Of a DNA stretch of 64,000 nt, positions 1-64,000 are shown piece after piece. The stretch comes from Pseudomonas sp. JQ170C (GTDB taxonomy: Bacteria > Pseudomonadota > Gammaproteobacteria > Pseudomonadales > Pseudomonadaceae), in NCBI RefSeq assembly GCF_035581345.1, contig NZ_CP141608.1, positions 2,076,501-2,140,500 on the forward strand. The letters run 5' to 3'. Within the stretch, counting starts at the first letter, position 1, and every line of letters begins with the position of its first letter. The translations under genes and the position numbers were made by a program. The notes under the pieces are model-generated. The model made no database searches and was not told where the DNA came from. It saw nothing but the letters and a program-made list of their open reading frames with translations.

Positions 1-799
1 TGATCAGATACGGATTGCAGACACAGCGTTCTTTTCGCTGCTGCAATAGGCGTTTTAGAAGCAGTCCCAGCCCGTTTATCTGGCCACTTGATTCTAATTG
101 AATCCGCAGTTTCTTAGATGTCTTGCCCTGAGCCACCTGGAGGTGGCCATCTACGCAATCGGTTGCACGCATCGAGAGCACATCAGTCGGGCGCTGCCCT
201 GTCAGGTATGCCAGATCCATCGCGTCTCGTAACTCGGATGCAGCCCAACGATAGACCGCATCCCAGATCTCTGGTCCGGCATAGAAGTCACGCGGCCGCT
301 CCTTATTCTTCCGCACCCCGGCGGCAGGGTTCTCCATTTTAGTGATGCCCCATTCCCGCGCCAAGTTGTAGATGTGTGAGAGAAGGGATATCTCACGGTT
401 AGCGCGAACCTTGCCCGATCGTTTGTCCCTGTACTGGGCAATAATCTGTGGTGTGATGGCATCAATCGGGGCCTCACTGAATGCTGCCCTGAGTTGCCTC
501 AGCGAGAGCAGGTTGTCCTTCTGGGTCCTGGGCATCTTGCTGGGAATCACATCACGCTCATATCGATTGAAGACATCTCCAAGAAAGCGAACAGTCTTGG
601 GTACGGCTTTGCGATCAAGCCTCGCCCATTCCATTTTGGCAACGTCTAGGTCGGTACCCAGAGGGATTTCAATCCGCTTGCCGTTCTCATCGCGGCCGTC
701 ATAGTAGTAGCCGACCCACTGGGCCCCGCTTTTAAGATTGCGAACCCGCCGCAGCATTCGCGGCGGGAGGTCACGGTTTACTGCTTTCTTGATACGCAT
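1..799 (-). CDS. int: Prophage tyrosine-recombinase integrase (3' end outside window)
   Basis: The reading frame is open from an ATG at 799 to the window edge, giving 266 residues of a phage integrase. Residues 20-65 look like an N-terminal arm-binding domain (WVGYYYDGRDENGKRIEIPLG), about 70-160 like the SAM-like core-binding domain, and the catalytic domain follows with the first catalytic arginine in TGQRPTDVL (about R203). The remaining His/Arg/Tyr residues lie beyond the window. It is the last gene of the leftward early operon and lies at the prophage edge, as expected for an integrase beside attL. The matching attR is the tRNA-Ser fragment near 38.7 kb. Family assignment is firm; the completeness of the gene cannot be judged. 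Confidence 0.92.
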   Translation of the reverse strand, partial: MRIKKAVNRDLPPRMLRRVRNLKSGAQWVGYYYDGRDENGKRIEIPLGTDLDVAKMEWARLDRKAVPKTVRFLGDVFNRYERDVIPSKMPRTQKDNLLSLRQLRAAFSEAPIDAITPQIIAQYRDKRSGKVRANREISLLSHIYNLAREWGITKMENPAAGVRKNKERPRDFYAGPEIWDAVYRWAASELRDAMDLAYLTGQRPTDVLSMRATDCVDGHLQVAQGKTSKKLRIQLESSGQINGLGLLLKRLLQQRKERCVCNPYLI

Positions 800-802
800 C
801 GT

Positions 803-1108
803 TCAACTCACTCGTGCCAAATCAAGGGCCCAGGTTTCGGCTACTGTGTTGGAGATTGATGGTTTAACTCCCGCTAGCTTCAAGCGTGCGTATATCCTTC
901 CTACAACTGGGCGTCTTGCGGCAGTGAGTACGTGTCGCCAGCCATTTTGATTCAGCCATTCGATTTGACGGGAGGGGATCTGATAGCCAGTGATTGCTGC
1001 GATTTCTTCTTCGGCCAGTACTTCGCTCATTGGAGTGGATTTGCCGCATTCCTGCAGGTCGTGCACCAGAATGTTCTTGGACGGACAATGGTTGGCGGCA
1101 GGCTTCAT
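803..1108 (-). CDS. DUF4224-like small phage protein
   Basis: This encodes 101 residues. The C-terminal 75 residues match the pattern of DUF4224 proteins found next to phage integrases (LAEEEIAAITGYQ, then QIEWLNQNGW). The ATG at 1108 is preferred because it has an AGGAGA ribosome site 6 bases upstream and overlaps the stop of the upstream gene (ATGA). An internal ATG at 1030 would give the bare 75-residue domain but lacks a good ribosome site, so the 26-residue N-terminal extension is probably real. Position three bases upstream of int suggests an excisionase or regulatory partner; that role is inferred only. Confidence 0.75.
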   Translation of the reverse strand: MKPAANHCPSKNILVHDLQECGKSTPMSEVLAEEEIAAITGYQIPSRQIEWLNQNGWRHVLTAARRPVVGRIYARLKLAGVKPSISNTVAETWALDLARVS

Positions 1109-1605
1109 GCCGATTCTCCTACCTTGGTGGTGGTGGCCGGGATATTGCGCAAATTGTCGTGAATGCGTTGGGCAAGGTTCTGGATGCCGCGGCATTCGTT
1201 GTGGGCTCGGACGCACCAAGGCTCGGTCCCTTTCGCCGTTTTCCAAGTGCGCTGGGCTAATTGCAGGGTCTCTGCAGCTTTGGTCAGTTGTTCATAGTCA
1301 CTTTTGGTCACCGCGAGCCCGGTGTAAGACATCATCCGGGCTTCCAGCTCGCTGATGGTGCCTTTGAGGTTGGCGACGGAGATGTGATGTTTTCGCTGAT
1401 CGGCTTCGGCCTGGACGGCGGCCTCGGCCAGGTCGTCTCTCAGCGATTGAATCTGCAGCTTGAAGTCTGCTTTCTGAAGGTGCTTTCCGGCGTCAAGCCC
1501 CAGGGCGAATGAGCGGGTTCGAGCTTTCGCGATCAGGAAGGGGAGAACGATGAGCGCTGTCAGCCAGAGAATTCCGGCGCCGAGTGCGTATTGGTGCGGT
1601 TGCAT
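1105..1605 (-). CDS. Membrane-anchored coiled-coil phage protein, function unknown
   Basis: This encodes 166 residues. One hydrophobic segment near residues 8-27 (ILWLTALIVLPFLIA) is followed by a charged, coiled-coil-like stretch at about 45-115 and a C-terminal part with two cysteines (WCVRAHNECRG). The ATG at 1605 has an AAGGAG ribosome site. It overlaps the next gene by four bases and is part of the leftward early operon. It resembles no named family that can be recognised; the topology (inner-membrane anchor, cytoplasmic or periplasmic coil) is the only safe statement. Confidence 0.7.
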   Translation of the reverse strand: MQPHQYALGAGILWLTALIVLPFLIAKARTRSFALGLDAGKHLQKADFKLQIQSLRDDLAEAAVQAEADQRKHHISVANLKGTISELEARMMSYTGLAVTKSDYEQLTKAAETLQLAQRTWKTAKGTEPWCVRAHNECRGIQNLAQRIHDNLRNIPATTTKVGESA

Positions 1606-1690
1606 GTGCTGTGCTCCTTAATAGCTCGCCACCGAGCAAGGTGAGGGGCGGTGGCGGGCTGGGTGCCCCAGGTGGCCGGGGCCGCCTAGT

Positions 1691-1936
1691 TCAAGCGGAT
1701 CGCGTAGTTTGTTGAGCCTGGTGGTCGAGGTAGTCAGCGAGGTTGTGCAGGTAAACCACGTGGTGTGCCTTTGCAGAGTTGTGCAGCTTGTTCAGCCGCA
1801 ACTTGATCTCGCCTTTGTTGATCAGCTCCCTAAACCGTCGGTCTGAGCCGATGTGAGGGAAGTAGCGCTCCCTCACTGCGGTCAGCGTCGGACAGGGGGT
1901 GGTCCACTCGCTGCGCAGTTGTTCCAGCGTGTTCAT
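1691..1936 (-). CDS. Pyocin activator PrtN-like protein
   Basis: This encodes about 81 residues resembling the PrtN/PyocinActivator family. Shared features are the RYFPHI segment, a short helix-turn-helix-like stretch (FRELINKGEIKLRL) and the C-terminal HVVYLHNLADYLDHQ. In P. aeruginosa PrtN activates pyocin genes; prophage members of the family often act as early regulators. The ATG at 1936 overlaps the preceding stop (ATGA); an in-frame GTG at 1942 is possible. It sits in the leftward operon with the integrase, so an excision or lysis-lysogeny role is plausible but not shown. Confidence 0.72.
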   Translation of the reverse strand: MNTLEQLRSEWTTPCPTLTAVRERYFPHIGSDRRFRELINKGEIKLRLNKLHNSAKAHHVVYLHNLADYLDHQAQQTTRSA

Positions 1937-2442
1937 GCGCACTCCCCGAGCGCCTCGGGGGCGAGCTGAAGCTTTGCTAGCACTGCTGCCGCTAGCTGCT
2001 CTTTGCTAGCGGCTGTGACAGCTGCGCACACCTCTCCCAGGTCGTTGGTCACAACCGCGCCGAGGGGAATCTTCCGGTTGACGGTAGTGATGACGTAGGC
2101 GATCTGGCCGCGCTGCAGGACCTCGTTCACGCTCTCTTGGGCTTCCAGAAGGGCGAGCGCTTCTTCGGACTGGGCGCCGGAGTCGGCCCTGCCATTAGCC
2201 AGGTCTTGCAGGAAGTCCCGCAGTTGCTGGTACTTGGCCGACGGATCGCGGGGCAGAGCCAGTGAGCTAACGAGCGGGCCCAGTGTCACCTTGATATGGT
2301 GCGTGGTGTGGTCGTTCTCGACGTCGATCTGGGCATCCATCGATGTCTCAAGGCGACGCAATTGGCAGGTGGCTTTGCCGCCGTGTTCGAGGGTGCGCTG
2401 GAGCAGCATGACTCGGTGAAGGGGGATATTGAACTCGCTCAT
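1933..2442 (-). CDS. Hypothetical phage early protein (169 aa)
   Basis: This begins at the ATG at 2442 (MSEFNIPLHRV), preceded by a GGGGG ribosome site and overlapping the stop of the small gene upstream (ATGA). The protein has no membrane segment. Residues about 65-110 are acidic and helical (QLRDFLQDLANGR) and the C-terminal half is alanine-rich with a possible beta sheet (IAYVITTVNRKIPLGAVV). No family is recognised. It is translationally coupled to its neighbours on both sides. Confidence 0.68.
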   Translation of the reverse strand: MSEFNIPLHRVMLLQRTLEHGGKATCQLRRLETSMDAQIDVENDHTTHHIKVTLGPLVSSLALPRDPSAKYQQLRDFLQDLANGRADSGAQSEEALALLEAQESVNEVLQRGQIAYVITTVNRKIPLGAVVTNDLGEVCAAVTAASKEQLAAAVLAKLQLAPEALGECA

Positions 2443-2603
2443 GCGGTACCCCCGGCGCAAGGGATTGCGTGGGCTTTCCCTGTTAGGGAGACGACAACCT
2501 GCAGGCCGGTGCGGCGCTGGAAAGCTTGGATCTTGGCCAAGCTACTACAGGTGGCGGGATGGATGAGAACTGCTTCTGATCCTTTGTGCTGTGCTGATTT
2601 CAT
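2439..2603 (-). CDS. Small phage protein (54 aa), first gene of leftward operon
   Basis: A 54-residue frame runs from the ATG at 2603 with AAGGACACGG upstream to a TGA that overlaps the next start (ATGA). It begins MKSAQHKGSEAVLIHPATCS and ends with a basic then hydrophobic stretch (QVVVSLTGKAHAIPC). Tight coupling to the next gene and the ribosome site argue that it is translated. Function is unknown. It is the first gene behind the operator-bearing promoter region at 2644-2682. Confidence 0.6.
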   Translation of the reverse strand: MKSAQHKGSEAVLIHPATCSSLAKIQAFQRRTGLQVVVSLTGKAHAIPCAGGTA

Positions 2604-2643
2604 TGGTCCGTGTCCTTATGTGAGAGGATGACACGGGCTGAAA

Positions 2644-2682
2644 TTAGCAAAAGCTAATTAGTATATCAATAGCAAATGCTAA
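2644..2682. promoter_or_regulatory. Two repressor operators, leftward early promoter region
   Basis: Two 14-bp palindromic sites are visible: TTAGCAAAAGCTAA at 2644-2657 and ATAGCAAATGCTAA at 2669-2682, with starts 25 bp apart. They match the perfect palindrome TTAGCAATTGCTAA at 3507-3520 across the repressor gene. They lie between the repressor's 3' end and the start of the leftward operon. By analogy with lambda these would be the operators controlling the leftward early promoter. Confidence 0.72.
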
Positions 2683-2741
2683 ATTAATTTGGCGTGGCTG
2701 TGCCCCAGCGATTAAACCGGTAGATCACAGCGAGAAGGGGG

Positions 2742-3446
2742 CTATAGCTTTTTTGTGTTCCAGGCGAGCAGTACACGCGCCTGAATATGCATCCTGTCGA
2801 TCATCGATTCGTCGATGGTAATCGGCGGGTAAACGGGATTGTCTGAAATCATTCGCAGCACACCGCCGGTCAGCCGCTGGAGACGTTTGATATAGAGGTC
2901 TCCGTCTAGCGTGAACACGTAAATGGCGTCGGTTTTGACCTCAGTAATGCCGCGATCAACGAGCAGTGCATCACCATCTACGAACGTCCCGGACATGCTA
3001 TCGCCTTCGCCCGTGATGATTGCGAGATTGTCGATCTTCGAGAAGGTGAGGCCCTGCATCCTGAGCCAGTCGAGGTGAACCGTCATGTCGCGGATCACTT
3101 CAATGTGCATTCCTGGGGCTACCTTGCCGTGCCCCATTGAGGCTGCGATGTCGAGGTACGGGAGAAGCACAAAATTCTTGTCCTTTGCTGACCGCTTCGG
3201 CATCTGCACCACATTGTCCGGGGCTGCGAATGTGGGCTCCTCTAATGGAGGAGATGTCAGCGTCCCTGCTTTGAGCCCGATCTTGACCTCGAGATTCAGT
3301 GCAGCTTTTTCCCCCAGCTTTCGGTGGCCGTTCAGCAGTTGTGACAGGTACGACGCGTCCAGGTCGTGAGCCTCGGCGAATTCCTTCTGGCTCAGAGTGC
3401 CCATGATCTTGCGGAGTGAGGCGATACGCCTTTCGTTTATGTCCAT
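2742..3446 (-). CDS. CI-like phage repressor, HTH plus S24 peptidase domain
   Basis: This encodes 234 residues from the ATG at 3446. Residues about 8-55 form an XRE-type helix-turn-helix (LSQKEFAEAHDLDASYLSQL). Residues about 95-225 form a LexA/CI-type S24 domain with the catalytic serine in GDSM (S150) and the lysine in DLYIKRLQ (K187). It is divergent from the Cro-like gene, with repeated palindromes on both sides. The usual Ala-Gly or Cys-Gly cleavage bond is not seen where expected; the segment reads AASMGHGK. An upstream in-frame start at 3473 would overlap an operator and is less likely. Confidence 0.92.
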   Translation of the reverse strand: MDINERRIASLRKIMGTLSQKEFAEAHDLDASYLSQLLNGHRKLGEKAALNLEVKIGLKAGTLTSPPLEEPTFAAPDNVVQMPKRSAKDKNFVLLPYLDIAASMGHGKVAPGMHIEVIRDMTVHLDWLRMQGLTFSKIDNLAIITGEGDSMSGTFVDGDALLVDRGITEVKTDAIYVFTLDGDLYIKRLQRLTGGVLRMISDNPVYPPITIDESMIDRMHIQARVLLAWNTKKL

Positions 3447-3466
3447 GCAGCGATGATTGCTTTCCG

Positions 3467-3520
3467 TTAGCAAACAGTAAATTACGAGTTGCTATTGTTT
3501 TGTCAATTAGCAATTGCTAA
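3467..3520. promoter_or_regulatory. Three repressor operators between cI-like and cro-like genes
   Basis: Three related 14-bp sites occur in the divergent promoter region: TTAGCAAACAGTAA (3467-3480), a degenerate TTACGAGTTGCTAT (3482-3495) and the perfect palindrome TTAGCAATTGCTAA (3507-3520). The last pair is spaced by 25 bp, the same as the two sites left of the repressor gene. The layout parallels the right operator of lambdoid phages. Binding order and promoter boxes cannot be resolved by eye. Confidence 0.78.
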
Positions 3521-3543
3521 TCTCGCCACCCATGGAGGTGTCT

Positions 3544-3768
3544 ATGACGCTTAGCGAGTACTTGAAAACGATGGACAAGGAAGGGCTTGAGGCTTTCGCG
3601 CATCGCTGCGGAACGTCCGTTGGCCAGTTAAAGCAGGTGGCCTACGGTAACCGGCGCGCTAGTGCAGGTCTGGCTGTTTGCCTGGATCGAGAAACGGATG
3701 GCGTGATTCGTTGCGAAGCACTCCGGCCGGACATCGATTGGGCGTATCTGAGACAAGCAAAACATTAG
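3544..3768 (+). CDS. Cro/YdaS-like phage regulator
   Basis: This encodes 74 residues from the ATG at 3544, which has GGAGG 5-6 bases upstream. The sequence LSEYLKTMDKEGLEAFAHRC, then TSVGQLKQVAYGNRRAS and VCLDRETDGVIRCEALRPD, has the pattern of YdaS-type antitoxin/Cro proteins, a helix-turn-helix family. It is the first gene right of the operator cluster and is transcribed divergently from the repressor, so it is most likely the Cro-equivalent. Confidence 0.85.
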   Translation: MTLSEYLKTMDKEGLEAFAHRCGTSVGQLKQVAYGNRRASAGLAVCLDRETDGVIRCEALRPDIDWAYLRQAKH

Positions 3769-3894
3769 GGTGCTGGACTGGGGCCTCTCACCTCCCCAGC
3801 CCAGCTACGACGACGCACAGCACAGTACGGTCGTGGCTGTAGGATAGGGCCTACCCTGTCTTGTGGCTACACCGTAAACCGAGGATTTACGGTT

Positions 3895-4383
3895 ATGAGT
3901 CGCATTGATCTACTACCGGGCGCTGGCCCGGTCCTCACCTTGCGGCAAGCGCTCTACCGCGCAGGTCGTGACTACCATGGCGGTATCACCAGACTAGCCT
4001 TCGACATGGGCCTAGAGGTGGATACCCTGCAGAAGAAGCTCCACCACACCGAAGAACGCCGCTGGCCGACGCCGGATGAGCTGGAGGAAATCATCCAGTG
4101 GACGGCGGATCCAAGGCTGCTTGACGCCCTGGTCCGTCCAGCTGGGGTTGTGTGGTACCGCCCTGAGCCAGTACCGGCGACCAATGATGCGCTACAGGCT
4201 GTTGCGGGGCTCCTCGATGAGTCCGGCAAGTTTGTCGGCAGCTTGCATGATGGTGCTTCAGACAACATCTGGACCCTGCCTGAAGTTCTCGACCTGGAGA
4301 AGTGCGGGATGGATGTAATTCGGCAGGTGCTGGCCATCATGGCCGGTGCCCGTCAGGCCATGGAGGACCGCGCCAATGGCTAA
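3895..4383 (+). CDS. Phage CII-like regulatory protein (CP76 family)
   Basis: This encodes 162 residues with the family signature of Phage_CP76/CII-type regulators: YHGGITRLAFDMGLEVDTLQ, KKLHHTEERRWPTPDELEEI and WTADPRLLDALVRPAGVVW. The first third contains a helix-turn-helix-like region and the C-terminal part is helical. It follows the Cro-like gene in the rightward early operon and overlaps the next gene by 8 bases. It probably regulates lysogeny establishment, as in other phages of this type; the exact target is unknown. Confidence 0.83.
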   Translation: MSRIDLLPGAGPVLTLRQALYRAGRDYHGGITRLAFDMGLEVDTLQKKLHHTEERRWPTPDELEEIIQWTADPRLLDALVRPAGVVWYRPEPVPATNDALQAVAGLLDESGKFVGSLHDGASDNIWTLPEVLDLEKCGMDVIRQVLAIMAGARQAMEDRANG

Positions 4384-4588
4384 CCTTCCAGATCCGCTCG
4401 ACGTGGCAAGCGAGCAGGCCGAGTACTTCCTGCAAATGGCGCTTCAGCGCCATACGCAAAAGCCCAGCAAACCTAGCGCCCAGTTCTGTGAGGACTGTGA
4501 CGACGCTATTCCTTTGCTGCGTCAGCAACTGGTCTCTGGTTGTGAAACCTGCGTGAGCTGCCAGGAGCTACGGGAGCGGCGTAGATGA
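4376..4588 (+). CDS. TraR/DksA-family zinc finger protein
   Basis: This encodes 70 residues from the ATG at 4376, inside the end of the CII-like gene. A four-cysteine zinc finger is visible as CEDC and CETCVSC, as in phage TraR/DksA proteins that bind the RNA polymerase secondary channel. The length is typical of the short phage members, which lack the long coiled coil of DksA. The stop overlaps the start of the primase gene (ATGA). Confidence 0.82.
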   Translation: MANLPDPLDVASEQAEYFLQMALQRHTQKPSKPSAQFCEDCDDAIPLLRQQLVSGCETCVSCQELRERRR

Positions 4589-7350
4589 GCGAGCCCAAAG
4601 GACATTCGATTGCTGCGTGGGCGCGGCGCTATATCGAAACTTTCGGGCTTGCCCTGGTACCCGTTGAGCCAGGAGAGAAGGGGCCCAAGGGGGGCGCCTG
4701 GAACAAGCCCGGAGGTTACTTCACGGATGTCGACGCGGCCGAGGCGTTCTGGGCTGCTCATCCAACTTACAACGTCGGCGTAGTGCTTGGTCCAAGCCAA
4801 GTGTGTTCGCTCGACGTTGATGAGGTGGAAATGTCGCGGCGGGTTCTAAAGGAGGCATTCGGGTTGGACCTTGATGCGCTTGCCGCCGCCCATCCAACCA
4901 CGGTGGGTAACCCGGCGCGTTTCCGCGTTATGTTTCGGGTGCCAGCGGGCATTGAATTGAGTCGTCGTTCGCTCACTTGGCCTAACCAGGCTGACCCTGA
5001 TGGCTCGATTCTGAAGGCTCTTACCGCGCAGGTGGTGGCAGCCAAAAAGACTGGTGACGCGGGCAGGGTAGCTGTGCTGCGTATGGCCGCTGAGCCCTTC
5101 AAAAGGACCACTGTGTTCGAACTGCGGGGTGGTGCTGTTCAAGACGTTCTGCCGCCATCCATTCATCCTGGTACTGGTCAACCTTACACTTGGCGCAATC
5201 CACCCTCACCTGAGGGTATGCCCGAGCTGCCAGCTGAATTGTTGGCCATTTGGCTTGGGTGGGATCAACTCAAGGCCCAGGCGCAGTCAGTGTGTCCTTG
5301 GGCGCCTAAGCCTACAGCTGCTCCGGCTCTTCCTGCCACGAGGCCTCACTTAGCTGAACGTTCCGGTGATCGACTGCCAGAGGTCATTCCTGAGTTCAAC
5401 CGCTGTCACGACATCGCAACGCTGATCGAGGCCCATGGCTACGAGCGTAAAGGTGACAAGTGGCTGTGTCCGCACAGCAGCAGTGGTGATCCGGGAGTGA
5501 CCATCATAGATGGCAAGCTTTATTCGCATCACAGCTCCGATCCGCTTGCCAATGGTCACAAGAACGACGCTTTCGACGTTTTTTGCATCCTGATGCACGA
5601 CGGTGACCAGCGAGCTGCGACCAGGGCGGCTGCGAAGGCCCTCGGTTTGGATGTTAAGTCGCGCCCACCAGCCCCACCGCCTCTCGGCGAGCTTCCCCGT
5701 GCCCCATCGGTAGATGAGCCTACGAGCTTGCCAGCCCCGGAGTGCGGTGCTGAACAGATTGAAGACCTTCCCCAGGACGCATCGAATAGCAACGCAGCCA
5801 GCTCGGCCAGCTTCTCGGGCGAAGGGGGCGCGGGGGGTGATGCTTTGGACATCGACGGCGCGATGCGGCGGTTCGCCCTGGTCGAGGGCACCACCAATGT
5901 GTGGGACTTCGACAAGGTTAAGCCGATGAAGCGGACCGGCTTCGAGGCCCTGGTTGGTAAGCCGCTCGCGAAGGAATGGATGGAGCGGACTGACAAGAAG
6001 TTGATCGCGTCGGAGAAGGTCCAAGAGCTCGACCAGGCACGGCGTCTGTCGGCCAAAAAAGGCGCGGCGTTGAAGATGGACCCTATCGAGCGCTACGTGT
6101 ACATCGACGGCACAAAGGACGTTTGGGACCGTGAGAAGAAACGGCGCATCGCTGAAGGCGCCGTGAAGATGGCCCTGGGCGAGGAGTACAAGTGGTGGTT
6201 GAACAGCCAGGATCGGCGAGTGGTGGACGTCGACCATATTGTGTTCGACCCGACCATGCGGAAGGACCCGAATGTTTACATCAACACGTTCGACGGGCTG
6301 CCCCTGGAGCCGGTGCGTGATGACGCCGCGTGCGAGAACCTGCGGTGGCTGATCTCATTCCTCTGCAACCATGACAACAAGGCGCAGGAGTGGCTGGTCA
6401 AGTGGCTCGCGTACCCGCTGCAGCACATGGGGGCTAAGATGGACACCGCCGTCTTGATGCATTCGATCATGGAGGGTTCCGGCAAGAGCCTGCTGTTTGC
6501 TGATGTGTTCGGCCAGCTGTATGGCCAATACGCGGCAACCGTCGGGCAGACGCAGCTGGAGGGCAGCTTCAACGCTTGGCAAAGCCGCAAGCTGTGGGCA
6601 GTGTTCGAAGAAGTCGTCAGCCGGGATCAACGCTACAACCAAGTGGGTAAAATCAAGCACATGATCACCGGCAAGACGGTGCGCATGGAGTCCAAGTTCA
6701 TCAATGGTTGGGAAGAAGCCAACCATATGAACGCGGTCTTCCTGAGCAACGAAATCATGCCGTGGCCGATCAGCGACGCTGACCGCCGGATGCTGGTGAT
6801 GTGGCCGATGGAGACGCTTCCGGTCGAACGCCAGAAGGCGATCAGTCATGAGCTTGCCAATGGCGGGGTGGCTGCGTTGTATGGCTGGCTGCTGGCCGTG
6901 GAGCTGGGCGAGTTTGACCAGCGCACGCGGCCACCTGACACCGAGGCTCGTCAACGGTTGGTTGCCCTGAGTCGCACGGCCTGGCAAACCTTCCTTTTCC
7001 TTTGGCGAGCTGGCGAGCTGGGGCACGGCCTATGGGGTTGCTGCCTCACCAGCGATCTCTATGCACTGTTCCTCGAATGGTGCTCACGCAACAAGGAGCA
7101 CTCCATGAGTCAGACAAAGTTCTCGCTGATGATCAGCGCGACGGTGGAGAAGACGCGGGCTATCCCCTGGACCGATGGCAACAACCGGCGGTTTGCCGCG
7201 TTCTTTTTTCCCAGTGACGGCGATCCCTCCCTTCCCCCTTCCTTGAAGTCGGCCGAGCTGGGCAAGAACGTCGTTGAGTGGCGTGCTCGGGCAAAGCTCG
7301 CAGGCTGGAACGTCGACGCTTGGGAGCACGTTAAGGGGATCGCGGCATGA
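4585..7350 (+). CDS. Phage replication primase-polymerase/SF3 helicase
   Basis: This encodes 921 residues. The N-terminus (about 5-230) resembles a bifunctional primase-polymerase domain (ALVPVEPGEKGPKGGAW, VGVVLGPSQVCSLDVDEVE). A middle zinc/primase-like part (about 285-350) has KWLCPHSSSGDPGV and HDGDQRAATRAAAKALG. The C-terminal half (about 590-800) is a DUF5906/D5-type helicase with Walker A MEGSGKSLL near residues 628-636, a Walker B-like stretch LWAVFEEVV and a sensor-1 asparagine in NAVFLSNEI. It is coupled to the gene before it and lies just upstream of an iteron cluster, as in P4-type replicons where the primase-helicase binds its own origin. Confidence 0.9.
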   Translation: MSEPKGHSIAAWARRYIETFGLALVPVEPGEKGPKGGAWNKPGGYFTDVDAAEAFWAAHPTYNVGVVLGPSQVCSLDVDEVEMSRRVLKEAFGLDLDALAAAHPTTVGNPARFRVMFRVPAGIELSRRSLTWPNQADPDGSILKALTAQVVAAKKTGDAGRVAVLRMAAEPFKRTTVFELRGGAVQDVLPPSIHPGTGQPYTWRNPPSPEGMPELPAELLAIWLGWDQLKAQAQSVCPWAPKPTAAPALPATRPHLAERSGDRLPEVIPEFNRCHDIATLIEAHGYERKGDKWLCPHSSSGDPGVTIIDGKLYSHHSSDPLANGHKNDAFDVFCILMHDGDQRAATRAAAKALGLDVKSRPPAPPPLGELPRAPSVDEPTSLPAPECGAEQIEDLPQDASNSNAASSASFSGEGGAGGDALDIDGAMRRFALVEGTTNVWDFDKVKPMKRTGFEALVGKPLAKEWMERTDKKLIASEKVQELDQARRLSAKKGAALKMDPIERYVYIDGTKDVWDREKKRRIAEGAVKMALGEEYKWWLNSQDRRVVDVDHIVFDPTMRKDPNVYINTFDGLPLEPVRDDAACENLRWLISFLCNHDNKAQEWLVKWLAYPLQHMGAKMDTAVLMHSIMEGSGKSLLFADVFGQLYGQYAATVGQTQLEGSFNAWQSRKLWAVFEEVVSRDQRYNQVGKIKHMITGKTVRMESKFINGWEEANHMNAVFLSNEIMPWPISDADRRMLVMWPMETLPVERQKAISHELANGGVAALYGWLLAVELGEFDQRTRPPDTEARQRLVALSRTAWQTFLFLWRAGELGHGLWGCCLTSDLYALFLEWCSRNKEHSMSQTKFSLMISATVEKTRAIPWTDGNNRRFAAFFFPSDGDPSLPPSLKSAELGKNVVEWRARAKLAGWNVDAWEHVKGIAA

Positions 7351-7374
7351 GTGCGTCAGTAAGTGTGGTGGGTG

Positions 7375-7654
7375 TGTTGGGTTGGTGTTGGGTCCGTTTT
7401 GGCAGGCCAACACAGTCACAAGCAACGGAATCAGCAGGGTGGCGGGAATCCGTGGCGGGTGTGGTGGGTTTGCGGACGCGCACGCGCGCAGGCGTCTTTT
7501 TTAGTGGCGCCGCTGAGGGTGAATATAGACTCCATGCGAATCCTCAAAAACTCAACAAACCCAACACACTCAACACAACTATTAGCAATCAATTGATTTT
7601 ATTAAGTTTTCACTGTGTTGGGTTTGTGTTGGGTTGTGGGAATTCGTGTTGGGT
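7375..7654. repeat. Iteron cluster and AT-rich segment, candidate phage replication origin
   Basis: The octamer TGTTGGGT occurs at 7375-7382, 7386-7393, 7616-7623, 7627-7634 and 7647-7654, and inverted (ACCCAACA) at 7559-7566. Spacings of 11 and 20 bp place neighbouring copies on one face of the helix. The stretch 7582-7610 between the clusters is strongly AT-rich. The segment fills the space between the primase-helicase and the next good gene. A 110-codon frame crosses it from 7347, but its composition follows the repeats and it is not called as a gene. The origin function is inferred from position and repeat layout. Confidence 0.6.
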
Positions 7655-7675
7655 AGTGATTTCGGAGGGGTGGCA

Positions 7676-8224
7676 ATGATGGGCAGGCAGGAAGTGCGCT
7701 CAGAGCACCTGGTGCATCTCATGCTTCATCGGGCTGAGATGGCGGAGCTCATAGATCAGGCGGAGCGGCTGCGCTTGATCGGCGAGCTGATGGGGCATTG
7801 GGGGCAACAACGCGCCCAGCTGGGTCTTGATGCTGGCCTTGGTAGCCAGATGGGCAGCATCATGGAATGGAAAGGGGCTGCACCCCGAGGCGGATCATCT
7901 GGGGCGCGCATCCTGGTGGCTGGAGCGGGTCTCGATCATGCAGCTGCAGAGGTCGATGCGGCGGTCGCTGAATTGGAGCGTCGCGACCAACGTGGTGCAA
8001 CGCTGGCTAAGCTGGCCCAGTTTCGTTACCTCCATAGCGCTACGATCCGTGAACAGATGCACCAAGTGGGGCTTGCCGAAGACGCTGATCGGACATACCG
8101 CAACTGGGTTAAGGCGCTGCACCTACAGGTGTTTGCCATCTTGGCGGCTAGAGCCGGGCGGGTCCGCGAACAAACCGTTCGTCGTGTCCCCATGCGACTT
8201 GTGTGCAACATTGATGCTACATAG
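7676..8224 (+). CDS. Hypothetical phage protein, possible late regulator
   Basis: This encodes 182 residues from the ATG at 7676 with GGAGGGG upstream. It is rich in helix-forming residues and arginine (LMLHRAEMAELIDQAERL, ELERRDQRGATLAKL) and ends with a basic segment. No family is recognised. It is the last gene of the rightward early block, before two terminators and the holin, a position where Q-type antiterminators or late activators sit in many lambdoid phages. That role is an inference from position only. Confidence 0.65.
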   Translation: MMGRQEVRSEHLVHLMLHRAEMAELIDQAERLRLIGELMGHWGQQRAQLGLDAGLGSQMGSIMEWKGAAPRGGSSGARILVAGAGLDHAAAEVDAAVAELERRDQRGATLAKLAQFRYLHSATIREQMHQVGLAEDADRTYRNWVKALHLQVFAILAARAGRVREQTVRRVPMRLVCNIDAT

Positions 8225-8241
8225 ACGCCACATTACGTAGT

Positions 8242-8268
8242 ACCGAAAACTGTCCCTTTTCGGTTTTT
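8242..8268 (+). terminator. Rho-independent terminator after early operon
   Basis: An 8-bp stem ACCGAAAA/TTTTCGGT with a 7-base loop is followed by a T run. It ends the rightward early transcripts just downstream of the gene ending at 8224. Confidence 0.7.
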
Positions 8269-8326
8269 CCGGTGGCATGTAAAAAGGCGTCACGATATGA
8301 AAAGTGCGCTTAAGTGCTGACAAAGC

Positions 8327-8346
8327 CCCACCCTTCGGTGGGATTT
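8327..8346. terminator. Terminator hairpin between convergent genes
   Basis: A six-base stem CCCACC/GGTGGG with a CTTC loop lies between the rightward early block and the leftward gene ending at 8362. It is followed by ATTTATCGTTTT on the plus strand and flanked by AAAG on the other side, so it could serve either direction. Confidence 0.55.
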
Positions 8347-8361
8347 ATCGTTTTAGTCTAT

Positions 8362-8724
8362 TCAGGTTTGCGCCTGCATTGGGAAGTCCTTTTTCACGAT
8401 GTCCTTAAGCCAGAACACCAACAGAACCATGCCGAAGAAAAAGTAAGAGGCGGCGTTCCAAATGTTCATCAACAGGATGAGGATGTCTCCCCGGGTCGGC
8501 GCTGTATCTGGAACACTGAAAAGATAGATCTCCCAACAGTTTGCCGCAGAGCAAAAAAACGCCATCAACACCGGGATTACTTTGGTCGAGTGCTCCCATA
8601 TCGAATTCACGACCTTCCTCAGTTCAGCCCGTTGCTCGGGCTTGAGCGCTATGCAGGCCACCAGAATTCCGAAAAGAGTTCCGATCGTGCCGAGTGCGCC
8701 AAGCACAGCCATGAAGATGTCCAT
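8362..8724 (-). CDS. Small inner-membrane protein, moron candidate
   Basis: This encodes 120 residues from the ATG at 8724, preceded by GAGGTGA. Three hydrophobic segments are visible at about 3-26 (AVLGALGTIGTLFGILVACI), 50-70 (VIPVLMAFFCSAANCWEIYLF) and 80-108. It is the only leftward gene between the early block and the lysis/packaging genes and is bounded by a terminator, a typical layout for a lysogenic-conversion gene expressed from its own promoter. Function is unknown; superinfection exclusion is one possibility. Confidence 0.7.
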   Translation of the reverse strand: MDIFMAVLGALGTIGTLFGILVACIALKPEQRAELRKVVNSIWEHSTKVIPVLMAFFCSAANCWEIYLFSVPDTAPTRGDILILLMNIWNAASYFFFGMVLLVFWLKDIVKKDFPMQAQT

Positions 8725-8774
8725 CACTTCACCTCACAAAATTCATCGATATCAGAAGGATATTGGAGTCTCGT

Positions 8775-9122
8775 ATGACCAATGAGCAACAAGCGTTAAT
8801 TGAAATGCCGATCTGGATGGTGGTTGTGCTGTCCCTGGTCGGTGGCGTGTCGGGCGAGATGTGGCGGGCTGATAAGGCCGGTGTTCGAGGCTGGGGATTG
8901 CTACGGCGGATTGCCCTGCGGTCTGGTGCCTGCATCGTCTGCGGGTTGTCGACCATCATGCTTCTGTACTCGATGGGGGTATCGATCTGGACAGCGGGCG
9001 GTGTTGGGTGCCTGACCGCGATGGCAGGTGCCGATGTGGCGATTGGTCTTTATGAGCGCTGGGCAGCGAAGCGCCTGGGCGTCTGCGATGTGCCGCCGAC
9101 GAGCGGTGGTGCTGGTCAGTGA
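8775..9122 (+). CDS. Phage holin
   Basis: This encodes 115 residues from the ATG at 8775, with GGAG upstream. Hydrophobic stretches at about 9-27 (PIWMVVVLSLVGGVSG), 44-66 (GACIVCGLSTIMLLYSMG) and 70-90 (WTAGGVGCLTAMAGADVAIG) and a charged C-terminus match lambda-type class I holins. It lies immediately upstream of the cos/terminase region. The endolysin and spanins are 22 kb away at the end of the tail genes, as in other Pseudomonas prophages of this kind. Confidence 0.75.
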   Translation: MTNEQQALIEMPIWMVVVLSLVGGVSGEMWRADKAGVRGWGLLRRIALRSGACIVCGLSTIMLLYSMGVSIWTAGGVGCLTAMAGADVAIGLYERWAAKRLGVCDVPPTSGGAGQ

Positions 9123-9333
9123 TCGGGGCGCAGTCGTGGCAGGGGGCGGGGACCCTGGCAAATATCGCCGCGTACGGGGCTGGGAACCCGCGCCTACGAC
9201 CCAGCGGGTGGGGGCGGTGCTTAGTGAAATCTGGGTCCTCCCCCTGGGCCGCCCCCTACACGGGTACGGGGACTCGCGGTTTCCCTGTAGCTGAGAATTC
9301 AGCAGGGATGTCCGTCTTTTCAAGGACTTAGCG
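9123..9333. other. Intergenic segment before terminase, candidate cos region
   Basis: These 211 bases separate the holin from the small terminase gene and contain no convincing gene. GC-rich elements recur in both orientations: AGGGGGCGGGGACCC, GGGGGCGG and CCGCCCCC. In lambdoid phages cos and the terminase-binding sites lie just upstream of the small subunit gene. The assignment rests on position only; the nicking site cannot be read. Confidence 0.35.
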
Positions 9334-9858
9334 ATGGGCAAGACAGTCAGCAAGCTCGAACTAGGCGAGATCGTTGGTCGAGACGAGCGCACATTGAGCC
9401 GGTGGCAGAAGGATGGAATGCCGGTGATCGAGTTCGGGGTTGGGCGTGGCAACGAGAACCAGTACGACACCCAGGCGGTGATCGAGTGGCTGATGCATCA
9501 GGCTGCGCTGAACGGCAAGAAGGAAACCACCCGTGACCGGCTTGACAGGTTGCGCGGCGACCGAGAGGAACTGGCGTTGGCCAAGGACTTGGGTGGGGTC
9601 GTGATTGAGGCGGAAATGGTCGAACGTTTTGAAGGGGTGATCACCGCCGCCAAGATCGAATTGCTCAATACCCTGCCGGATGAATTGGCAGCTACCTTGT
9701 CCGCGCAGTACGGCGTCGAAGTCGACGAGCAACTGATCCGCGAGCCCATCGAACTAATACTCAGGAGGTTGTCCGCGTATGACGAGGATGACGATGATCC
9801 CGAATGGGATCCTGACGAGCCGGACGATGAGGAGGGCTCTGAAGAAGACAGCGATTAA
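9334..9858 (+). CDS. Terminase small subunit (Nu1-like)
   Basis: This encodes 174 residues. The N-terminus is a winged-helix DNA-binding domain as in lambda Nu1 (GEIVGRDERTLSRWQKDGMP). A middle helical region with many arginines follows, and the last 25 residues are almost purely acidic. It recognises the packaging site and recruits the large subunit. The acidic tail overlaps the start of the large subunit gene by 80 bases. Confidence 0.88.
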   Translation: MGKTVSKLELGEIVGRDERTLSRWQKDGMPVIEFGVGRGNENQYDTQAVIEWLMHQAALNGKKETTRDRLDRLRGDREELALAKDLGGVVIEAEMVERFEGVITAAKIELLNTLPDELAATLSAQYGVEVDEQLIREPIELILRRLSAYDEDDDDPEWDPDEPDDEEGSEEDSD

Positions 9859-11788
9859 GGGCATCCGCCGAGCGTGTCGAAAATGGGCACCGCCGCCGCG
9901 CATGAGCATCATCGAATGGGCAACCAAGTACCGTTATCTATCGACAGAGGAAGCGGGCAAGCCGGGGAAATATCGGTTCGATGTCACCCCTCACCTGGTG
10001 TGGCCGGGCGGTCCTCTGGAAGCACTGGACGATCCGAACGTGTTCGAGGTCGTTGGTCGCAAGTCCGCCCAGGTGGCGTGGACATCGGGTGTCATGGGTA
10101 ACGCCATCGGCAAGTGGATCGACCTCGATCCGTCACCGATCCTGATCCTGTTCCCCAAAGCCGAAGCAGCGAAACAGTACGTCGCGGAGAAGCTGGAACC
10201 GATGATCGCGGCGACTAAGCGCCTGCGCAAGAAGGTCGATCTACGCAGTCGCAAGCTCCAGCAGCGCCAGGACTTCAAGCGGTTCCCTGGCGGGTTCCTC
10301 AAGATGGTTGGCTCCAATAGCCCAGCCAGCGTGAAGTCCACCCCCGTGCCAAGGGTGGCAGTTGAGGAGCCGGATGACTGCAACCTGAACCTGCGGGGGC
10401 AGGGGGACAGCATCAAGCTGGCCAAAGAGCGTCTCAAGACGTTCCGGCGTTCCAAGATAATTATTGGAGGCACGCCAACCATCAAGGGGCTGTCGGCGAT
10501 TGATGCGGAGCTGGAACTGTCTGACAAGCGCGTTGGGTTGGTTCCTTGCCACGGTTGTGGCCAATCGCATGCGCTGAGCTTCGAGCATCTGCACTGCGAT
10601 GAAGATCCGAGCTATTTCCATGAGGTGTATGGCAAGCGTCGCCCTGAAACGGCGTATTACGCCTGCCCTCATTGCGGCGAGATCTGGGATGACCACCAGA
10701 AGAATTCCAACCTCCAGCACGGTCGCTGGGAGGCTACCGCCGAGTTTCGGGGTATTGCGGGTTACATCCTGAATGAGCTGTATGCCACGTTCCACGGCTC
10801 GCGCTTTGAAGTGCTGATGGAAAAGAAGCTCCAGGCCGAGCATGCCGCGTCGAACGGCAACCACGGCCCCATGATCGCGTTCACCAACAGCCAGATGGGC
10901 GAGTGCTACGAGTACAAGAGCAACGCACCCAAGACCGATGAGTTGGAGAAACGTGCCGAACCTTACGCCGAGATGACCGCGCCGAAAGGTGTGCTGTTGG
11001 TCACTGTAGGGGTGGACGTACAAGGCGACCGCCTGGCTCTGGTGATCATCGGCTGGGGCAGGGGGGAAGAGTCTTGGCGGTTGTACTGGGGCGAGTTGGA
11101 GGGCAATCCGATTGATCCCCACGACCCAGTGTGGACTGAACTCGACAAGATAATCGCCACTCCCATCACTACCGAGGGCGGCGCGCAGCTCGCCGTTTCG
11201 GCGGTCAGTGTCGACAGCTCTGACGGCAATACCAGCGATGCGGTGTACACCTACGTGCGGGATCGGCAGCGCTTCAACATCATGGCGATCAAGGGCGCAT
11301 CTATCGACAGCCGGGATCGCGAGATCTTCACCAAACCGGCCCTGTCGGCGGACACCAGTCAGGACAACACCAAGGCTGCCAAGTACGGCCTGCGGGTCTA
11401 CATCGTTGGCACTCACAAGGCCAAGACGCTGATTGATGGCCGTATGCGGCTCTCGGGGAGCGGGCCCGGCCGGATGCACTGGTACAGCGAGATTCGCGCT
11501 GATTACTACGAGCAGGTGACCAACGAGGTGCTGGCACCGCACCCGCGACAGCCAAGCAAGATGGTTTGGCAAAAGAAAGCAGGGCGGCGCAACGAAGCCT
11601 TGGACTGTGAGGTGTACGCCTTGCACGCGGCGCGCAGCCTCAAGACTCACCTGCTGCGCGATCACGAATGGGACCAACTGGAGCAGCAACAGCTGCAGCC
11701 CACCCTCTTCAACACAGAGCAGGCGGTAGCGCCGGTACCCCGCCGCGCAGTGACTCGCGGACGTGGCACTCGGAGTCGCGTCAGCTAA
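9779..11788 (+). CDS. Terminase large subunit (gpA-like)
   Basis: This encodes 669 residues similar in plan to lambda gpA. The ATPase loop is the variant Walker A region RKSAQVAWTSG (about 92-102), comparable to KSARVGYSK of lambda. A Walker B-like VAVEEPDDCN and two zinc-ribbon pairs (VPCHGCG, YACPHCG near 255-300) follow, with a C-terminal nuclease domain. The ATG at 9779 has AGGAGG 10 bases upstream; an in-frame ATG at 9827 is an alternative. It packages genome into proheads with the upstream small subunit. Confidence 0.93.
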   Translation: MTRMTMIPNGILTSRTMRRALKKTAIKGIRRACRKWAPPPRMSIIEWATKYRYLSTEEAGKPGKYRFDVTPHLVWPGGPLEALDDPNVFEVVGRKSAQVAWTSGVMGNAIGKWIDLDPSPILILFPKAEAAKQYVAEKLEPMIAATKRLRKKVDLRSRKLQQRQDFKRFPGGFLKMVGSNSPASVKSTPVPRVAVEEPDDCNLNLRGQGDSIKLAKERLKTFRRSKIIIGGTPTIKGLSAIDAELELSDKRVGLVPCHGCGQSHALSFEHLHCDEDPSYFHEVYGKRRPETAYYACPHCGEIWDDHQKNSNLQHGRWEATAEFRGIAGYILNELYATFHGSRFEVLMEKKLQAEHAASNGNHGPMIAFTNSQMGECYEYKSNAPKTDELEKRAEPYAEMTAPKGVLLVTVGVDVQGDRLALVIIGWGRGEESWRLYWGELEGNPIDPHDPVWTELDKIIATPITTEGGAQLAVSAVSVDSSDGNTSDAVYTYVRDRQRFNIMAIKGASIDSRDREIFTKPALSADTSQDNTKAAKYGLRVYIVGTHKAKTLIDGRMRLSGSGPGRMHWYSEIRADYYEQVTNEVLAPHPRQPSKMVWQKKAGRRNEALDCEVYALHAARSLKTHLLRDHEWDQLEQQQLQPTLFNTEQAVAPVPRRAVTRGRGTRSRVS

Positions 11789-11800
11789 TCGAGGTTCACC

Positions 11801-12016
11801 ATGACAGAAGCACAACAACGCCTTGCGGAAGTTCGGGCGGCGATCTCGGCCGTCCTGAAAAACGGCCAGCGCCTGCGTCGGGCGGACCGTGAGGTCCAGA
11901 TGGCCGAACTCAACAGCCTGCGCTTGCTGGAAAAACAGTACTCCGAGCAGGTCGCCGCTGAGGCGGCAGCGCTTCAGCGCCGTGGCCGCAACCGCGTTTC
12001 GTACGTGAGGGTTTGA
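11801..12016 (+). CDS. Head-tail joining protein gpW
   Basis: This encodes 71 residues of the GpW family: LAEVRAAISAVLKNGQRLRR followed by LNSLRLLEKQYSEQVA. In lambda, gpW plugs the portal after packaging. It lies between terminase and portal in the same order as in lambda and its stop overlaps the region before the portal start. Confidence 0.85.
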   Translation: MTEAQQRLAEVRAAISAVLKNGQRLRRADREVQMAELNSLRLLEKQYSEQVAAEAAALQRRGRNRVSYVRV

Positions 12017-12018
12017 GC

Positions 12019-13623
12019 ATGGCCTTCTGGAAGCGCGAAAGCGCAGCAGATCTGCTGATGCGCGAAGCCTTAAAGCTGGCCAAGGCTACGGTGGGCGACC
12101 AACAGATCGTTGCCCAGGGCGGTGGCGGTGGGGTGGAAACGCGTTGGCGTGGTGCTTCACGTGTATTGCGCAGCATGGCTAGCTGGCTTCCTGGCCTTGG
12201 TAGTCCACGGCGAGACTTCAACCAGTGCGAACGGCGGATGTTGGTGGCTCGCTCGCGCGATGCCATGCGTAACCACCTGATTGCCCGTGCGGCGATCACA
12301 CGGCTGCGCACCAATGTGGTCGGCACTGGCCTGGTCTGCCGCGCCCAGGTCGACCACGCGGCGCTCGGCATCAGCGAGGAGGCGGCGGACGACTTGAATG
12401 GCGAGCTTGACCGCCTGTGGTCGTTGTACGCCGACGACCCACGGGAGTGCGATGCCGAGGCCACGCTCAACCATTATCAACTTCAGGCGCTGGTGCTCGT
12501 GTCGTCAATGGTCGCGGGTGATGTGTTCGTGGCCAGCCCGGACAAAGAACGTCCCGGTTGCATCTTCAGTACCCGCCTGCAGTTGATCGAATCCGACCGG
12601 GTCAGCAACCCGAATACCGGGCTTGACCGGGCCGACCTGGTCGATGGTGTCGAGTTCGACGAACTGGGTTCACCTGTGGCTTACCACGTTTGCACGGGGT
12701 ATGTCGGTGAGCACCTGGCGGGCAAGAACCTGACCTGGGAGCGGCTGAGCGTGTTCGGTGCTGAGACAGGCCGTCGCCGTGTGCTGCATGTCTTGGCGGA
12801 CAAGGAGCGGCCAGGCCAGAAGCGGGGTATGCCGTACTTGGCGCCGGTGCTCGAGCCCCTGCAGAAGCTTGAGCGCTACGCCAGTGCCGAGCTTATGGCG
12901 GCAGTGATCTCGGCCATGTTCACGGTGTTCATTAAGAAGAGCAGCGACTTCCAGTCAGGCAACTTGCCAATGAGTGCCCTGGCTGAGGAACAACCCAATG
13001 GGGATGACACCAGCGACGGCGAGTTGGCCCTGGGCGAGGGCGCCGTGGTTGACCTCGGTGTGGGTGAGGAGCCAGTGGTGGCCAACCCTGGGCGACCCAA
13101 TGCCCAGTTCGATCCGTTTTTCACCGCCGTGGTGAAAGAAATCGGCGCCGCGCTGGAGCTGCCGCTGGAGGAGCTGTTGCTGCATTACAGCAGCAGCTAC
13201 AGCGCTGCTCGTGCCGCGATGCTGCAGGCCTGGCGCTTCTACAGCCTGCGCCGTTGGTGGCTGGCCTGTGACTTCTGCCAGCCCAGCCGCGAGCTGGTCA
13301 TTGATGAAGCGGTCGCCAGGGGGCTGATCGACCTGCCGGGCTACAGCGACCCAGCCAAGCGTAAAGCCTACTGCCAGGCCATCTGGATTGGCCCTGCGCG
13401 GGGAGCCATTGATGAGCTCAAGGAAGCTAACGCAGCCGGTAAGCGCATCGAGATCGGCGTCAGTAACGAAACGCTGGAAACCGCAGCAATGACCGGCGAG
13501 CCCTGGCAGCAGGTGTTCCGTCAGCGTGTACGCGAAGTCGATCAGCGTCGAAAACACAACCTGCAAGCCCTGCCAAAGAGCGGGTTGGAAAACCCGCCTG
13601 ACCCCAAACCCGAAGAGGAATAA
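12019..13623 (+). CDS. Portal protein (lambda gpB-like)
   Basis: This encodes 534 residues of the lambda-type portal family. Recognisable segments are RDAMRNHLIARAAITRLRTN, NVVGTGLVC, LVSSMVAGDVFV and the C-terminal LPLEELLLHYSSSYSAARAA. It forms the dodecameric portal vertex. The ATG at 12019 follows the gpW stop directly; an in-frame TTG two codons earlier is less likely. The order W-B-C is as in lambda. Confidence 0.93.
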   Translation: MAFWKRESAADLLMREALKLAKATVGDQQIVAQGGGGGVETRWRGASRVLRSMASWLPGLGSPRRDFNQCERRMLVARSRDAMRNHLIARAAITRLRTNVVGTGLVCRAQVDHAALGISEEAADDLNGELDRLWSLYADDPRECDAEATLNHYQLQALVLVSSMVAGDVFVASPDKERPGCIFSTRLQLIESDRVSNPNTGLDRADLVDGVEFDELGSPVAYHVCTGYVGEHLAGKNLTWERLSVFGAETGRRRVLHVLADKERPGQKRGMPYLAPVLEPLQKLERYASAELMAAVISAMFTVFIKKSSDFQSGNLPMSALAEEQPNGDDTSDGELALGEGAVVDLGVGEEPVVANPGRPNAQFDPFFTAVVKEIGAALELPLEELLLHYSSSYSAARAAMLQAWRFYSLRRWWLACDFCQPSRELVIDEAVARGLIDLPGYSDPAKRKAYCQAIWIGPARGAIDELKEANAAGKRIEIGVSNETLETAAMTGEPWQQVFRQRVREVDQRRKHNLQALPKSGLENPPDPKPEEE

Positions 13624-13625
13624 GC

Positions 13626-14846
13626 ATGCCGCGAGCACTTGAGCTGGCTGCCTCGCAGCCTTGGCTGATGCTGCCCGACGCCCTGGACAATTTGCTGGCC
13701 ATCTCTGATCGCATGGGCGATCCGATGGCGCTGGCGACCAAGCGCGGCGAGCGGCTCGAAGAAACCCGCAGTGTGAGCCTGCGCAACGGCGTGGCGGTGG
13801 TTCCGGTCATTGGGCCGATCTTTCGTTACGCCAACCTGTTTACCGAGATCAGCGGTGCGACCAGCACCCAGGTCCTGGCCACCGACATCCAGCGGGCCCT
13901 GGACGATCCCAAGGTCAAGGCCATCGTGCTCAACATCGACAGTCCTGGTGGCGTGGCGTCGGGTATTAATGAGCTGGCGGAGATGATCTTCGCCGGCCGC
14001 TCCCGCAAACGCATCGTCGCGTACATCGGCGGCACGGGAGCGAGCGCAGGTTATTGGATTGCCTCGGCAGCCAGCGAAATCGTCATCGACGAAGCGAGCC
14101 TGGCGGGAAGTATTGGCGTCGTTGTCGAAGCGGTCGTCGAGAACGAATCCGCAAGCGGCCGCAAGCGCTACCAGATCGTCAGCCGTAATGCCCCAAACAA
14201 GCGCCTGGACCTCTCCACCGAGGAGGGGCGCAGCAAGCTCGGCGAGACGATCGACGCCCTGGGCGAAGTCTTCGTGAGCAAGGTTGCCCGCAACCTCAGC
14301 GTCGATCCCGAGAAAGTCCCCGAGATGGGCGACCACGGCGGGCTGCGCGTTGGAGCTGATGCCGTCAAGCACGGCCTGGCCCATCGCGTGGGCTCGTTGG
14401 AATCCCTGATTACTGAACTGGCCAAGCCGGCCATCACCTCTCCAAGGATACACACCATGACCACCGTCAAGACCACGGCCGAGCTGCGTACCGCACTGGC
14501 AGCCGGTGCCGATGCGAACACCATTGAGATTGCCCAGGCCGAACAGCTCGACGCTGCCTCGATCCGTACCGAAGCCGCCGCCACTGAGCGCGAACGCATC
14601 AAGGGCATCCACGCGCTGGCGAGTAAGGGCTTCGAGAAGGAAATTGAAGCAGCCATTGATAACGGCAGCTCTGTCGAAGCGACCGCACTGGTGATGTTCA
14701 AGGCCGCACAGGATCGCGGCATTTCATTGGCAGGCATCAAGAGCGATGCCCAGGGCGTCACCGGTACCACTCCCAAGGGCGACGGTCAGCAAGGTGAACG
14801 CAAGGCTGCCGTCAGCGCAATCGTTGCAGGCGCTTCGCGCCGTTAA
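13626..14846 (+). CDS. S49-family head maturation protease (lambda gpC-like)
   Basis: This encodes 406 residues. Residues about 55-265 form an S49/ClpP-like serine peptidase with DSPGG and the catalytic serine in GGTGASAGYW (about S140); the lysine partner lies further on in the KRYQIVS region. Residues about 278-406 form a helical, alanine-rich scaffold part. As in lambda C/Nu3, an in-frame start inside the gene can produce the scaffold alone. Confidence 0.92.
   Translation: MPRALELAASQPWLMLPDALDNLLAISDRMGDPMALATKRGERLEETRSVSLRNGVAVVPVIGPIFRYANLFTEISGATSTQVLATDIQRALDDPKVKAIVLNIDSPGGVASGINELAEMIFAGRSRKRIVAYIGGTGASAGYWIASAASEIVIDEASLAGSIGVVVEAVVENESASGRKRYQIVSRNAPNKRLDLSTEEGRSKLGETIDALGEVFVSKVARNLSVDPEKVPEMGDHGGLRVGADAVKHGLAHRVGSLESLITELAKPAITSPRIHTMTTVKTTAELRTALAAGADANTIEIAQAEQLDAASIRTEAAATERERIKGIHALASKGFEKEIEAAIDNGSSVEATALVMFKAAQDRGISLAGIKSDAQGVTGTTPKGDGQQGERKAAVSAIVAGASRR
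14457..14846 (+). CDS. Nested scaffold protein (Nu3-like), in frame inside the protease gene
   Basis: An in-frame ATG at 14457 (MTTVKTTAELRTALAAGADA) is preceded by AAGGATACACACC, a good ribosome site, and gives 129 residues identical to the protease C-terminus. The product is helical and charged, as expected for an assembly scaffold. The arrangement copies lambda C and Nu3. The ribosome site is visible; separate expression is inferred. Confidence 0.7.
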   Translation: MTTVKTTAELRTALAAGADANTIEIAQAEQLDAASIRTEAAATERERIKGIHALASKGFEKEIEAAIDNGSSVEATALVMFKAAQDRGISLAGIKSDAQGVTGTTPKGDGQQGERKAAVSAIVAGASRR

Positions 14847-14858
14847 TTGGAGATTCCC

Positions 14859-15209
14859 ATGAGTAACCCCGAACGTAAAACCTACCAGCCACGACAGTTG
14901 TCGGCGGGCGACTTCCCGATTGCGATGGACACCGGTGTCATTGCTGCTGGCCAGACCTTGAGCTGTGGCTCGGTCCTGGGCCAGGTCACGGCTACGAAGG
15001 AATACTTGCTGTGCAAGGCCGCTGCCGAGGATGGGTCGCAGGTGCCGACAGCCATTCTCGACCAGGACGTCGACACGGTGGGCGGTGCGAAGAGCGCCCC
15101 GATCCGCCTGACCGGCCAAGTACTGGGAAGCCAACTCACCCTCGGCGAGGGCCTGACCCTGGCCGCCGCGAAGGCCGCACTGCGTCCTCTCTGCCTCTTC
15201 ATTCGCTGA
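14859..15209 (+). CDS. Head decoration protein gpD
   Basis: This encodes 116 residues of the lambda gpD family, with a GAGAT ribosome site before the ATG at 14859. Typical segments are GDFPIAMDTGVIAAGQTLSC, GSVLGQVT and AILDQDVDTVGG. It stabilises the expanded capsid as trimers. It is placed between the scaffold and the major capsid gene, as in lambda. Confidence 0.88.
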   Translation: MSNPERKTYQPRQLSAGDFPIAMDTGVIAAGQTLSCGSVLGQVTATKEYLLCKAAAEDGSQVPTAILDQDVDTVGGAKSAPIRLTGQVLGSQLTLGEGLTLAAAKAALRPLCLFIR

Positions 15210-15220
15210 CCGGAGTCCCC

Positions 15221-16252
15221 ATGACTGATATTTTCGACACCCTGACCATGCTGGAAGCCGTCGAGCAGATGGCAACGCCTCGACGCTTCCTGATGAACAC
15301 CTTTTTCAATGGGGCCAACCCGGTGACCTTTGGCACCGAAGCCGTGACCATCGACATCGTCAAAGGCCAGCGGACGATGGCGCCGTTTGTTCACCCTTCG
15401 CTGCCGGGGAGCGTCTCGCTGCGTACTGGCTTCAGTAGCGAGACTTACACCCCACCGTACATTCAGCCCAAGCGTAAGACCCGTGCAGAGCAGATCCTCA
15501 AGCGCGCTGCAGGTGACAATCCCTATTCTGCCCGCACGCCGCTGCAACGAGCGGGTGAGCAACTGGGTCGTGACCTGGTCGAGCTGGATGACGAGATCAC
15601 CCGTCGAGAAGAGTGGATGTGCGCTCAAGCGCTGAGCACCGGCCGGGTTCGTGTCGTTGGCGATGGTGTGGATGACACCATCGACTTTTTGATGGAAGAC
15701 AGCCACAAGGTCACCTTGGCCAGCGGCCGTTGGAACACTTCGGACTCTGACCCCATTGCCAACCTGCGGCAGTGGAAGCGGCTGATCGCCAAAGACTCCG
15801 GGCGCACCGGCAACGTCGCGGTTCTTAGCGGTGAGGCGCAGGACGCGTTTCAGAGCAACGAGGCCGTGTTGAAACAGCTCAACACCCGCCGTGTTGATAT
15901 GGGCCTGATCAAGCCTGAGCTGCTGCCAGACGGCGTGACTTACCTGGGTTACCTCAACGATCCAGGCGTCGACCTGTACGGGTATGACGAGTGGTACCTG
16001 GGCGATGACGGTGATGAGCAGCAGATGGTGCCTCAGGGTGGTTTGATCCTTGGTGCGACTTCGACGCGTAATGCGATGTTGTACGGCGCTATTCAGGACG
16101 TTGACGCCATCGAAAGTGGCCTGGTGGAAGCCGTGCGCTTCCCGAAAAGCTGGGTCACCCCAGACCCGAGCGCTCGTTGGCTGAAACTGCAGAGTGCCGC
16201 TTTGGCCGGCATGCTGGAACCCAATGCTTTCCTGTACGCAAAGGTGGTGTGA
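15221..16252 (+). CDS. Major capsid protein (gpE-like)
   Basis: This encodes 343 residues of the lambda gpE family from the ATG at 15221, preceded by CCGGAG. Family-like segments include FFNGANPVTFGTEAVTIDIV, YTPPYIQPKRKTRAEQILKR and VRFPKSWVTPDPS. It would be the HK97-fold shell protein. A longer upstream-reading frame exists but overlaps gpD and has no ribosome site. Confidence 0.93.
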   Translation: MTDIFDTLTMLEAVEQMATPRRFLMNTFFNGANPVTFGTEAVTIDIVKGQRTMAPFVHPSLPGSVSLRTGFSSETYTPPYIQPKRKTRAEQILKRAAGDNPYSARTPLQRAGEQLGRDLVELDDEITRREEWMCAQALSTGRVRVVGDGVDDTIDFLMEDSHKVTLASGRWNTSDSDPIANLRQWKRLIAKDSGRTGNVAVLSGEAQDAFQSNEAVLKQLNTRRVDMGLIKPELLPDGVTYLGYLNDPGVDLYGYDEWYLGDDGDEQQMVPQGGLILGATSTRNAMLYGAIQDVDAIESGLVEAVRFPKSWVTPDPSARWLKLQSAALAGMLEPNAFLYAKVV

Positions 16253-16253
16253 C

Positions 16254-16436
16254 ATGGCGGCGAAAATCGAACACGTCGTGGTAGATGGTTGTGTCCAGGA
16301 CGGTACCAAGATCTACAAGAAGGGCGAAACGTACACACCACCGAACAAGGAGATCCTTGAGCTGCTGCTCGATGAAGGCAAAATCGCGCCTCGTGGGAAG
16401 CTCCCCGCCAAGGACGAACAAGACGACGGTGAGTGA
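16254..16436 (+). CDS. Small head-region protein (60 aa), function unknown
   Basis: This encodes 60 residues starting two bases after the capsid stop. The sequence AAKIEHVVVDGCVQDG, then KKGETYTPPNKEILELLLDE and an acidic end, suggests a small beta barrel with a charged tail. Lambdoid phages often carry a short protein here. No function is assigned. Confidence 0.65.
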   Translation: MAAKIEHVVVDGCVQDGTKIYKKGETYTPPNKEILELLLDEGKIAPRGKLPAKDEQDDGE

Positions 16437-16438
16437 TC

Positions 16439-16759
16439 ATGACCTTCCGTTCTCAAGTAGCAGCAATGGATACGCAGCTACTGGAGGTATTGGGTGATGA
16501 GGCACTGATCGAGGGTCGCAGCGAGCCGGTGCCGGGATTCATCTCGGTGCCTTGGCTGCAGCCCAAGTTCGGCCAGATCAAAACCGCCATCAGGGAGCCA
16601 ACCTTTGCGGTACGCATTGCTGATGCAGTGGGTATCGCATCGGGGCAAAGTCTGAGCATTGACCTGCCTCCGGAGGATGGTGGTGGTAAGTACGTCATCG
16701 TCAAGCTGGAGCCGGATGGTACTGGCTGGGTCAACCTGGTCTTGAGGGAAGTTCGATGA
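16439..16759 (+). CDS. Head-tail attachment protein (FII-like)
   Basis: This encodes 106 residues from the ATG at 16439. The C-terminal half (FAVRIADAVGIASGQSLSID and KYVIVKLEPDGTGWVNLVL) resembles lambda gpFII-type connectors. It lies between capsid and gpZ-like genes, the usual place for a head-completion protein, and overlaps the next gene by four bases. Confidence 0.72.
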   Translation: MTFRSQVAAMDTQLLEVLGDEALIEGRSEPVPGFISVPWLQPKFGQIKTAIREPTFAVRIADAVGIASGQSLSIDLPPEDGGGKYVIVKLEPDGTGWVNLVLREVR

Positions 16760-17418
16760 GTATCGGTAGCTTCCACAAGCAATCATCCAGCTCAGGCCTT
16801 CTCACGCTGCAAGTTGATCAATCGGACCTGAAGGCATTCGCTGATTTTGCTGTGTTGGTCCCCAAGGCTGCGGTTGCGGCCCAGCGTCGAGCCATTAACA
16901 AAACCCTGCGTTGGTTGCGCACCCACATCGCGCGTGAGGTCAGCCAGCAGGAGCGTGTTGCGGTGAGCGCTGTTCGGCAGCGCTTGCGTGCTTACTCAGT
17001 CGGCAGCAATGGCCAAGGCAAGTTGTGGTTCGGCATCAACCCGATTGAAGCCAGTCGGGCAGGGCGGCCTCGGCAGACGCGTGCTGGGGTGTCGGTGGGA
17101 AGTCGCCGCTATCAAGGGGCGTTCTTCAAGAAGGTCTACGGCGGTCAACCCGATATCTGGATTCGCACCGCAAGCAAGCACTTCAAGCGCAGCGACTATC
17201 CCGCTAGTGAGGTGTCTGGAGCGGGAGGGGCCAGCTCGGGTTGGATCTCGGAAAATGACAGTCGGTATCCGCTGGCAAAAGCCAAGATCTCCTTGGATGA
17301 CGTGCGTCCTCACTTCGACAAGTGGGTGCGCAAGGCTGACCAGCACCTTCTGAAGGTGCTGCACCAGGAGCTGAACTTTGAACTGCAGAAGTACCTGCGA
17401 GGATCCGTCCGTGTCTGA
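16756..17418 (+). CDS. Minor tail protein gpZ-like
   Basis: This encodes 220 residues with the gpZ family pattern: AAVAAQRRAINKTLRWLRTH, AVRQRLRAYS and SRRYQGAFFKKVYGG. In lambda, gpZ acts at tail completion and connection. It overlaps its neighbours by 4 and 8 bases, so the head genes are translated as a coupled block. Confidence 0.8.
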   Translation: MSIGSFHKQSSSSGLLTLQVDQSDLKAFADFAVLVPKAAVAAQRRAINKTLRWLRTHIAREVSQQERVAVSAVRQRLRAYSVGSNGQGKLWFGINPIEASRAGRPRQTRAGVSVGSRRYQGAFFKKVYGGQPDIWIRTASKHFKRSDYPASEVSGAGGASSGWISENDSRYPLAKAKISLDDVRPHFDKWVRKADQHLLKVLHQELNFELQKYLRGSVRV

Positions 17419-17941
17419 ACCGGAATTCAGTCTTGAGTTGTTGTATCGCGCCATCGAGCATCACATTGCTCAGGCAATCCCCGGTCTGGCCTGTGTATGC
17501 ACCATGCCGCATATGGCCGATCAGGTGGACTTGCCGGCGGCCGTTATCGAGCTTGTCGAGTTTGAGCCTGGTCAGGATCAAGGCACGGGTCAGACAGCGC
17601 TCATCGCACGCTTTGAGGTGCGCTTTATCGTTGGCAGCGAGGATGTTGAGAGTCACCAAAAGGTGGCATTCGCAGCGTCGCAAATGGCTGTGCTGCTGCG
17701 GATGCAGGAATGGGGCTTGGCCGTCGAGCGGGCGGAGTTTGTGCGCTCCTCTCAGGACTGGACCCGGCCTGAACTGGATGGCTACGCGGTGTGGGTTGTG
17801 GAATGGACTCAGGGCATCTACCTCGGAGAGGAAGAGTGGCCGTGGCCCAACCAGCCCCCTGGCAATCTGGTGTGGGGTTTCAGTCCTGATACCGGCCCTG
17901 GCAGCGAAGACAGCTATCGACCACCTGAGGCTATCTCATGA
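17411..17941 (+). CDS. Probable tail terminator/completion protein
   Basis: This encodes 176 residues from a GTG at 17411 that overlaps the gpZ stop. The core (ELLYRAIEHHIAQAIPGLAC, TALIARFEVRFIVG and YAVWVVEWTQGIYLGE) resembles small tail terminator proteins that bridge heads and contractile tails in chimeric phages. The C-terminal 35 residues are proline-rich. The role is inferred from position between gpZ and baseplate gpV. Confidence 0.6.
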   Translation: MSEPEFSLELLYRAIEHHIAQAIPGLACVCTMPHMADQVDLPAAVIELVEFEPGQDQGTGQTALIARFEVRFIVGSEDVESHQKVAFAASQMAVLLRMQEWGLAVERAEFVRSSQDWTRPELDGYAVWVVEWTQGIYLGEEEWPWPNQPPGNLVWGFSPDTGPGSEDSYRPPEAIS

Positions 17942-18519
17942 GCGCAGCCAGCTCGGCCCATGACCGAATGTTGGCTGGTTTGATCATTCCGTGTCGGGTG
18001 GTGGCGGTCGATCTGGCTGCCGCAAAGGTTCGCGTTTCCGACGGTGCTGGCTGGACGAGCGCTTGGGTGCGCTGGCATAGCCAGGCCGCCGGAAAGGCCA
18101 GGCACTGGCGAGCGCCGAGCCTGGGCGAGCAGGGCGCGTTGATCAGCCCGAGCGGGGAGCCTGCGCAGGGTACGTTTGTGCCGGGGCTGTATGGCAATGC
18201 CGGCGCCCAGCCCGACAATCGCGACCACGTTGAGGTGTGGCGCTTCGATGATGGCGGTTCGCTGGTTTACGACTGGCAGGCCAACGCCTACACAATCGAG
18301 CTGCCAAGCGGCACCGTCAGCATCAAGGTCGGTAGCACCGAGGCGGTGCTGACTGACGACGCGATCACAGCCAAGTCAGGGGCGGCCACCGTAGAGGCGG
18401 CCAACATCACCCTGACGGGCCAGGTGCAGATCAACGGCCTGTTAAGCGTAACTGGCGATATTTTCGGCGCCGGCAGGATTATCGACACCGGTGGCAACAC
18501 AGCAAACCACAAACACTGA
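17938..18519 (+). CDS. Baseplate assembly protein V (spike)
   Basis: This encodes 193 residues of the P2 gpV type. An N-terminal OB-like domain (CRVVAVDLAAAKVRVSD, PSLGEQGALISPSGEP) is followed by a beta-helical spike built from short repeats (TVSIKVGSTEAVLTDDAITA). It ends in NHKH, a likely metal-binding tip. It starts the contractile tail module. Confidence 0.88.
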   Translation: MSAASSAHDRMLAGLIIPCRVVAVDLAAAKVRVSDGAGWTSAWVRWHSQAAGKARHWRAPSLGEQGALISPSGEPAQGTFVPGLYGNAGAQPDNRDHVEVWRFDDGGSLVYDWQANAYTIELPSGTVSIKVGSTEAVLTDDAITAKSGAATVEAANITLTGQVQINGLLSVTGDIFGAGRIIDTGGNTANHKH

Positions 18520-18520
18520 C

Positions 18521-18543
18521 AGCCCGACTTGATCGGGCTTTTT
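18521..18543 (+). terminator. Terminator after gpV
   Basis: A seven-base stem AGCCCGA/TCGGGCT with a five-base loop is followed by five Ts. It lies directly after the gpV stop and would attenuate transcription into the rest of the tail operon. Confidence 0.75.
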
Positions 18544-18560
18544 CATGCCTGGAGAACAAC

Positions 18561-18767
18561 ATGGCTACCCCCAAGAAAACCGCCGACGCCACCGAGCCGG
18601 CGGTGCAAGTGACTTTCCGCGATACGACCTACACCTCCCGAGTACTGATCCTGGCCAACGAACGCCAATTGGCGGTCGCTGGCGGCCGGGTCACGGTGGC
18701 GGCGGATGACACCGAGGCGCTGCAGTTCCTGCAGGCGCACCCGGACCTGAAACCGCTGCAGGAGTAA
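18561..18767 (+). CDS. Small hypothetical tail-region protein (68 aa)
   Basis: This encodes 68 residues with GGAG before the ATG. The sequence VQVTFRDTTYTSRVLILA, then RVTVAADDTEALQFLQAHPD, suggests a small alpha-beta domain. It lies between gpV and gpW baseplate genes, where P2-like tails of Pseudomonas often have a short accessory gene. No function is assigned. Confidence 0.68.
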   Translation: MATPKKTADATEPAVQVTFRDTTYTSRVLILANERQLAVAGGRVTVAADDTEALQFLQAHPDLKPLQE

Positions 18768-18773
18768 CTCGCC

Positions 18774-19100
18774 ATGATCGGACTGGACCGCCGCACCGGG
18801 CAGCCCATTGCCGGCGTGGCGCACCTGCGACAGTCCATTGAGGACATTCTGACCACGCCGCTGGGCAGCCGGCGGATGCGGCCGGAGTACGGCAGTAACC
18901 TGCGCCGCTATGTCGACCTGCCGGTCAATGAGGGTTGGAAAAGTGCGGTACAGGCCGAAGTCGCCCGCGCCCTGGGGCGCTGGGAGCCGCGTTTGAAACT
19001 GGAGCGGGTACGGGTCACGGCGGTAGTCGGTGGCCAGATCACGCTGCAGTTGACGGGCCTGTACCTGGCTGAGGCGACCACGCTGGAGGTGCGTGCATGA
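18774..19100 (+). CDS. Baseplate wedge protein W (gp25-like)
   Basis: This encodes 108 residues of the GPW/gp25 family: HLRQSIEDILTTPLGSRRMR then PEYGSNL. The EPR-like motif appears here as WEPRLKLERV. It forms part of the baseplate wedge. It overlaps gpJ by four bases. Confidence 0.9.
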   Translation: MIGLDRRTGQPIAGVAHLRQSIEDILTTPLGSRRMRPEYGSNLRRYVDLPVNEGWKSAVQAEVARALGRWEPRLKLERVRVTAVVGGQITLQLTGLYLAEATTLEVRA

Positions 19101-20077
19101 TTGACCTGTCCCTGTTGCCGCCGCCGGAGGTGGTGGAAACGCTGGAGTTTGAAGCGCTGTATCAGGAGCTGCTGGCCGATTTTCGCCTGCAGATGGGCGA
19201 CCAGTGGACGGCGCTGTTGGAGTCCGACCCTATCGTCAAGCTGCTGGAGGTGGCGGCCTTTCAAAAAATGCTTGGTCGGGCGCGGGTCAATGACGCGGCC
19301 AAGTCCAGCCTGTTGGCCTACGCCCGGGGCAGCGATCTGGACAGCCGCGCCGCCGATTATGGCGTGCAGCGGCTGACCCTGATCCCGGCCGATCCCGACG
19401 CGGTACCGCCAGTGGCGGCAGTGATGGAAGGGGACGAGGCGTTGCGCTACCGCACGCGGCTGTCACTGGAGGCGCTGTCGGTCGCCGGCAGTCGCGGCGC
19501 CTATGAGTTTCACGGGTTGAGTGCGTCGGCCAGCGTGGCCAGTGTCTCGGTGGATTCGCCGACGTTTAAAGGCGTGCCGGTACCGGCCGCACTACAGGCG
19601 CAATTACCGGCCGGGGCGATTGTGCTGGTCTGCGACTACGCCGCCGGCCTCGACAGCCCGTTGCCGGGTGACGTGTCCCTGGCGGTACTGCCACGGCTCG
19701 ACAGTCCGGTACCGGGCGCCAAGGTGGTGTCTGACGTGCAGGCAGCGCTGTCGGCAGAGGATGTCCGACCGCTGACGGATCGACCCCGGGCCCAACTGGG
19801 CCAGCCCAGCGTGTTTAACGTGGAGGCGGTACTGGAGCTGGATGCAGGGCCGGACCCGGCGGTGGTTCTGGCCGCGTCACGGGCCAGTCTGGATCGGACC
19901 CTGGCGGCGGCGCGGCGGCTGGAGGGGCAGTTGCCCCTATCGGCGATCTATGCCGCGTTACATGTAACGGGCGTGCGCCGGGTACGGCTGGCCCAGCCGC
20001 TGGCCGATGTGACCAGCGACAAGCGCCATTACCCCAGTTGCGGCAGCGTCAAGCTGACCACAGAGGTGATTGCATGA
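19097..20077 (+). CDS. Baseplate assembly protein J
   Basis: This encodes 326 residues of the Baseplate_J family (P2 gpJ). Typical segments are LSLLPPPEVVETLEFEALYQ, LEVAAFQKMLGRARVND and YRTRLSLEALSVAGSRGAYE. It connects the wedge to the tail fibres. It is translationally coupled to gpW and gpI. Confidence 0.92.
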   Translation: MIDLSLLPPPEVVETLEFEALYQELLADFRLQMGDQWTALLESDPIVKLLEVAAFQKMLGRARVNDAAKSSLLAYARGSDLDSRAADYGVQRLTLIPADPDAVPPVAAVMEGDEALRYRTRLSLEALSVAGSRGAYEFHGLSASASVASVSVDSPTFKGVPVPAALQAQLPAGAIVLVCDYAAGLDSPLPGDVSLAVLPRLDSPVPGAKVVSDVQAALSAEDVRPLTDRPRAQLGQPSVFNVEAVLELDAGPDPAVVLAASRASLDRTLAAARRLEGQLPLSAIYAALHVTGVRRVRLAQPLADVTSDKRHYPSCGSVKLTTEVIA

Positions 20078-20796
20078 GTCTGTTACCACACAACGCTACC
20101 GATCTGGAGCAGGCCCTGGTTGCGGCCTGCGACTTGGGCATTGACCCGGAGCTGATCCGGGGCGTGGCCGACTCGGCACGCTGCCCACCCAACTTCCTGC
20201 CGTGGTTGGCCTGGGGCATGAAGGTCGAAGGCTGGGATGCGGCGGATAGCGAGGACCAGCAGCGGGCGTTGATTCGGGAGGCGATCCCGATTCACAAGAC
20301 CAAGGGCACGGTTGGCGCTGTGCGTCGGGTGCTCAAGGCGGTGCGGGTCAATTCGGAATACAAGGAGTGGCACCAGATCCCCGGTGCCGCGCCGTACACC
20401 TTCCAGTTGACCGCCTGGGCCAACAGCAACCGCCCCGGCGAGGGCTCGATTCTGTCGCCGCAGCTGTATGCCCGATTGCGCGCCCTGGTCGACGCGGCCA
20501 AGAACGAGCGTAGCCACTATGACTTTCGCCTGGGGGCCGGCTTCGACGGCGGGTTGCGCCTGGGCAACGCCGCCCAGGTGCGCGCCGTCTATCGCCGCTC
20601 GGTGGAAGCCCAGGGCGTGCCGCTCGATCCGTCGTTACAGGGCCTGCAACTGGGCAACGCTACCAACCTGCGCTGCGTGATTCGACGGTCTGTCGAGGCG
20701 CAGGGCATTCCGATCAACGCTGAACAGGGCCTACAGATCGCTAACGCGGTACGGCTCCGCATTGTCGTGCGCGGCACGATGGAGGCTGTTCTATGA
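20074..20796 (+). CDS. Tail protein I with triplicated C-terminus
   Basis: This encodes 240 residues from the ATG at 20074, overlapping the gpJ stop. Residues 1-165 are P2 gpI-like (LLPHNATDLEQALVAACDLG, PNFLPWLAWGMKVEGWD). From about residue 175 a unit of roughly 30 residues is repeated three times, with cores LRLGNAAQVRAVYRRSVEAQ, LQLGNATNLRCVIRRSVEAQ and LQIANAVRLRIVVRGTMEA. The repeats may form a beta structure that docks the fibre. The overlap with the next gene is four bases. Confidence 0.88.
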   Translation: MSLLPHNATDLEQALVAACDLGIDPELIRGVADSARCPPNFLPWLAWGMKVEGWDAADSEDQQRALIREAIPIHKTKGTVGAVRRVLKAVRVNSEYKEWHQIPGAAPYTFQLTAWANSNRPGEGSILSPQLYARLRALVDAAKNERSHYDFRLGAGFDGGLRLGNAAQVRAVYRRSVEAQGVPLDPSLQGLQLGNATNLRCVIRRSVEAQGIPINAEQGLQIANAVRLRIVVRGTMEAVL

Positions 20797-21479
20797 GCAT
20801 CCCTTTGCAACCCCTCATTACCAAGGCCGGCTTGGCCGCAATCTGGCGAGCCGACAACACCGGCGTGTCGGCTGAGATTACCCACGTCGTCCTGGGCTCG
20901 GCGGGCTATACCCCGCGAACAGACCAGAAAAGCCTGCAGGCGCAAGTCGCCAAGTACCCCATTGCCGGCGGGGAGCGCCTGAGCAGCACGCAAATTCATA
21001 TGACTGCTCTCGCCGACGATGAGCGTGCTTTTTGGGTGCGCGAGATAGGTTTCCTGCTGAGTGACGGCACCTTGTTGGCGGTGTGGTCGCACCCCACTGA
21101 GGCACTGACCTATAAGCCCGCTGATGCGGATTTGCTGCTGGCTTATGACGTGTCGCTGGCCGCGCTGCCGGCTGACAGCGTGACCATTAACAGTATCCCC
21201 GGCGGGCTCAACCTGACCTTGGCGGGGCCACTGGCGGCTCAGGCTTCGGCATTGATCGCCGAGCAACTGCGCGGCTTGCAGCAGCAGGACACTCTCGAAG
21301 GTCAGGCCAAGCAACACCAGATCGAAGGCCAGCAAATCGCCAACCTGATGGAGCGGATGAAGACCACCGAGAAGCGCCAAGCCGAAGACCACGATGGTCT
21401 ACTAAGCGCGGTGGTCTGTAACGCGGCTGGGCTGATCGCCCTGCAAACCCTTGTTGTTCAACACATCCATGGAGCATAA
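20793..21479 (+). CDS. Tail fibre / tail-collar protein (gpH N-terminal type)
   Basis: This encodes 228 residues of the phage tail-collar fibre family: ITKAGLAAIWRADNTGVSAE, ITHVVLGSAGYTPR and REIGFLLSDGTLLAVWS. The C-terminal 60 residues are coiled-coil-like (QLRGLQQQDTLEGQAKQHQ). It is much shorter than P2 gpH, so the receptor-binding part is probably supplied by the next gene. Confidence 0.83.
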   Translation: MSIPLQPLITKAGLAAIWRADNTGVSAEITHVVLGSAGYTPRTDQKSLQAQVAKYPIAGGERLSSTQIHMTALADDERAFWVREIGFLLSDGTLLAVWSHPTEALTYKPADADLLLAYDVSLAALPADSVTINSIPGGLNLTLAGPLAAQASALIAEQLRGLQQQDTLEGQAKQHQIEGQQIANLMERMKTTEKRQAEDHDGLLSAVVCNAAGLIALQTLVVQHIHGA

Positions 21480-21485
21480 GACGCT

Positions 21486-22241
21486 ATGAGTCTTGAAACT
21501 GATGTTGCCAATCTGGTGACCCAAACCACCAAGTTGATCGACTATGTAAACGGCAAGAAGTCGGGCATTGATGCCGCTGTTGCCGCCGCCATTGCTGCCG
21601 TCCCTGAGACCACCCGCAACTGGTTTGTCGATCAGGTCAACGGCCTGGACACCAACCCCGGCACTCAAGCGGCGCCCTTCAGAACGCTCGGAAAGGCCAT
21701 TGCGGCAACGCCGGCGAGTGGGGTTTGTAATGTGTCTCTACTTTCGGACTATGTCCTCGACAGTCAGGTGGCGTTGAACTGCACCATGCTTGTCCTGAAA
21801 GGTGAAGGTGGGACCCGAGTGCTGCGACCGAAGTATTACCCGAGCGTGGACTCGGTCACTGGCGCAACGGATAACCGATTGGGTGGATTCGTGTTCCAGC
21901 GCCAAGGTTCACAGCTGGAAATGCGCGAACTCAACCTTGCCCTACCGACAGCTGTGGGTGTGGTTCCGGCGCCGACGAACGCTCGTCTTAACAGCCTCTT
22001 TCGTCACTACGGCAGTTTCTCTGTGCCGCCGCTTATGGCAATTCAGATGAATACCGTCACAGTGACCAAGGAAGCCGGTTTTGTTGGCTCGCTGATTGGT
22101 GGTGGTTCTTCTTGCCTTGCGCTGGGCTGTGGCTCAGTGAGCTTCCCGAGCGATTTTGGCGGCTTCTACATCGAGGGCGTCCCTGCTGGCACCGCTGCCA
22201 ATACGATTACTCGCCTGCTTACTAACCTGGCCACCCTGTAA
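21486..22241 (+). CDS. Putative receptor-binding tail fibre tip
   Basis: This encodes 251 residues. The first 40 resemble a fibre N-terminal coil (LETDVANLVTQTTKLIDYVN). Residues about 50-250 look like a right-handed beta-helix (GLDTNPGTQAAPFRTLGKAI, FVFQRQGSQLEMRELNLALP). The C-terminus is rich in Gly, Ser and Thr. Codon use is less GC-rich than in the baseplate genes, as is common for host-range genes. Function is inferred from position and fold pattern. Confidence 0.68.
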   Translation: MSLETDVANLVTQTTKLIDYVNGKKSGIDAAVAAAIAAVPETTRNWFVDQVNGLDTNPGTQAAPFRTLGKAIAATPASGVCNVSLLSDYVLDSQVALNCTMLVLKGEGGTRVLRPKYYPSVDSVTGATDNRLGGFVFQRQGSQLEMRELNLALPTAVGVVPAPTNARLNSLFRHYGSFSVPPLMAIQMNTVTVTKEAGFVGSLIGGGSSCLALGCGSVSFPSDFGGFYIEGVPAGTAANTITRLLTNLATL

Positions 22242-22253
22242 GGATCTGTAGTG

Positions 22254-22718
22254 ATGAAACTGACCGACCTGAGCTTTTCGTATAACGGCCAGCAGTATGT
22301 TGGCTTTGACTTTTCAGCGTTGCCGCTTGAAGTGGCGAAATTGGCCGCGAATGCGCAGATTGACCAAGCCGCCGACGTGGCCCGGCTCGCGGTGTTGGGC
22401 GACCCCCTGCGCGCGCTGGAGTACCAGACCGCTGCTGATGAGGCCAAGGTTTTTGCGGCGGCCAACTATGTCGGCGCGGTTCCACCCTCAGTTCAAGCCT
22501 GGATGGACGCGGCCCGGCTGGAGGCGCAGGCGGCCACCGACGGAATCTTGGCTGAGGCCAGCGCCTGGCAAGGTGCAATGTATGCGATCCGCGCTGAGCG
22601 TCTGAAAGGCAAACAAGCAGTGCTCCAGGCTACCTCTCATAAAGAGATCGAAGCACTGGCTGACATCGCTATGACCGACGTTCGCGATTGTATTGTGGGT
22701 GTCGGCAACGCTGCCTGA
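22254..22718 (+). CDS. Probable tail fibre assembly protein
   Basis: This encodes 154 residues from the ATG at 22254 (a GTG lies one codon earlier). An N-terminal beta part (LTDLSFSYNGQQYVGFDF) is followed by a long helical region (LEAQAATDGILAEASAWQGA). It follows the fibre gene, where chaperones for fibre folding usually sit. No named family is certain. Confidence 0.6.
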   Translation: MKLTDLSFSYNGQQYVGFDFSALPLEVAKLAANAQIDQAADVARLAVLGDPLRALEYQTAADEAKVFAAANYVGAVPPSVQAWMDAARLEAQAATDGILAEASAWQGAMYAIRAERLKGKQAVLQATSHKEIEALADIAMTDVRDCIVGVGNAA

Positions 22719-22745
22719 TCCGGCCTTACCACCAACAATCCGAGG

Positions 22746-22765
22746 CCGCCGAGAGCGGTTTTTTT
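22746..22765 (+). terminator. Weak terminator after fibre genes
   Basis: A short CCGC/GCGG stem is followed by seven Ts (GCGGTTTTTTTG). The stem is short, so the call is tentative. It separates the fibre block from the membrane-protein gene at 22784. Confidence 0.45.
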
Positions 22766-22783
22766 GTGCCTGGAGTAATCACC

Positions 22784-23095
22784 TTGAGTAAAACCAACTG
22801 GCTGCACGCCCTGGCGGGCCTGCTCATCATGGCCCTGGTCTGGGGCTTTCTGGCACTGTTCGGCGTTCCGGCCGGGCAGTGGGTCGGCGTCGCTGCAGGC
22901 GTCTTCTTTTTCCTGGGTCGTGAGTACACCCACGGCGAGCGCAAGCTGGCCCATGACCTGGCCCTGAACCTGAGTCACCTGCGCTGGTACGACGGTTTGC
23001 GTATCTGGCGTTGGAGTCAAGACGGCCGGCTCGATCTGCTGTTCCCCCTGGTCGCCTGCCTGCTGGCCGCACTGCTGGTGCCTCTGCTGCTCTGA
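22784..23095 (+). CDS. Small membrane protein within the tail operon
   Basis: This encodes 103 residues from a TTG at 22784 with GGAG eight bases upstream. Hydrophobic segments lie at about 7-27 (LHALAGLLIMALVWGFLALF), 30-43 and 84-103 (LLFPLVACLLAALLVPLLL), with a charged middle (REYTHGERKLAHDLALN). A membrane protein in the middle of a tail operon is unusual; it may be a second lysis factor or a conversion gene. No homology is recognised. Confidence 0.6.
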   Translation: MSKTNWLHALAGLLIMALVWGFLALFGVPAGQWVGVAAGVFFFLGREYTHGERKLAHDLALNLSHLRWYDGLRIWRWSQDGRLDLLFPLVACLLAALLVPLLL

Positions 23096-23185
23096 TCGGC
23101 CCCGACCGCCTGCAGCCCCGCCTGGGGCGCCTTCTTTCCCTTCTGGCCGCGCACGTCGCGGCCTTGTGCATTCTGGAGTTACTAC

Positions 23186-24352
23186 ATGGCTGGTTTCTTT
23201 CACGGCGTTACCGTAACGAACGTCGACACCGGTGCGCGCAATGTCGCCTTGCCGTCGTCCTCGATCATTGGCCTGGTCGACATCTTCACCCCTGGCGCGG
23301 ATGCCACGGCGAAGGCCAACCAGTTGGTGCTGATCACCAGCGAGCGTGAGGCGATCGCTGCCTTCGGCCCGGCCTCGGCCATCACCATGGCTTGCCAGGC
23401 CATTTACCAACGCTCCAAGGCGGTGATTGTCGCCTGTGGCGTAGCCAAGGGCATCGACGGCGCCGCGCAGACCTCGGCGATCATCGGCGGCGTACAGGCC
23501 GACGGCACCCGTACCGGTCTGCAGGCGCTGCTCGATGGCAAGAGTCGTTTCAACGCCCAGCCGCGACTGCTGATCGCGCCCAAGCACAGCGCGACGCAAG
23601 CGGTCGGTACCGCCCTTGTGGCCCTGGCCGACAAGCTGCGCGGCCTGGCCATCATCGACGGTCCGAACACCACCGACGAAGCGGCCCAAGCCTACGCCGA
23701 TAGCTTCGGCGCCAAGCGCGCGTTTCTGGTCGATCCCGGCGTCAAGTATTGGGACACCGCCACCAGTGGGACGGCCGACGCGCCGGCTTCGGCCTGGGTC
23801 GCGGGTCTGTTCGCCTGGACTGACAGCGAGTACGGCTTTTGGGCGTCGCCGTCGAACAAGGAGTTTGTCGGCATCACCGGCACCGGCCGTGCCATCGAGT
23901 ACCTGGACGGCGACGAGAGCTGCCGGGCCAACCTGCTCAACAACGCCAACATCGCCACCATCATCCGTGACGACGGTTTCCGCCTGTGGGGCAACCGCAC
24001 GCTGAGCACCGACCCGAAATGGGCGTTCGTCACCCGCGTGCGGACGATGGATATCGTCATGGACGCGATCCTGTACGGGCACAAGTGGGCGGTCGACCGC
24101 TCGATCACCGCGACCTACGTCAAGGACGTGACCGAGGGCCTGCAGGCGTTCATGCGCGACCTCAAGGCGCAGGGCGCAATCATCAACTTTGAAGTGTTCG
24201 CCGACCCCGACCTCAACACGGCCAGCCAACTGGAGCAGGGCAAGGTCTATTGGAACATCCGCTTTACCGATGTTCTGCCGGCTGAAAACCCTAATTTCCG
24301 CGTCGAAGTCACCAACCAGTGGCTGACCGAAGTCCTCGACAAAGCCGCTTAA
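23186..24352 (+). CDS. Tail sheath protein (P2 FI-like)
   Basis: This encodes 388 residues of the contractile sheath family: FHGVTVTNVDTGARNVALPS, SSIIGLVDIFTPGADA, WVAGLFAWTDSEYGFWASPS and the C-terminal KAQGAIINFEVFADPDLNT. It would polymerise around the tube and contract at infection. It starts the FI-FII-E-T-U-X-D segment in P2 order. Confidence 0.95.
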   Translation: MAGFFHGVTVTNVDTGARNVALPSSSIIGLVDIFTPGADATAKANQLVLITSEREAIAAFGPASAITMACQAIYQRSKAVIVACGVAKGIDGAAQTSAIIGGVQADGTRTGLQALLDGKSRFNAQPRLLIAPKHSATQAVGTALVALADKLRGLAIIDGPNTTDEAAQAYADSFGAKRAFLVDPGVKYWDTATSGTADAPASAWVAGLFAWTDSEYGFWASPSNKEFVGITGTGRAIEYLDGDESCRANLLNNANIATIIRDDGFRLWGNRTLSTDPKWAFVTRVRTMDIVMDAILYGHKWAVDRSITATYVKDVTEGLQAFMRDLKAQGAIINFEVFADPDLNTASQLEQGKVYWNIRFTDVLPAENPNFRVEVTNQWLTEVLDKAA

Positions 24353-24364
24353 GGAGCTGCACGC

Positions 24365-24874
24365 ATGGCAATGATTCCCGAAACGTTGACCAACCTGAAC
24401 CTGTTCGTGGATGGCATCAGCTTCCAAGGCGATGTGCCCAGCCTGACCCTGCCCAAACTCACCCTGAAAATGGAAGAGCACCGCGCCGGCGGCATGGATA
24501 TGCCGGTGGAGCTGGATATGGGCATGGAAAAGCAGGAGGCCGGTTTTGTTACCACCGGTGTTCGCCGCGAGTCGCTGAAGTTTTTCGGCCTGGCCGACGG
24601 TACCGCGTTCAACGGCACGTTCCGTGGCGCCTTCAAGGGCCTGAAGGGCGAAATCACGCCGGTGGTCGTCACCCTGCGCGGCTCGCTGAAAGAGGTCGAT
24701 ATGGGCGACTGGAAGCCCGGCGACAAGTCTGAAATCAAGCACAACGTCGCTGTGACCTATTACAAGCTGGAGGTTAAAGGCCAGCTCATCTACGAAATCG
24801 ACCCGATTGGCATGAAGCGTGTCATCAACGGTGTCGACCAACTCACTGCCCAACGTTCGGCCCTTGGCCTGTAA
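24365..24874 (+). CDS. Tail tube protein (P2 FII-like)
   Basis: This encodes 169 residues of the P2 FII major tail tube family: MIPETLTNLNLFVDGISFQG, PKLTLKMEEHRAGGMDMPVE and the C-terminal YYKLEVKGQLIYEIDPIGM. An AAGGAG ribosome site lies upstream. It builds the inner tube. Confidence 0.94.
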   Translation: MAMIPETLTNLNLFVDGISFQGDVPSLTLPKLTLKMEEHRAGGMDMPVELDMGMEKQEAGFVTTGVRRESLKFFGLADGTAFNGTFRGAFKGLKGEITPVVVTLRGSLKEVDMGDWKPGDKSEIKHNVAVTYYKLEVKGQLIYEIDPIGMKRVINGVDQLTAQRSALGL

Positions 24875-24885
24875 GGAAATCCCTG

Positions 24886-25188
24886 ATGAGCAATGCAATC
24901 AAAATCCCGTCGTTCCTTAAGCTGGGCACTGACGCCGTTACCGTAACGCTAAGCAAACCCACTCAAGCCAACGGCGTAGAGGTCGATGCGCTGCGCCTGC
25001 GTGCCCCGACCGTGCGCGACATCCGCGCCGCCCAGGCGACCGCCGGCGGCGATGATGAGCAACGCGAAATGAACCTGTTCGCCTCCCTGGCCGAGGTCGG
25101 GCCCAAGGATCTGGAGGGGCTGACGCTCAAGGACTATGCCCGCGTGCAGGCCGGCTATTTTCGCCTGGTGCAAGACGACGAGCTTTGA
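24886..25188 (+). CDS. Tail assembly protein E (0-frame product)
   Basis: This encodes 100 residues of the P2 gpE-type tail assembly family (VTLSKPTQANGVEVDALRLR, VGPKDLEGLTLKDYARVQ). It ends GAC GAC GAG CTT TGA C. In P2 the E frame is extended to E+E' by ribosomal frameshifting; here the downstream open frame lies in the +1 frame. Both products are thought to act as chaperones for the tape measure protein. Confidence 0.88.
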   Translation: MSNAIKIPSFLKLGTDAVTVTLSKPTQANGVEVDALRLRAPTVRDIRAAQATAGGDDEQREMNLFASLAEVGPKDLEGLTLKDYARVQAGYFRLVQDDEL

Positions 25189-25189
25189 C
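25183..25189 (+). promoter_or_regulatory. Candidate +1 programmed frameshift site (CTT TGA C)
   Basis: The last sense codon of E and its stop read CTT TGA followed by C, the same heptamer used for +1 recoding in bacterial prfB (RF2). A shift from CTT to the overlapping TTT would continue as GAC CCC GCC ATG CAG and join E to the E' frame. No AGGGGG stimulator is present three bases upstream; GACGAG is there instead. The site is seen; its use is inferred. Confidence 0.6.
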
Positions 25190-25300
25190 CCCGCCATGCA
25201 GAAACTGGCAGCCAAGCGACTGGCTGCCGAACTGAACTTTTCTGCTGAAGAAATCATGACCATGTCCTACAGCGACATGGTCTGGTGGCTCACGGATTGA
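25187..25300 (+). CDS. E' extension (GpE family) read by frameshift
   Basis: From 25187 the +1 frame reads DPA and then 34 residues beginning MQKLAAKRLAAELNFSAEEI and ending MSYSDMVWWLTD, followed by TGA at 25298-25300. The pattern of a short helix, then MSYSDMVWW, is that of P2 GpE. The only ATG (25196) has no ribosome site, which favours translation as an E+E' fusion of 137 residues, close to the length of P2 E+E'. Confidence 0.68.
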   Translation, partial: DPAMQKLAAKRLAAELNFSAEEIMTMSYSDMVWWLTD

Positions 25301-25321
25301 GCCCGCACTCAAGGGGGAGTC

Positions 25322-28300
25322 ATGGCGAACAAGCTGTCGTTAGGGCTGGTCATCGGCGGTGTTGTCAGTTCGTCGGTGGGGGCTGCCTTCAATACGGTTA
25401 CCAGCGGCATCAAGAAGCTGGAGCAGCAGGGCAACAAGGCCAAGGTGTTGAAAAGCACCATCGGCGAAACCATTCGCTTGCGCGAGGAGTGGAAGAAAGC
25501 GCATGACAGTGGCGCGGCCTCGGCGGCCGGGTTGTTGCGCAAGCTGGACGGTAACCTGGAAAGCCTGCGCAAGCAGGGTGTCGAAGTAGGGCGACTCAAT
25601 CGCGAGTATCAGCGCCTGGGTCGAACTGCAAAGTCGGCCGATCTGCAGATCAAAGGACGCCAACAGATCGAGCAGGGTAAGGCCGGGGTCAGGTCGAGCG
25701 TTGGCCAGGCCGTGGTTGGCGTTGGTGCGCTCGGTGTGGCTGGCAAGATCAGCGCGGACTATCAAGCGATCATCCGTGACATTGCGATCAAGGCCGGCGT
25801 CGCCAATCAGCCGAAAGAGGCGGCCATGTCGCGCACGGTCATTCAGACCGCGCAAGACACCGGCATGGCCCGCAACGACGTGGCCGATCTGGTCAACCAG
25901 TTGGTTGGCGCCGGCATGGAGCTGGACAAGGCGATGGCCTATGCGCCGGTGGCGGCCAAATTCGCCATTGGCCAGGGGGCCAGCGGCGTCGATACCGCGA
26001 GCATGATTCAGGCGCTGGAGCAGAACGCCAAGATCACTGACCCCAAGGTCATGCAGCAAGCCCTGGAGGCTATCGCCCTGCAGGGCCAGGCGGGCAGCTT
26101 TGAAGCCGCCGATATGGCCAAGTGGTTCCCGCAGTTGCTGGCGGGCATGGAGAAGAACGGCAGCACCGGCCTGGGCGCGGTTAGCTCGCTGGGTGCGATG
26201 CTGCAAGTGCAGATGAAGACTGCCGGCGGCTCGGACGAGGCGGCCAACAACCTCAAGAACTGGATGGAAAAGATCGGTTCCGGGGATGTGGTCAAGGCTT
26301 ATGCGGATGCTGGTATCGACTATCAGTCGTCGCTGAACTCGGGCATTCAAAAGGGTATGTCGACCCTTGAATCCAGCTTTGCCTTGGCCATGAAGTACGT
26401 TCAAGCCACCGACCCGGCCAAGGCTGCGAAGATGGCCGAAGCCCAGGCTAACATCAGCAAGGAAGTTGATCCCGAGAAGGCCAAGGCGGCGCTTGAGTCC
26501 CTGGAAAAGTCCCTGCGTACCGGCGACATCTTTGCCGACATGCAGGTCAAAGCAGCCCTGACGGCTTACGCGGCCAACCGTGGGCTGTACGAAAACCTGA
26601 AAGCGCAATCGACCTCGAAGGACGCGGCGGGCATTCTCGACAAGAACTTGGCTGAACGCCGCGAATCCTCGGCACAGATGTGGGCTGAGACGGCGCAGGC
26701 GGCCAACGACGCCATGCGCAGCATGGGCGATGCCATTCGCCCGGCGACTGATCTGGTGGCCAAGAGCATCAAGGCTGTGGCCCAGGGGCTAACCAACTTG
26801 TCGGATGGCTCGCAGGCGGTGGTGTTTGGCCTTACCGCTGCCGGCGCGGCGTTTGTGGCACTGAAAACGGTGCTGAGCGGCCTGAAGGTTGCTCGGGGCA
26901 TGGCCAACATCGGGCGGGGCGTGGTGCTTGGACGTGCTGGCTCCAAGGGGTTGGGCGACGTTGCGGAGGCTGTGGCCGAGAAGGGCCCGCAAACCGGTAT
27001 CAAGCCTGTTGACGCTGGCCTCAAGGCATTGGGTGGATTGCTGGGGGCTAGCAATGACGACAACGCCGGCAGCAGTAAGGAGCCGCAGCGGGTGTTTGTT
27101 GTCAATGCCAACGCCATTGGCAGTGTGGGTGCTACTGGGGCGGCCCCTGCAGGGTCGCGCCGGGCACGACGACGTCAGCGGCGAACGGCGGGGCGTGCTA
27201 CTCCCGCGCCGAAATTGGCTGCTCCAGCAATTGCACCAGGGCGATTTGCCAAGATGCTTGGTGCCGCAGGCAAGTTGGGTATGGTCGGCCGGGTAATGCC
27301 GGGTGGCTCGATGCTCGATGCCGGTGTGAAGGCTGTCGACACCTACATGAACGCCGAAACCAAGGAAGAAAAAGCCGAGGGTTATGGCGGTGCGGTAGGT
27401 GGGTTGGGTGGCGCGCTGGCGGGAGCGGCTACGGGCGCAGCGCTCGGAGCCGTTATTCCGATAGTTGGTCCCCTCGTTGGTGGCGCGGTTGGTGCGTTCC
27501 TCGGCGGCATGGGTGGGGAAAGTCTGGGTGGCCTGCTGGGCAAGAGCTGGTTTGGCGGGGAAGACAAGCCAGACGAAGTCGCCGCCGGCGAGAGTCCGCT
27601 GGTGGAGAAGGCGCCGGCGACCCAGCAGGCCAAGGCTGTCGAGGTGGCGCCCGTACCAGCAGCCCCTGCTTTGCCTGGGCCTGTTGTGCCGCCGGTCGTG
27701 GTTACCATGCCGGCGCCCGTCCCAATGCCAGTACCAGCTGCGGCGCCCGTGGTGGCTGAGCAGCCGCCGGCGGTGTCCTACGACCCACGCGACCCGAACG
27801 CCAAAGACCCGTTCTTGCTGCCGGCCTTGGCCAGTCACAAGGCTCGTTTCCCTGGCGCCGAGTTGGTGCCGCAGGAGCCGGTGGCCGCGCCTGTGGTGGC
27901 AACAATGCCGGCGCCCGTGCCAGTGCAACTGTCAGCAGCGGCGCCCGTGGTGGCTGAGAAGCCACCGGCGGTGTCCTACGACCCACGCGACCCGAACGCC
28001 AAAGACCCGTTCTTGCTGCCGGCCTTGGCCAGCCACAAGGCTCGTTTCCCTGGCGCCGAGTTGGTGCCGCAGGAGCCAGTCGCCGCGCCTGTGGTGGCAA
28101 CAATGCCGGCGCCCGTGCCAGTGCAAGTGTCAGCACCGGCGCCCGTGGTGGCTGAGCAGCCGCCGGCGGTGCCCTACGACCCGCGCGACCCGAACGCTAA
28201 AGACCCGTTCTTGCTGCCGGCCCTGGCCAGCCACAAGTTGCGGTTCCCTGGTGCTGGGTTGGTGCGACCAGAGCCTGCGGCGGCGCCGATAGTGGCAGCA

Positions 28301-28729
28301 ATGCCGGCGCCGGTGTCCAGTACTCCACTATCAGGACCAAGCCGACCGGCACCCGCAGCGTCGGTACCGGCTGCTCCGGTAGTGACCAAGATTGTGGATC
28401 AAGGAAAGCCCCAGGTGCCGATCATTGTGCCGGGCGCGCCTGCAGGTAAGGCAAACGAGCTTGGCGACGTGGTGCGTTCCCTGGTCCCGGCTGTGCCGCC
28501 GGCGGCGGCTTTGCCGGTACCGACCAAGGTGGTCGAGCAGCGTAAACCCGAGGCACCAAAGATCGACCAGCAGTTCAGCTTTGCCCCAAAAATTGAGGTC
28601 ACGGTCAATGGGGATGTGAAAGATCCCGCGCAGTTGGCCAATGAGCTTGCTCCGCACCTGCAGCGGCAGTTCGAGGAATACAGCCGCCAGGCACTGAGCC
28701 GTCAATTGCTCGATGCACCGCACGCATAA
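25322..28729 (+). CDS. Tape measure protein (P2 gpT-like)
   Basis: This encodes 1135 residues. The N-terminal 120 residues are coiled-coil-like, residues about 140-500 are the TP901/P2-type tape measure core (YQAIIRDIAIKAGVANQPKE, DTGMARNDVADLVNQLVGAG), and hydrophobic glycine-rich segments lie near 690-750 (GGALAGAATGAALGAVIPI). Residues about 796-993 consist of three 66-residue proline/alanine-rich repeats. It sets tail length and may take part in DNA entry. GGGGGAG precedes the ATG. Confidence 0.92.
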   Translation: MANKLSLGLVIGGVVSSSVGAAFNTVTSGIKKLEQQGNKAKVLKSTIGETIRLREEWKKAHDSGAASAAGLLRKLDGNLESLRKQGVEVGRLNREYQRLGRTAKSADLQIKGRQQIEQGKAGVRSSVGQAVVGVGALGVAGKISADYQAIIRDIAIKAGVANQPKEAAMSRTVIQTAQDTGMARNDVADLVNQLVGAGMELDKAMAYAPVAAKFAIGQGASGVDTASMIQALEQNAKITDPKVMQQALEAIALQGQAGSFEAADMAKWFPQLLAGMEKNGSTGLGAVSSLGAMLQVQMKTAGGSDEAANNLKNWMEKIGSGDVVKAYADAGIDYQSSLNSGIQKGMSTLESSFALAMKYVQATDPAKAAKMAEAQANISKEVDPEKAKAALESLEKSLRTGDIFADMQVKAALTAYAANRGLYENLKAQSTSKDAAGILDKNLAERRESSAQMWAETAQAANDAMRSMGDAIRPATDLVAKSIKAVAQGLTNLSDGSQAVVFGLTAAGAAFVALKTVLSGLKVARGMANIGRGVVLGRAGSKGLGDVAEAVAEKGPQTGIKPVDAGLKALGGLLGASNDDNAGSSKEPQRVFVVNANAIGSVGATGAAPAGSRRARRRQRRTAGRATPAPKLAAPAIAPGRFAKMLGAAGKLGMVGRVMPGGSMLDAGVKAVDTYMNAETKEEKAEGYGGAVGGLGGALAGAATGAALGAVIPIVGPLVGGAVGAFLGGMGGESLGGLLGKSWFGGEDKPDEVAAGESPLVEKAPATQQAKAVEVAPVPAAPALPGPVVPPVVVTMPAPVPMPVPAAAPVVAEQPPAVSYDPRDPNAKDPFLLPALASHKARFPGAELVPQEPVAAPVVATMPAPVPVQLSAAAPVVAEKPPAVSYDPRDPNAKDPFLLPALASHKARFPGAELVPQEPVAAPVVATMPAPVPVQVSAPAPVVAEQPPAVPYDPRDPNAKDPFLLPALASHKLRFPGAGLVRPEPAAAPIVAAMPAPVSSTPLSGPSRPAPAASVPAAPVVTKIVDQGKPQVPIIVPGAPAGKANELGDVVRSLVPAVPPAAALPVPTKVVEQRKPEAPKIDQQFSFAPKIEVTVNGDVKDPAQLANELAPHLQRQFEEYSRQALSRQLLDAPHA
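27707..28300 (+). repeat. Three 198-bp tandem repeats in tape measure gene
   Basis: Three in-frame units of 198 bp start at 27707, 27905 and 28103 with MPAPVP, and a degenerate fourth unit begins at 28301. Each unit carries YDPRDPNAKDPFLLPALASH at constant spacing (period checked on the CCTACG at 27777, 27975 and 28173). Units differ at few positions, so the expansion seems recent or is kept homogeneous by recombination. Confidence 0.9.
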
Positions 28730-28738
28730 GGAGGGGGA

Positions 28739-29584
28739 ATGCCCTACATGGAACAGATGGAATCCGGTTTGAAATCCCTGGTGCAAGCCGGGGAGGCCGG
28801 CCGTCAGGGGCTCGACGGCATGCTGGGCCCCATGAATGGAGCCATCGGCGACATTACCGGGGCCGCTTCTGAGCTGGAAAGTATCCCGTTTGTGGGCCCG
28901 GAAGTGGGCGCCAAGCTGCAGCGCACCATGCGTGGAATCAACCTGGCGCAGTCCAAGGTGGGCGAAGTAGCGGCCATGTATGGTCAGGCCACCTCAGGAA
29001 TGTCTCAGGTGCAGGCGCGCATGGGCACGCTCAGGGAGCAATCAGCCCGGGCCGGGGAGGCAATCAACAAGGTGGCGGGCAAGCTAAGCCCGTCGCTGGC
29101 CAACGTGGTGTCGACGGCGAGTTTTTCGCCGCTGGCAACCCCGGCAGCCCAGTCGGTGACGCCGTTCCCGCACCTGCTCATCATCCAACCCCTGCGCCCG
29201 GATGCGCGGCCGTATTACTTCAACCTCAACACGGCGGCGTTCGATGAGCTGCGTCGGCAGACCGCGTTTCGCTGGGCTGGCCAGGAGCGTTTGAGCCGCA
29301 GCATTGCCCAGCAGGCCATCGGCCAAGGTGAGGATAAGCTGAGCCTCAAGGGCGCGATCTTTCCCGGCTTCAAGGGTGGGCTCAAGCAACTGGACACCCT
29401 GCGCAGTATCGGCAGGGCCTTGGAGCCGCTGAGCCTGATCACGGGCTATGGCGAGGTGCTGGGCACCTGGTGCTTGCTCAGTCTGGACGAAGAGCAAAGC
29501 CATCTGCTTGCCGGTGGTATCCCGCGTAAACAGTCCTTTAGCCTGGAGTTTGTGAGCTATGGCGGCGACCTGCAGAACATCTGA
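28739..29584 (+). CDS. Tail protein U with long N-terminal extension
   Basis: This encodes 281 residues. Residues about 140-281 match P2 gpU (FPHLLIIQPLRPDARPYYFN, RQSFSLEFVSYGGD-like end as KQSFSLEFVSYGG). P2 gpU is about 160 residues; here an extra 135-residue helical N-terminus (LKSLVQAGEAGRQGLDGMLG) is fused. gpU caps or terminates the tail tube. Confidence 0.85.
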   Translation: MPYMEQMESGLKSLVQAGEAGRQGLDGMLGPMNGAIGDITGAASELESIPFVGPEVGAKLQRTMRGINLAQSKVGEVAAMYGQATSGMSQVQARMGTLREQSARAGEAINKVAGKLSPSLANVVSTASFSPLATPAAQSVTPFPHLLIIQPLRPDARPYYFNLNTAAFDELRRQTAFRWAGQERLSRSIAQQAIGQGEDKLSLKGAIFPGFKGGLKQLDTLRSIGRALEPLSLITGYGEVLGTWCLLSLDEEQSHLLAGGIPRKQSFSLEFVSYGGDLQNI

Positions 29585-29765
29585 CGGGGATTTGCTCGAT
29601 GTGATCTGTCAGAACCATTACGGACACCTCAACGGCACGGTGGAGGCGGTGCTAGATGCCAACCCCGATCTGGCCAGGCAGGCGCAGCCGTACCGCGCTG
29701 GCTTGGTGTTTCACTTGCCAGAACTGCCGGCGCCGACCGAAACGCTGGTGCAACTGTGGGATTGA
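29559..29765 (+). CDS. Tail protein X (LysM-like)
   Basis: This encodes 68 residues starting inside the end of the gpU gene in another frame. It has the gpX pattern: GDLLDVICQNHYGHLNGTVE, VLDANPDLA, then PYRAGLVFHLPELP. The fold is LysM-like. In P2 it is required for tail assembly. The 26-base overlap implies translational coupling. Confidence 0.88.
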   Translation: MAATCRTSDGDLLDVICQNHYGHLNGTVEAVLDANPDLARQAQPYRAGLVFHLPELPAPTETLVQLWD

Positions 29766-29788
29766 TCCCGCGTTACGCCTAACAAAGA

Positions 29789-29816
29789 AGCCCCGCCCCG
29801 TGCGGGGTTTTGCTTT
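29789..29816 (+). terminator. Terminator after gpX
   Basis: A stem CCCCGC/GCGGGG with loop CCCGT is followed by TTTTGCTTTT. It lies between gpX and gpD and may reduce expression of late-acting D and lysis genes or isolate them. Confidence 0.78.
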
Positions 29817-29831
29817 TCTGGAGCCCCAAGC

Positions 29832-30881
29832 ATGAAACCCACTTTTCGTATCGTCGCGGATGGCAGAGACATTTCCGCGATGATCAATGACCGGCTGCTG
29901 TCGCTGCGCACCAGTGACAAGCCGGGGATGGAGTCCGACGAATTCGAGTTGCGCATTGATGACCGTGACCAGGCGGTGCTTCTGCCGCGTCGTGGTGCAA
30001 GTATCGAAGTGTTCCTGGGGTATGCCGGTCAGTCCCTGGCTCGTTTGGGCCGATACACGGTCGATGAGGTCGAGCTGTCCGGCCCGCCTGACAGCCTGGT
30101 CATTCGCGGCAAGGCCAGTGACATGCGCGGCAGCGGCAAGACCACGCGCAGCGGCAGTTGGGAGGGTGTGCCCTTGCAGCAAATCGTTCGGGACATTGCG
30201 GCACGCAACGGCTGGGAGCCGGTCTGCCCGGTGGCCAGCAAGGTGCCCCGTGTCGACCAACTCAACGAATCGGACTTCAACTTCATCACCCGCCTGGCCA
30301 AACAGTACGACTGCACTGCCAAGGTCGGCGACGGCAAGTTGCTGGTGCTGCCGCGCCAGGCTGGTCAAAGCGCGAGCGGCAAGGCCCTGGGCACCGTAAC
30401 CATCACCCGGCGGGACGTGAGCCGCTATCAGTTTCGGGTCAGTGATAAGACCACCCACAAGAGCGTTCAGACCAAGCATCAGGACCCGAAGTCGGGCGAA
30501 CTGAAAGTAGTCGACCTTGAGAACGACGAGTCCCCCAGCGGCCTGCCGCCTGTGCATACCGATCGGCACATTTATCCGAACAAGACCGCCGCCGAGCAGG
30601 CCGGCAAGGCGCGCTTGGCCGCGTTCAACCGCAGCACTGCCGGTGTGCGGCTGGAAATGGCCGGCCGCACGGATCTGTTTGCCGAGCGCCTGATTATCGC
30701 CCAGGGATTCAAGGTCGGCCTCGATGGCGAGTACCTGGTGGATTCGGTCGAGCAGGTGTTTACCCAGTCCGGTTGGACGACGACCGTCGAATGCAACGGC
30801 GGCAAGAAAGGCAAGGCCAAGGCCGGCGAGAAGAAGACGAAAGAATCCAAAGAACTCAAGACCGTGGACCTACAACCCTAA
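29832..30881 (+). CDS. Tail/late control protein D
   Basis: This encodes 349 residues of the P2 gpD (phage late control D) family: FRIVADGRDISAMINDRLLS, EVELSGPPDSLVIRGKASDM and ESDFNFITRLAKQYDCTAKV. It forms the baseplate hub below the tube, a gp27-like fold. The C-terminal 25 residues are lysine-rich. Confidence 0.92.
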   Translation: MKPTFRIVADGRDISAMINDRLLSLRTSDKPGMESDEFELRIDDRDQAVLLPRRGASIEVFLGYAGQSLARLGRYTVDEVELSGPPDSLVIRGKASDMRGSGKTTRSGSWEGVPLQQIVRDIAARNGWEPVCPVASKVPRVDQLNESDFNFITRLAKQYDCTAKVGDGKLLVLPRQAGQSASGKALGTVTITRRDVSRYQFRVSDKTTHKSVQTKHQDPKSGELKVVDLENDESPSGLPPVHTDRHIYPNKTAAEQAGKARLAAFNRSTAGVRLEMAGRTDLFAERLIIAQGFKVGLDGEYLVDSVEQVFTQSGWTTTVECNGGKKGKAKAGEKKTKESKELKTVDLQP

Positions 30882-30913
30882 CGACCCATGTGGTCAGCAA
30901 TGGAGAAAAACCT

Positions 30914-31483
30914 ATGGCTATCAATACGCAGCAATTGCTGCAGATCCTCCCTAACGCCGGCCGCAATGCCGGCGTTTTTGTTCCTGGGCTGAATGCCGCG
31001 ATGGGCAAGTACGCCATCATCACTCGTCTGCGCATGGCCGCGTTCATCGCCCAGATTGGTCACGAATCTGGCCAGTTGCGTTACGTCCGAGAGTTGGGGG
31101 GCGATGCCTACCTATCCAAGTACGACACCGGCAGCTTGGCCAAGCGCCTGGGCAACAGCCCCGAGGCCGATGGCGATGGCCAGAAGTATCGCGGCCGGGG
31201 ATTGATTCAGATCACCGGCCACGACAACTACGAAGCCTGCAGCGAAGCGCTGTTCGGCGATAGTCGATTGCTCAACACCCCTGAGCTGCTTGAACAGCCC
31301 GTCTATGCGTTGCTGTCTGCCGGCTGGTACTGGCAGCGGGCAGGACTCAATAGCCTCGCGGACAAGGTGCTGCGGGCCGATGACTCGGTGTTCGAGCTGA
31401 TCACCCGCCGTATCAATGGTGGCCTGAATGGGTTGAAGGATCGCCAGGCGCTCTACAAGCGGGCGCTTGAGGTGTTGCAGTAA
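30914..31483 (+). CDS. GH19 chitinase-like endolysin
   Basis: This encodes 189 residues from the ATG at 30914, with GGAGA upstream. GH19 features are visible: AAFIAQIGHESGQLRYVRE with the catalytic glutamate (E51), and YRGRGLIQITGHDNY. The enzyme cleaves peptidoglycan at lysis. There is no signal peptide, so export depends on the holin. It overlaps the Rz-like gene by one base. Confidence 0.92.
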   Translation: MAINTQQLLQILPNAGRNAGVFVPGLNAAMGKYAIITRLRMAAFIAQIGHESGQLRYVRELGGDAYLSKYDTGSLAKRLGNSPEADGDGQKYRGRGLIQITGHDNYEACSEALFGDSRLLNTPELLEQPVYALLSAGWYWQRAGLNSLADKVLRADDSVFELITRRINGGLNGLKDRQALYKRALEVLQ

Positions 31484-32037
31484 TGCCGCTGAATTGGCGT
31501 ATCGCACTTCTGGCTGTGGCGGTCGGGCTCTATGCCGGCGGGCGTGTGGCTTGGGTGTGGCAGGCCTGCGAGTACGGAAAGCAGTTGGCTGAACAGGCTG
31601 CAGGTTATGTCCAGCAGCTGGCGGACAGAGATCGGGCTCACGGTCGTGAGCGTGAGGAAGCTGCAGCTGCAGCCTTGGAGCAGTTGGCAGCGCAGAAAAG
31701 CCAGCGACAAGCCCTGGAGGATCGCCTGCAGGAACAGGGCAAAACCCATTGGAAGGAAATGAACGATGCACAACAGACTCAAGCTCGCCTGCGTGACAGG
31801 CTGGCTACTGCTGACTTGCGGCTGTCAGTCCTTGTCGACGCCGGAGCCTTTGCCGCCCAGGGTTGTGACGGTGGGATGCGAGAAGCCGCCGGCACCGCAG
31901 GCGTGGTTCATGGAGCCGTTCGCGCCCGACTTGACCCAGCGCATGCTCAACGAATTTTCGGCATCACCGACGACGGTGATCGAGGACTGATCGCTCTGAA
32001 GGCCTGCCAGGCCTACGTTCGCGAAGTCGCCAAATGA
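31483..32037 (+). CDS. Rz-like inner-membrane spanin
   Basis: This encodes 184 residues with an N-terminal membrane anchor (WRIALLAVAVGLYAGGRVAW) and a long periplasmic coiled coil (AAAAALEQLAAQKSQRQALE). It fits the i-spanin family. The o-spanin gene is nested in it in another frame. Together they fuse inner and outer membranes at the last step of lysis. Confidence 0.82.
   Translation: MPLNWRIALLAVAVGLYAGGRVAWVWQACEYGKQLAEQAAGYVQQLADRDRAHGREREEAAAAALEQLAAQKSQRQALEDRLQEQGKTHWKEMNDAQQTQARLRDRLATADLRLSVLVDAGAFAAQGCDGGMREAAGTAGVVHGAVRARLDPAHAQRIFGITDDGDRGLIALKACQAYVREVAK
31766..31990 (+). CDS. Rz1-like outer-membrane spanin lipoprotein, nested in Rz
   Basis: This encodes 74 residues in the +1 frame of the Rz-like gene. 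The N-terminus has a lipoprotein signal (LACVTGWLLLTCGCQS), with lipidation at C18 or C20, and a proline-rich mature part (STPEPLPPRVV). The ATG has AAGGAAATGAACG upstream. Complete nesting matches lambda Rz/Rz1. Confidence 0.83.
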   Translation: MHNRLKLACVTGWLLLTCGCQSLSTPEPLPPRVVTVGCEKPPAPQAWFMEPFAPDLTQRMLNEFSASPTTVIED

Positions 32038-32047
32038 AAAGAGGCGA

Positions 32048-32082
32048 GCCGGGTAGATGCGCCAACATCCAGCCCGGCCCTT
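32048..32082 (+). terminator. Possible terminator at end of late operon
   Basis: An inverted repeat GCCGGG (32048-32053)/CCCGGC (32073-32078) with a 19-base spacer is followed by CCTTTG. It is the only candidate between the spanin genes and the convergent protease gene and is weak. Confidence 0.35.
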
Positions 32083-32187
32083 TGAATTCACACAGACTTT
32101 CTGCAACTCCAGGCGCGGGAGTCGAGTACCTCGCTTCTGTGCTAGGATAAACAGTTGGTAAGACACGAGCGTGCAGCATATTTGACG

Positions 32188-33174
32188 TTATTTATTAAGC
32201 TCTATTGTTTGGGTGATGTCTCCATTTTTATCTTTCATAACTAGCTGCCCTGAGCATTGCTGAAGTAGTTTCTGGTATGCGGGCGTAGATACTGGAGCAT
32301 GGAATGGCATTTCTCCATTTTTTTGCTGTGTAAGTGTTTCTTCAATTGCGTCGACATGCCAGCACCGCCCGAGCGCAGTTTGGGCAAGTTTCGTGTCTCC
32401 GATCACGCCGGAGTATATTCCAAGAAGCTTGAATGCTCTCTCAGTACCGTGTGTCATCGAGCTTGTATCGAGTCCGGCGAGGGCACTTAGATCTCCATCG
32501 GCGAAGCGCCTGGCGGCTGCGGAAGCTTCACGGTTTGGAAACTTAACAACCTCTTTGTCCTCTGAAATTAAGACTGGCGCTCCAGACATGCCAGGCCTTG
32601 AAAGCGAATCCAGCAATATGACTCTATCCGCTAATCGATACGACGGTTCAGTGGCTATGCTGGCTCGCTTCCAAACTGGAAGATAATAAGGAGTAGATTG
32701 CCCGAAAGCCTCCGTCAATTCGACATGGCTGAAAGGATAGCCTAATATGAAGGCATCCTTACCAACCGCTTCGTCAATTTCAGATTCTGCAAATTTTTCG
32801 ATTTCAAAAATATGAAAATGATCTTGTATAGAATCGGGTAGAGGATAAACGGCTATATCGACTTTCCCTCCCATATTGTGCTCAAGCCATATTGGATTCA
32901 TTTCTGGGTCGTATAGCGGGCAGGTGATTTCTGATAATGTATTTTTTTTGCTCACGGCAGTAATTTTTAAGAGGTGCGGAGGTGGTAGTTCGCCTATCAT
33001 CTCAGGCTTAGATGGATCTATTCCACTGAATATGTGCCAGTTTGTGACGAGAAATAGCTCTCCATTTTTCCTTGTGAAAAATCCAGTTCCGTATCCCCTA
33101 GGTATAAGCTCATCGGTTGCTGCATTGACAAAGGACGTTTGCAGGTACGTGGTGGCTGCCGAAAGTTTGTTCAT
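32188..33174 (-). CDS. Trypsin-like serine peptidase, prophage accessory gene
   Basis: This encodes 328 residues without a signal peptide. The trypsin-like triad is visible: H47 in TNWHIFSG, D106 in GKVDIAVYPL and S197 in SRPGMSGAPV. About 100 further residues follow the peptidase fold. The gene is lower in GC than the phage structural genes, transcribed against them, and lies just after the lysis genes, a common place for lysogenic-conversion genes. Cytoplasmic trypsin-like peptidases occur in some anti-phage systems, but no partner gene identifies a known system here. Confidence 0.82.
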   Translation of the reverse strand: MNKLSAATTYLQTSFVNAATDELIPRGYGTGFFTRKNGELFLVTNWHIFSGIDPSKPEMIGELPPPHLLKITAVSKKNTLSEITCPLYDPEMNPIWLEHNMGGKVDIAVYPLPDSIQDHFHIFEIEKFAESEIDEAVGKDAFILGYPFSHVELTEAFGQSTPYYLPVWKRASIATEPSYRLADRVILLDSLSRPGMSGAPVLISEDKEVVKFPNREASAAARRFADGDLSALAGLDTSSMTHGTERAFKLLGIYSGVIGDTKLAQTALGRCWHVDAIEETLTQQKNGEMPFHAPVSTPAYQKLLQQCSGQLVMKDKNGDITQTIELNK

Positions 33175-33374
33175 TATTCAATTTTCGCCTGAATTTTGTT
33201 AGTGGGTTTTTCGCACGAACTGCGAGGATAGCGGTGTTGCTTCGTTGCGAGCAACGTCCATGTTCAGGCGAAGCGGTCGCCCATCAAGAATGATTGTGGT
33301 TACTGTGAAGTCGCCCGATACTGTGTGCATAGACAGTAAAAGCCAAGCGAATAAGTTGGAAAAGTTGAGTTAGA

Positions 33375-33494
33375 TTTAGGGCAGAATTGGGGCCGCATGA
33401 AGCCGTAATGAGCCTTTTTGTTCTAGGTGACGAGCAGAGTTTTCGGGCTTGATACGGCCTGCCGCGAAATGCGGGCGAGTTCAAATCCCTATCC
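33375..33494. repeat. Att-like direct repeat, left copy
   Basis: The segment has TTTAGGGCAGA followed about 95 bases later by GTTCAAATCCCTATCC. The same two elements recur in the same order and orientation, 98 bases apart, at 36964-37083. The first element translates as an integrase-like C-terminus (LDLGQNWGRMKP then stop); the second resembles a tRNA T-arm. It reads like a decayed attachment site. The flanking 33175-33374 has no gene. Confidence 0.6.
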
Positions 33495-33556
33495 TTGGGC
33501 CAGGCCAGCTGTCTTGGGAGCGCTGAGTGATATTACTCAAGCAGATGGTAGTCGTC

Positions 33557-33922
33557 TTACCTTTGGGTCAGGCGTAGCGCCTCGGCAGTGGTCAGATCGA
33601 AAACCCACTCAAACCAATTGTCGATTGGCACAATGTTCCGGTGCGGCCAGATAGCCCTGAAGAATAGGCCGTGAGCGACTTTCTCCACTTGAGCATTGAT
33701 GGGTGCTACTCGGTCCTTAGCCCAGTGCGGTCGCCAACCCCAGCGCACCAGGTCTGCATGTAGCACGCCATCCTGCATGTTCAACACGGCTACTTGAGTA
33801 GTTGGAGCGACGTTGTAACGATCTAACGGCTGCTCGCCGGCGCTGTTGGCCAGCGGGCAACTCATACTTAAGGCATCCACAAAGTCGTGGATACCCCGGT
33901 ACTGGCTCAGTCTTCCGCACAT
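33557..33922 (-). pseudogene. Truncated SRAP/HMCES-family gene
   Basis: The frame starts MCGRLSQY with the catalytic Cys2 and continues with the family segments YNVAPTTQVAVL, RWGWRPHWAKD and NIVPIDNWFEWV. The homology ends near residue 107 and is followed by 14 unrelated residues to a stop. Complete SRAP proteins have about 200-230 residues, so roughly half, including the catalytic HIS region, is missing. The break lies about 100 bases from the att-like repeat. SRAP proteins crosslink to abasic sites in single-stranded DNA. The start overlaps the gene before it. Confidence 0.8.
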
Positions 33923-34635
33923 CCCGGTTCTCCCAGGTCATCTGGTACGAATCCCTGCCCACCGCAGACCTCACAATCTTCGCGTTGAGCGAACGAATCA
34001 CAGCACGCCGGGCAACACTTGAACGGCGAGTATCTCACCCGATCCCGCAGGATCCGGTACCGCACCCAATCATTACCCTCGAACGCTTCCTGCGCCAGGT
34101 CCACCAGCACCCGATAGGCGTCAGGATCTCCAACACCCTCGAGCATTTTTCCGTCGATCATCCGTGCCGTTTCGATTAGACGAAAGGTTTTACCGTCCTG
34201 CCCTAAAATGAGTAGACCTTTGATCACGCCAAGCTCGCCGGAAGTACGCAGCACAATTCGGAGCTGGTCACGCTCTTGAGTCACCATCCCATCGAAACTG
34301 AAGGCGTCAGTGCGATTCTCTTCATAGTAGTTACCCTGTTTGATGTATCCCACGCGAGAACGGCCACCTTCGGGCACTACGTTGTAGCTGGATGCTCGGC
34401 AGTACAGCTCCTGGGCAAACTGCTCTTCCAGTCCGGCAGTGTAAGCCGCCTGTACCTGCTCTCTCAGGTCGTGTAGTTCCAGCGGGTCGAACAGGCCAAG
34501 GGCGTCTAGGTCTTCGGTAGTTGACCTCATGATTTGCAGGTACACCTCAGGATTGCTCAGCCTCAAATGTTCATTGCGCAGCATTCCGTGCCAGTGCGCC
34601 AAGGCCTCTGGTTTGGTATGTGAGTGCTTGCTCAT
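33907..34635 (-). CDS. Hypothetical zinc-ribbon protein
   Basis: This encodes 242 residues. A helical N-terminal half (LHDLREQVQAAYTAGLEEQF) is followed by a beta-rich middle (FSFDGMVTQERDQLRIVLRT). The C-terminus has two CxxC pairs (CCPACC and CEVCGG), like a DnaJ-type zinc ribbon. It is located between the HTH gene and the SRAP fragment on the same strand and probably in one operon. Function is unknown. Confidence 0.72.
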   Translation of the reverse strand: MSKHSHTKPEALAHWHGMLRNEHLRLSNPEVYLQIMRSTTEDLDALGLFDPLELHDLREQVQAAYTAGLEEQFAQELYCRASSYNVVPEGGRSRVGYIKQGNYYEENRTDAFSFDGMVTQERDQLRIVLRTSGELGVIKGLLILGQDGKTFRLIETARMIDGKMLEGVGDPDAYRVLVDLAQEAFEGNDWVRYRILRDRVRYSPFKCCPACCDSFAQREDCEVCGGQGFVPDDLGEPGCAED

Positions 34636-34655
34636 TAGGTGGGGGCACTAGGCGA

Positions 34656-35018
34656 TCATTCGACTAAATGAAAGTCATGCCTGGTGCTGGGGTCCGGAGT
34701 CGCCCCGCGCAGGTTATCTGCGATCATCGGCTTTTGGCCGGGGAAGAAGATCAGGGCCTCTTTTTCAAATGCAAACGAAAGTGCTTGTATCGTTACGGGG
34801 CGAAGCTGACGGGCCCGGGACTCAAAGTCTCTGATAGCTTTGATGGAGACGCCTGCGCGAAAGGCTAGAGCTTCGACAGACCATCCAAGTAGTTCGCGGG
34901 CCTGTAGGCAGTGATCCTGATCAAAGGCTATTGGGAAGGCTTCTGGCGTCAGGCACAGCTCTTGATTCGCTTGCTTTCGGCTTCGAGCCTGGTCTAAATC
35001 GAAAAGCTCTGCTGTCAC
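34656..35018 (-). CDS. HTH-domain regulator, SOS-controlled
   Basis: This encodes 120 residues from a GTG at 35018, which has GAGG eight bases upstream. A longer frame would run through the LexA box, so the GTG is preferred. Residues about 38-105 form an XRE-type helix-turn-helix (LQARELLGWSVEALAFRAG, SIKAIRDFES). It is the first gene of the leftward group with the zinc-ribbon and SRAP-fragment genes. Confidence 0.72.
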   Translation of the reverse strand: MTAELFDLDQARSRKQANQELCLTPEAFPIAFDQDHCLQARELLGWSVEALAFRAGVSIKAIRDFESRARQLRPVTIQALSFAFEKEALIFFPGQKPMIADNLRGATPDPSTRHDFHLVE

Positions 35019-35033
35019 TTTTGCATCCTCGTT

Positions 35034-35053
35034 TTCTGTATGTATATACAGTA
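35034..35053. promoter_or_regulatory. LexA (SOS) box
   Basis: CTGTATGTATATACAG at 35036-35051 has the full CTGT-N8-ACAG symmetry of gammaproteobacterial LexA sites, with an AT alternating centre. It lies about 18 bases upstream of the GTG of the HTH gene, so the operon would be induced by DNA damage. Confidence 0.82.
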
Positions 35054-35091
35054 TTCGAGGCGCGATGATTTTGGCTAGTCCCCAATCGTCA

Positions 35092-35113
35092 CATGGGGCA
35101 TAAATGGGGCAAA
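35092..35113. repeat. Paired 11-bp repeat resembling att arm sites
   Basis: ATGGGGCATAA and ATGGGGCAAAC stand side by side with an 11-bp period. A similar pair, CTTAGGGCAAA then TTTAGGGCAGA, lies at 36953-36974 in the right att-like repeat. They may be arm-type integrase binding sites or the decayed end of an integrase gene. Confidence 0.4.
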
Positions 35114-35169
35114 CCATACGCCAATCTATGCCAAGCGATGCCAACTTATGCACGTTTGCGTTTATGCAA

Positions 35170-35211
35170 AAAAGCGCCGGCTCCCTTGTTCTGTGGGGCT
35201 TCGGCGCTTTT
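35170..35211. terminator. Bidirectional terminator hairpin
   Basis: A perfect 10-bp stem AAAAGCGCCG/CGGCGCTTTT with a 22-base loop gives A/T tracts on both sides. It separates the LexA-controlled operon from the 3' end of the HEPN-like gene. Confidence 0.68.
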
Positions 35212-35265
35212 GCGTGTTAATACTCCAGCACAATTGGAGTGTGTAATAGTCGAATCAAAGCGGAC

Positions 35266-36693
35266 TCATGACCAGGTCAGATAACCAGCTGTTAGCTGCT
35301 TAAACCTGCTGTCTAGTGGTGCTTTGCCGTTACCTGGAAGGTGTGTCAGGAGAAAGTCGATGCACTCCTGAAGGCGCTGATTGACCACGCCGGCTTTGAT
35401 TTTTTCCAGCGCTTTGCAGGCTTGTTTACGGCAAAGCTCGTCACTAAGTTTAACCTGGATTTCAAAGCTCGTGAGTGCTGCTAGTGCAGTAGGCGCCCAT
35501 TGGTCACCTAGCAAACCTAGAAGTTTATCGTAATAAATTGCACCTCTTGGGGAAACTCCGCTGCAATATGGCCGGCCGTTACCGATTCGACAAATCAGGA
35601 AAACCTTAATCAGCTTGGGTGCGAAATTCGCAAGAATGTCCTGCTGATTGTGTATGTAAGACATTATGTCGTCAGCTACTGGGGCTTCGTGGTGGAAGTT
35701 GTCCCAAGCATTATGTTTTTCTAGTAACGAGTCTATCAGTCCATCTACGATAATCGCTCGCTCAGCACCTGAGCGGAATGCATTACCATTAACGGCTTGG
35801 AGAAACTGAACGCCAAGCTCGTATTTGTCTTTGTGGAGGTTAGTGTTGTAACCCTCGAGAGTTAACCCAAGGCGATATTTGAAATCCTCATTGCTAGCTT
35901 GCCAGACAGGAACTGAAAGGAGGGAAATATTCTTCCTGACTTGTGGGTCCGTATCTGCGGCTACATAGATCCCAAACATAGTTCTGAGGATGTTCCCGCA
36001 GTGATGAGACGCGAGCTCATTTATTTTGCTAGTAATGCTGGCAAGGTAAGCTGCGTCTAGAGGCTGCGTGTATGTGCGGAGATTCTGGATAAAAGCCTGG
36101 ACCTGCAGTGCGGACTCAGTTGGTCGATCCTTCAGCACATCTTTGATGCAGTTTGTAAGCCACGCTAAAAGCTCGTAAGCGTTAATTGTGTAGTTTGTTG
36201 GGTGGGATATCCCAATATCGTTGCGCATGTCGAGCATGTGCTTGAGTTTTTTTGTTGTTGTCTCACTAATCAGTTCAAGCTTTCGGCATGTATCCAGAAG
36301 AGTTGCGTCTTTTACTGCGCGAAGGTCGTCTTCCGTTTGATAAAACTCCCTGTTTTTTCCTCCGATTGCCGCGTCGTAAAAGATGTCGAGCCCATAAGCT
36401 ATTACTTTCTTGTGTAAGTCTAGAACGACTTCGTTCCAAATCGCATTGAGGGAGTAGTCAAAAAGTCCAAATCCTGCGCCTACAACAAATTTTGAAAGGT
36501 ATCTAGCACCTTGTTTGGCATCATGAGGGAGTGATTCAATCAATGCCGGTAATGCCTGCCCAATAATTGCCCTTTCCTCTTGGGAGGCAATGATATTTTC
36601 ATGCGGCAAGCCAATGGCTTGCAGCAGCTCAACGACCATCTGCGCTTGTGGGTCAACTAACTGCATTTGTGGCTTGGGGACTAGACTGCTCAT
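35266..36693 (-). CDS. Putative HEPN-domain protein, defence candidate
   Basis: This encodes 475 residues from the ATG at 36693 (GGATCC upstream). A short glycine/phenylalanine-rich stretch (VVGAGFGLFDYSLNAIW) precedes a helical domain with LKHMLDMRNDIGISHPTNY, an R157-x6-H164 pattern typical of HEPN ribonucleases. The C-terminal 250 residues are helical and unrecognised. GC content and codon use are clearly lower than in the phage structural genes. It may act as an RNase-type abortive infection factor; only the Rx6H motif supports this. Confidence 0.72.
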   Translation of the reverse strand: MSSLVPKPQMQLVDPQAQMVVELLQAIGLPHENIIASQEERAIIGQALPALIESLPHDAKQGARYLSKFVVGAGFGLFDYSLNAIWNEVVLDLHKKVIAYGLDIFYDAAIGGKNREFYQTEDDLRAVKDATLLDTCRKLELISETTTKKLKHMLDMRNDIGISHPTNYTINAYELLAWLTNCIKDVLKDRPTESALQVQAFIQNLRTYTQPLDAAYLASITSKINELASHHCGNILRTMFGIYVAADTDPQVRKNISLLSVPVWQASNEDFKYRLGLTLEGYNTNLHKDKYELGVQFLQAVNGNAFRSGAERAIIVDGLIDSLLEKHNAWDNFHHEAPVADDIMSYIHNQQDILANFAPKLIKVFLICRIGNGRPYCSGVSPRGAIYYDKLLGLLGDQWAPTALAALTSFEIQVKLSDELCRKQACKALEKIKAGVVNQRLQECIDFLLTHLPGNGKAPLDSRFKQLTAGYLTWS

Positions 36694-36952
36694 AGTGGAT
36701 CCGTTCCTATCTGCAATACGATTTTGGGGCCTGGGTCTCGATGACAGAGCTAGAGCCTGTGGGGCCGAGTGAGCCAACCTGAAGCCTATCCGTGTCAGGG
36801 TCTGAACGCATTGTGCCAGTACAGGTGTGTTCGGGCTATGGAGCCAGCGTGAGTGCATTGCGCTGCCGCTTGTGGGGTGCAGTCGTAAGGCAGTCCAGCG
36901 CGTCAGGCTAGGCCGCACATCAGCGTGTGGTCAGGGCGTTATGCTGAAAATT

Positions 36953-37083
36953 CTTAGGGCAAATTTAGGGCAGATACTGGGCCGCTCAGGGCCGCGGAAG
37001 ACCGAATGTGCGTACTGTGACGCCAGGTTTTGCTGGCCTAAAGCGGCCTAAGGAGGGCGCCGGGCGGGTTCAAATCCCTATCC
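36953..37083. repeat. Att-like direct repeat, right copy
   Basis: TTAGGGCA-type elements (36953-36975) are followed 98 bases later by GTTCAAATCCCTATCC (ending 37083), matching the copy at 33375-33494. The two copies bracket 3.5 kb with the SRAP fragment, zinc-ribbon, HTH and HEPN-like genes. Other sequence from 36694 to 37376 holds no convincing gene. Confidence 0.6.
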
Positions 37084-37376
37084 ATTTTCCTCGCGTCCGT
37101 TATCGAGCCAGAGTGGACACTCTATGTCCTAGCCCGCATTCGAGCCTCAAAACTGAGGATAAAGCCATAATTGCCAAATGCCATTCCAGGCAATATATTC
37201 CCGCGCGGGATGGCAAGTTGACATCGCTGTCCCAGGGCTTCCGAAGGCCTAGTCGACCCACCAAGGAGGTGGAGGGCCTGGAGCCATGCGTTGGCTGTCG
37301 CGATTGCGACAGGCAGCTACGAGTGCGGGGTTGCACTGAAGGTGCACCTCGGCAACGACAATGCAAGGACATGTGA

Positions 37377-37928
37377 ATGAAGTTTGATTGCGCAAAAATT
37401 ACCGGCAAGCTCGACCATGTTGAGTCTGTCAGTCGTATGGACGGTGGTTTCACTGCTAGTGTAAAAATCGACGGAGCAGTGATTCCAAAACTGAAAATGG
37501 CAAGCAGGATATACGAAGAGCTGAACGTTGGCGAAAATGTTACTCTGTACGGACTCTTTAAAAATAATAAGGATAAAGGGAAAAACGAGGGGATCTTGTA
37601 TGGTCTTAAAAAGGAAAGCGGCGAAAAGATGTTTTCCACCGAATTCCGCTATAAAGTTCCTATGCTCCTCGCTGTAGTTTCCGTGTTCGCTTTTTGCTTT
37701 GTGTTTGTAGCCGGCTGGGCACTATCTGTCCTCCCTGTGAATTACTATATGGGTACCGCTGACGTTATGTACAACACCACCGTGGTGGCTGTTGTAGAAG
37801 CGAGTTTGGCTGCCGCATTTTTCCTATGGCGGGCATGGGTGATGGTTCAAGCCACCGCAGATCCGGAGGCTTGGGAAGTTATGGATGCTGCAACGGTCTC
37901 ATCGCGTTTTAGCAAATTTGATAAGTAA
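37377..37928 (+). CDS. Hypothetical protein with OB-like N-terminus and two membrane segments
   Basis: This encodes 183 residues with AAGGA before the ATG. Residues 1-80 are beta-rich (AKITGKLDHVESVS, NVTLYGLFKNNK), followed by hydrophobic segments at about 97-118 (MLLAVVSVFAFCFVFVAGWA) and 132-155 (TTVVAVVEASLAAAFFLWRA). It is lower in GC than its surroundings and stands alone near the prophage end, fitting a conversion gene. No family is recognised. Confidence 0.68.
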   Translation: MKFDCAKITGKLDHVESVSRMDGGFTASVKIDGAVIPKLKMASRIYEELNVGENVTLYGLFKNNKDKGKNEGILYGLKKESGEKMFSTEFRYKVPMLLAVVSVFAFCFVFVAGWALSVLPVNYYMGTADVMYNTTVVAVVEASLAAAFFLWRAWVMVQATADPEAWEVMDAATVSSRFSKFDK

Positions 37929-38327
37929 TACAGGTAGGCGATCCCCACAAGGATAACGCGACCACGCGCAAACTGTGCAAGCGGAGCGCGCAGCCAGGAT
38001 GGCGGCGGCGTGAGGATGGAAGCCCAGCGGGTGGAGCCCTATTGGGCTCGGTTTACGACAGCCATCACCGGCAGGGGCACGCTCAAGTATCGTTGCTGGT
38101 TATTATCAGCATCCTTTGCAAAGACCCTGTGTAAGCGTACGGGGAATACGTCTTGCGCAGGTCAGTTGGGCATCCATTGATGCGGCAGCGACTGTTCGAT
38201 CTCACTGGACTTCTGTCAATGGGGCCTTGCGTTTCAGTCTGTCCAATCCATCATCGGGCCGAATTGCGCGTCTTCCTGCCTCCGACGTGGGGGGTACAAT
38301 GATCATTCGAGGGTAAGGGGCTCATTT
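37929..38327. other. Gene-free stretch near prophage right end
   Basis: No convincing gene lies here. A perfect hairpin GAGCCC-TATT-GGGCTC occurs at 38034-38049 in a GC-rich, purine-rich surround, which could be structured RNA or a repeat remnant. Nothing else is recognised. Confidence 0.4.
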
Positions 38328-38525
38328 ATGAAAACCTTAAGCGGACTGATCGAGGCTGGCGAACCGCTGATCCAGCAGGCTATTGATGCATTGCAGCGGT
38401 ACCATGAAACCCAGGAAGCGGGCAGACTGGCAAATGAAGTGGAGCGTTTGCGCCTGGAGGCAGAGTCTCTTTACCACGCCGTTACGGACTACCAGTCCGA
38501 GCCTTGGGATGAGGTTGTTCGATAG
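38328..38525 (+). CDS. Small hypothetical protein (65 aa) at prophage end
   Basis: This encodes 65 residues with AGGGG upstream. The sequence is helical and probably a coiled coil (ALQRYHETQEAGRLANEVER, LRLEAESLYHAV). It is the last gene before attR. Function is unknown. Confidence 0.62.
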   Translation: MKTLSGLIEAGEPLIQQAIDALQRYHETQEAGRLANEVERLRLEAESLYHAVTDYQSEPWDEVVR

Positions 38526-38661
38526 GTCAAGCGGGCCTCAAATCGATTCCGCAACTGCATCCGAACCCCTTGCGGGATAAGGCTTCCAGCCCATTCACTC
38601 TAGCTGAGGTGCGGAACGGAATCTTACGTAAGCTTCTGTTTTGTAATGAAAATTTTGTGGA

Positions 38662-38717
38662 CTTGAAAACCGTCGATGGGCAACTATCCTAGAGTTCGAA
38701 TCTCTACGCTTCCGCCA
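38662..38717 (+). other. attR: 3' fragment of tRNA-Ser(UGA)
   Basis: From CTTGAAAACCGTC (anticodon loop with TGA) the sequence follows tRNA-Ser(UGA): a long variable arm, the T-arm TAGAGTTCGAATCTCTA, the acceptor strand CGCTTCC, a G discriminator and CCA at 38715-38717. The 5' half is absent and replaced by unrelated sequence. This is the partial copy left by integration; the intact tRNA gene should lie left of the window beside the integrase. Confidence 0.85.
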
Positions 38718-38722
38718 CTTTC

Positions 38723-38748
38723 AAAGCCCTGATTATTCAGGGCTTTTT
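38723..38748 (+). terminator. Terminator of the tRNA-Ser gene
   Basis: A 10-bp stem AAAGCCCTGA/TCAGGGCTTT with loop TTAT is followed by further Ts. It lies six bases after the CCA end, as expected for the original tRNA gene. Confidence 0.82.
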
Positions 38749-38749
38749 G

Positions 38750-39417
38750 CGTTTCTGGGGTTCTAAAAATAGGGCCTTGGGACCACGGCTGGGACCGCCA
38801 AAAGTTCATCGCTTCCACTTCGTTTTCGAGTCACTTCCAAAACGCTTGATATTGGATGGCTCGGCGCAGTCATGCGGGAGACTGGAAATGTGCTCCAAGC
38901 AGCCACCAGCCTCGCGGGGAGGGCATGATTCCTTGAAGTGGCTATCAGTGATCACCCCAGCACGGGGCAGAAACCAGCAGGGCGATCACTAACTCACCAA
39001 CTATTACCGTTTCGATACTGAAGCACTGCGCTTCTGCCTTCCTCCACTCGCGGTAATCCGCCGAGTGCTCGGCTGCTCACGTCCTCTTCTCGGCCATCGC
39101 CGATACCTCGCAAGCCGCTCGGCGGCAAGTGGATTTGGTGCTGGCGCCGGCCGTGCCGGGCGCGGTTTGAAATGCGTTTCATGTTGTTCTCTGTTGGTTC
39201 CAGACGCACACGACTTCTAAGGCCCTGGTGGCCTGGGTCTCATCGAGCGTCAGTTTGTTGGGAGTAGCGATCCAGCCTGAGGCGGTGGGCGCTGTGGGTG
39301 GCTCAGGGCACCTCCTGATTGGCCTCATATCAGGCATGGAGGTGTCGGCTGAACGGGGTGGAAGTGCCCCCTCGGCCAGACGCGGCAACCGGGGGGCGAT
39401 CCACTGGGATGGCTCAG
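38750..39417. other. Gene-poor chromosomal stretch after attR
   Basis: No convincing gene is present. The first part (38756-38810) reads in one frame LGPRLGPPKV, reminiscent of integrase C-termini seen at old attachment sites. The minus strand near 39179-39280 has a short coding-like segment (NKLTLDETQATRALEVVCVW) with no clear start. It may be debris of earlier insertions at this tRNA. Confidence 0.4.
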
Positions 39418-39804
39418 TCAGGACATGGCCGTTGGGAGGCGGGGTGCTTTTTCGGTGGAGCGCGAGATCGCTGTCAGTGGGTGATAGTAATCAACCCTTG
39501 CCAACTTCTTCACCCGGCGGCTCTCTCGGTGGCAGAACGCCAGATAGACGCCAAATGCCACGATCAGTGCTATCGGCAGTACCAGCAGACATATCAGGCT
39601 GATCATGAGCAGTTCGGGTGTTCTGATTTTTTCCAGTGGCAAGTCAAAGGCACCTCGCAACAGCTGCATGGCCGGGTTGGGCCCTAGCGGCTTTTCAAAG
39701 TCGTCCAGCCAGTAACGGTAGTACGCCAGTAGTTGACAAATGAGCGTCACCCCGAGCCATGAAGCCGCCAATGTTGCGCACAGCGTTGCTGTGAATGAAA
39801 ACAT
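39418..39804 (-). CDS. Small membrane protein, function unknown
   Basis: This encodes 128 residues from the ATG at 39804. Hydrophobic segments lie at about 4-26 (FTATLCATLAASWLGVTLIC) and 66-95 (LLMISLICLLVLPIALIVAF), with a basic C-terminal tail. A longer frame upstream lacks a ribosome site. No neighbour suggests a function. The following 39805-40113 holds no gene. Confidence 0.6.
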   Translation of the reverse strand: MFSFTATLCATLAASWLGVTLICQLLAYYRYWLDDFEKPLGPNPAMQLLRGAFDLPLEKIRTPELLMISLICLLVLPIALIVAFGVYLAFCHRESRRVKKLARVDYYHPLTAISRSTEKAPRLPTAMS

Positions 39805-40113
39805 AATCAAGCCCTTTTCTGACACATACCTAAAAGCGGACACACAGGCTGGGATGAACTTGGTTCGAGTCAATAGTTTGCCGGTGTTATAACTACAAAC
39901 CCGCCCCTACACCTTGAAAATCGGGGCTTATTATTCGCGCTTCGCAGTTTTGCGATATAGGAATGGTCTGAATTTTTAAGCGTGAGGGTTTCCTGTCGAC
40001 GTCCGGTACTGTGACGGCCGGAAAAGAATTCAGTTGTAACCAGTTCTAGCGCAGGGAACGTACCGATTTTGTGTGAGGCTTACAAATAAGCAATTAATAC
40101 ATCTCTTTGCAAA

Positions 40114-41352
40114 TCAATAGCCTACGCCAGTCTTCATATCCAGCGCTTCATCGACGAGTTCGATCCAGTGCCGCACCGGTGTGCGACCGGCGCCGTCGAG
40201 GTGGGCCTGGCAGCCGATGTTGGCGGTGACGATCACCTCGGGCTTGCCGCTTTCCAGGGCATTGAGCTTGTTGTCGCGCAGTTGCCTGGACAACGCGGGC
40301 TGGGTCAGCGAATAGGTCCCGGCCGAGCCGCAACACAGGTGGCTGTCGGGGACAGCCGTCAGTGCGAAACCGAGGCGAGTGAGCACGCCCTCTACCGCGC
40401 CCCCGAGCTTTTGCGCATGTTGCAGGGTGCAGGGGCAATGGAACGCCAGGCGTTTGTCGGTGCGTACGCCGAGCTGCTCCAGGGGCTCGACGCCGAGCAC
40501 CTCGACCAGATCCTTGGCCAGGGAACTCACGCGCCTGGCCTTCTGGGCATAGATCGGGTCATGCGCCAGCAGGTGGCCGTACTCTTTGACAAACGCGCCG
40601 CACCCGCTGGCGGTTTGCACAATGGCCTCGGCGCCCAGTTCGATGGCGGGCCACCAGGCATCGATGTTCTGGCGTGCACGCTGCAGGCCGTGCGCCTGGG
40701 CGTTGAGGTGGTAGTCCACCGCACCGCAGCAACCGGCTTCATGGATCGGTGTGACGCTGATGCCGAGGCGGTCGAGTACCCGCGCCGCGGCAGCGTTGGT
40801 GTTGGGGGCCAGGCCAGGCTGCACACAACCTTCAAGCATCAGCACGCGGCGGGCATGACGGGGCGCGGGGCGAGGTGTGGTGGCACGGGAGGTGCGCGGC
40901 AATTTGGCCTGGAGGTTGGCGGGTAGCAGTGGGCGAAACACCTGGGCGACCTGGGTCAGCCCCTTGAACAGACCGGCATGCGGCACAACGGCACGCACGC
41001 TTTCACGCAACGCCCGTTGCGCCAGCGGGCGAGGCACGGCAGCGTCGACGACGGCGCGGCCTATGTCCAGCAGATTGTGGTACTCCACCCCCGACGGGCA
41101 GGTGGTTTCGCAATTGCGGCAGCTCAGGCAGCGGTCCAGGTGCAGTTGGGTCTTGGCGGTGACTTCATTGCCCTCCAGCACTTGCTTGATCAGGTAAATG
41201 CGCCCGCGCGGGCCGTCGAGCTCGTCGCCAATCAGCTGGTACGTCGGGCAGGTGGCATTGCAGAAGCCGCAATGCACACAGCTGCGCAGGATGCGTTCGG
41301 CTTCCTCGGCACGCGGCAGTTGCCTGGCCTGTTCACTCAAATGGGTCTGCAC
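40114..41352 (-). CDS. glcF: Glycolate oxidase iron-sulfur subunit GlcF
   Basis: This encodes 412 residues from a GTG at 41352, two bases after the glcE stop with GAGGTG as ribosome site. Two 4Fe-4S motifs are visible (CVHCGFCNATCP, CLSCRNCETTCP), and two CCG-type domains (GCCGAVDYH, CCGSAGTYS). With GlcD and GlcE it oxidises glycolate to glyoxylate and passes electrons to the respiratory chain. Confidence 0.95.
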   Translation of the reverse strand: MQTHLSEQARQLPRAEEAERILRSCVHCGFCNATCPTYQLIGDELDGPRGRIYLIKQVLEGNEVTAKTQLHLDRCLSCRNCETTCPSGVEYHNLLDIGRAVVDAAVPRPLAQRALRESVRAVVPHAGLFKGLTQVAQVFRPLLPANLQAKLPRTSRATTPRPAPRHARRVLMLEGCVQPGLAPNTNAAAARVLDRLGISVTPIHEAGCCGAVDYHLNAQAHGLQRARQNIDAWWPAIELGAEAIVQTASGCGAFVKEYGHLLAHDPIYAQKARRVSSLAKDLVEVLGVEPLEQLGVRTDKRLAFHCPCTLQHAQKLGGAVEGVLTRLGFALTAVPDSHLCCGSAGTYSLTQPALSRQLRDNKLNALESGKPEVIVTANIGCQAHLDGAGRTPVRHWIELVDEALDMKTGVGY

Positions 41353-41354
41353 GG

Positions 41355-42419
41355 CTACACCTCGCTGTACATGCGGCCAGGGTTGAAGATGCCCTGGGGG
41401 TCGAGCTGAGCTTTGAGTTGCCGGTGGTAGCGCAGCAAAGGCGGTGACAGCGGATGAAACGGGCTGTCGCAGTGGCCGGCAGTGAAGCAGGTGGCGTGGC
41501 CACCGACGTCGGCGGTGAGTTGGCGGATCAGCGCGGCATTGGCATCGGACTTCAGCCAGCGCTGCGCGCCACCCCAGTCGATCAGTTGCTCGCCGGGCAG
41601 CGCCAGCACGCCGGTGCTGGTCGGTACCGACAAGCGCCACAGCGGGCCCGGGGTGGTGAAGAACTCCAGGCGCTGCTCACGCAGCTCGGCCCAGTACGTG
41701 CTCTCGATCAGTTCACCGCCAAGACGCTCGCGCGCGGCCATCACCGAACTTTCGCCGCCTTCCAGGCGCAGGTGCAGCGCCTGGCCGTCATGACTGGCGG
41801 CGCTCAGTGGAATGGGTTGCTGGCCCCACTCGGCGAGCTTGCGCAGCGCCACGGCGACCTCCATCTCCAGGCGCAGGCTGAGGCACTGGCGGGGCTTGGG
41901 CAGCACTTTGAGCGACACTTCGGTAATCACGCCCAGGCAGCCAAAACTGCCGGCCAGCAAACGCGACAGGTCATAGCCGGCAACGTTTTTCATGACCTCG
42001 CCACCGAAACGCAGGTGCTTGCCGGTACCTGTGATCAATCGGGTACCCAAGACCAGGTCGCGCACCGCGCCGGACCACGGCCGCCGCGGGCCCGAGAGGC
42101 CTGTAGCGAGCATTCCGCCGAGGGTCGCGGTGTCGCCATGGCGCGCAGGCTCACACGTGAGCATCTGCCCGGCCGCGTCCAGCACCGCTTCCAGCTCCGC
42201 CAGCGGTGTGCCGGCGCGGGCGGTGATCACCAGCTCGGTCGGGTCGTAGCTGACGATGCCGCGATGAGCACGGGTATCGAGCACTTTGCCGTCAACGTTA
42301 CGGCCGAGAAACGCCTTGCTGTTACCACCCTGGATGCGCAACGCAGTCGAGTTGTCGAGGGCGTCATTGACCTGCTCCAGCAGCGCCGCGCTGGCGTCGC
42401 AGTCATGCGGCATAACCAT
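41355..42419 (-). CDS. glcE: Glycolate oxidase FAD-binding subunit GlcE
   Basis: This encodes 354 residues, starting at an ATG that overlaps the glcD stop (TAATG). An FAD_binding_4 pattern is visible (LRIQGGNSKAFLGR, TLGGMLATGLSGPRRPW, VMKNVAGYDLSRL). It forms the glycolate oxidase complex with GlcD and GlcF. The operon order D-E-F is the usual one. Confidence 0.95.
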   Translation of the reverse strand: MVMPHDCDASAALLEQVNDALDNSTALRIQGGNSKAFLGRNVDGKVLDTRAHRGIVSYDPTELVITARAGTPLAELEAVLDAAGQMLTCEPARHGDTATLGGMLATGLSGPRRPWSGAVRDLVLGTRLITGTGKHLRFGGEVMKNVAGYDLSRLLAGSFGCLGVITEVSLKVLPKPRQCLSLRLEMEVAVALRKLAEWGQQPIPLSAASHDGQALHLRLEGGESSVMAARERLGGELIESTYWAELREQRLEFFTTPGPLWRLSVPTSTGVLALPGEQLIDWGGAQRWLKSDANAALIRQLTADVGGHATCFTAGHCDSPFHPLSPPLLRYHRQLKAQLDPQGIFNPGRMYSEV

Positions 42420-43918
42420 TAGAAACGCTCCAGATCAGGAAAAGGCAGCTTGCCGTGATGGACGTGCAGGGCACCGAATTCGGCGCAGCGGTGCAGGGTA
42501 GGGATGTTCTTGCCCGGGTTGAGCAGGCTGCCGGGATCAAAGGCGGCTTTCACGGCGTGGAACAGGGTGAGTTCGTCGCTGTTGAACTGGGCACACATCT
42601 GGTTGATCTTCTCGCGCCCCACGCCGTGCTCACCGGTGATGGTGCCGCCCACCGCGACGCAGAGTTCGAGGATCTTGCCGCCCAGTGACTCGGCACGCGC
42701 CAGTTCACCGGGCTGGTTGGCATCGAACAGAATCAAGGGGTGCATGTTGCCGTCACCGGCGTGGAACACGTTGGCCACACGCAGGCCGAAGGCCTCGGAC
42801 AGTTCACGGATGCGCCTGAGCACACCGGGCAGCTCGCGACGCGGGATGGTGCCGTCCATGCAGTAGTAGTCCGGCGAAATACGCCCTACGGCCGGGAAGG
42901 CGTTCTTGCGCCCGGCCCAGAACTTGACGCGCTCGACCTCGTCGCGAGCCATGCGCACCTCGGATGCACCGGCCTTGGTCAGTACCGCACGGACACGCTC
43001 GCACTCGTCGTGGACGTCGGCCTCCACACCGTCGAGTTCGCACAGCAGGATGGCTTCGGCATCCACCGGGTAGCCGGCGTGAATAAAGTCTTCGGCGGCG
43101 CGAATCGCCAGGTTGTCCATCATCTCCAGGCCGCCCGGGATGATGCCGGCTGCAATGATTTCACCGACCGCACGCCCGGCTTTCTCCACGGCGTCAAAGC
43201 TGGCCAGCAACACCTTGGCCACTTGGGGCTTGGGCAGGAGCTTGACGGTGACTTCGGTGATGATCCCAAGCAGGCCTTCAGAACCGGTGAACAAGGCGAG
43301 CAGGTCGAAGCCGGGTGAGTCCAGGGCATCGCTGCCCAGGGTCATGCGCTCGCCTTCAATGGTGAGAATGTCCACCTTCAGGAGATTGTGAACAGTCAGG
43401 CCATATTTCAGGCAATGCACGCCACCGGCGTTCTCGGCGACGTTACCGCCAATCGAGCAGGCGATCTGCGAGGAGGGGTCGGGTGCGTAATACAGGCCGT
43501 AAGGTGCGGCCGCCTGAGAAATCGCCAGGTTGCGAACGCCCGGCTGGACGCGGGCAAAACGCCCCTGCGGGTTGACCTCAAGAATGTGTTTGAAACGCGC
43601 CATCACCAGCAGAACACCTTGGGCCAGCGGCAGCGCGCCACCTGACAAGCCGGTCCCGGCCCCGCGCGCCACCACGGGCACCGTGCGCTGATGACAGAGT
43701 TTGAGCAGTCGCTCGACCTGTTCGACGCGCTCAGGCAACACCACCAGCATCGGCGTGGTGGTGTAGGCCGAGAGCCCGTCGCATTCGTAGGGTTTGAGGT
43801 CTTCCTGGGTGTGCAGCACTTCCATGTCCGGAAGCTGTGCACGCAATTCAGCCAGAAGGGCGGATTTGTCGACCTTGGGCAGCGCGCCATCGACGCGCTC
43901 GTCGTACAAAATACTCAT
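42419..43918 (-). CDS. glcD: Glycolate oxidase catalytic subunit GlcD
   Basis: This encodes 499 residues from the ATG at 43918, the same length as E. coli GlcD. The FAD domain (PVVARGAGTGLSGGALPLAQ, GGNVAENAGGVHCLKYG) and the C-terminal cap with HAGDGNMHPL and EHGVGREK are clear. It is the first gene of the operon and is transcribed away from glcC. A longer in-frame upstream extension is unlikely. Confidence 0.96.
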   Translation of the reverse strand: MSILYDERVDGALPKVDKSALLAELRAQLPDMEVLHTQEDLKPYECDGLSAYTTTPMLVVLPERVEQVERLLKLCHQRTVPVVARGAGTGLSGGALPLAQGVLLVMARFKHILEVNPQGRFARVQPGVRNLAISQAAAPYGLYYAPDPSSQIACSIGGNVAENAGGVHCLKYGLTVHNLLKVDILTIEGERMTLGSDALDSPGFDLLALFTGSEGLLGIITEVTVKLLPKPQVAKVLLASFDAVEKAGRAVGEIIAAGIIPGGLEMMDNLAIRAAEDFIHAGYPVDAEAILLCELDGVEADVHDECERVRAVLTKAGASEVRMARDEVERVKFWAGRKNAFPAVGRISPDYYCMDGTIPRRELPGVLRRIRELSEAFGLRVANVFHAGDGNMHPLILFDANQPGELARAESLGGKILELCVAVGGTITGEHGVGREKINQMCAQFNSDELTLFHAVKAAFDPGSLLNPGKNIPTLHRCAEFGALHVHHGKLPFPDLERF

Positions 43919-44030
43919 GGCAGGTTTCTCGCTTGAAGTCGTTCTTGTGTGCAGCACCGGTAGCGAGCCGATCCGCTTGTTATAGAGGTATGTGTAGAGC
44001 CTTGTATGAACGCCGTCTATTGCTATCTGG

Positions 44031-44155
44031 ACTGGTATGACCAGTTTTTTCCAGCAGGTACCCGCCCGATCCCTGCGGTGAGGCTTATCTATAGAGGGAT
44101 GCTGCAGCTATAGTGCGAGGCACGTGAACCACCCATCAGCACTGGTACTACCAGT
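44031..44155. promoter_or_regulatory. Two GlcC operators between glcD and glcC
   Basis: ACTGGTATGACCAGT (44031-44045) and ACTGGTACTACCAGT (44141-44155) share the arms ACTGGT/ACCAGT around a three-base centre, 110 bp apart. The core TGGT-N3-ACCA is the FadR-subfamily GntR operator. One lies upstream of glcD; the other is just ahead of the preferred glcC start and could mediate autoregulation. Confidence 0.82.
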
Positions 44156-44171
44156 GATCGAGGCGCCCAGC

Positions 44172-44945
44172 ATGCAGGAAGAGACAGCCGGTATTCGCCG
44201 CCAGGTCAGTGATGTGGTGGCCGAGCGGATTGAGCGATTGATCGTCGATGGCGTGCTCAAGGTCGGCCAGGCACTGCCGTCGGAGCGCCGCCTGTGCGAG
44301 AAACTGGGGATATCCCGCTCGGCCCTGCGTGAAGGGCTGAAGGTGCTGCGTGGGCGCGGCATTATCGAGACGGCCCAGGGCCGCGATTCACGGGTTGCCA
44401 GGCTGAACGGGCCGCGTGATTCCAGCCCGCTCATGCACCTGTTCAACTCCCAGCCGCGCACCCTCTTTGACCTGTTGGAGGTGCGCGTCCTGCTGGAGGC
44501 CGAATCGGCACGCCTGGCCGCCTTGCGTGGTACAGACGCGGACTTCGTGCTGCTGACCCGCCGCTATGAAGAAATGCTCTCCGCCCACAGCCAGGCAGAA
44601 GCGGTCGAGCCGCACGAACATGCCCGCCTGGATCACGCCTTCCACCTGGCGATCTGCGAGGCCTCGCATAATCCGGTGTTGCTGCACACCCTGCAGTCAT
44701 TGACCGACCTGATGCTCAGCACCGTGTTCGCCTCGGTCAACAACCTCTACCACCGGCCCCTGCAAAAACGCCAGATCGACCGCCAGCATGCCCGGCTCTA
44801 TCACGCGGTCATCGAGCGCCTGCCAGAGCAAGCCCAACGCGCCGCGCGCGAACACATCAACAGCATCCGCGACAACCTCAAGGAGATCGAATTGGAGGAG
44901 CAGCGCCTGGTGCGCGCAACCATGCGCCTTGAAGGCTGGACGTAG
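44172..44945 (+). CDS. glcC: GntR-family regulator of glycolate genes GlcC
   Basis: This encodes 257 residues from the ATG at 44172 with GAGG upstream; a GTG at 44124 would lie before the second operator. The N-terminus is a GntR winged helix (VSDVVAERIERLIVDGVL, LPSERRLCEKLGISRSALRE). The C-terminal FCD domain has metal-ligand histidines (LDHAFHLAICEASHNPVLL). Divergent placement beside glcDEF supports the name. Confidence 0.92.
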   Translation: MQEETAGIRRQVSDVVAERIERLIVDGVLKVGQALPSERRLCEKLGISRSALREGLKVLRGRGIIETAQGRDSRVARLNGPRDSSPLMHLFNSQPRTLFDLLEVRVLLEAESARLAALRGTDADFVLLTRRYEEMLSAHSQAEAVEPHEHARLDHAFHLAICEASHNPVLLHTLQSLTDLMLSTVFASVNNLYHRPLQKRQIDRQHARLYHAVIERLPEQAQRAAREHINSIRDNLKEIELEEQRLVRATMRLEGWT

Positions 44946-45001
44946 CGGTCCGGGGCCCGACCTTGACAAGCCGAGGTCTTGCTCGTTGCGCGCTTCATTA
45001 C

Positions 45002-47668
45002 TTACCAGCTCATCCTCAGGCCCAGGTTGCCGCTGACGCCTTCCAGCGTATTGCTATCGAAATTGGCAGTGTAATCCGCCGCCAGATACACACTCACGGT
45101 CGAAGACAGCGTGGCAACCGCCCCTACGCCCAGATCGGCCGTAGACGATTGGTGATCGCTTTTGATCCGATCGACGTCATCGTAGGTCACCGTGTCGCTG
45201 CCACCATAGGTACGCCAGGCATTGGCTCGCACGTAAGGTTCGATGGGCGTGTCCTGCACCCGGTAACGCCCCTTCAGGCGCACACCCAGACGACCAGTCC
45301 AGTAGTCCTGGGCATCGAATGACACCTTGGAAATCCCGTCACTCTGGCTGTCCAGATCTATCTGCTGATTGATGACCTGAACCTGCGGCTCCACTACCCA
45401 TCGCTCGCTGATCGCAATCGGATAACCAGCTTCTGCCGACAACGCCAGTGCGTGACCTCTGCTGTCCATCTTTACGCCACGATTGGATTTGTTGTCACCA
45501 TCAAAACGGGTGCCCATGGCTACCAGATCCACGTACCAGCCTGGGGGCGCAGTCAATGTCCAGTAGGTACCGAAGTGGTCGCCGTCGAGTTTGACTCGGC
45601 CGGAATGACGGTCCTGGAAACCCTCGGCAAAGCCTTTGACGTCACCGTGCAGGCGGCTGCGGCCCATGAACAGCCCGAAGCGCTGGATCTGCCCGCCGCG
45701 GGTAAGCGCGGCGTACAGGTCATGGCCCACCTGGTAGCCCTTGGTGGAGCCGTCGAAGCTCGGTGACACGGTACCTGACCAGCTTTTGTCGACGTCACTG
45801 CCATAAGTACGGCCCCAGCCGGCTGGTGCGGCGCCGGTTTCGCTCAGGAGGCTTTGTTCGCCTTGGCGGTCATGGAAGGTGCCCAGTGCTTGCAACGTCA
45901 TCAACTGCGCCGTCGGCACCACTACCGAATACACCGGCACCTCCAGGCGATACAGCGGAATCGGGTCGGCGCCGGCAATGGCGCTCGGCAGGGCTGGAGT
46001 GGTGAGGGCAGGGGCCGGTGAGCGTTCGGCAGACGCCTGGGTCGGTGCTGGGGCAGCGGGCTCGACCGGCGCGACGGGCTGCGCTGTTGGCGGTTCCACC
46101 GGCGGTTCATCCGGCGCTACCACGGGCGTTACCGGGGGAATCGGCGCAACCGGCACCACGGCTGCCGGTGCCGGCGCAGGGGGCGGCAGCGCTTGCGGCG
46201 ACACGGCCACCACGGAAGAGCGCAGATACCAGTTGTTTTCCGAGCCGGCGGTGACACCCCCCTTGAACAGGTAGTATTCATAGGCCCCGGCGGACAGCGA
46301 GCCGTTCAACGCAAAGGCATCGGTGCTGCTGACCGCACCGTTGAGCGCCTGAACGACTTCGATCCCGTTTTGTTGGGTCAGTCCGCCAAGACCGCCCAGG
46401 TTGGTCACGGTCAATTGTGTAGTGCCGCTGAGGGTGCCGTTGGAGACCACCAGTCTGTCGCTGGCCGAGCGGTCGTCACCGAGAACCGTTTGCAGCCACA
46501 ACCGGCCACTGTCACCGACGTAATTACCGTGAACTGTCAGCGAATCCGTGGCGCTGTTACTGCCGGTGGTCATGTCGATGGTGCCGGTGTTATTGAGGGT
46601 TGCCAGTTGACCGGCGGTGTAGGGGCGGATACTGCCTTGGGTGACGGCCAGCACGCTGAGGGTGTCGATGGAAAGCGTGCCGGTATTGCTGCCACTGTCG
46701 CCAAGAAAGAAGTTCCCGGCCAGGTCGAAGTGCGAGTTGTTTCTGAGGTTGACGGTTTCCCAGCCGATAAAACGGGACGCCGTGGCGAAGGTAGTGCTGT
46801 CGAAGGTCAATTGATCACTGCCCAGGCCTGCGTCGATGGACGGCGTCGCGCTCAGTAGGCTTTCCGTCAGGCCGCTGAGCAACGCCGTGTCGTTACCGTC
46901 GCCCATCAGCACGGCAGATTTGATCTGGCCACCGTTGAGCCAGTTGAACGTGTCGTTACCGACGCTGGCGCGGATCTCGCCGTTGATGATGCCGCCACTG
47001 ACGGTGATGCTGTCGTCGCCGCCACTGGTGCTGATATTGCCGCCGATGGTGCCGCCGGAGACTTCAATCCTGTCGATGTCGAATCCGGTGACGAGGTTGC
47101 CGAGGATCGCGCCGCCAGACATGACGTAGACGTTTTTTTCCAGCTTCATGTCTACCCGGCCGATGGTGCCCCCCGTTTGCTGTGCCACGTCGCCGTCCTC
47201 AAAGGCGTCGATAATGGTGCCGCCGGTCATCAGGAAGGTGTCACGGCTATCTCCCTGAGCGAGGGACTGAATTTGCCCGCCGGTCATTACAAAGTCGTCG
47301 ATACCATTGCCTTGCCGAACAGCGCCGGTCACGGTGCCTGCACTGATTTGGAAGCGATCGGCACCGTCGCCTTGGTCGATCGTTCCCACTACGAGTCCGG
47401 AGTGCATAGTGATCAGGTCCACGCCCGGGCCGAAGCTGATATTGCCGTTGACGGTGCCGGAGCCAGTTGCGGGAAACACTAGTGTGTTGTTGCCAAGCAG
47501 GTCGACAAGACCTGCATCACTGCTGCCGCTGTCACAGGCGTAGGTCGTGTCCCCTGCATCAGCCGTCAGGGTACAAGCAGCTTGCACCTGTTGCACTGCC
47601 AGACTAAGAAGCGACAGCGCTCCCGCTTGAAGGAGTCCATTGTTCCCCATACGCAGTATACGGTGCAT
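45002..47668 (-). CDS. Autotransporter with beta-helical passenger and proline-rich linker
   Basis: This encodes 888 residues from the ATG at 47668 (AGAGGA upstream). A signal peptide ends near VQQVQA. Residues about 50-260 have repeated GTI-type strands (DDFVMTGGQIQSLAQGDSRD), forming a predicted beta-helix. A proline/alanine-rich linker lies at about 505-600 (PPPAPAPAAVVPVAPIPP). The C-terminal 250 residues form an autotransporter barrel ending LGLRMSW. The ligand or activity is unknown. Confidence 0.88.
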   Translation of the reverse strand: MHRILRMGNNGLLQAGALSLLSLAVQQVQAACTLTADAGDTTYACDSGSSDAGLVDLLGNNTLVFPATGSGTVNGNISFGPGVDLITMHSGLVVGTIDQGDGADRFQISAGTVTGAVRQGNGIDDFVMTGGQIQSLAQGDSRDTFLMTGGTIIDAFEDGDVAQQTGGTIGRVDMKLEKNVYVMSGGAILGNLVTGFDIDRIEVSGGTIGGNISTSGGDDSITVSGGIINGEIRASVGNDTFNWLNGGQIKSAVLMGDGNDTALLSGLTESLLSATPSIDAGLGSDQLTFDSTTFATASRFIGWETVNLRNNSHFDLAGNFFLGDSGSNTGTLSIDTLSVLAVTQGSIRPYTAGQLATLNNTGTIDMTTGSNSATDSLTVHGNYVGDSGRLWLQTVLGDDRSASDRLVVSNGTLSGTTQLTVTNLGGLGGLTQQNGIEVVQALNGAVSSTDAFALNGSLSAGAYEYYLFKGGVTAGSENNWYLRSSVVAVSPQALPPPAPAPAAVVPVAPIPPVTPVVAPDEPPVEPPTAQPVAPVEPAAPAPTQASAERSPAPALTTPALPSAIAGADPIPLYRLEVPVYSVVVPTAQLMTLQALGTFHDRQGEQSLLSETGAAPAGWGRTYGSDVDKSWSGTVSPSFDGSTKGYQVGHDLYAALTRGGQIQRFGLFMGRSRLHGDVKGFAEGFQDRHSGRVKLDGDHFGTYWTLTAPPGWYVDLVAMGTRFDGDNKSNRGVKMDSRGHALALSAEAGYPIAISERWVVEPQVQVINQQIDLDSQSDGISKVSFDAQDYWTGRLGVRLKGRYRVQDTPIEPYVRANAWRTYGGSDTVTYDDVDRIKSDHQSSTADLGVGAVATLSSTVSVYLAADYTANFDSNTLEGVSGNLGLRMSW

Positions 47669-48082
47669 TAGGAATCCTCTTGCTCGGTATTGTTGTTGTA
47701 TTGAACAAGCATTGACTGTGTCGTGTTGCTTAGTGCGTGGGTATGTTTTGGGTGTAAGTAAGCTCCGGGTGTAAATATGTTTAGAGCGTGAGTGCGGTAT
47801 CTGCAAGTGGCTGGTTGTTGTGGTTCGTGTGTAATGCGAGGCGTGTTTGAACTATTGTGAATAATTATAAAGTAGTAGTGCGCGGAGTTTATTGTGGCTG
47901 GGTGCATGTCTGGGCAGGTCAAGTATCAAAATTGACTAGTCGTTAAGTAGGTAGAAACTACCGCGCATCCGGCAGCGTGCTAGTGCAGTTCAGCCGATGG
48001 GTGGTGGGGTAATGACAAATAAAGTGTCTGAACCGTCAGTGTCTCCACTATTCTGAATAGATAACCCCTTGGGGTATTTATC
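47669..48082. other. AT-rich intergenic region with divergent promoters
   Basis: No gene is supported here. The region is AT-rich (for example AATTATAAAGTAGTAG) and must hold the promoters of the leftward autotransporter and the rightward lipoprotein gene. No named operator is recognised. Confidence 0.5.
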
Positions 48083-48505
48083 ATGCGCAGGATAGTGCTG
48101 TTACTCGCCGCCAGTGCCATTGCAGGTTGTCAAACCCCGATTCCCGTTGCCGATCCGCAGATGGCCTGGGTCGATTTCTCTACACCCTTTCCCAACGACA
48201 GATTGCTGCTGGCCGAGCGCCTGGATAAGCAGCGCCTGCGCGACGGGCGCTTTTTCCAAGTCAGCCCCGGCAGTCATGAATTGATCGTTCGCTTCGACTT
48301 TGAAGTGGCCGGTGGCGGGGGCATGGGCATGATGGGCGGCCCCTCCGTACGTGTGTGTTACCTGACCGTCAATTACGCCCATTTTGAAGCGGGTCAACGC
48401 TATGTCCTCGAGGGCCGTTCGATTGCCTTCACCCCCGAGGCCCGGTTGTACAACGCCAAGCGCGAGATTGTCACCGAGCTCAGCGATTTCTATTGCCTCA
48501 TGTGA
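48083..48505 (+). CDS. Small lipoprotein, function unknown
   Basis: This encodes 140 residues with a lipoprotein signal MRRIVLLLAASAIAGCQTPI (Cys16 in the lipobox). The mature part is beta-rich with a glycine/methionine stretch (GGGGMGMMGGPSVRVCYLTV). It is convergent with the sulfatase-fold gene behind it. No function is assigned. Confidence 0.78.
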   Translation: MRRIVLLLAASAIAGCQTPIPVADPQMAWVDFSTPFPNDRLLLAERLDKQRLRDGRFFQVSPGSHELIVRFDFEVAGGGGMGMMGGPSVRVCYLTVNYAHFEAGQRYVLEGRSIAFTPEARLYNAKREIVTELSDFYCLM

Positions 48506-48511
48506 GGCGAC

Positions 48512-50743
48512 TCAACTTGAGTGGGCACGGAGTTCTTCGGAAAGCTCGTCCACACTCTCCGGTTGCCCAGTCGACTCGGTAATTACACTGAAGTCACTGA
48601 CCTCAACGGCGCCCAACCCATAGCCAAGCAGGTGGAACGAGAACGCCTTGCGCGATTGCGGGTTGTCGAAACTGAAATCCATCTCCAGCGGCTTGTCGGC
48701 GGTCACGAGCATTTCGGCGGGCAGGCCCAGTGGCACATCCTGCTCCAGCTCCTTGGCCTTGAGCAGGATGTAGGCGTTCTGCTGGGGGTCTACCGAGCGT
48801 ACTGTCAGGCGCACCCGCGTCTGTGAGCCCTTGGGCATTTCCAGGTACTGGGCACCAATCAGGTTATCGGCCCAGTCGTCCCTGATCTGCGCTTGAAGCG
48901 GGATGATCGCGGGGCTGCCGAACTGGTAGTGCTGATTCAGCGGCGTGCGCAGCAGTGATTGATCGAGGGCGGTAGCGCGCGCCGTGACCAGCCGGGCGCG
49001 TGAGCCGCCGTACTGGCCAACGAGGGTCTTGCGCTCAGCGATGAAACCTTCGCTTGCGTATTGCTGGCAGCGTTGCTGGAAGTCGCACTCGGCAAAGGTG
49101 CCCTGGCCATCGTGGTAGCGCAGCTTGCCATTGGTGTACGACATGATTTCGCGGCCGCTCGCATAGTCGCGAAACAGCGAGCGCCCGCTCAAGGCTGCGG
49201 GGACGGGCAGGGCGAAATAGTCGAGTATCGACGCGCTCAGGTCGACGTGGCCGTACACCCCGGATTTCACAGAGGGCAGTTGACGCTGCTCGGGCGCAAG
49301 CATCAGGTTGAAACCCCACGATGAGGCCAACCGCACACCGTCGATGCCGTGGGATTCGTCCGAAGTAATGACCACCAAGGTGTCTTGCAACACGCCCTGG
49401 TTTTCCAGGCCGGTGAGAAACTCGCCCAGGGCGTCATCCAGATAGGCAACGGCGGCCTGTTTGGCGGTGTCGTAGCGTTGCAGGTAGTCATCGGGCGCCG
49501 AGTAGGGCTGGTGGGTGCCGACAGTCAGCAGGGTCAGCATCCAGGGCTGCTTGTGCTTTTTCAGCTGGCCGACGTAGTCCAGGGCACCCTCGAAGAAGGC
49601 CTTGTCATCCTTGCCCCACGGGAACTCCAGGTAGTTGCTGTTGGTGAACCACTCAAGCCCCAGGGTGGTGTCGAAACCGATGTGCGGCATGATCTTGTCT
49701 TTGGCCATGAAGCGCAGGCCAGCGCCCTGCAGGTAATGCGTGGTAAAGCCGTTCTGGTGCAACTGAGCGGGCAGGCACGCCTGGTTGCGCTCATTCTGGG
49801 TCAGCATCTCGACACCTTTGGGGGTGCCGTTGTCGAGCTTGTCGTAATCGCCGCAGAGCATTGCATACAGGCCGCGGATGGTCTGGTGGCTGTGCAGCAC
49901 ATAGTCCGGGGTGTTCATGCCGCGTTCGGCCCAGCGGCTGAGGTTGGGCATGAGGTTTTCCTGATAACTGCTGTGCAAGGCCTGGCGGTTGACCCCGATG
50001 TAGGCCCCGGGAATGCCTTCCAGCGCGATGATCAGTACGTTGCGTGCGCTTCCCGGTGCCGCGAGCAGTTTGTGTCCATCCAGATCCAGCTGGGTGAGCC
50101 CCGCCATGTTCGGTGCGACGTCGACAACGTCACCCTCCAGCCATTCCTGCGCGCGGATTTGCACGTCGCCAACGCTTGCGGCCAGCAACTGATGGGGGAG
50201 GTTGTACACGTACCACTGGTCTGCGTCAGTGGGGTGCAGGTGCTGGGTGCCCCAATGGGTCATCAACAGCAGTAGCGGCGCAGCCCACGCGCGGCGCGGC
50301 AATCGCGGCGCGGGGGTGGAGCGTCCCAGCCAATGCGTTGTCAGCCAAACCACCAGCCCCAGCAGGAGGGTGGCTGCGAGCCAGGGTTGGGCGAAACCAC
50401 CGCCGCTGGAGTTTTCCAGAAATTGCGGGTCGATCAGGTAGTGCAGATCCGACACCGTTGGCAGCCTGCCCACGGCGCTGACCAGCTCGACTGTACCCAG
50501 CGTCATCAGCCCCCATGCCAGCAACACCGGCAGCGCTTGCCACCAGGCACGGTTGTGCAACAGCACAATGAGCAGGCTGGCAATCCCCAGGTCTGAAACA
50601 AAACCGAGCGGGCTGGACCACCCCAGTGCCACGCGCAGGCATAAGGGGATGACCAGCACCAGCCCGGTGAGGGCCACAAGGCGCGCACTAGGGTGCTGAA
50701 GCAGGCGGCGGATGACGTTCACAAAAAAAGACCTTCCAATCAT
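48512..50743 (-). CDS. LTA-synthase-like sulfatase-fold membrane enzyme
   Basis: This encodes up to 744 residues; the best ribosome site (GGAAGG) favours a GTG at 50722 over the ATG at 50743. Four to five membrane segments occupy about residues 20-165. The periplasmic domain has LIIALEGIPGAYIG, HSHQTIRGLYAMLCGDY with the likely nucleophilic threonine, and SDESHGIDG metal ligands. A C-terminal beta domain follows. It probably transfers phosphoglycerol or phosphoethanolamine to an envelope glycan. The 250 bases upstream hold no gene. Confidence 0.85.
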   Translation of the reverse strand: MIGRSFFVNVIRRLLQHPSARLVALTGLVLVIPLCLRVALGWSSPLGFVSDLGIASLLIVLLHNRAWWQALPVLLAWGLMTLGTVELVSAVGRLPTVSDLHYLIDPQFLENSSGGGFAQPWLAATLLLGLVVWLTTHWLGRSTPAPRLPRRAWAAPLLLLMTHWGTQHLHPTDADQWYVYNLPHQLLAASVGDVQIRAQEWLEGDVVDVAPNMAGLTQLDLDGHKLLAAPGSARNVLIIALEGIPGAYIGVNRQALHSSYQENLMPNLSRWAERGMNTPDYVLHSHQTIRGLYAMLCGDYDKLDNGTPKGVEMLTQNERNQACLPAQLHQNGFTTHYLQGAGLRFMAKDKIMPHIGFDTTLGLEWFTNSNYLEFPWGKDDKAFFEGALDYVGQLKKHKQPWMLTLLTVGTHQPYSAPDDYLQRYDTAKQAAVAYLDDALGEFLTGLENQGVLQDTLVVITSDESHGIDGVRLASSWGFNLMLAPEQRQLPSVKSGVYGHVDLSASILDYFALPVPAALSGRSLFRDYASGREIMSYTNGKLRYHDGQGTFAECDFQQRCQQYASEGFIAERKTLVGQYGGSRARLVTARATALDQSLLRTPLNQHYQFGSPAIIPLQAQIRDDWADNLIGAQYLEMPKGSQTRVRLTVRSVDPQQNAYILLKAKELEQDVPLGLPAEMLVTADKPLEMDFSFDNPQSRKAFSFHLLGYGLGAVEVSDFSVITESTGQPESVDELSEELRAHSS

Positions 50744-50992
50744 CAAAACTTCACATAAGTATGCGCAATGGTATCAAGCTATGTGAAAGTTATCCGGGAA
50801 AATCATTAGTCCGCTCGGAATTTGCCGGCGCCGCTCTGCCCGGGCCCCGAAAGAACACCCGGTCGACGCTGGGAAGCCATTCAAGATAATAAGAATCGTC
50901 CTATATTTCGCATTGTTACAACGGGGAGGTGGACGGCGTAATCTGGAAATATAAGGATTTTGGCTTCGTCAGCATGGATGCTTGAGGGATAT

Positions 50993-51889
50993 ATGTTATC
51001 TGATAAAGAAAACATGGCAGGTGAGCTGCTCAAGAAAAGGTTTCGGCGTAAAAGGGCTGAACGCATCAATGATGCGATGGTCCAGCAAGGCGCTCTTTGG
51101 TTTGAGAATTTCATTACCAATCATTCGCTGCTGGATATTCTTGCCGTCTTGATTCCCGGCGTGAGGTTCGGGAATGGAGTAAGCAGCTTTAAGGATTTGG
51201 CCAATGACAATTACCGCTCAATCCTGCACGCCCTAGGTACGCTGGAAAAGGAAGAAGCGTCGTTCTTTGACGCGTTCATACAGTCCAGTTTTTATGCGTG
51301 CCACGCCACCAATAGCCCCGACGTCGTCAACGCTCAAAACGACTTGATCCTGTATTCAAGGCGTAAGCTGATTGAGAACAAGGTGGCCTTCCCGGGAGAG
51401 AATACTCACCGCAGCGATAGGCTGGGGCTTGCCAATGACGATAATGTTTTCTTCTCGCTGGAAATCGGCCTGTCGCCCAAGAAAAATCCACTGGAAAGCG
51501 CAGGCAGTCGATTCGGCAGCAGGGTGTATAAAATTCCGCTCCAACACCCTGTTTTTTCGTCCTCATCCATGGTGCTGTTGGACCAACTTGAGATGGATGT
51601 CCCAAATTGCTACATACCCGGGCTCAGCTGGGAGGCGAATAGGCTAATGGAGCGTCGATCCTATACCCGAAGGTCGATCTGCTTTTATGGGCGTCAATCA
51701 TTACCCGCACTGGCACTGTCGATCATTTCGCTTGCCAGGCTGCTTGCAGAAAACGACAGAATGGTCCTGCTGAGTTTCAGATCGCAAAGCGATCTCAACG
51801 ATGTGATCCGTTACCTGTTCCGGGTGGAAATCAGGGTCCCGCGAATGCTGGGGCTCCGATTTGGCAGCTACCACAAGTTCCAATTTTGA
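50993..51889 (+). CDS. Orphan protein, possible ART-fold effector
   Basis: This encodes 298 residues from the ATG at 50993 with GAGGGA upstream; an in-frame ATG at 50960 lacks one. GC content is lower than in its neighbours. The segment FYACHATNSPDVVNA, then YSRRKLIENK, NTHRSDRLGLANDDNVFFSL, has the HxT...S..L...VFF spacing seen in ADP-ribosyltransferase-like folds. No secretion signal is seen. It stands alone between a divergent enzyme gene and a convergent ABC gene. The fold is a suggestion only. Confidence 0.6.
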   Translation: MLSDKENMAGELLKKRFRRKRAERINDAMVQQGALWFENFITNHSLLDILAVLIPGVRFGNGVSSFKDLANDNYRSILHALGTLEKEEASFFDAFIQSSFYACHATNSPDVVNAQNDLILYSRRKLIENKVAFPGENTHRSDRLGLANDDNVFFSLEIGLSPKKNPLESAGSRFGSRVYKIPLQHPVFSSSSMVLLDQLEMDVPNCYIPGLSWEANRLMERRSYTRRSICFYGRQSLPALALSIISLARLLAENDRMVLLSFRSQSDLNDVIRYLFRVEIRVPRMLGLRFGSYHKFQF

Positions 51890-51898
51890 CAAATAAGA

Positions 51899-51922
51899 AA
51901 AGCCCGCGCAGTGGCGGGCTCG
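51899..51922 (-). terminator. Terminator of the ABC binding-protein gene
   Basis: The stem AGCCCGC/GCGGGCT with a six-base loop is followed on the minus strand by TTTTCTTATTTG. It ends the leftward gene that stops at 51956 and lies back to back with the orphan gene. Confidence 0.75.
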
Positions 51923-51955
51923 AATGCTATTGCTGACACGACGACTCTTCAGGCC

Positions 51956-52993
51956 TCAGCGCGAAGCCCAGGCGTTGAAGCGTTGTTCCAGATGCTCGCC
52001 GTGGTCCGCCCAGAACAGTGCATCGACTGGAATCTGCTGGGCAAGGTTCTCGGGGGCGGTAGGCAGTTCGGCGATACGTGCCTTGTCAAGCAGCGCCATG
52101 CCTTGCAGGTTGGCAGCGCCGTAGTCGATGGCCTCGGCGAAGCTTTTCTGTTGCTGCGGCTCAAGCGAGAAGGCGATGAACTCGCGGGTTTTTTCCTGGC
52201 TGGAAGCACCGCGCGGTATCGCCCAGGAGTCGAATTCATAGAGCCCGCCCGACCAGACTATTTTCAGATCGTAGGTCTTGCGCTGCTCGGCCGAGAGGCG
52301 ACCGTTGTAGACCGAACTCATGACCACGTCCCCGGCCGCGAGGTACTGCGGTGGCTGCGCACCGGCTTCCCACCACTGGATGTGCGGCTTGATCTGGTCC
52401 AGTTTGGCAAAGGCGCGGTCTTGCCCGGCCTCGGTCGCCAGCAATGTGTAGACCTCTCCAGGGGCTACGCCATCGGCGATCAGGGCGAATTCCAGTGTCG
52501 ACTTGGCCAGCTTGCGCAGGCCGCGCTTGCCCGGGAATCGCTCGACGTCCCAGAAATCTTTCCAGCCGGTAGGCGTTTCTTTCAATTTGCTGGCGTTGTA
52601 GGCCAGTACGGTCGAGTAGACCAGGAAGCCAATGCCACAGGGCTGGATAGCGCCGGGAACGAAGTGCTCGGCGTCCAGGCCAATCTGGGCGGGGTCGAGT
52701 GTCTCGAACATACCTTCATCACAGCCGCGGGCAAGCTCGGCGGATTCGACTTCCACGGCATCCCAGGAAACGCTGCGGGTATCGACCATGGCTTTGACCT
52801 TGGCCATTTCGCCGTTGTACTCCCCGGAAATGATCTTGCTGCCGCTGGCCTGCTGCCAGGGTTTGTAGAAGGCCTTGACCTGGGCCTCCTTGTTGGCGCC
52901 GCCGAAGGACACAATGGTGAGGTCGGCCGCCAGGCCATGACTGGCAGCCATGATCCCCGTTGCCAGCGCTGCGAATTTCAGAGTTTTGATCAT
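51956..52993 (-). CDS. ABC transporter substrate-binding protein (polyamine type)
   Basis: This encodes 345 residues with a signal peptide (FAALATGIMAASHGLAA). The mature part has the PotD/PotF-like start DLTIVSFGGANKEAQVKAFY and later AVEVESAELARGCDEGMFE, PYLAAGDVVMSSVYNGR-like QPPQYLAAGDVVMSSVYNG. It is in the family that binds spermidine, putrescine and related amines. No permease or ATPase gene is adjacent. Substrate is inferred. Confidence 0.85.
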   Translation of the reverse strand: MIKTLKFAALATGIMAASHGLAADLTIVSFGGANKEAQVKAFYKPWQQASGSKIISGEYNGEMAKVKAMVDTRSVSWDAVEVESAELARGCDEGMFETLDPAQIGLDAEHFVPGAIQPCGIGFLVYSTVLAYNASKLKETPTGWKDFWDVERFPGKRGLRKLAKSTLEFALIADGVAPGEVYTLLATEAGQDRAFAKLDQIKPHIQWWEAGAQPPQYLAAGDVVMSSVYNGRLSAEQRKTYDLKIVWSGGLYEFDSWAIPRGASSQEKTREFIAFSLEPQQQKSFAEAIDYGAANLQGMALLDKARIAELPTAPENLAQQIPVDALFWADHGEHLEQRFNAWASR

Positions 52994-53345
52994 TATTGTT
53001 ATCTCCTACTGTCCAAGGGTGATTGCACATCACTCAAGACACCGGGGCTAACCAGGCCTTCCCAGGCGAGAGACATCCGGGTCTCGTTGCGTTCGGCGCC
53101 AGATGGATTACGTGTACCACCCGGCAACGAACAATAGAGGTTTCCTATGGTCCATTTTCTTGCCGTGTAAGGTGGCATGGAACGAAAGGTAGAACAATTC
53201 TACTTTTTCTAATGTTTAGATCAGCGTTGAATAAACTGATCCGGCGGGCGGGTGGGGGCGATTCATTGTTGCCAGCATGCGGCACAACAAAAAGCCCGCC
53301 GAGGCGGGCTAATGCCGGGCGAAAAAGGGGAAAAGCCCAGCACCT
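52994..53345. other. Intergenic region with terminator
   Basis: No gene is supported. A hairpin AGCCCGCC/GGCGGGCT at 53293-53310 is followed on the minus strand by TTTTTGTTG and ends the leftward small genes. The rest should hold the promoter of the ABC binding-protein gene. Confidence 0.6.
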
Positions 53346-53570
53346 TCAGTGTAGGTGGCTTTTCACCACAGGCGAGTGCACCGCGTCGGTCGATGCACTG
53401 ATCTCCACGAGCGCGGCTTCAATGTGCTCCATGGCTTGGGCGATACGCAGCAGTGCTGGTTCCGGGTAGCCTTCAGAGCTCGGGGATATGCCCCGCATGC
53501 TGGTGGCCAGGGCCAATTGGGCATCAGCGAGTCGGGAGAGTAACGATAGGGTGCGTTTGTCCGAAACCAT
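53346..53570 (-). CDS. Small conserved Pseudomonas-type protein (74 aa)
   Basis: This encodes 74 residues from the ATG at 53570 with GGAGG six bases upstream. The sequence is helical (LSLLSRLADAQLALATSM, LLRIAQAMEHIEAALVEI) and soluble. It follows a similar-sized helical gene on the same strand, with a terminator behind. No function is assigned. Confidence 0.68.
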   Translation of the reverse strand: MVSDKRTLSLLSRLADAQLALATSMRGISPSSEGYPEPALLRIAQAMEHIEAALVEISASTDAVHSPVVKSHLH

Positions 53571-53596
53571 GGGCAGTCCTCCAGGCGTTCCAGGCC

Positions 53597-53806
53597 TCAA
53601 TCATTCATCAGTTTTGCAACGCCACGGGTGATGAACTCCAGGTTGTCGTCCAGCTTGGCCAAGGCGTTGCGTATCTTGATCGAGCCTTCTGCGGGACCGT
53701 GCAGTTGCTCAATCCTGTTGGAGAGTTCCTCGACTGCTTCAGCGATGGCGAGCTGGTTCTCGTTGAGCTTGAAGATGATCGATGGAATGAGGTTGTTGGT
53801 AGACAT
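53597..53806 (-). CDS. Small helical protein (69 aa)
   Basis: This encodes 69 residues from the ATG at 53806 with GGAGGA upstream. It is predicted helical with heptad-like spacing (LAIAEAVEELSNRIEQLHGP). It is probably co-transcribed with the next small gene. The preceding 180 bases hold no gene. Function is unknown. Confidence 0.66.
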   Translation of the reverse strand: MSTNNLIPSIIFKLNENQLAIAEAVEELSNRIEQLHGPAEGSIKIRNALAKLDDNLEFITRGVAKLMND

Positions 53807-53991
53807 GGCCTGGTCCTCCTGAGGTAACGCAAAGCCTAGGCTCTGGACGAAAAGCCTTGATACTCGGTGATCTGCGTTGAAAACAGCCTCGGAATGCTCA
53901 TTTACAACCCGTAAAGTCGAGCGCGACTCCGACCGTTCCTCGGCTGTTTTCGCGTTGCCTGACCTTCGTCTCAAAACTTTTCATACAGAGC

Positions 53992-54654
53992 CTAGCAGGC
54001 AGTCAAACACCCGCTATGCCTTGCAAGTTGCCAGTCGCTCCCGCATGTGGCCCTGTGGATCTGGTAACCCGAGCAATTGGCCACAGGATTCGACAGCTCA
54101 TACGCCCGATAGTCGTGCATGCAACCCGGCGCAACAGACTCGGCCTTGCCTTCAAGCAACCAGGCAACGGCATTGATGAACTGCCCATGTGAAAACACCG
54201 CGACGTCGCGGTGGCCGCTTACCAATGCAGCAAGAAAGTCCCGGGCACGCTGGATGAACTCCCTGAACGTTTCGGCGCCCGGGCCATCGCGGTAGTCGGG
54301 GTCGGCCCTGCGCCAATACGCCTGCACCCAGGCACGGCGCTCCATGGCCGTGGTGTTGGCGCAGCGAGTGGGCTCCAGGTAGGTGAACTCATGAATCGGC
54401 CACACCTGGAGCGCCGTCTCGGGAAACCGGCCCGCAGTGGCCTGAGCCGTGCAATGCGCCCTGTTAAAGGGCGACGTCACGATCAACCCGGGGGCCTTCA
54501 GAAACGACTGGGCAACCCGCCGGGCCTGCTCCACACCTCGCTCGGTCAAGGGGATGAGCGCCGGGTCGTCGGTGGCCGCACCTATGTTGGCCGCGCTTTC
54601 GCCATGGCGAATGAGCCGGACGACCTGCTGCAAGGGGGTGTGCTCTGCTGCCAA
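53992..54654 (-). CDS. Histidine phosphatase family protein
   Basis: This encodes about 220 residues of the phosphoglycerate mutase-like fold: the catalytic RHGESAANI near the start, LTERGVEQARRVAQ, TSPFNRAHCTAQ and the second histidine in VFSHGQFINAV. The start is uncertain: a TTG at 54654, four bases after the upstream stop, is chosen because longer versions would lie inside the GST gene. The C-terminus has three cysteines. Substrate is unknown. Confidence 0.78.
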   Translation of the reverse strand: MAAEHTPLQQVVRLIRHGESAANIGAATDDPALIPLTERGVEQARRVAQSFLKAPGLIVTSPFNRAHCTAQATAGRFPETALQVWPIHEFTYLEPTRCANTTAMERRAWVQAYWRRADPDYRDGPGAETFREFIQRARDFLAALVSGHRDVAVFSHGQFINAVAWLLEGKAESVAPGCMHDYRAYELSNPVANCSGYQIHRATCGSDWQLARHSGCLTAC

Positions 54655-54658
54655 GGGC

Positions 54659-55498
54659 TTAGTCCAGGTCTGCTGCCTGATGCCGTTCTGGCACCTGGCT
54701 GGCTTCGTCTCCCCAGGTTCGGTTGACCCGCAAGCCACGGATAACCGCAGGTCGCTTGGCGATCTCCTGCGCCCAGCGCTGTACATGGGTGTATTCATGC
54801 ACGCTCAAGAACTCGGCTGCCGAGTACACGTTGCCCAGCGCCAGTTGGCCGTACCAGGCCCATACGGCAATGTCGGCGATGGTGTAGCTGTCGCCGGCAA
54901 GGTACGGGCTTTCGGCCAGGCGGCGGTCGAGCACATCCAGCTGGCGCTTGGCTTCCATGGTGAAGCGGTTGATCGGGTACTCGAATTTTTCCGGGGCGTA
55001 GGCATAGAAGTGCCCGAAACCACCGCCCAGGTAGGGTGCTGCACCCATTTGCCAGAACAGCCAGTTCAGGGTTTCGGTGCGCCCGGCCAGGCTCTTGGGC
55101 AGGAAGCTGCCGAACTTTTCTGCCAGGTACAGCAGGATCGAGCCGGACTCGAACACGCGGATTGGCGGGTTTTCACTGCGATCCAGCAAGGCGGGGATCT
55201 TCGAGTTCGGGTTGATGGCAACGAAGCCGCTGGAAAACTGGTCACCCTCGCCGATGCGGATCAGCCAGGCATCGTATTCAGCCGCGCTGTGCCCCAGTGC
55301 CAGCAGCTCTTCGAGCAGGATGGTGACCTTCACGCCATTGGGCGTCGCCATCGAGTACAGCTGCAACGGGTGCTTGCCCACGGGCAGGGCCTTGTCGTGG
55401 GTGGGGCCTGCGACAGGGCGGTTGATATTGGCGAATTCGCCGCCATTGGGCGCCTCGTGCCGCCAGACCTTGGGGGGAACATAGGGTGCCTTGCTCAT
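54659..55498 (-). CDS. yghU: Glutathione S-transferase family, YghU-type
   Basis: This encodes 279 residues. The thioredoxin-like domain has LYSMATPNGVKVTILLEEL, NPNSKIPALLDR and ESGSILLYLAEKFG. The C-terminal helical domain has SYTIADIAVWAWYGQL. The extended N-terminus (VPPKVWRHEAPNGGEFANIN) is typical of YghU disulfide reductases. The start at 55498 is preferred over an upstream codon. Confidence 0.88.
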   Translation of the reverse strand: MSKAPYVPPKVWRHEAPNGGEFANINRPVAGPTHDKALPVGKHPLQLYSMATPNGVKVTILLEELLALGHSAAEYDAWLIRIGEGDQFSSGFVAINPNSKIPALLDRSENPPIRVFESGSILLYLAEKFGSFLPKSLAGRTETLNWLFWQMGAAPYLGGGFGHFYAYAPEKFEYPINRFTMEAKRQLDVLDRRLAESPYLAGDSYTIADIAVWAWYGQLALGNVYSAAEFLSVHEYTHVQRWAQEIAKRPAVIRGLRVNRTWGDEASQVPERHQAADLD

Positions 55499-55722
55499 GT
55501 GACGAACCTCCTGGTGGGCAATGCAAAGGGGAAAAGTGTGCGCTCGACAGCATACCCCCGGCAATGGTGACAGGGGCAAAATAGAGCGCGCGCGGTTTCT
55601 TTCAGCGCTTCGATGCAGGCCAAATGATGTCGAGCTAGAGTGTAGGAAAAAGGTGGGTACGGGCTTGGTCGACGTTAGCCACAGCGCACGATCATTGCCG
55701 TTAACGTTGGCGAGCCGCTTCT

Positions 55723-57171
55723 ATGAATGCAGCGTCATCCTGGTTCAAGCACCTGCCGTTTCGAGCACTCACACCCACTGCAGCCCCGGGGCAGTTCAAT
55801 CTGCTGCGCTGGTTCTCGGTCATCAGCTTTATCATCATTGGCGCCGTGGCCATTGGCCTTGGCTCGCTGTCGACGCGCTTCTTGATGAACGAAAGCCTGG
55901 AGCGCGATGCCTTGCTGTCGGCCCAGTTCATCCAGGCCGTGGCCATCGGCGAGATCCGCCACCACGATCTGACCAGCATGCAAATGGGCGCCATTCTGGT
56001 CTCGCCGGTGTATGCCATGTTGAACGAGGAAACCCTGGGCAACCGGGCGCGGGCGCGGGCGGAGTTCCTCGATCACCTTGCCCACCTTCCCGACTCGCTG
56101 CTGGCCACCATCTACTCGCCCGAGCGGGTGGTGGTGTGGTCGACCAATCCTGCCCTGGTCGGGCGCAAGATCGTCGCTGATCCGGCCCTGGAGGCGGCGT
56201 TCACCACCAAAGGGCAGGTGTCGGCCAAGTACAACGAGGTCCAGCAGCAGCGTTTCGAGCAGCAGTTCATGCAGCCCCCGCGGGCGTTTTTCATCGAAAA
56301 CTACATCCCGCTGAACGATGAGCGGGGCAATGTGCTGGCCATGGTCGAGATCTACAAAGAGCCGGTGGACCTGATCGAACGGGTCAACCGCGGTTTTCGC
56401 CTGATCTGGATGGCCACGGCGCTGGGCGGGCTGGCGATCTACGTGGGGTTGTTCTGGATTGTCTGGCGCGCTTCCAAGCTGCTGGCCTCGCAGCAAGACC
56501 AACTGGTGGCCAACAAGACCTACGGCGGGCTGGTCGAGATGTCGACGGCGGTGGCCCACAGCATGCGCAATCCGCTGGCGAGCATCCGCACCAGTGCCGA
56601 ACTTGCCCAGGGGATACCCGGGCAGCCGGCGGGCAAGTACATCGACGACATCGTCAGCCAGGTCGACCGCATGTCGATCTGGGTACGGGACCTGTTGCTG
56701 TGCCTGCGACCGCTGCGCGGTGAATCGGAGCAGGTCGAGCTGATCGAAGCGGTGCAAGGCACATTGAAGGGGTTCGAACAGCAAATCGAGCGCTCGAAAA
56801 TCCGCCTGAGCTTCGATCTTGTGCCGGTGCCCTTGGTGATCAGCCACCCGCTGTTGCTCGCCCAGGTGCTCAATAGCGTGATCGCCAATGCCATCGAGGC
56901 GATGCCCGAAGGCGGTCGTCTGCACATGGCGACCTCCCGGTCCGCCGACGGGCAAAAGGTCTACCTCGCCATCAACGACACGGGCAAAGGCATGACACGC
57001 CAGCAGGAAATGGCCGCCTTCAAGTCGTTCTACACCACCAAGCAAGGCGGGCTGGGCATCGGCCTGATCATGGTCAGGCAGATCATGGAGCGGTTCGGCG
57101 GAGAGGTTCAGCTCGACAGTCGCGAACAGGAAGGCACCCGGGTGTGCCTGTGCTTCAACGTCGGCGGGTGA
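55723..57171 (+). CDS. Sensor histidine kinase
   Basis: This encodes 482 residues. Membrane segments lie at about 33-52 (VISFIIIGAVAIGLGSLSTR) and 225-250 (MATALGGLAIYVGLFWIVW), with a periplasmic sensor region between. The HisKA motif is VAHSMRNPLASIRTS, followed by HATPase boxes (NSVIANAIEAMPEG, NDTGKGM, GLGIGLIMVRQIM). No response regulator is adjacent. An REP pair follows the stop. Confidence 0.9.
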   Translation: MNAASSWFKHLPFRALTPTAAPGQFNLLRWFSVISFIIIGAVAIGLGSLSTRFLMNESLERDALLSAQFIQAVAIGEIRHHDLTSMQMGAILVSPVYAMLNEETLGNRARARAEFLDHLAHLPDSLLATIYSPERVVVWSTNPALVGRKIVADPALEAAFTTKGQVSAKYNEVQQQRFEQQFMQPPRAFFIENYIPLNDERGNVLAMVEIYKEPVDLIERVNRGFRLIWMATALGGLAIYVGLFWIVWRASKLLASQQDQLVANKTYGGLVEMSTAVAHSMRNPLASIRTSAELAQGIPGQPAGKYIDDIVSQVDRMSIWVRDLLLCLRPLRGESEQVELIEAVQGTLKGFEQQIERSKIRLSFDLVPVPLVISHPLLLAQVLNSVIANAIEAMPEGGRLHMATSRSADGQKVYLAINDTGKGMTRQQEMAAFKSFYTTKQGGLGIGLIMVRQIMERFGGEVQLDSREQEGTRVCLCFNVGG

Positions 57172-57176
57172 CATTT

Positions 57177-57224
57177 GCGGGGCAAGCCCGCTCCTGCCAG
57201 CCGGCAGGAGCGGGCTTGCCCCGC
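57177..57224. repeat. REP inverted pair
   Basis: Two REP-type arms (GCGGGGCAAGCCCGCTCC and its complement) face each other around CTGCCAGCCGGCAG. It lies between the kinase and the convergent glutamylpolyamine synthetase gene and can act as a bidirectional terminator or RNA stabiliser. The same core occurs at 62001-62056. Confidence 0.88.
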
Positions 57225-57234
57225 GATCAGTCAC

Positions 57235-58587
57235 TCAAAGAAACCAGCGATACTCCCGCGCACTGATGTCATGCAAAAAGGCCAGATGGTCCTGGCGCTT
57301 GTTCTCGCAATACACCATCACAAACTCGCTGCCCAACCCTTCATTGACTGCCGGATGCTGGCGCATGGCGCTGACGGCGGTGAGCATGTCCTTGGGAAAG
57401 TCGATGCCACTGCTGCGGTCTTCATTGAGCGGGGCAATCGGTTCGCGGCCGGCGTCCAGCCCGTGTTCCATGCCGCTCAGGATGGCCGCCAGCACCAGGT
57501 ACGGGTTGGCGTCGGCGCCGGCCAGGCGATGCTCGATACGCAGGTTGCGCGGGTCGGACTCGGGAATGCGGATGCACGCATCACGGTCTTCATAACCCCA
57601 GCTGGCACGGCTGGCGGCGTTGACCATGGCGCCATAACGGCGCATGGCGTTGTGGTTGGCGGCGAAGATCGGCATGCAGTGCGGCAGCAGCTCCAGGCAG
57701 CCGGCCACGGCATGGCGCAGGGGCTGCTGGTCATTGGCGGCGAGCAGGTTGTTGCCCTCCCGGTCGTACAGGCTGACATGCACGTGCATGCCACTGCCCG
57801 GGGCCTGCAGGTAGGGCTTGCTCATGAAGCTTGCACGCATGCCGTGCTTGAGCGCCACACCACGGGTGCTGCGGCAGAACAGGGCCGCCCAGTCTGCGGC
57901 GCGCAGGCCGTCATCACAATGACCGAAGTTGATCTCGAACTGGCCAGGGCCAAGCTCTGCGGTAATCACGTTGGCGTCCACGCCTTGCTCATTGGCCGCC
58001 TCGACCATCTCGCGCAAGACATCGGAATAGCGCGACAGGCGCTCGATATGCATGTTCGGCTGATCGTCGGCGTCATCGCTGAACGGGTCGCGAGGGAACT
58101 GCGGCAGGCCGTCCTTGAGGCTGCGATCGAACAGGTAGAACTCAAGCTCGAACGCCACCACCGGGCGAATGCCGCGCTGTTCAAGGCGCTGCAGCACCCG
58201 GGCGAGCACTTCACGGGGCTCGAATTCGACGGGCGAGGCGGTGCCATCGGAGCTGATCAGCATCTGCCCCAGGGGCTGGTTTTCCCAGCGCACCGGCTTG
58301 AGGGTGCCAGGGATCAGGCGCCGCGGTGCATCGGGGTCGCCGTCGTTGAAGCAGTAGTCGCCAATCGGGAACAGCCCGCCCTGAACACCCAGCAGCACGC
58401 AGTTCTGCGGCAGTTTCAGGGGGCTGCCGGCGGCGACTTTCTCAAGCATGTCGATGGGGTAGCGCTTGCCATAGAAGTGCCCGGGAATGTCCAGGCTGAT
58501 CAGGTCGACATAGCGCACCTCGGGGAATCGGGCGCGAAATTCACGGACTTCAGTGAGCAAATCGGGAAAGCTTTTTGTTGTTGTCAT
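57235..58587 (-). CDS. puuA: Glutamine synthetase family, gamma-glutamylpolyamine synthetase
   Basis: This encodes 450 residues from the ATG at 58587. GS-type segments are ELGPGQFEINFG, LQAPGSGMHVHVSLY and the acid-ligand region FELEFYLFDR. The absence of the short adenylylation region and the neighbourhood of a FAD oxidoreductase and cupin regulator fit PuuA/SpuI-type enzymes that glutamylate putrescine. Substrate specificity is inferred. Confidence 0.85.
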   Translation of the reverse strand: MTTTKSFPDLLTEVREFRARFPEVRYVDLISLDIPGHFYGKRYPIDMLEKVAAGSPLKLPQNCVLLGVQGGLFPIGDYCFNDGDPDAPRRLIPGTLKPVRWENQPLGQMLISSDGTASPVEFEPREVLARVLQRLEQRGIRPVVAFELEFYLFDRSLKDGLPQFPRDPFSDDADDQPNMHIERLSRYSDVLREMVEAANEQGVDANVITAELGPGQFEINFGHCDDGLRAADWAALFCRSTRGVALKHGMRASFMSKPYLQAPGSGMHVHVSLYDREGNNLLAANDQQPLRHAVAGCLELLPHCMPIFAANHNAMRRYGAMVNAASRASWGYEDRDACIRIPESDPRNLRIEHRLAGADANPYLVLAAILSGMEHGLDAGREPIAPLNEDRSSGIDFPKDMLTAVSAMRQHPAVNEGLGSEFVMVYCENKRQDHLAFLHDISAREYRWFL

Positions 58588-58610
58588 CGAATGCGATCCT
58601 GCAGCGTTAT

Positions 58611-59168
58611 TCAACGAAATACCCAGAGTACCCGGGTCGGTTGGTCGGTCAGGTTGGCGTAGCGGAACTGGCTGTGTGGCGGTAGCTGGAAACTGTCGTT
58701 GGGGTTCAGGGTCACGGGCGCTTCGCTGTCATCGAGCCACAGGCTCAATTGCCCTTCGAGCACGAAGCCGCCTTGCTCGGAACTGTCGTCCAGGTGGCCT
58801 TCGCCGCTGCTGGCGCCGGGCGCCAGGTGGCTTTCGAGCATGGAGAAGCCCCCGGTGAGCTTGGGCGAGACCAGCACGTCGGTAATGCCGCCGGCGTAGT
58901 ACAGGGTGCGCCGCTCACCGGGGCGGGTGACCCAGTCCAGCTCCCGGGGTTTGCTCAGGTTGTAGAAGTAGGTGGTGGGCACATCCAGGGTTTCGCTGAT
59001 CGCGGTCAGGTCGGCCACGGTGGGGCGCGACAGGCCACGTTCGACCTGGGACAGAAAGCCCACCGAGCGGTCGATGCGCTGGGCCAGTTCGCCCAGGGTC
59101 AGGTTGCGGTGCTTGCGCAGGTCACGGATCAGGATCGCCAGGCCTTCGATTTCATCCTGCATGTCCAT
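58611..59168 (-). CDS. XRE-cupin regulator, PuuR-like
   Basis: This encodes 185 residues. Residues about 10-65 form a helix-turn-helix (LTLGELAQRIDRSVGFLSQV, ERGLSRPTVADLTAI) and residues about 105-183 a cupin domain (HLDDSSEQGGFVLEGQLSLW). It lies between puuA and puuB on the same strand and probably represses them, with a polyamine as effector. Confidence 0.87.
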   Translation of the reverse strand: MDMQDEIEGLAILIRDLRKHRNLTLGELAQRIDRSVGFLSQVERGLSRPTVADLTAISETLDVPTTYFYNLSKPRELDWVTRPGERRTLYYAGGITDVLVSPKLTGGFSMLESHLAPGASSGEGHLDDSSEQGGFVLEGQLSLWLDDSEAPVTLNPNDSFQLPPHSQFRYANLTDQPTRVLWVFR

Positions 59169-59180
59169 GGTGCTGTCCTC

Positions 59181-60470
59181 TCAAAGGTTGTCGCGCAGGC
59201 GGTACCAGGCCTTGGCCGCCGCTTCCAGCGGGGCGGCGAGCAGGTCGCCGCCGGGGAAGCGGCCGTTGTCGATGGCCTGGTACAACGCCAGCAAGTCGGT
59301 ATCGCCAAGAATGGCATCGCTGACGGCGCGGGCGCCGGCCAGGGTCGGCAGTACGCCATGCCCGGAAAAGCCCTGCAACCAATAGCGTTGGCCGCTGCTG
59401 CCGATGTCCGGGGTGCGCCGCAGGCTGCAGTCGATGTGCCCGCCCCAGGCGTGTTCGATGGCCACGCCGCGCAACTGCGGGAAGGCGCGCTCCAGCACCG
59501 GCCGGGTAGCGGCGGCCACATCCCGGGGAATCCCGCCCAGGTAAGTGCAGCCACCGCCGAACAGCAGGCGGTGGTCGGGGGTCAGGCGAAAGTAGTCGGG
59601 CACGAACTGGTTATCGATCACGCAGCTGTTGCGCGGCAGCAATGAGCGGGCCAGTACCGGGTCCAGGGGCGCGGTAGCCACCTGGTAGGAACCCACCGGC
59701 AGCAGGCGCTGCGCCAGTTGCCGGTCCAGGCCGTCGATGTAGGCATTGCAGGCCAGCACCAGCACGTCGCTGCGTACTTCGCCGTGTTCGGTGCGGGCCA
59801 CAAAGCCGCTGGCGGTTTCGCGGTAGTCCAGTACCCGGGTCTGTTCATACAGGCGCCCGCCAGCGGCCTCGATGGCGGCGGCCAGGCCCTGGGCCAGTTT
59901 CAGCGGGTTCAGATGGGCGCCCTCAGGGTCATACAGCGCGGCCTGGTAGCGGGGGCTGTCGATCCAGTCGGGCAACTCGTCGCGGTCGATCAGGCGCAGC
60001 TTGTCGTAGCCCCACTTTTCCACGGCCTCGCGCTGGGCGTCACGCAGCATCCCGACCCGGCGCGGCAGCACGGCGGCCCACAGGCTGCCGGGTTGGTAGT
60101 CGATGTCAAAGCCGTGGCGCTGGGGCAGGGCGCGCATTTCTTCGGCGGCCCAGCACATGCTGTCCCACAGTCGGCGGGCACGTTCCTGGCCCAGGGCCTT
60201 TTCCAGGGGCGGCATGTCGCACGACCAGCCCAGCAACGCCTGCCCGCCGTTGCGCCCCGACGCCGCCCAGGCCACCCGGCTGGCTTCCAGGACCGTCACC
60301 CGCTTGCCGGCCAGAGCCAGACGCAGCGCGGTATGCAGGCCGCTGAAACCGGCGCCGATCACCAGCACTTCAGTGTCGAGGTCTTCGTGGAGGGGGGAGC
60401 GCAGCGGGATGGTGGTGGGGAAAGTGCGGGCGTAGTAGCTGGCGACATGCTGGGCGGACTGCTTGAACAT
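59181..60470 (-). CDS. puuB: FAD-dependent gamma-glutamylputrescine oxidase
   Basis: This encodes 429 residues of the DAO family. The FAD fold is VLVIGAGFSGLHTALRLALA, followed by ASGRNGGQALLGWSCD. The C-terminal part has YWLQGFSGHGVLPT. It oxidises glutamylated putrescine in the Puu pathway. It is the upstream gene of the three-gene set. Upstream of 60470 is an AT-rich promoter area with TTCATGAAA and TTTCACGAA-type elements. Confidence 0.85.
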   Translation of the reverse strand: MFKQSAQHVASYYARTFPTTIPLRSPLHEDLDTEVLVIGAGFSGLHTALRLALAGKRVTVLEASRVAWAASGRNGGQALLGWSCDMPPLEKALGQERARRLWDSMCWAAEEMRALPQRHGFDIDYQPGSLWAAVLPRRVGMLRDAQREAVEKWGYDKLRLIDRDELPDWIDSPRYQAALYDPEGAHLNPLKLAQGLAAAIEAAGGRLYEQTRVLDYRETASGFVARTEHGEVRSDVLVLACNAYIDGLDRQLAQRLLPVGSYQVATAPLDPVLARSLLPRNSCVIDNQFVPDYFRLTPDHRLLFGGGCTYLGGIPRDVAAATRPVLERAFPQLRGVAIEHAWGGHIDCSLRRTPDIGSSGQRYWLQGFSGHGVLPTLAGARAVSDAILGDTDLLALYQAIDNGRFPGGDLLAAPLEAAAKAWYRLRDNL

Positions 60471-60588
60471 GGCGGGCCTCGTGAATTTTTATTGGTATAT
60501 TTTCATGAAAAACTACCAGATAAATTTCACGAATCCAACCCCTATCGGGTTTGGGTCGCCCGCCAGGCTGATGCATCGGCCACACGGC

Positions 60589-61038
60589 TTATTGCGTCTG
60601 CAAGGCTGCGGTCCGGGTTTTCACCAGGCGCTGGCGCAGCAGGTCGTAGGCCCAGTTGTAGGCCATGGTGTAGGGCAGCATGAAGACGAAGAAACCGATC
60701 TCCAGCGTGAACGCCTGCAACAGCGACAGATTGAGCATCAGCGCCGCAATCGGCACGCCGATCACCACAAAGCCGATCTCGAAACCGCTGGCGTGCAGGG
60801 CCCGGACCTTGACGGTACGGATCACCCGGTCAGCAGGCCACAGGCGGTCGAACACCGCGTTGTAGAGCATGTTCCAGAGCATCGCCACGGTCGAGAGCAC
60901 CACCGCCAGGGTACCGACCTCCAGCATCGAGCGGTTCAGCAACCAGCTACCGATGGGGGCACAGATCAGCACGGCAATGGCCTCGAAGCCCACGGCGTGG
61001 ACGATTCGCTCGGCAAAGGATTTGTTGGACGCAATCAT
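60589..61038 (-). CDS. PACE-family multidrug/biocide efflux protein
   Basis: This encodes 149 residues with four membrane segments in two homologous halves (bacterial transmembrane pair domains), for example FEAIAVLICAPIGSWLLNRS and FEIGFVVIGVPIAALMLNLS. The conserved ERIVHAVGFE start and LWNMLYNAVFD are typical of AceI-type transporters. A LysR gene is divergent, as for aceI/aceR. Confidence 0.92.
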   Translation of the reverse strand: MIASNKSFAERIVHAVGFEAIAVLICAPIGSWLLNRSMLEVGTLAVVLSTVAMLWNMLYNAVFDRLWPADRVIRTVKVRALHASGFEIGFVVIGVPIAALMLNLSLLQAFTLEIGFFVFMLPYTMAYNWAYDLLRQRLVKTRTAALQTQ

Positions 61039-61130
61039 GACAACACCTGAACGGTTGATTTCAATGGCGCGATTGTCATCGTTTTTTTGGGTATGTTAAA
61101 AATAGGTTCCATCGTAAAAAGCGATATACC

Positions 61131-61994
61131 ATGCGCTATTCACCTGAAGCATTACAGGCCTTTGTTGAAGCGGTCGCCTTGGGCTCCTTCTCGGCGGCGG
61201 CGCGTAAATTGCGCAAGAGCCAATCCACCGTCAGCGCCGCGATTGCCAACCTTGAGGCCGACCTGGGTGTCAGCCTGTTCGACCGCCAGGCCCGTCACCC
61301 TGTACTGACCGAGGCCGGGCGCAAGGTGCTGGGCCATGTGCAGGAAATCCTCGCCGCCAGCGAACGGCTGGACGAGCTCAGCATTCGCCTGGCCGACAAC
61401 GTCGAGCCGCGCCTGACCATCGTGCTGTCCGATATGTACCAACTGAGCCCGGACAATGACGTGATGCGCCAGTTCGAGCAGCGCTACCAGGATATCGAGC
61501 TCGAATGCATGATCGCCGAGGCGGGGGATGTGTTGAGTTTGCTGCAGAGTGGCCGGGCGCATCTGGGGTTGCTGGCGGCGCAGGCGAAATACCCGCCGGA
61601 CATCGCCGTGCGGCGGTTGCCGGGGCAAGCACAGATGGGGATTTTTGTTGCCCGCGAGCATCCGTTGGCAAGCCTTGAGCGCCTGACCCAGGCCAACCTT
61701 GCCAGCCATCGCCAGCTCTACCTCAATACCTGGGCCGACAGCGAAAACAAACCACAGGGGCGGGTGTGGTCGGCGCCGGATTACCTGTTGCTGCTGGAAA
61801 TGACCGAGCAGGGTTTTGGCTGGGCCGAACTGCCCCATGGGCTGGTGCAGCAGTATGGCCATGGGCAGCTGGTGGAATTGCCCCTGGCCGGTTGGCCGCG
61901 GCCCATTGCCGTGGACGCCGCGTGGTCGCGCCTCACCCCGCCGGGGCCTGCCGGCTTATGGCTGCTTGACTGGCTCACGCGTGATGCAACCTGA
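61131..61994 (+). CDS. LysR-family regulator beside PACE efflux gene
   Basis: This encodes 287 residues. The winged helix is at residues 1-60 (ALQAFVEAVALGSFSAAARK, LRKSQSTVSAAIANLE). The rest is a LysR substrate-binding domain. It is transcribed away from the PACE gene with 92 bp between starts and most likely controls it. Confidence 0.9.
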   Translation: MRYSPEALQAFVEAVALGSFSAAARKLRKSQSTVSAAIANLEADLGVSLFDRQARHPVLTEAGRKVLGHVQEILAASERLDELSIRLADNVEPRLTIVLSDMYQLSPDNDVMRQFEQRYQDIELECMIAEAGDVLSLLQSGRAHLGLLAAQAKYPPDIAVRRLPGQAQMGIFVAREHPLASLERLTQANLASHRQLYLNTWADSENKPQGRVWSAPDYLLLLEMTEQGFGWAELPHGLVQQYGHGQLVELPLAGWPRPIAVDAAWSRLTPPGPAGLWLLDWLTRDAT

Positions 61995-62000
61995 TCAGCG

Positions 62001-62056
62001 ATCGCGGGGCAAGCCCGCTCCTACAGGCGCCTGTAGGAGCGGGCTTGCCCCGCGAT
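62001..62056. repeat. REP inverted pair overlapping the DGC 3' end
   Basis: A perfect 26-bp inverted repeat with a GCGC centre starts ATCGCGGGGCAAGCCCGC. It has the same core as the pair at 57177. The stop codon and last codons of the diguanylate cyclase lie in its right arm. Confidence 0.9.
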
Positions 62057-63208
62057 GACCTGTCCACCATAAAGCTCCACCCGATTACGCCCCTCATCCT
62101 TGGCCCGGTACAGCGCACTGTCGGCCATCGACAGCAGCCGCGCCAGGTCATGGCCGCCGCTATTGCCGACAATCCCGATACTTACACTCAACAACCCCGG
62201 CTCCAGCAGCGGCAACGCATAGAAGTGGCTGCAAATACGCTGCGCCACCCGCAACGCTTCCGCTTCATCGGTGTTGGCCAGCAAACACGCAAACTCCTCG
62301 CCACCAATACGGCCAAACACATCCCCTTGACGAATGCACTGGCTGGACACCCGGCTGAAGGCGATCAACGCCTGGTCGCCCGTCTGGTGGCCATAGTTGT
62401 CGTTGAGCTGTTTGAAGTGGTCCAGGTCGCACAGCAACAGCGCCACCGGCTCACCCCTGCGTGTGCAATCGGCCAACAGTTGCTCGCCACGGGCCAGGAA
62501 CGCCCGGCGGTTGCCGATACCGGTCAGGGGGTCGGAGAAGGCCGCTGCCTTGAGCTTGAGCTCGGTGCGCTCACGCACCATCGCCAGGGTCACGTAGGCA
62601 ATGCCGATGGCATACAGCATGGACTCGAACAGCATGAACGCGAAAAAGGTGGCCGTGGAGCCTGCACCGGAAAGGGCCTGCTGCAGGGAAATGCCCGGGT
62701 CATAGAACGCCCGCACGCCATAGAAGCCCGCGTGCATCAACGTCAGTAACAGGGCCGGCAGGTAGGAGACTTCCAGGCGCTTGCGGTTACGCCACAGCTC
62801 GAACACCGTCAGTGTGCTGTAGCCGCCCACCATCAGCGAATACACCATCACCCGGTGGGCCAGTTCGTCAGAGAAGCCTGGCGTGGTGCTCCAGGCTAAC
62901 CACAACAACGGCCCGGCCACGATCCCGGGCACATGGGGCCGTCGCCCGCCAAACACGCGCAGGGCGGTCCAGTTGAAGGCGGCGCTCAGCAGCAGAATGA
63001 TGTTGCCCAGCACCAGGGCAATGAAATCCAGCCCCATGCCACGCAGGCTCAGCAGGATCACGCCGAAGGCTGCGAGCACCAGCATCAGGCCCTGGTAGCC
63101 CAGGGTGCACTCGCGTGCCCCGTGGCGCCAGGCATGCAAGGTCAGTACACCCATCAAGGCGAAGATGAATGTGGCAACCAGCATCAGGGTCGGGATGCTC
63201 AACAGCAC
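62021..63208 (-). CDS. Membrane-bound diguanylate cyclase
   Basis: This encodes 395 residues from a GTG at 63208 with GGAGAG eight bases upstream; an ATG at 63253 lacks a ribosome site. Six or seven membrane segments occupy the first 200 residues. The GGDEF domain has DPLTGIGNRRAFLARG, DLDHFKQLND and GRIGGEEFACLL, with an inhibitory site RQGD five residues before GGEEF. It makes cyclic di-GMP. The last ten residues are encoded by an REP arm. Confidence 0.9.
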   Translation of the reverse strand: MLLSIPTLMLVATFIFALMGVLTLHAWRHGARECTLGYQGLMLVLAAFGVILLSLRGMGLDFIALVLGNIILLLSAAFNWTALRVFGGRRPHVPGIVAGPLLWLAWSTTPGFSDELAHRVMVYSLMVGGYSTLTVFELWRNRKRLEVSYLPALLLTLMHAGFYGVRAFYDPGISLQQALSGAGSTATFFAFMLFESMLYAIGIAYVTLAMVRERTELKLKAAAFSDPLTGIGNRRAFLARGEQLLADCTRRGEPVALLLCDLDHFKQLNDNYGHQTGDQALIAFSRVSSQCIRQGDVFGRIGGEEFACLLANTDEAEALRVAQRICSHFYALPLLEPGLLSVSIGIVGNSGGHDLARLLSMADSALYRAKDEGRNRVELYGGQVIAGQARSYRRL

Positions 63209-63347
63209 GTGTAACGCTCTCCATGCGGCCCCGGCGGGCGAATTCTGCGGCATGCTAACGGAGCAGGTAGTACTTTGCCAGCAATGGGCCGCCTGCCTTC
63301 GACCTTTGGCTTGCGCTATGCTGCCTGCCGATCCCGGAGCCTGCCCC

Positions 63348-64000
63348 ATGCGTCGATTGCCATCACTGACTGCCCTGCGAACATTCGAGTGTGCTGCCCG
63401 CCACGGGCATTTCGGGCGTGCCGCCGCCGAGCTGTGTGTCACCGACAGTGCCGTGAGCCATCAGATTCGCCAGCTGGAAGAACAGCTGGGCGTCGAGCTG
63501 TTCGTGCGCCAGGGCCGCCAGGTACGCCTGAGCGCAGAAGCGGGGCGGCTGTTGCAGCAGTTGCAGCAGGCCTTCGAGCTGATCGGCAAGGCGTGCGACG
63601 AGCTACGTGATCCGGCGTCCCAGGCAGTGCTGCGCCTGGCGGTCACCGCCGAGCTCGCGCAAAAGTGGCTGGTGGCGCGGCTGGCCGATTTCAGCAGCCG
63701 CTACCCGCATATCACCCTGCACCTGCACGAGCAGCCCATCGATGCAGGCGCGCCTGCTGCCGATATTGATATCGCCATCACCTATGGCACCAGTCCGCTG
63801 GATGCCAGCACCCACTTCGTCCGGCCCTTGCCGTTGCTGCAGTTTTTTCCGGTGTGCAGCCCGGGGCTGTTCAACCTCGGCGGCCTCAAGCGCCCGCGTG
63901 ACCTGGTGCGTCATTGCCTGCTGCATGACGATCAGGACGGCAAGACCTGGACCGCCTGGCTCGCCACCCATGCCGACGACGCGCAACCCGCACGTCACCT
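63348..64000 (+). CDS. LysR-family regulator, GcvA-type (3' end outside window)
   Basis: The frame is open from the ATG at 63348 to the window end (217 residues). The winged helix (LPSLTALRTFECAARHGHFG, RAAAELCVTDSAVSHQIRQL) and the LysR binding domain (LRLAVTAELAQKWLVARLAD) match GcvA-like regulators. It is divergent from the diguanylate cyclase gene. Its target lies beyond the window. Confidence 0.9.
   Translation, partial: MRRLPSLTALRTFECAARHGHFGRAAAELCVTDSAVSHQIRQLEEQLGVELFVRQGRQVRLSAEAGRLLQQLQQAFELIGKACDELRDPASQAVLRLAVTAELAQKWLVARLADFSSRYPHITLHLHEQPIDAGAPAADIDIAITYGTSPLDASTHFVRPLPLLQFFPVCSPGLFNLGGLKRPRDLVRHCLLHDDQDGKTWTAWLATHADDAQPARH

Follow-up and report, generated by a model that had tools for sequence, protein, structure and literature searches.

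Orphan attachment half-sites at the right end of a Pseudomonas prophage, a probable record of integrase exchange

Near the right end of a prophage of Pseudomonas sp. JQ170C, two copies of a composite repeat (R1 and R2) flank 3.6 kb of DNA, with a half-site of another type (T) between them (Table 1). These three relics probably record the patching of the right end by integrase exchange, the 3.6-kb block being a patchwork of cargo and not a self-moving unit (probability about 0.7). Positions are those of the window, the whole stretch of 64,000 nucleotides analyzed. R1 and R2 sit within a prophage of 43.8 kb bounded by a 97-bp repeat of tRNA-Ser(TGA). With this repeat as the end, R1 and R2 are ruled out as ends of the prophage.

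Table 1. Features at the prophage ends and in the right-end cargo
Feature	Position	Strand	Remarks
True attL	genome 2071492-2071588		4.9 kb left of the window
Own tyrosine integrase, N-terminal part	1..801	-	355 aa, continues left of the window; type differs from the R1/R2 cognate
Rz spanin	31483-32037	+	last phage core gene seen
Trypsin-like protease	32188-33174	-	first right-end cargo gene
R1, orphan attachment half-site	33375..33494	+	composite 33375-33494; TTTAGGGCAGA at 33375, arm TTAGGGCA at 33376, core 33479-33494
3' tail of second HTH gene, frameshifted	33531..33600	-	CRGATPDP...DYHLLE; 3' end of SRAP fragment runs into it
SRAP fragment	33557..33922	-	PF02586 positions 1-110 of 214 (7.9e-21), about half of profile missing
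242-aa protein	33907..34635	-	C-terminal CxxC motifs (by eye); no Pfam match
HTH regulator	34656..35018	-	GTG start at 35018 proposed; mechanical ORF reaches 35153
LexA-type box (presumed)	35036..35051		CTGTATGTATATACAG, before HTH gene
T, orphan half-site of mutS type	35094..35243	+	arm block 35094-35132, hairpin, core TTAATACTCCAGCACAATTGGAGTGTG 35217-35243
475-aa HEPN-like protein	35266..36693	-	helical by prediction; many homologues carry PF27235 as a precomputed label
R2, orphan attachment half-site	36954..37083	+	composite 36964-37083; TTTAGGGCAGA at 36964, arms TTAGGGCA at 36954 and 36965, core 37068-37083
183-aa protein	37377..37928	+	membrane-like by eye; no family
65-aa protein	38328..38525	+	relatives directly after the composite in L046 and G259
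True attR	38662..38758	+	97-bp copy of tRNA-Ser(TGA) 3' part, 95/97 identical

The composite as half of an attachment site

The composite is made of the arm TTTAGGGCAGA, 93 bp, and the core GTTCAAATCCCTATCC. Both copies are present in direct orientation with identical arms and cores, as the preliminary description had it; the gap between arm and core, given there as 95–98 bp, measures 93 bp in R1 and in R2. Of the two arms usually present, the first has degenerated in R1. The exact core occurs in the 5.94-Mb genome only in R1 and R2. With up to three mismatches there are still only two cores in the window (0.29 expected), a number reached in 5 of 100 shuffles, and the arm gives three matches at one mismatch (0.70 expected; three reached in 5/100 shuffles). 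The arm alone is weak; it is the composite that carries weight. In its relaxed form it is found in 49 of 398 same-genus genomes, as a 115-bp tag that marks the variable right ends of numerous prophages and islands, beside both known and unknown defense genes; the exact form is found in three of the 398 (source genome included). The reversed-pattern control gave zero in every row listed. R1 and R2 span 115 bp each, as do 113 of 132 copies (range 112–116), and keep, respectively, 0.82 and 0.91 of the 22 inner consensus positions (background mean 0.25, maximum 0.59). Both contain the arm repeats, the inner GGCC repeats, and the core at fixed spacing that define the half-site.

The 132 distinct copies come from the first relaxed scan (108 stretches) and 30 genome loci, among others, further genome places being left unclassed. 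In 47 of them the core runs into the 3' end of tRNA-Ser (active class, CCGCCA within 20 bases); in the other 85, including R1 and R2, other DNA begins at the core (orphan class). This supports identifying the composite as a P-arm-plus-core half-site by which other phages integrate at a serine tRNA gene; we assign it to an integrase of the tRNA-Ser(CGA) type. The early view of each copy as an old attachment junction, with a tRNA T-arm as its second part, thus holds, the tRNA being tRNA-Ser. The first part had been read as the C-terminus of an integrase and is instead a tandem arm-type site, TTAGGGCA...TTAGGGCA: in 18 loci listed, no integrase-like frame ends there (judged by eye), and in three phages with an active copy such arms occur also on the far (P') side of the core.

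After the core, R1 and R2 read CTATCCTTGG and CTATCCATTT, versus CTATCTCTCCGCCA in the 3' end of the tRNA. Since their cores do not continue into that end, R1 and R2 are orphans and not an active attR. Tandem prophages, with the half-sites as internal junctions of elements lying side by side in one tRNA gene, would also yield repeated P-arm-plus-core junctions of the same orientation, and R and T are co-oriented in 11 of 11 examined loci that have both (this window included). In such an array, however, the core should be followed by a tRNA 3' end restored by the next element, an end that the 85 orphans lack by definition of their class. In addition, an exact-pattern search of 298 genomes found no tRNA-Ser(CGA) gene that continues with a C there, and the local tRNA-Ser(CGA) gene is single, intact, and unoccupied. 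Tandem insertion is therefore very unlikely.

Conservation was compared in 53 arm pairs sampled without requiring the core (one attL dropped before the consensus comparison). Orphan copies are mostly as well conserved as active ones, contrary to the decay expected of relics: 28 of 34 orphans keep at least 0.77 of the inner consensus positions, and the class means do not differ (0.832 for orphans, 0.836 for active copies, p 0.49). Some decay is present, with 6/34 orphans at or below 0.64. Cores carry one to four mismatches in 11 of 33 orphans, a further orphan is coreless, and no such drift is seen in 18 active copies. Orphan divergence starts at the core, and 68/85 orphans retain CCCTATC ahead of the point of divergence. 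The conservation of integrase-less copies is an unexpected puzzle.

A second function could keep the composite in phages with other integrases, for instance by offering common DNA for homologous exchange of right-end cargo or by binding a phage protein. The conserved orphans would fit, and so would the variable cargo that lies on both sides of the composite in other loci, with matches to PtuA, AriA, SIR2, and SduA defense models (the set on the right comprises 55 ORFs, one left out). But neither a protein nor an exchange event has been linked to the composite, the six decayed orphans speak against maintenance, and the composite lies anywhere between 0.2 kb and 5.2 kb from the true end. We consider such a function improbable.

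When the DNA to the right of the orphan cores was searched for a common origin, the stretch TGACCGCATTCGACCCAAAGC emerged. Similar stretches (at least 14 of 21 positions) are present right of the core in 22 of 85 orphans versus 0 of 47 active copies, at +19 to +34 in 20 of the 22. The same threshold is reached by 0.8% of shuffles and by 58 of 3991 background pieces.

Genes between R1 and R2

The block is broken on its left side, where a truncated SRAP gene runs into the remnant of another HTH gene, its frameshifted 3' tail. In L048 an HTH gene comes after the composite, and its end is 82% identical to the tail over 56 bp; in G430 a SRAP copy of 231 aa lies left of the composite. With truncated SRAP merging into the HTH tail, the R1-to-R2 block is a patchwork that turned up nowhere else in the collections searched. 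The gene call made initially for the SRAP fragment is confirmed by its PF02586 match. The "zinc-ribbon" gene has its CxxC motifs by eye but no Pfam match; two further prophage ends (L045 and L046) also have it paired with the HTH gene. The HTH gene, first described as SOS-controlled, has a weak HTH match (1.1e-5) and is preceded by CTGTATGTATATACAG, a presumed LexA-type box; the bare pattern CTGT-N8-ACAG is, however, near chance (two matches versus 0.92 expected).

HEPN RNases are characterized by an R-x4-6-H motif within a helical fold. For the 475-aa protein, the Pfam profile search gave no match over the cut-off. Among 7998 candidates scored there are 839 homologues, and R157, N158, and H164 (an RN...H motif) are invariant in 22 of 22 aligned. 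The structure model is of low confidence (pLDDT 61 overall, below 50 at the motif). The gene occurs in 5 of 388 genomes, the four besides the source at 26–44% identity, and not in the viral_contigs and phages collections; the examined flanks of six relatives in genome_contigs contain neither R nor T.

The label "defense-like" given to the cassette finds no backing in PADLOC: at 0.01, there is no match for the SRAP, 242-aa, or 475-aa protein, nor for the 183-aa protein to the right, and the HTH protein matches only Control_protein (1.4e-4) and RmrA (3e-4).

The block had also been proposed as a mobile module in its own right, to be checked by looking for it with and without the repeats in other genomes. 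Neither a second copy nor a cleanly empty relative was found in the genome and phage collections searched; the whole-block DNA search, a weak one with two candidates scored per genome, returned mainly SRAP genes. Among the four genes and one gene remnant of the block, none matched an integrase or mobilization family. With no close cognate integrase in the genome, a broken left side, and no second copy found, autonomous mobility is unsupported.

The mobile module could also be read as a non-autonomous cassette. A circle of core, cargo, and P-arm, entering a resident core through an integrase acting in trans, would leave a P-arm-plus-core on each side. The two direct copies around the block, with arm and core in register, have this form, and both the conservation of most orphans and the start of divergence at the core agree with it. 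Yet the DNA right of the R1 core differs from that right of the R2 core, and the broken left side and the failure to find second or empty versions count against it, as does a genome without a close cognate integrase (see below). Moreover, among the examined loci, two copies stand together only here and in L188, where 2.1 kb separate an active composite from a decayed one on its left; twice, two copies share a contig in separate loci (L134/L288 and L161/L217). The cassette is thus an unlikely reading. We are equally doubtful that the orphans are maintained docking sites for integrase-less cargo circles moved by the integrases of co-resident tRNA-Ser phages, with the block as one damaged cassette.

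T, a half-site of another type

The third arm pair, noted earlier at 35092 as related to the others, is real (0 mismatches; three matches at three mismatches versus 0.29 expected, reached in 0/100 shuffles) but belongs to a different element and is not of the R type. This element is found in 52 viral contigs (39 bp in 52/52). On the minus strand, the core of T reads HTPIVLEY and then a stop; HTP[IM] is shown by 45 of the 52 copies. Copies entering a frame with the MutS-like start M..SDLSxHTP number 25 of 52 (four are too short to judge). T is thus a relic half-site, left by phages whose entry point is the start of mutS. The mutS of the source genome starts with MSDLSAHTPMMQQYW and is intact and unoccupied. 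In five loci T lies 175–439 bp right of R. T is nevertheless ruled out as the P' half of the R site, because the 52 viral contigs are mostly without R in the DNA examined and because of the entries into mutS.

Integrases and the history of the right end

Close relatives of the cognate integrase (57–100% identity) are found on 11 of 16 active-copy contigs versus 1 of 34 orphan contigs (Fisher p 1.2e-6, the query's own contig counted), in a comparison of the cognate and own types over 50 hand-picked loci of the 102 classed viral ones, at least 26 kb long, with L152 (26.6 kb) and loci without a shown length left out, and where a contig may lack one end. The single orphan contig with a close relative is G442 (69%); six more have distant ones (27–35%). 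No close cognate integrase was found in the source genome, the best genome-wide match (26% identity) lying elsewhere than the prophage. Integrases of the prophage's own type (55–73%) occur on 6 of 34 orphan contigs and 1 of 16 active-copy contigs. Own-type integrases together with a right-end orphan are found in tRNA-Cys elements (G382, G364, and G444). G430, likewise with an own-type integrase and a right-end orphan, is at tRNA-Ser(TGA) as here, but the tRNA is at the opposite end of the element. In these four elements the orphan lies 0.2–2.9 kb inside the right end.

In the reading that we favor, R1 and R2 are P-arm-plus-core halves left over from phages with a tRNA-Ser-targeting integrase, and T a like relic of the mutS type, in a prophage that itself integrates at tRNA-Ser(TGA) through another type of integrase. 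As the most likely history, the right end in this phage family would have exchanged its integrase/attachment module repeatedly, each exchange leaving the old half-site behind and adding a new end, cargo, and its own attachment site beyond, with illegitimate joins trimming genes along the way. From such repeated exchange, the 3.6-kb block would result as a patchwork between two relics. The true prophage ends outside the block, the active and orphan classes of the composite, the distribution of the two integrase types over them, the four further elements with an internal orphan, the mutS entries of T copies, the patchwork of the block, and the stacking also seen in L188 argue for this history; the undecayed inner positions of most orphans and the cognate integrases on orphan contigs, close in G442 and distant in six more, argue against it. 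Of the earlier suggestion that serial insertions built the cargo, serial build-up is likely, although no exchange step is itself observed. If each relic names a former target, integrase switching may be readable from sequence.

Prophages 02 and 06 of P. fluorescens Pf-5 have tyrosine-integrase sites in different tRNA-Ser genes, one covering the T-loop (60 bp) and the other the anticodon, V- and T-loops (104 bp) (PMC2647930). The differing integrase specificities and tRNA-Ser genes, and the extents of the sites, resemble the two types here. Those sites are at element ends, however, and the excerpts of that paper mention no orphan half-sites inside another prophage. Among the matches listed for remnant or vestigial attachment sites, none is on the subject, judging from the excerpts, apart from PMC9345347, on a Vibrio integrative element. 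According to the excerpted text of PMC9122126, P2-like phages and P4-like satellites have hotspots of anti-phage cargo; the spot here likewise has variable, partly defensive cargo, but it is marked by a conserved orphan half-site, and the R1–R2 cargo is without a known defense match. The mutS-cinA region is described as a prophage or tail-cluster locus of Pseudomonas (excerpts of PMC2647930), and Vibrio has a mutS element (excerpts of PMC5296598). T resembles these as a half-site of mutS-start phages and differs as a relic inside a prophage elsewhere, with the genome's own mutS intact. In L067, a repressor and a tail-like cluster (by eye) lie right of the T copy.

The composite element and the ends of the prophage

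The composite copies R1 and R2 (arm, gap and core), which bracket the 3.6-kb block, were correctly recognized in the preliminary description, with identical arms (11 bp) and cores (16 bp), but the gap is 93 bp in each, not 95–98 bp. Beside these two, no exact copy of the core occurs in the 5.94-Mb genome (a single contig). The exact composite pattern is present in 3/398 genus genomes (this one counted) and 11 viral stretches, and a relaxed pattern in 49/398 and 108, respectively. The length is 115 bp in 113 of 132 distinct copies (range 112–116, with 112–120 admitted). Forty-seven of the 132 run on as ATCTCTCCGCCA, or a close variant, the end of a serine tRNA (active copies); the other 85, R1 and R2 among them, do not (orphans). 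Contigs G403 and G406 start with such a tRNA-Ser gene and G413 has tRNA-Ser(GGA) as its site, all three with TTAGGGCA-type arms beyond the tRNA. The composite therefore makes up one part of an attachment site, its P-arm with the core, and the suggestion that R1 and R2 are old attachment junctions is supported.

The left end of the prophage (~43.8 kb) is at a tRNA-Ser(TGA) gene, ~5 kb before the window starts, and its right end is a repeat of 97 bp of that tRNA and terminator (95/97 identical). The block thus lies within the prophage, between the Rz/protease region and attR. Of the two left-arm cargo genes, one encodes an ATPase matching the PDC-S20 and QatA models and the other has NACHT- and LRR-type matches, all below NCBI cut-offs; their role is possibly defensive.

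Features of the prophage, in window coordinates unless stated
Feature	Position	Strand	Remarks
Two left-arm cargo genes	L003:15385-19643 (genome 2071885-2076143)		just left of window, between attL and integrase
Prophage integrase	across left window edge	minus	355 aa
Rz/protease region	31483-33174		left of block
Trypsin-like protease cargo gene	32188-33174		matches the candidate defence model PDC-S45 weakly (2.7e-7)
Second LexA-type box, CTGTGTGCATAGACAG	33321-33336		between protease gene and R1
R1	33375-33494
T	35094-35243		third arm pair
R2	36954/36964-37083
65-aa gene	38328
Right prophage end	38662-38758		97-bp repeat

The block and the third arm pair

After R1 and 36 bp of unassigned DNA comes a frameshifted HTH gene tail, into which runs a SRAP gene with about half of the profile missing. 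There follow a 242-aa gene, a complete HTH gene (preceded by a LexA-type box, the bare pattern being near chance), T, a 475-aa gene and R2. Such genes stand beside composites in other loci: the 242-aa and HTH genes immediately to the left (L045, L046), an HTH gene to the right (L048), and a relative of the 65-aa gene immediately after (L046, G259). In this phage family, then, the parts of the block recur as right-end cargo, newly ordered here. The right-end prophage genes recurring among G430, G442, G449, L037, L045 and L046 are a methylase of Dam type (assigned by eye), SRAP in G430 and, in L045 and L046, the pair of HTH and 242-aa genes.

The 475-aa protein has 839 homologues (7998 candidates scored), and its HEPN-like motif is kept in 22/22 aligned ones. 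At 44% identity or more, it occurs in only 2/388 genus genomes, this one included, and no match was found in the viral_contigs and phages collections. Neither R nor T is present in the flanks examined of six relatives in genome_contigs.

T consists of TGGGGCATAAATGGGGCA, 14 bp and CTATGCC, and spans 39 bp in 52/52 viral contigs. On the minus strand to its right, a MutS-like start (M..SDLSxHTP) is read in 25/52 (four are too short), and at least HTP[IM] in 45/52; the genome's own mutS, which is intact, starts with MSDLSAHTPMMQQYW. T in the window reads HTPIVLEY, then a stop, and then joins other DNA, so that it is a relic too. The third arm pair of the preliminary description is accordingly a relic half-site, of mutS-start type rather than related to R. 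Right of one T copy with a MutS start lies a repressor and a tail-like cluster (by eye), in agreement with the tail cluster at mutS-cinA of Pf-5 (PMC2647930). R and T have the same orientation in 11/11 loci having both (the window counted), with T on the right in 9/11.

Orphan copies, integrases and the probable history of the prophage end

Among contigs carrying active copies, 11/16 (G403 included) encode a close cognate integrase (at least 57% identity to the G403 protein), versus 1/34 of those with orphans (p 1.2e-6); six further orphan contigs have distant matches (27–35%). The window's own genome has no close one (best match 26%), and its single tRNA-Ser(CGA) is intact. The integrase type of the window prophage is found in 6/34 orphan versus 1/16 active-copy contigs. 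In G382, G364 and G444, the orphan lies inside elements with this integrase type, bounded by a tRNA-Cys gene at the start and its repeat at the end. The nearest in layout, G430, combines this type with tRNA-Ser(TGA) repeats, the intact gene being at the right end versus the left in the window prophage; before the element end come a gene that looks SIR2-like by eye, a SRAP gene of 231 aa and the orphan composite.

Most likely, the prophage end records successive replacements of integration modules. A phage with a tRNA-Ser integrase would have had its module replaced, leaving the R halves; a mutS-type module would have been gained and then lost, leaving T; and the current tRNA-Ser(TGA) module would have come afterwards. 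Each exchange would bring a new end and new cargo while the former half-site stays. What the half-sites are, that they are orphans, where the prophage truly ends and which genes are broken are all shown by the sequence, and the order and mechanism of the exchanges are inferred.

The conservation of orphans does not fit this history. At inner positions, orphans look no older than active copies; the core has drifted in 11/33 orphans versus 0/18 active copies, and decay is clear in 6/34. Either most orphans arose recently, or exchange with active sites renews them, or they have some function. Further, 68/85 keep CCCTATC and diverge after it, a pattern suggestive of junction formation by an integrase. 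Conservation and such bounded junctions keep alive, at low probability, the earlier proposal that the block could be a mobile module in its own right.

Elsewhere, for 60 proteins from the left side of orphans (the longest ORF in the adjoining 2.5 kb), up to 4 are matched by PtuA models and up to 5 by AriA models at a cut-off of 1e-10; in the right-hand set (54 proteins), SIR2 models match 2, SduA 1 and PD-T7-4 1, all counts being per model, not per protein, and not additive into a total. IS3-type transposase genes (by eye) lie immediately left of one orphan composite (L049:5926-7091). A TGACCGCATTCGACCCAAAGC-like stretch occurs right of the orphan core in 22/85 loci (20/22 at +19 to +34) and in 0/47 active copies.
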